Positions 1-8,572 of a stretch of 8,572 nt of DNA are shown here, in pieces. The stretch lies in contig CAMLEL010000079.1 of the NCBI GenBank assembly GCA_946478935.1, positions 1 to 8,572 on the forward strand, given 5' to 3'. The notes beneath the pieces are model-generated. The model was given only the letters and a program-made list of their open reading frames with translations. It was not told the origin of the DNA and ran no database searches. Numbering within the stretch: the first letter of the stretch is position 1; each line of letters starts with the position of its first letter. The position numbers were made by a program, and so were the translations under genes. The DNA is from an uncultured Armatimonadota bacterium. GTDB taxonomy: Bacteria; Armatimonadota; Fimbriimonadia; Fimbriimonadales; Fimbriimonadaceae.

Positions 1-1283
1 GATAGTTCTCGAAGTAAGTTTTGAAGCATCTCGGAACCTGCCGAAATGGTTCGCCGGAACAACGACTCTTCACCCTTCAGGGTCTCAACGATCATCTCTT
101 GCCGCTCGATCAGTTCCGAGTAGTGGTGACCCATCGCTTCGACCACTCCTTCGTACACCAAGTGAAAGAAGGGCTCTTCAAAGCCCAGGACACGCTGGCC
201 CTTGAGAACCGCGCGTCGGATCAGGCGACGAAGGACATAACCTCGGCCGGAGTTGCCCGGCAATACGCCGTCAGCGATGCAGAAGCAGGCAGTCCGAATG
301 TGATCGGCAATGATGCGGGCCGCTGTATCCTTTTGCGGTTCAAGACCATAGACGAACTTAACCCCGGGTGGAAGGGAGTTGAGCGGCTTGCCCCCAAACT
401 GAAGGCTAGTGGGGTTGCCGATCTCCTCGATCTTCTGGATAATTGGCTGGAACGCGTCGGTGTCGTAAACGCTCTTGAACCCTCCCAACACCGCCGCCGT
501 GCGCTCCAGGCCCATGCCGGTATCCACGGACTGGAAGGGAAGTGACGGCATGCCCGTTTTGCGAAACCCATCGGAAGGACGCTCGGGATTCTTCAACTCA
601 CCCTGCCACTCGAATTGGATGAACACGTCGTTCCAAATTTCGAGCCAGTTCTTGGCGGCATCATCTTTGAGCCAATCCTCACGTGTGTAGCCCTCCTGTG
701 GTGGAGGCGCATCGGAGGTCCAGAAGAACATCTCTGAGTTGGGTCCGCAAGGCCCCGGAGGTCCGTTCGAGAAGGCTCCCGCGGGCCAGTAATTGGTTTC
801 TTCGCCCAAGCGAAACACGCGGTAGGTCGCGTCGATGCCGACCGAGGCGAAGTGCTCCTTCCAGTAGCCGTAGGTCTCGTCGTCCTCTTCAAAAACCGTA
901 AAGCTGAGGCGCTGAGGATCCAAGCCGAGCCATTCCGGCGAAGTCAGAAACTCCCAGGAATAGGCGATCGCTTCCTTTTTGAAGTAGTCCCCAAACGAGA
1001 AGTTGCCGAGCATCTCAAAGAAGGTCAGGTGGCTGAGATTGCCCACATCTTCGATGTCGCCGGTGCGGACGCACTTCTGGGCGGTCGTCAGGCGTTTGTT
1101 GGGTGGTTCGGCGATGCCTCGAAAGTACGGCTTGAACTGCACCATTCCGGCGCCGTTAAAGAGCAGACTCTCGTCGAGTCGGCCGGTCACATCGACAGGA
1201 ATCAGTGAGCCCGAGGGAAAGACATCGTGTCCCTTGGACTTGAAGAATTGAAGGTACTTTTCACGCAGTTCGCGAACCGTCAT
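1..1283 (-). CDS. alaS: alanine--tRNA ligase (AlaRS), N-terminal part; 3' end outside the window
   Basis: AlaRS charges tRNA-Ala with alanine in the cytoplasm. Reading the minus strand from ATG at 1283 gives 427 open codons to the window edge, so only the aminoacylation domain and the start of the tRNA-binding region are present. The editing domain with its HxxxH/CxxxH zinc site and the C-Ala domain would lie outside. Visible landmarks are an N-terminal MTVRELREKYLQFFKSKGH (typical AlaRS start), QKCVRTGDIEDVGN near residues 70-82, FFEMLGNFSFGDYF at 88-101, GPPGPCGPNSEMFF at 174-187, the motif-3 sequence SVDTGMGLER at 252-261, and ADHIRTACFCIADGV followed by RGYVLRRLIRRAV at 326-359. The usual GPCSE core reads GPNSE here, and residues about 190-245 form a longer loop than in the E. 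coli enzyme. The start has no Shine-Dalgarno sequence. It lies 63 nt downstream of the SGNH gene on the same strand. Confidence 0.96.
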   Translation of the reverse strand, partial: MTVRELREKYLQFFKSKGHDVFPSGSLIPVDVTGRLDESLLFNGAGMVQFKPYFRGIAEPPNKRLTTAQKCVRTGDIEDVGNLSHLTFFEMLGNFSFGDYFKKEAIAYSWEFLTSPEWLGLDPQRLSFTVFEEDDETYGYWKEHFASVGIDATYRVFRLGEETNYWPAGAFSNGPPGPCGPNSEMFFWTSDAPPPQEGYTREDWLKDDAAKNWLEIWNDVFIQFEWQGELKNPERPSDGFRKTGMPSLPFQSVDTGMGLERTAAVLGGFKSVYDTDAFQPIIQKIEEIGNPTSLQFGGKPLNSLPPGVKFVYGLEPQKDTAARIIADHIRTACFCIADGVLPGNSGRGYVLRRLIRRAVLKGQRVLGFEEPFFHLVYEGVVEAMGHHYSELIERQEMIVETLKGEESLFRRTISAGSEMLQNLLREL

Positions 1284-1322
1284 CGAAGCGTATAGGGTAC
1301 CAGCCCGCCTCTGGTTCTCCAA
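1284..1322 (-). promoter_or_regulatory. putative short-leader promoter of alaS
   Basis: On the minus strand, TTGGAG (1317-1322) and TACCCT (1294-1299) are separated by exactly 17 bp, and the -10-like box ends 10 nt before the alaS ATG. No Shine-Dalgarno-like sequence lies between them. The boxes match the sigma-70 consensus only partly (TTG and TANNNT), so this rests on the spacing and on the same arrangement before the neighbouring gene. If real, the leader would be only a few nucleotides long. Confidence 0.35.
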
Positions 1323-1346
1323 CTGTTGATCAGTGCCGATGGTTGG

Positions 1347-1940
1347 TCAGAGGATTTCTTGTAAGGCATGGAGCAGGTGATCTGAAATCAGCTGATGGCC
1401 CAAATCGGATGGATGAACTCCATCTTGCGCCAGTTCCGCTGCTTCAGATCGGCAGGTAGCGGCGGCAAATAATCCGTCCAGTGGCACGTACCGATCGGCA
1501 AATCTTGAAGCGACCCGCCTGACAGCTTGGATGCGTGGATCCAAGTCTGTGCGCCATTTCAGTCGATCCTCAGGCACAGGTAGCAGGAAGGGCTCCAGCA
1601 GGATCAATTTGGATTTTATGTAAGTGCATGCCTCGCAGATCCTGGCGAGGGACTGCTCGAAATCATCGATCGGAGAAGCCGTATTCGAATCGAAGCGCCT
1701 CCAAGTGTCGTTGATTCCGATCAGGATGGTGACGATATCCGGGTTGAGATCCAGGCAGTCGGCTTGCCAACGGGCTTCCAAATCGTAAACTCGATTGCCA
1801 CTGATGCCCCGATTCAAGCAGGTGATCTCTGACCCAAGAGCCTGGGTGGTTTTGAGCACGTAACCGTTCCCGAAAGATCCTGGATCGCTACGGTCGCGGC
1901 CAGCGTCGGTGATGCTATCTCCTTGAAAGACGATCCTCAT
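1347..1940 (-). CDS. SGNH/GDSL-type esterase or acylhydrolase
   Basis: A 197-aa single-domain SGNH hydrolase, a family that cleaves ester bonds of lipids, acylated sugars or similar substrates with a Ser-His-Asp arrangement. All family blocks are visible. Block I is FQGDSIT with nucleophile Ser9. Block II is NRGISGNR (43-50), with Gly for the oxyanion hole. Block III is IGINDTW (74-80) with Asn77. Block V is DGVHPSDLGH, with Asp173 and His176. The family, and hence a hydrolase activity, is secure; the substrate cannot be told from sequence. There is no signal peptide or membrane segment, so the protein is probably cytosolic. The length is close to the family minimum and complete, ending in TGA. 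The ATG has no Shine-Dalgarno sequence but has promoter-like boxes just upstream. alaS follows on the same strand after 63 nt, which may simply be neighbourhood rather than function. Confidence 0.93.
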   Translation of the reverse strand: MRIVFQGDSITDAGRDRSDPGSFGNGYVLKTTQALGSEITCLNRGISGNRVYDLEARWQADCLDLNPDIVTILIGINDTWRRFDSNTASPIDDFEQSLARICEACTYIKSKLILLEPFLLPVPEDRLKWRTDLDPRIQAVRRVASRFADRYVPLDGLFAAATCRSEAAELAQDGVHPSDLGHQLISDHLLHALQEIL

Positions 1941-1981
1941 GATCGGGATGGGAGGTTACCAGCGAACGCACAAAGTCCCAA
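1941..1981 (-). promoter_or_regulatory. putative short-leader promoter of the SGNH hydrolase gene
   Basis: On the minus strand, TTGGGA (1976-1981) and TAACCT (1953-1958) are 17 bp apart, and the -10-like box ends 12 nt before the ATG at 1940. No purine-rich ribosome binding site is present; the sequence there is C-rich. The layout is nearly the same as in front of alaS, which is the main reason to report it. Confidence 0.35.
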
Positions 1982-2060
1982 TCTGCCTCGCGGATGGGAA
2001 CCCACCTCCGGATCGCAAAGTATTGCTTGTGAGCCGTGAGAATGGCCGGTTGGAGACAAG

Positions 2061-2243
2061 ATGGGTTTGGAAATGAAATGCGTCTGCGAACGATGCGGGA
2101 AGTCGCTTGAATGGGAAAGCGATGCTTTCATCTGCAGTTTTGAATGCACATACTGCATCGATTGTGCCGAAGAGTTGGAATGGACCTGCGCCTCATGTGG
2201 CGGCGAGCTTTCCCCAAGGCCCCGGCGGGCCGTCGCCAGCTAA
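2061..2243 (+). CDS. DUF1272 domain small zinc-ribbon-like protein
   Basis: A 60-aa protein that I recognise as DUF1272 from its pattern of cysteine pairs and the conserved centre and tail: CERCGK (9-14), ICSFECTYCIDCAEE (24-38), CASCGGEL (43-50), then PRPRR. The CxxC knuckles suggest a bound zinc ion. The family is widespread, about this length, and has no established function. The ATG at 2061 is preceded by GGAG at 2052-2055 with 5 nt spacing, a good ribosome binding site, and the next in-frame ATG (codon 5) is less well placed. It diverges from the SGNH gene with about 120 nt between the starts. The following operon is over 200 nt downstream, so it is probably transcribed separately. Confidence 0.88.
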   Translation: MGLEMKCVCERCGKSLEWESDAFICSFECTYCIDCAEELEWTCASCGGELSPRPRRAVAS

Positions 2244-2254
2244 GAAGTTTTTTT
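2202..2254 (+). terminator. possible weak intrinsic terminator after the DUF1272 gene
   Basis: GGCGA (2202-2206) can pair with TCGCC (2233-2237), and inside it GGCCC (2218-2222) pairs with GGGCC (2227-2231). A run of seven T residues follows at 2248-2254, about 10 nt after the stem. The stem lies inside the coding end and the gap to the T run is long, so it is a poor fit to a classical rho-independent terminator. Confidence 0.22.
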
Positions 2255-2332
2255 GGCGTTTTTGCGAACTTTATGGCGTCAAACACCCGACCATGATAAT
2301 GAGACTCAACCGCTGACGGCTTCCGGCGGGGC

Positions 2333-2450
2333 ACAACGCACCAAGTGCGTTAATTACGTATTTCACTTTTATATACTGAAGTAATCAATTTAGTCTCCCT
2401 TCGCCTTATTTATTTAAAATCACTGAACATTAGTCCCATTGGTGCGTTGT
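2333..2450. repeat. perfect 12-bp inverted repeat flanking a 94-bp AT-rich spacer
   Basis: ACAACGCACCAA at 2333-2344 is the exact reverse complement of TTGGTGCGTTGT at 2439-2450. The left arm also forms a compact hairpin with the sequence just inside it: AACGCAC (2335-2341), loop CAA, GTGCGTT (2345-2351). The spacer is clearly richer in A and T than the flanking DNA. No target-site duplication is visible directly outside the arms. It could be a paired operator in the promoter region of the downstream operon, or a small non-autonomous element remnant. No gene fits in the 2244-2457 stretch. Confidence 0.6.
2350..2420 (+). promoter_or_regulatory. AT-rich candidate promoter region of the 2458-6984 operon
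   Basis: Two -10-like boxes occur between the arms of the inverted repeat: TATACT at 2372-2377 (with a weak TTAATT at 2350-2355 about 16 bp upstream) and TAAAAT at 2415-2420 with no convincing -35 box. Either would start transcripts into the small gene at 2458. The choice between them is not supported by sequence alone. Confidence 0.35.
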
Positions 2451-2452
2451 TC

Positions 2453-2464
2453 AGTTCATGAACT
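2453..2464. promoter_or_regulatory. 12-bp palindrome spanning the first start codon of the operon
   Basis: AGTTCATGAACT is a perfect palindrome, and the ATG of the small gene (2458-2460) lies at its centre. It sits 2 nt beyond the right arm of the inverted repeat. It could be an operator half-site pair or a structure over the start codon. It may also be chance, since a palindrome of this length is not rare. Confidence 0.3.
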
Positions 2465-2628
2465 CTTTGCCGCTTGTGCACCTCGCGTATCTGGATGGTG
2501 GGTCTGGAAGCATGATCTTCCAAATCGTTATCGCCTCAGTCCTTTCCCTTGGGTACATCGTGAAGACGCAATGGGCCAATCTGCGCGCCATTGTTCAAGT
2601 GAATCGGAAAGACCGCACTCAAGAATAA
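2458..2628 (+). CDS. small single-pass membrane protein with YLDGGSGS motif
   Basis: A 56-aa open reading frame, too short for many gene callers. It reads MNSLPLVHLAYLDGGSGS at the N terminus, then a hydrophobic stretch from about residue 19 to 35 (MIFQIVIASVLSLGYIV), then a basic, polar tail. The AYLDxGSGS-plus-hydrophobic-helix layout resembles small proteins (usually with YLDPGTGS/YLDPGSGS) that I recall beside sulfatase-like membrane enzymes in surface-polysaccharide loci. Their function is not established to my knowledge. Its TAA overlaps the ATG of the methyltransferase gene as TAATG, which supports both as real and coupled. ATG 2458 is the only usual start codon after the in-frame stop at 2431. 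There is no Shine-Dalgarno sequence. The proline of the usual motif is replaced by glycine here. Confidence 0.72.
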   Translation: MNSLPLVHLAYLDGGSGSMIFQIVIASVLSLGYIVKTQWANLRAIVQVNRKDRTQE

Positions 2629-3992
2629 TGCGCCCGAGGAGGTTAGGGTCCTCTTTTCGCGATCCATCAGGATTCGTTTTTGAAAAAGGTGGTTGCCTTT
2701 TTCGCCATATCGACGCATCTTTTATAGAAGAGTTTCGAGCAGTAGAAAGCTCCAAGTTCTTTCAGCGGTCGGTGGCGGATGGGCACATCGTTGCTCATGC
2801 GCCTGAGCGCACCGAGGCCGATGGAAGCTTGGTGGTGCGTCCGGAGCGAATCCCATTCATTTCATACCCGTATGAATGGTGCTTCAGCCAACTCAAGGAT
2901 GCGGCTCTATTGACGCTCAGGCTTCAAAAGATCGGAATTCAGGAGGGATTCACCCTGAAGGATGCGACGGCGTATAACGTTCAGTTCAGGGGATGCAAGC
3001 CGGTTTTCATCGACACCTTGTCGTTCGAGCGGAGCGTCAATGGAGCGCCCTGGGTTGGCTACCGGCAGTTCTGCCAGCACTTTCTGGCGCCGCTGGCTTT
3101 GATGTCGTACCGAGACGTCCGCATGTCCCTGCTGCTTCGGGCGAACATCGATGGCATCCCGATCGACCTTGCCTCGCACTTGCTGCCCTTGAGGAGCAAA
3201 AGCAACGTGGGGCTCCTCAGTCACATTCACCTTCATGCGAAGGCGAACGAGCGGCAAGGCGCGGTTATGGAAGTTGGCAGAGGCGTGAGCCTGACCAGTC
3301 AATTGGCTCTGCTGGACAACCTCGAAGGCACGATCGAAAAGCTGCAAATGCCCAAGCGACAGTCCACCTGGTCGAACTATTACGACGATACGAGTTATTC
3401 GGACAGCTCAATCCGCGAAAAGGAGGCGATCGTGGCCGAGCTGCTGCCGAGGGCCGCCAAAGCGGGCCAGACTTGCTGGGATTTCGGAGGTAATACCGGC
3501 AGGTTCAGCCGAATCGCACTCGATGCCGGCCTCAAGGTGATCATGTGGGATTTCGACCATGTCGCGGTTGACACGGCCTATCGAGAGGCAAAAAGTACGC
3601 AAGCCGATTCATTTCTGCCACTGATACAGGATCTCACGAATCCATCGCCGAGGCTGGGCTGGAACTTGAACGAACGATCTTCGATCAAGGACCGAGGCAA
3701 GCCGGATGTTTTGATGGCGCTGGCGCTGGTTCACCACCTTTGTATTGGGCACTCGACACCATTAGAGTTGATTGCCGAGTTCTTCTCGGAGATTGCGGAC
3801 CATCTCATCATCGAATTTGTGCCGCCCGAGGATCCCCAGGTCAAACGGATGATGCACGCCCGAAGCGAAAAAGTACACGCCTACGACCGGTCGAGCTTTG
3901 AGCAGGCGTTTGGTGAGTTCTATCGCGTTGAAGCTCAGCGAAACGTAGGGGACTCTGGTCGAATTCTTTATTTGTTTGCGAAAACGGAATGA
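2628..3992 (+). CDS. two-part protein: kinase-like N-terminal half and class I SAM-dependent methyltransferase (NoeA-like)
   Basis: A 454-aa cytosolic protein. The C-terminal half is a Rossmann-fold methyltransferase: motif I WDFGGNTGRFS near residues 284-294, the acidic ribose-binding end of strand 2 (WDFD, 307-310), and ALALVHHL near 364-371. The N-terminal half matches what I recall of proteins annotated as NoeA-related methyltransferases: RDPSGFVF near the start, PYEWCFSQLKDAALLTL, then TLKDATAYNVQF and PVFIDTLSFE. The last two carry Asp112, Asn117 and Asp129 with kinase-like spacing. I chose ATG 2628 because the conserved region begins a few residues later and the codon overlaps the stop of the small gene upstream. 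The frame is open back to a TTG at 2439, but that would add 63 poorly conserved-looking residues and overlap the small gene completely. The 3' end overlaps the next gene by ATGA. The substrate is unknown; a glycan or lipid-linked intermediate is inferred from context. Confidence 0.88.
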   Translation: MRPRRLGSSFRDPSGFVFEKGGCLFRHIDASFIEEFRAVESSKFFQRSVADGHIVAHAPERTEADGSLVVRPERIPFISYPYEWCFSQLKDAALLTLRLQKIGIQEGFTLKDATAYNVQFRGCKPVFIDTLSFERSVNGAPWVGYRQFCQHFLAPLALMSYRDVRMSLLLRANIDGIPIDLASHLLPLRSKSNVGLLSHIHLHAKANERQGAVMEVGRGVSLTSQLALLDNLEGTIEKLQMPKRQSTWSNYYDDTSYSDSSIREKEAIVAELLPRAAKAGQTCWDFGGNTGRFSRIALDAGLKVIMWDFDHVAVDTAYREAKSTQADSFLPLIQDLTNPSPRLGWNLNERSSIKDRGKPDVLMALALVHHLCIGHSTPLELIAEFFSEIADHLIIEFVPPEDPQVKRMMHARSEKVHAYDRSSFEQAFGEFYRVEAQRNVGDSGRILYLFAKTE

Positions 3993-5485
3993 AGTTTTTG
4001 AAGAAACTCTATCCCGTGCTCTTGAGCGCATACCCGCTGCTGTCACTATACTCAGCGAATCAATCTCTGCTGCCCATGAACGAATTGATTCGCCCGTTGG
4101 TTATATGGGCCTGTCTGTCTGTTCTCTTGACGCTACTACTCAATCTATTGACGAAGGATTACGCCAAAGCTTCAGTTGGGGTATCAGCGGTACTTGTTTC
4201 GATGCTGACGTACTCGGCATGGTCTGAGTGGCTTCCAGTTATACTGGACAGTCCACTCTATGTTGTTATCTGGGCGGTTGTGACACTATTGGGAGCAACT
4301 CTGCTGATGCGATTCTGGCGTTGGCATACAGCATTGGCTATATTTGCCGGCGCACTATGCCTCATGGCGATTGGATCGATCGTCGGCGCAGGGGTATCAC
4401 GCAGTGATCGAACCGAAGCCACAGAACTGGACCGCACAGATGCTCGACCCGATGAACATCATCCCGACATCATCTACATCATTTTAGACGGATATGGGCG
4501 AAGCGATGTATTCGAGGAAATGTACGATTTCTCAGACAAGGATTTTCTAGCTGCTTTGAGCAAGCGCGGATTCAAAACTGCAACACAGGCACATGCCAAT
4601 TATTGTCAAACGGAACTTTCTATTTCAAGTTCGTTAAATTTGGATTATGTCCAGAGTCTAAGCTCAATCACAAAGTCAAATGAACGCCCGTCCTTTCAGA
4701 CCGCGATCAATGATAATGCTCTATTGAAGTATCTGCGTGAAAAGGAATATGAGTTCACGTATATCGGAACGGGGTTTCCGCCCCTGCAATTTACCGATGC
4801 GGGACAATCGTACGGTCGGAAGGGACTTGGATTGTTCGAAATCCTGTTGATTCAGAAAACTCCGTTTCGATCGTTGCTGGAGGGACCACTATCACAGTTC
4901 GAGACCAGGCGACGTCTGATCGACGATGCCTTCCAAAAACTCGGAAACGTTCGATTCCGGCAAAAAGGACCAAGATTTACATTTGCCCATATTCTTGCGC
5001 CCCATCCGCCGTTCGTCTTTGGACCAAACGGAGAAAAACGTCTTCCGAAATACGCATATGGTTTTTGGGATGGAAGCGACTATATGCGAGTGGCGGGAAG
5101 TCAGGAGAGTTATCGATTAGGTTACCGAGACCAGAGCCAGCATATTGCGAAGAAGGTTTTGGCTGCGGTGGACGAGATTCTCAAGCAATACAAAGAGCCA
5201 CCGATCATCTTGATTCAGGGTGATCATGGGCCGAAGCTCGGACTCGATCAATCGAGTTTGGAAAGCACCAACATTCACGAGTGTTTTCCAATCCTGAGTA
5301 CCTACCTGGGGCCACCTCAATTGTTGGCCGAGATCTATCCGGACATGACACCCGTCAACAGCTTTCGAACCATTTTGCGCGTGGTTTTTGGAGAATCTCT
5401 CCAGAACCTTCCGGATAGGAGTTGGTATTCGACATTCGGACGACCTTTGGAGTTCACAGAGGTGACTGACCGGCTGAAGAAGTAA
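3989..5485 (+). CDS. membrane-anchored sulfatase/alkaline-phosphatase-superfamily protein (LTA-synthase-like)
   Basis: A 498-aa protein with about five hydrophobic segments (near residues 5-23, 34-54, 61-76, 88-108 and 113-136), followed by a large extracytoplasmic domain. That domain has the alkaline-phosphatase superfamily layout: PDIIYIILDGYGRSD (159-173, metal-binding Asp167), NYCQTELSISSSLN (204-217, with Thr208 the likely nucleophile by analogy to LTA synthase), ILAPHPPFVF (335-344, His339) and LIQGDHGPK (408-416, metal ligands Asp412 and His413). Relatives hydrolyse or transfer phospho- or sulfo-groups, for example phosphoglycerol onto surface polymers; which of these applies here is inference. 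The ATG overlaps the upstream TGA as ATGA, so translation is probably coupled. The gene is visibly more AT-rich, with different codon choice, than alaS or the ankyrin gene, which suggests it was acquired horizontally. Confidence 0.92.
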   Translation: MKFLKKLYPVLLSAYPLLSLYSANQSLLPMNELIRPLVIWACLSVLLTLLLNLLTKDYAKASVGVSAVLVSMLTYSAWSEWLPVILDSPLYVVIWAVVTLLGATLLMRFWRWHTALAIFAGALCLMAIGSIVGAGVSRSDRTEATELDRTDARPDEHHPDIIYIILDGYGRSDVFEEMYDFSDKDFLAALSKRGFKTATQAHANYCQTELSISSSLNLDYVQSLSSITKSNERPSFQTAINDNALLKYLREKEYEFTYIGTGFPPLQFTDAGQSYGRKGLGLFEILLIQKTPFRSLLEGPLSQFETRRRLIDDAFQKLGNVRFRQKGPRFTFAHILAPHPPFVFGPNGEKRLPKYAYGFWDGSDYMRVAGSQESYRLGYRDQSQHIAKKVLAAVDEILKQYKEPPIILIQGDHGPKLGLDQSSLESTNIHECFPILSTYLGPPQLLAEIYPDMTPVNSFRTILRVVFGESLQNLPDRSWYSTFGRPLEFTEVTDRLKK

Positions 5486-5496
5486 ATTGAAATGCC

Positions 5497-6984
5497 ATGC
5501 GCGAGATCGATCGCCAAATTTTTGAAGCGGCCCGAGAGGGATATGCGGCCAGGGTTACCGAACTCGTGGCGGGCGGCGCCAGCGTGGATGCCCGACATCC
5601 GGCATACTGCGACCACGGTGCATTCCTGGTTGACTTCACGCCCTTGATGTGGGCAGCCGCGAGTCCAAGATCCAATGCGGCCACGGTGAGAGCCCTGCTC
5701 TCGGCAGGATCCGATGTATTCACGGTTTCGGCCGGCGAAGTGACGGCGCTTTTCTACGCGGCGGGTGGAGTCACCCACTATCCACCGACTCCTGAGTACC
5801 TTTCGAAACTGCCACCAGATCATCCATTTTTGGATTGGGGTGGCGGTGACGCCGAACGGCTGCGTCTCATTCTCGATGCCGGAGCGAACCCCAGCGAGTT
5901 TGCAAACAATGGCCGGACGTCGGTGGGTGAAGCGGCTTCGATCGGAGATCCTGAGAGATTGCGCTTACTGATCGAGCGCGGCGCTTCCGTTTGGCCAGTT
6001 CCGGCCAAGAACCGAGCCCGGTGGCCGAAGGAGTTCGAGATTCCGGAATTGGAGCGCGATCGGACGAACGAGCAGTTCGAAACCTACGCGGTTCCCCTCT
6101 TTCAAGCCGCGCAGAGTGGCAGCGCAGATTGCGTTCAACTTATTTTAGAAGCGGGATTTCCTGCCGACTTTATCTGCCAGGGCGAAAACGCTTTGGACCA
6201 TGCCGCAAGCGTGGAAGTGGTCGAGGCCCTGTGGAATGCCGGGGCGCGAATGGGACCTGGCCGGTTCAGCTTTGATGCGGTAGACGAAGCGTTCGAAGAT
6301 GAGAAATACGCCGTTGCCCAATTTCTCATCGATCAATTCCCGGATTCTGAGCGAGCGCATTACATCAATGAAAAACTGATGACGTGTTCAGGGGTGCGAA
6401 TGAACCCGCACGCCGTTCGCATCCTTCTCGGAATGGGTGCCGACCCGAACTATCTAAGCAAAGACCTGGGCACTCCATTGACTTGGTGCTGCTGGCAGGG
6501 AGACGGGAATGGTGGACGCGAAAACGAGGTGGTGTTGGAGACCCTGGGCATCTTATTGGAGGCGGGAGCAGACGTAAACAAAGGGACCCGAAGAGGGTTA
6601 TATCCAATCCACGAAGCGGTCGATGGAGACTGGGGATCGCCCTCGTCCGTCCGAGTTTTGATCGAGCATGGCGCAGACTTGAACGTCCGTGATGAAGGCG
6701 GCAATACGGCGCTGATGCTCGCAGCCAACCGTGGCGAGGTCCGATGTATATCTCTACTATTGGCAGCAGGAGCTGACCGGACCTTGAGAAACAAACGTAA
6801 GAAAACTGCCCTGGATACTGCGCAGGATCACATGAAGGTGTGGAAAGGCATCGTCAAGCGGCCGCCCAAAATGGTTTCGAAGTTCATGAAGAAGATCGGC
6901 ATCGATCACGAGGCCATGGCGGAATCTCACCAAAAGGCGCTCGCCGAAGCCGAAGAAGCCGTAAAGTTATTAAGTGAGTCTTAG
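5497..6984 (+). CDS. ankyrin-repeat protein
   Basis: A 495-aa protein built from about eight to ten ankyrin-like helix-turn-helix repeats, a protein-binding fold. Clear repeats are FTPLMWAAA...VRALLSAGSD (47-73), RLRLILDAGANPSEF (121-135), GRTSVGEAASIGDPERLRLL (139-158), PLFQAAQSGSADCVQLILEA (200-219), VRILLGMGADPNYL (307-320), LGILLEAGADVN (350-361), LYPIHEAV...VRVLIEHGADLNVRD (368-399) and NTALMLAANRGEVRCISLLL (403-422). The repeats are degenerate in the middle and canonical near the end, followed by a charged C-terminal tail (about 445-495) that looks helical. No signal peptide or membrane helix is seen, so it is likely cytosolic. It starts 11 nt after the membrane enzyme's stop, without a clear Shine-Dalgarno sequence, so it may be translated by coupling. 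The binding partner is unknown. Confidence 0.9.
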   Translation: MREIDRQIFEAAREGYAARVTELVAGGASVDARHPAYCDHGAFLVDFTPLMWAAASPRSNAATVRALLSAGSDVFTVSAGEVTALFYAAGGVTHYPPTPEYLSKLPPDHPFLDWGGGDAERLRLILDAGANPSEFANNGRTSVGEAASIGDPERLRLLIERGASVWPVPAKNRARWPKEFEIPELERDRTNEQFETYAVPLFQAAQSGSADCVQLILEAGFPADFICQGENALDHAASVEVVEALWNAGARMGPGRFSFDAVDEAFEDEKYAVAQFLIDQFPDSERAHYINEKLMTCSGVRMNPHAVRILLGMGADPNYLSKDLGTPLTWCCWQGDGNGGRENEVVLETLGILLEAGADVNKGTRRGLYPIHEAVDGDWGSPSSVRVLIEHGADLNVRDEGGNTALMLAANRGEVRCISLLLAAGADRTLRNKRKKTALDTAQDHMKVWKGIVKRPPKMVSKFMKKIGIDHEAMAESHQKALAEAEEAVKLLSES

Positions 6985-6987
6985 GAG
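6983..6987 (+). promoter_or_regulatory. ribosome binding site of the histidine-phosphatase gene
   Basis: AGGAG ends 6 nt before ATG 6994 and overlaps the stop of the ankyrin gene (TAG 6982-6984). It shows that the original start of the phosphatase gene is 6994, in a different frame from the long open reading frame that begins at 7065, and therefore supports the frameshift call. Confidence 0.7.
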
Positions 6988-6993
6988 TTTGGA

Positions 6994-7700
6994 ATGATCA
7001 GTCTTGTCTTTCTTGCCCTCGTTCCTGCTCAAACCACGGAACTCATCTTCGTCATGCCGAAACGGTGGCAAACGCCACGGGTAGATATAACTCCACGACC
7101 CTGAATGCATTCTCTGAACTTGGAAAATCGCAGGTCACCAAACTAACGGCGCAGTTGCAGCAGATGGAGTTTGATGCCGTGATCGTGAGTCCTTCCCCAA
7201 GGGCGTTGAAGACGGTTGCACCATTTCTTCAGCGAAGCGGGACAAAGGCGGAGATTTGGCCCGAACTCTTGGAATGCTGCCACCAGGATGGAGCAGAGAG
7301 GAACTGGCCCGCATCCCCGCAGGTTAGGTTCGGTCCGAAGATCGAATGGCACTCGAGCTTGAATGGGATCTTCAATCTGCGTCCCGATGGCCAACGATTG
7401 ATCGATGCACCAACCTACAACGATGGCCTGCGGCAGGTCGACCTGGCCGTCAAGCGAATCAAGCAGACATGGTCAAATTCTGGGAAGCGAGTGCTGATTG
7501 TGGGGCACTCCATCCACGGCGGGATGCTGATCAGAAAGCTTTCTGGCGGGAGCAAGGTTGCGCTGGAGAATGCCGTGCCCGTGCATCTGGAAGAGAAGGA
7601 GTCAGGCGTCTTTAAGATCAAGCCTGCCGATTATCCGGTTATGGTGCGCGGGAAAGGACTCGAACCTTCACGCCTTGTGGGCACTACCACCTCAAGGTAG
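6994..7700 (+). pseudogene. secreted histidine-phosphatase family protein, frameshifted at the catalytic RH motif
   Basis: Starting at ATG 6994, frame one encodes a signal-peptide-like MISLVFLALVPAQ followed by TTELIFV, the expected first strand of a histidine phosphatase. That frame then stops early, at a TGA near 7099. The catalytic motif CGT CAT GCC GAA ACG (RHAET, 7050-7064) is in another frame that stays open to 7700. The sequence TTCGTCAT would read correctly as TTC GTC CGT CAT, so one CGTC copy of a tandem pair appears lost; a one-base loss giving LIFRHAET is an alternative. The second frame holds the rest of the family: SPSPRALKTVAPFLQ, WPELLE and VLIVGHSIHGGMLIRKL. Its only start after the stop at 6975 is GTG 7065, which omits the catalytic His, so a protein made from there should be inactive. 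The final 19 codons or so lie on the antisense strand of the tRNA-Leu gene. A sequencing error cannot be excluded. Confidence 0.78.
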
Positions 7701-7727
7701 CGCGTCTACCAATTTCGCCACCCGCGC
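7642..7727 (-). tRNA. tRNA-Leu, anticodon GAG
   Basis: On the minus strand the acceptor GCGCGGG (7727-7721) pairs with CCCGCGC (7652-7646), followed by discriminator A (7645) and an encoded CCA (7644-7642). The anticodon arm CTACC-TTGAGGT-GGTAG places GAG at positions 34-36, reading CUC and CUU. The long variable arm (GCC...GGC stem) marks a type II tRNA, as expected for leucine. The T arm GAAGG-TTCGAGT-CCTTT pairs with one G-U. The D loop AAATTGGTAGA carries the usual GG. All arms look intact and functional. Confidence 0.97.
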
Positions 7728-7737
7728 GCAATCGGAG

Positions 7738-7743
7738 ATTTTA
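7738..7743 (-). promoter_or_regulatory. possible -10 box of the tRNA-Leu gene
   Basis: TAAAAT on the minus strand ends 10 nt before the mature 5' end of the tRNA. It is one mismatch from the sigma-70 -10 consensus. No good -35 box is found 16-18 bp upstream, and the GtaA-like gene ends only 51 nt upstream on the same strand, so read-through is also possible. Confidence 0.35.
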
Positions 7744-7778
7744 CCAGACGGAGGGTGGCCATGGCGTGGGCCGATGTC

Positions 7779-8572
7779 CTATTTCAGGAGCATCGGCATA
7801 AACACGCCTCCCACGACGGATCGCGCCTGGAACCCGGCCTGCTTGCCGCTGTCGGTGTAGTACCAATCAGTCAGGGGAACGCGGCTGGTTGTCTCGTTCA
7901 TCCACTTCCAAATGGGTCTCATGTGCCTATCGAATTCCGCGCGCGAGTCCGTCAGGCAAGCGGTCCAGACGCACCAATCGAGCTTGGTATAGGTGCTGCG
8001 GTTGTCCAGCGGGAGCCCGTATTTGCCGATCCGCTTTTGATAGGATGCCAACTCTTTGGTGTAAACGTCCTTCGGGAAGAGTTTCAGGTCCAGCACCTTG
8101 TCCCAAATCAGGTTGTATTTTTGGCTCCAAGTGCCCGGCTTGTCGAAGGCTAGTCGGAAATGATCGCCGTCGTCTGCCATGCGGGCCCACTCTTTGGCCA
8201 TTGTTTCTGCTTTCCCGCGCAGATCGGATGCCCTCTTTGTTGCCTTGGGGTCCAGCATTGGAAGCGCTTTGGCGTAGGCGGCCAGGGCAACAATCGCTTT
8301 TAACGAGAGATTGGCGTTATGCGCGAGATGACCGGCAAAGTCGTCTGTGCAAAGCTGGTTCTCGGGGTCCATGCCCTTTGATAGGAGGTAATCGGCCCAC
8401 TTGTCCAACAGGGGTTTGTATTGGGCAACGAAGGGTCGATGCTCGTCATGTTCGGCCAAAGCTGAGGCAAGAATCAGCATGTTGCCGCACTCTTCCACCG
8501 GCATTTGGTTCTCTTCGGTTTTTTCGCCTCCGCCATAGACCTGGCCATTGGCGAGCGGATACTGACCGAGGT
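7779..8572 (-). CDS. glutaminase A-like protein (GtaA / DUF4965 family), C-terminal part; 5' end outside the window
   Basis: The 3' portion, 263 codons plus TAG, of a large hydrolase-like protein that runs in from the right edge. The most telling stretch, at the window edge, reads LGQYPLANGQVYGG, then EKTEENQMPVEECGNMLIL, the conserved core of the GtaA six-hairpin (DUF4965) family. Other family-like stretches are KWADYLLSKGMDP, FAGHLAHNANLSLKAIVAL, TWSQKYNLIWDKVL, YGLPLDNRSTYTKLDWCVW, VPLTDWYYTDSGK and a final QARSVVGGVFMPMLLK. Fungal GtaA is an extracellular glutaminase; in bacteria the substrate is not established, and the fold resembles six-hairpin glycosidases. The first ATG visible (8504) is internal, not the start, since homology continues upstream to the edge. 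A signal peptide is expected but would be out of view. The gene lies convergent to the phosphatase remnant. Confidence 0.9.
   Translation of the reverse strand, partial: LGQYPLANGQVYGGGEKTEENQMPVEECGNMLILASALAEHDEHRPFVAQYKPLLDKWADYLLSKGMDPENQLCTDDFAGHLAHNANLSLKAIVALAAYAKALPMLDPKATKRASDLRGKAETMAKEWARMADDGDHFRLAFDKPGTWSQKYNLIWDKVLDLKLFPKDVYTKELASYQKRIGKYGLPLDNRSTYTKLDWCVWTACLTDSRAEFDRHMRPIWKWMNETTSRVPLTDWYYTDSGKQAGFQARSVVGGVFMPMLLK

Follow-up and report, generated by a model that had tools for sequence, protein, structure and literature searches.

We found that three overlapping genes in a DNA stretch of 8,572 nucleotides from an uncultured Armatimonadota bacterium (contig CAMLEL010000079.1, hereafter called the window) belong to families that are homologous to, and ordered like, genes of the Sinorhizobium meliloti pSymA operon nodL-noeA-noeB. 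These families are mostly co-inherited in the sampled genomes and have kept their candidate catalytic residues. What is new here is a microprotein with the motif YLDPG[TS]GS, which is a near-constant third part of the unit and whose gene is also present, unnamed, within the pSymA operon. We judge it somewhat probable that the three genes make up a general module by which bacteria modify their cell envelope, and that the Sinorhizobium nodL-[small]-noeA-noeB arrangement derives from this parent type.

A compact unit that recurs across genomes

The original prediction placed three genes at 2458-5485, with a TAATG overlap at the first junction and an ATGA overlap at the second; all of these open reading frames and overlaps were confirmed in the sequence (Table 1). 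It also stated that glycosyltransferase and sugar-nucleotide genes are missing nearby, and none was recognised in the window. A scan of the window for promoters and terminators returned hits no commoner than in shuffled sequences. A defence system was considered and rejected, as PADLOC gave weak matches only (mad2 to the methyltransferase part with E 1e-4, and models containing ankyrin to the neighbour).

Table 1. Positions of the three genes and of their overlaps in the window.
Feature	Position	Strand	Description
Small gene	2458-2628	+	56-aa single-helix membrane microprotein, basic C-terminal tail
TAATG overlap	2626-2630	+	stop/start, small gene to methyltransferase gene
NoeA-type gene	2628-3992	+	454 aa; kinase-like N-terminal half, class I SAM methyltransferase C-terminal
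ATGA overlap	3989-3992	+	start/stop, methyltransferase gene to AlkP/sulfatase-fold gene
NoeB-like gene	3989-5485	+	498 aa; membrane AlkP/sulfatase-superfamily enzyme; PF00884

Adjacency in the same order in other genomes, the check proposed with the original prediction, was surveyed in the closest 80 of 570 methyltransferase homologue loci, a choice that favors similar arrangements. The microprotein gene is located directly upstream of the methyltransferase gene in 67 of the 80 loci, showing that the small reading frame is conserved, and 9 further loci contain it at another position. Of the four loci without it, three are at most 300 nt from the start of a contig. The fourth is L075, in whose genome the microprotein gene adjoins the unlinked AlkP gene on the same strand. 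A gene coding for an AlkP/sulfatase-fold protein was found at most 1.5 kb away, on either strand, in 61 of the 80 loci. For the 19 others, 12 genomes were searched and 11 have an AlkP gene elsewhere. This partner is drawn from unlike sub-families, and several loci have it unlinked or on the opposite strand. The order small gene, methyltransferase gene, AlkP gene on one strand was nevertheless observed in 40 of the 80 loci. Linkage therefore recurs, rather than being rare, and the prediction of a real, compact and conserved unit was borne out.

Presence and absence of the genes are also coupled. Among 495 genomes, evenly drawn as samples from three phyla, the methyltransferase was found in 22, the microprotein in 21 and both in 20 (Fisher 2e-32, or 2.5e-28 minus the 3 chosen centre genomes, both values being uncorrected for kinship). 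Counted by hand, 21 of the 22 sampled methyltransferase genes have a same-strand microprotein gene in the cassette (two of them much diverged, E about 0.001), and for 17 an AlkP-like gene lies no farther than about 1.5 kb away. Single genomes depart from this pattern: G043 has the AlkP protein and no methyltransferase, G270 has a weak microprotein (E 1.9e-5) facing an AlkP gene, again with the methyltransferase absent, and G120 has a methyltransferase with neither partner nearby. Judged by record titles, about 20 phylum-level groups have the module.

Conserved residues of the three proteins

The microprotein of the window carries the motif Y-L-D-G-G-S-G-S-MIF-Q before its helix, corresponding to the family consensus Y-L-D-P-G-T-G-S-xxx-Q and to Y-L-D-P-G-[TS]-G-S-xxx-Q among its relatives. 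In 102 related open reading frames, which include a few duplicates (the same gene fetched twice), Y is found in 101, D in 100 and Q in 100, while the T/S position is occupied by A, V or N in 7. The Tyr is replaced by His in L051 and by Cys in the diverged frame of L003, which is not one of the 102. In 56 of the 73 relatives that were scored, the motif follows a start resembling a signal peptide. Furthermore, Ala stands directly before the motif Tyr in 50 of 65 aligned microproteins, so that Tyr would become residue 1 if the chain were cleaved at this point. No match to the 56-aa microprotein was found in Pfam, NCBIfam or PADLOC, and relatives were located via genome context because a word-based protein search returned the microprotein itself only.

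In the 454-aa NoeA-type protein, Pfam Methyltransf_23 aligns with residues 267-430 below its cut-off (E 0.001; 19.3 of 27 bits), and SAM motifs are seen at D285-x-G-x-N-x-G291, D308/D310 and H369-H370. These SAM residues and the kinase-like R26, D112, N117 and D129 do not vary in any of the 84 aligned rows, including that of the window. The four kinase-like residues were matched to the kinase residues reported in the text of PMC9758233 by pattern and spacing, not by structure. PDB searches with the kinase-like half gave no match by sequence, and its Pfam result is at best at chance level (1 of 31 members matches RIO1, E 0.23). Since no solved kinase matches by sequence, the proposed kinase fold draws on motif positions and on the family modelling described in PMC9758233.

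The 498-aa protein is matched by PF00884 (E 2.4e-8) and has a hydrophobic N-terminus, its catalytic domain beginning at about residue 155. A simple hydropathy scan gave three strong helices; the five helices counted in the original prediction are plausible. Within the family, D167, H339 and D412 are conserved in 38 of 38 sequences and T208 in 37 (Ser in the other one), and H413 is replaced by E in 5 of 38 relatives. From this conservation, Thr208 is the putative nucleophile, and D167, D412, H413 and H339 are candidate active-site residues.

Relation to nodL-noeA-noeB and to a published family

The window protein and Sinorhizobium NoeA share 173 of 471 aligned positions (37% identity) over their full length. 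The two halves follow one another in the same order in both proteins, and NoeA likewise has R, D, N and D at the kinase-like positions. NoeB is much diverged from the 498-aa protein. Its relationship to the AlkP family of the window was recovered by hhalign (probability 98.6, 286 columns) and, for a single pair, by BLASTP (E 5e-6). As in the noeA-noeB unit, the AlkP-fold gene of the window lies downstream on the same strand. Furthermore, pSymA contains a gene for a 71-aa YLDPGTGS protein between nodL and noeA, with 23 nt of overlap at the annotated start of noeA. nodL is present in the pSymA operon, which is described as flavonoid-inducible in the text of PMC9048898, and absent from the window.

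The cassette was originally called uncharacterised, a description that does not hold, as its enzymes belong to the NoeA/NoeB family and the conserved neighbourhood is already described in PMC9758233. In its main text, this 2022 study of the Lani_1194-type kinase-methyltransferase family, which has the same domain pair as the NoeA-type protein of the window, reports two conserved neighbours in 65% and 38% of 816 neighbourhoods, the latter with a predicted alkaline phosphatase fold. Lani_1194-type proteins are discussed there as a possible secreted effector, whereas the genes of the window look like an envelope-type module. The same main text does not state whether the 65% neighbour is the YLDPG[TS]GS microprotein. 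A literature search that covered the texts of papers, including PMC9758233 and PMC10117765, showed no description of the microprotein as a third component, although it may already be in print in supplements or figures; PMC13390465 was unrelated. With noeA-noeB as one branch and an unnamed gene in its operon, tractable strains become available and a three-gene knock-out design can be applied to the host-range question of 1995.

Proposed function and alternative readings

In the original prediction, a phosphorylation or methylation is followed by the transfer or removal of a group outside the membrane, a specific chemistry that is inferred. In the reading that we favor, the cytosolic NoeA-type protein would phosphorylate and methylate a small or lipid-linked carbohydrate, using the pair of activities that WbdD has with its domains the other way round. 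An acceptor outside the membrane would then receive a phosphate-linked group from the NoeB-type membrane enzyme, which has a putative Thr nucleophile and no formylglycine Cys. The microprotein is predicted to span the membrane with its motif outside and its basic tail inside, and could couple the two enzymes. Adjacency of the genes does not prove such physical coupling.

WbdD, the chain terminator of the E. coli O9a O-antigen, has a kinase and a SAM methyltransferase in one polypeptide and a glycan end as substrate, according to the text of PMC3482155. In contrast with the window protein, its order is methyltransferase, kinase, coiled coil, and it belongs to an O-antigen system, whereas the flank census described below places the module outside polysaccharide clusters. 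WbdD was not among the sequence matches of the window protein in solved structures. LtaS/EptA/OpgB-type enzymes combine a membrane anchor with an AlkP-fold domain, a Thr nucleophile and acidic/His metal ligands. The 498-aa protein may be comparable: it has a hydrophobic N-terminus and conserved residues of a suitable kind (D167, T208, D412 and H413), judged by type rather than by alignment to LtaS/EptA sequences. LtaS and EptA gave no sequence match to it in the PDB or NCBIfam, and 'LTA synthase family protein' is the annotation of a relative from Singulisphaera. DltX is described in PMC12148441 and PMC5541007 as a tiny single-helix membrane protein that has a Tyr on the outer side and works with two partner enzymes; its gene stands first in an operon for envelope modification. 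Its motif FxYxxF, near the C-terminus and outside the membrane (PMC12148441), is absent from the 56-aa microprotein, which differs from DltX by its predicted outer N-terminus, its motif and the folds of its partner enzymes; the likeness comes from description, not from sequence comparison.

The DltX precedent (PMC12148441) raises the unlikely possibility that the microprotein is itself the carrier or acceptor, its outer mature N-terminal Tyr (alternatively, Thr/Ser within DPG[TS]GS) exchanging a group with the AlkP enzyme as DltX does with D-alanine. The motif Y, D and Q are more tightly conserved than the helix, the signal-peptide-like start and the Ala before Tyr point the same way, and the microprotein gene adjoins the AlkP gene where the methyltransferase is absent or unlinked. 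However, the Tyr and T/S replacements noted above argue against such a role, as does the AlkP enzyme, which appears to have its own Thr nucleophile. A bolder form of this idea, which we consider quite unlikely, would make the microprotein the functional centre of an unnamed transmembrane hand-off class: the kinase-methyltransferase would prepare a methyl-phosphate-type group, the outer Tyr would carry or receive it, and the AlkP-fold transferase would install it on the envelope, with noeA-noeB as a symbiotic offshoot. Should the microprotein prove to be a carrier, the principle known from DltX would have a second instance, here with phosphate-type groups. Alternatively, the AlkP protein could be a hydrolase trimming phosphate or sulfate off an exported product, the kinase-methyltransferase product being separate. 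Its closest solved relatives by sequence are sulfatases and its Pfam family is named Sulfatase, but we find this reading improbable. Formylglycine sulfatases use a Cys/Ser nucleophile within C/S-x-P-x-R, whereas the likely nucleophile here is Thr in all but one sequence, and no C/S-x-P-x-R surrounds Thr208 in the window protein. The known membrane-bound Thr members of the AlkP superfamily are, to our knowledge, phospho-transferases, and co-occurrence of the module parts also disfavors a separate hydrolase.

Homology to the flavonoid-inducible operon, together with hypotheses published for NoeA/NoeB (texts of PMC9758233 and PMC9048898), would allow the module to decorate secreted signalling molecules resembling Nod factors. 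We regard this as very improbable, given the spread of the module over so many phylum-level groups and a flank census in which no Nod-factor-type family stands out. Most of these groups are not known to produce Nod factors, and PF00535, the broad family that includes NodC, was found in 2 of 123 flanking genes. That the three genes are unrelated neighbours overlapping by chance in a compact genome has next to no probability, being refuted by linkage across phyla in the 80-locus survey and by presence/absence coupling in the three genome samples.

In favor of the envelope-module reading, the flank census revealed no fixed pathway around the module; it covered 123 of the 125 nearest outside genes (two long genes were omitted for size), using complete open reading frames of 120 to 900 aa. 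No outside family is common to more than 5 of the 123 neighbours; therefore, the module is largely stand-alone. Among the 25 commonest of 139 families, each glycosyltransferase family accounts for 2 of the 123 genes and each nucleotidyl-transferase family for 2-3, and membership in polysaccharide clusters was ruled out as a general rule. Individual loci, such as L096, do have glycan genes close by.

Three overlapping genes, one for a conserved microprotein

Our analysis demonstrates homology, linkage, co-occurrence and conserved candidate catalytic residues for a module of three genes. In the window, all three lie on the forward strand. They are joined by TAATG (first/second) and ATGA (second/third) overlaps, as the original prediction had claimed. 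An NCBIfam search with the three proteins (a 56-aa membrane microprotein, a NoeA-type methyltransferase with a kinase-like N-terminal half and a NoeB-like AlkP/sulfatase-superfamily enzyme) returned nothing above its cut-offs.

Features of the window and of the corresponding pSymA region
Feature	Position	Strand	Remark
Alanyl-tRNA synthetase gene, N-terminal part	3-1322	-	PF01411, E 6e-113; off left edge
Small gene, 56 aa	2458-2628	+	Pfam: no match
Second gene, 454 aa	2628-3992	+	Pfam: sub-threshold methyltransferase, C-terminal half
Third gene, 498 aa	3989-5485	+	Pfam Sulfatase domain, E 2.4e-8
Ankyrin-repeat protein	5497-6984	+	begins 11 nt past AlkP stop
Histidine phosphatase frame	7065-7700	opposite to tRNA-Leu	
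tRNA-Leu (GAG)	7642-7727	-	overlaps 3' end of histidine-phosphatase frame
71-aa YLDPGTGS frame between nodL and noeA, S. meliloti pSymA	L093:3766-3981, L094:3766-3981 (fetched loci)		

The 56-aa reading frame is real. We surveyed contigs with homologues of the second gene, taking the best 80 of at least 570 confirmed, so that close homologues are favored in the locus counts. A profile of small proteins revealed a copy directly upstream of the methyltransferase gene in 67 of the 80 loci, in agreement with the predicted conservation of this frame; in two of the 67 (L003 and L046) the upstream frame lacks the regular motif. Nine more loci carry the small gene at another position, and three (L034, L042, L045) begin less than 300 nt from the methyltransferase gene. 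The profile search found no small gene in locus L075; a copy elsewhere in that genome is the immediate neighbor of the unlinked AlkP gene, in the same orientation (L083). At another locus, L172, a small gene faces an AlkP gene, and neither L083 nor L172 has an adjoining methyltransferase. The small and methyltransferase genes overlap in 56 of the 67 loci, as counted with the in-frame start closest to the small-gene stop, a choice that favors closeness.

The conserved part of the small protein is its motif (Y in 101, D in 100 and Q in 100 of 102 ORFs, a set that includes a few genes fetched twice). Of 73 scored relatives, 56 have a signal-peptide-like segment N-terminal to the motif, and Ala stands immediately before the motif Tyr in 50 of 65 aligned proteins. 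The window microprotein is short ahead of the motif, as are the 17 of 73 relatives scored without such a segment. With its helix placed after the motif and a basic tail, the protein should present the motif on the outer side of the membrane. The small gene ending near 7989 in L059 has a long C-terminal extension with a zinc-ribbon-like CxxC pattern.

The AlkP-superfamily partner

Of the 80 loci, 61 have an AlkP-like ORF no more than 1.5 kb away on one strand or the other, and some of the remaining 19 stop at a contig edge; 11 of 12 genomes searched from these 19 carry a copy somewhere. The order small gene-methyltransferase-AlkP on a single strand occurs in 40 of the 80 loci. In some loci the partner belongs to another AlkP sub-family, and four (L044, L055, L072, L080) have a tandem pair of AlkP-like genes behind the methyltransferase gene.

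Identity as a formylglycine sulfatase does not fit the third protein, since of 38 aligned sequences 37 carry Thr at the position of T208 and one carries Ser. D167, H339 and D412 are invariant in this alignment and H413 is Glu in five; together with T208 these form a residue pattern that we take to match membrane phospho-transferases of the AlkP superfamily. NCBIfam and PDB sequence searches placed the protein in no named phospho-transferase family. Among its relatives as listed (at least 120), nine bear an organism name, eight of these being Fimbriimonas or Fimbriimonadaceae and one simply 'bacterium', so that the window probably derives from a relative of the Armatimonadota.

Co-occurrence across genomes and relation to NoeA and NoeB

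Co-occurrence was assessed in three samples of evenly drawn genomes (148 + 199 + 148 = 495). In the phylum of an Isosphaeraceae genome (n=148), 14 genomes carry the methyltransferase and 13 the small protein, all within the 14; the AlkP profile matched 8 of the 148, 7 of them with the methyltransferase. The corresponding counts were 4, 5 and 4 with both in the phylum of a gammaproteobacterial genome (n=199), and 4, 3 and 3 in that of a Bacteroidetes genome (n=148). Pooled, the methyltransferase occurs in 22 genomes, the small protein in 21 and both in 20 (p about 2e-32, or 2.5e-28 without the three centre genomes, which were selected because they carry the module; both uncorrected for kinship, with profile models to which the centre genomes and at least one further sampled genome contributed rows). 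At 21 of the 22 sampled methyltransferase loci the cassette includes a small gene in the same orientation, strongly diverged in G445 and G089 (E about 0.001); the locus in G120 lacks it. An AlkP-like gene, counted by hand, lies within about 1.5 kb in 17 of the 22, on the same strand in 15. Two genomes are counter-examples: in G270 a weak small protein faces an AlkP gene and the methyltransferase is absent, while G043 carries only the AlkP protein.

NoeA aligns with the second protein of the window over its full length (37%), and NoeB aligns with the AlkP family of the third gene. A tblastn search against plasmids matched 65 records, 57 from Sinorhizobium; among the 40 matches listed, four (H10, H15, H35, H36) are annotated as nodulation protein NoeA, and for most others the record gives no gene at that place. 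On pSymA of strain ml66, nodL is followed by a 71-aa 'hypothetical protein' overlapping the start of noeA, then by noeA and noeB. This frame, also present in strain 1021, combines a signal peptide with AHA-YLDPGTGS. Published accounts, as far as available to us, give the operon as nodL-noeA-noeB and leave the small frame unnamed.

A kinase survey (PMC9758233) describes the same family as functionally uncharacterised, with about two thousand homologues, 94% with a methyltransferase domain, and two conserved neighbors in 65% and 38% of 816 neighborhoods, the latter of alkaline phosphatase fold; the conserved neighborhood is therefore already in print. Our limited literature search found neither the identity of the microprotein nor its noe-operon position stated. 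A natural S. meliloti strain carrying a truncated noeA is reported to have failed to nodulate 17 of the 27 M. truncatula genotypes, and the authors of that study suggest that noeA may be the cause (PMC4053727).

Proposed working and genomic surroundings

The NoeA-type protein would phosphorylate and methylate in the cytosol, the NoeB-type protein would carry out a transfer on the outer side, and the microprotein may provide coupling at the membrane. A single special polymer such as LPS or Nod factor is unlikely to be the acceptor, since the module is found in bacteria with very different envelopes.

The ankyrin-repeat gene of the window could be co-transcribed with the AlkP gene; the PADLOC matches of its product look like generic ankyrin similarity. 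Given the tRNA-Leu overlap, the histidine-phosphatase frame may extend too far. The window further contains a GDSL lipase, a DUF1272 protein and a glutaminase piece.

The context of the module is mostly stand-alone. Among 123 flanking genes, the commonest family occurs at most 5 times, and the top families are a topoisomerase, from a Chloroflexota group with common gene order, and methyltransferases. Glycosyltransferase families account for 2 genes each and nucleotidyl-transferase families for 2-3 among the families listed, which are the commonest ones (114 further families were not itemised). Three loci carry a gene of the YidC/60KD_IMP family, or one that clusters with it by sequence: L036 downstream of the methyltransferase gene, L041 and L057 downstream of the small gene.
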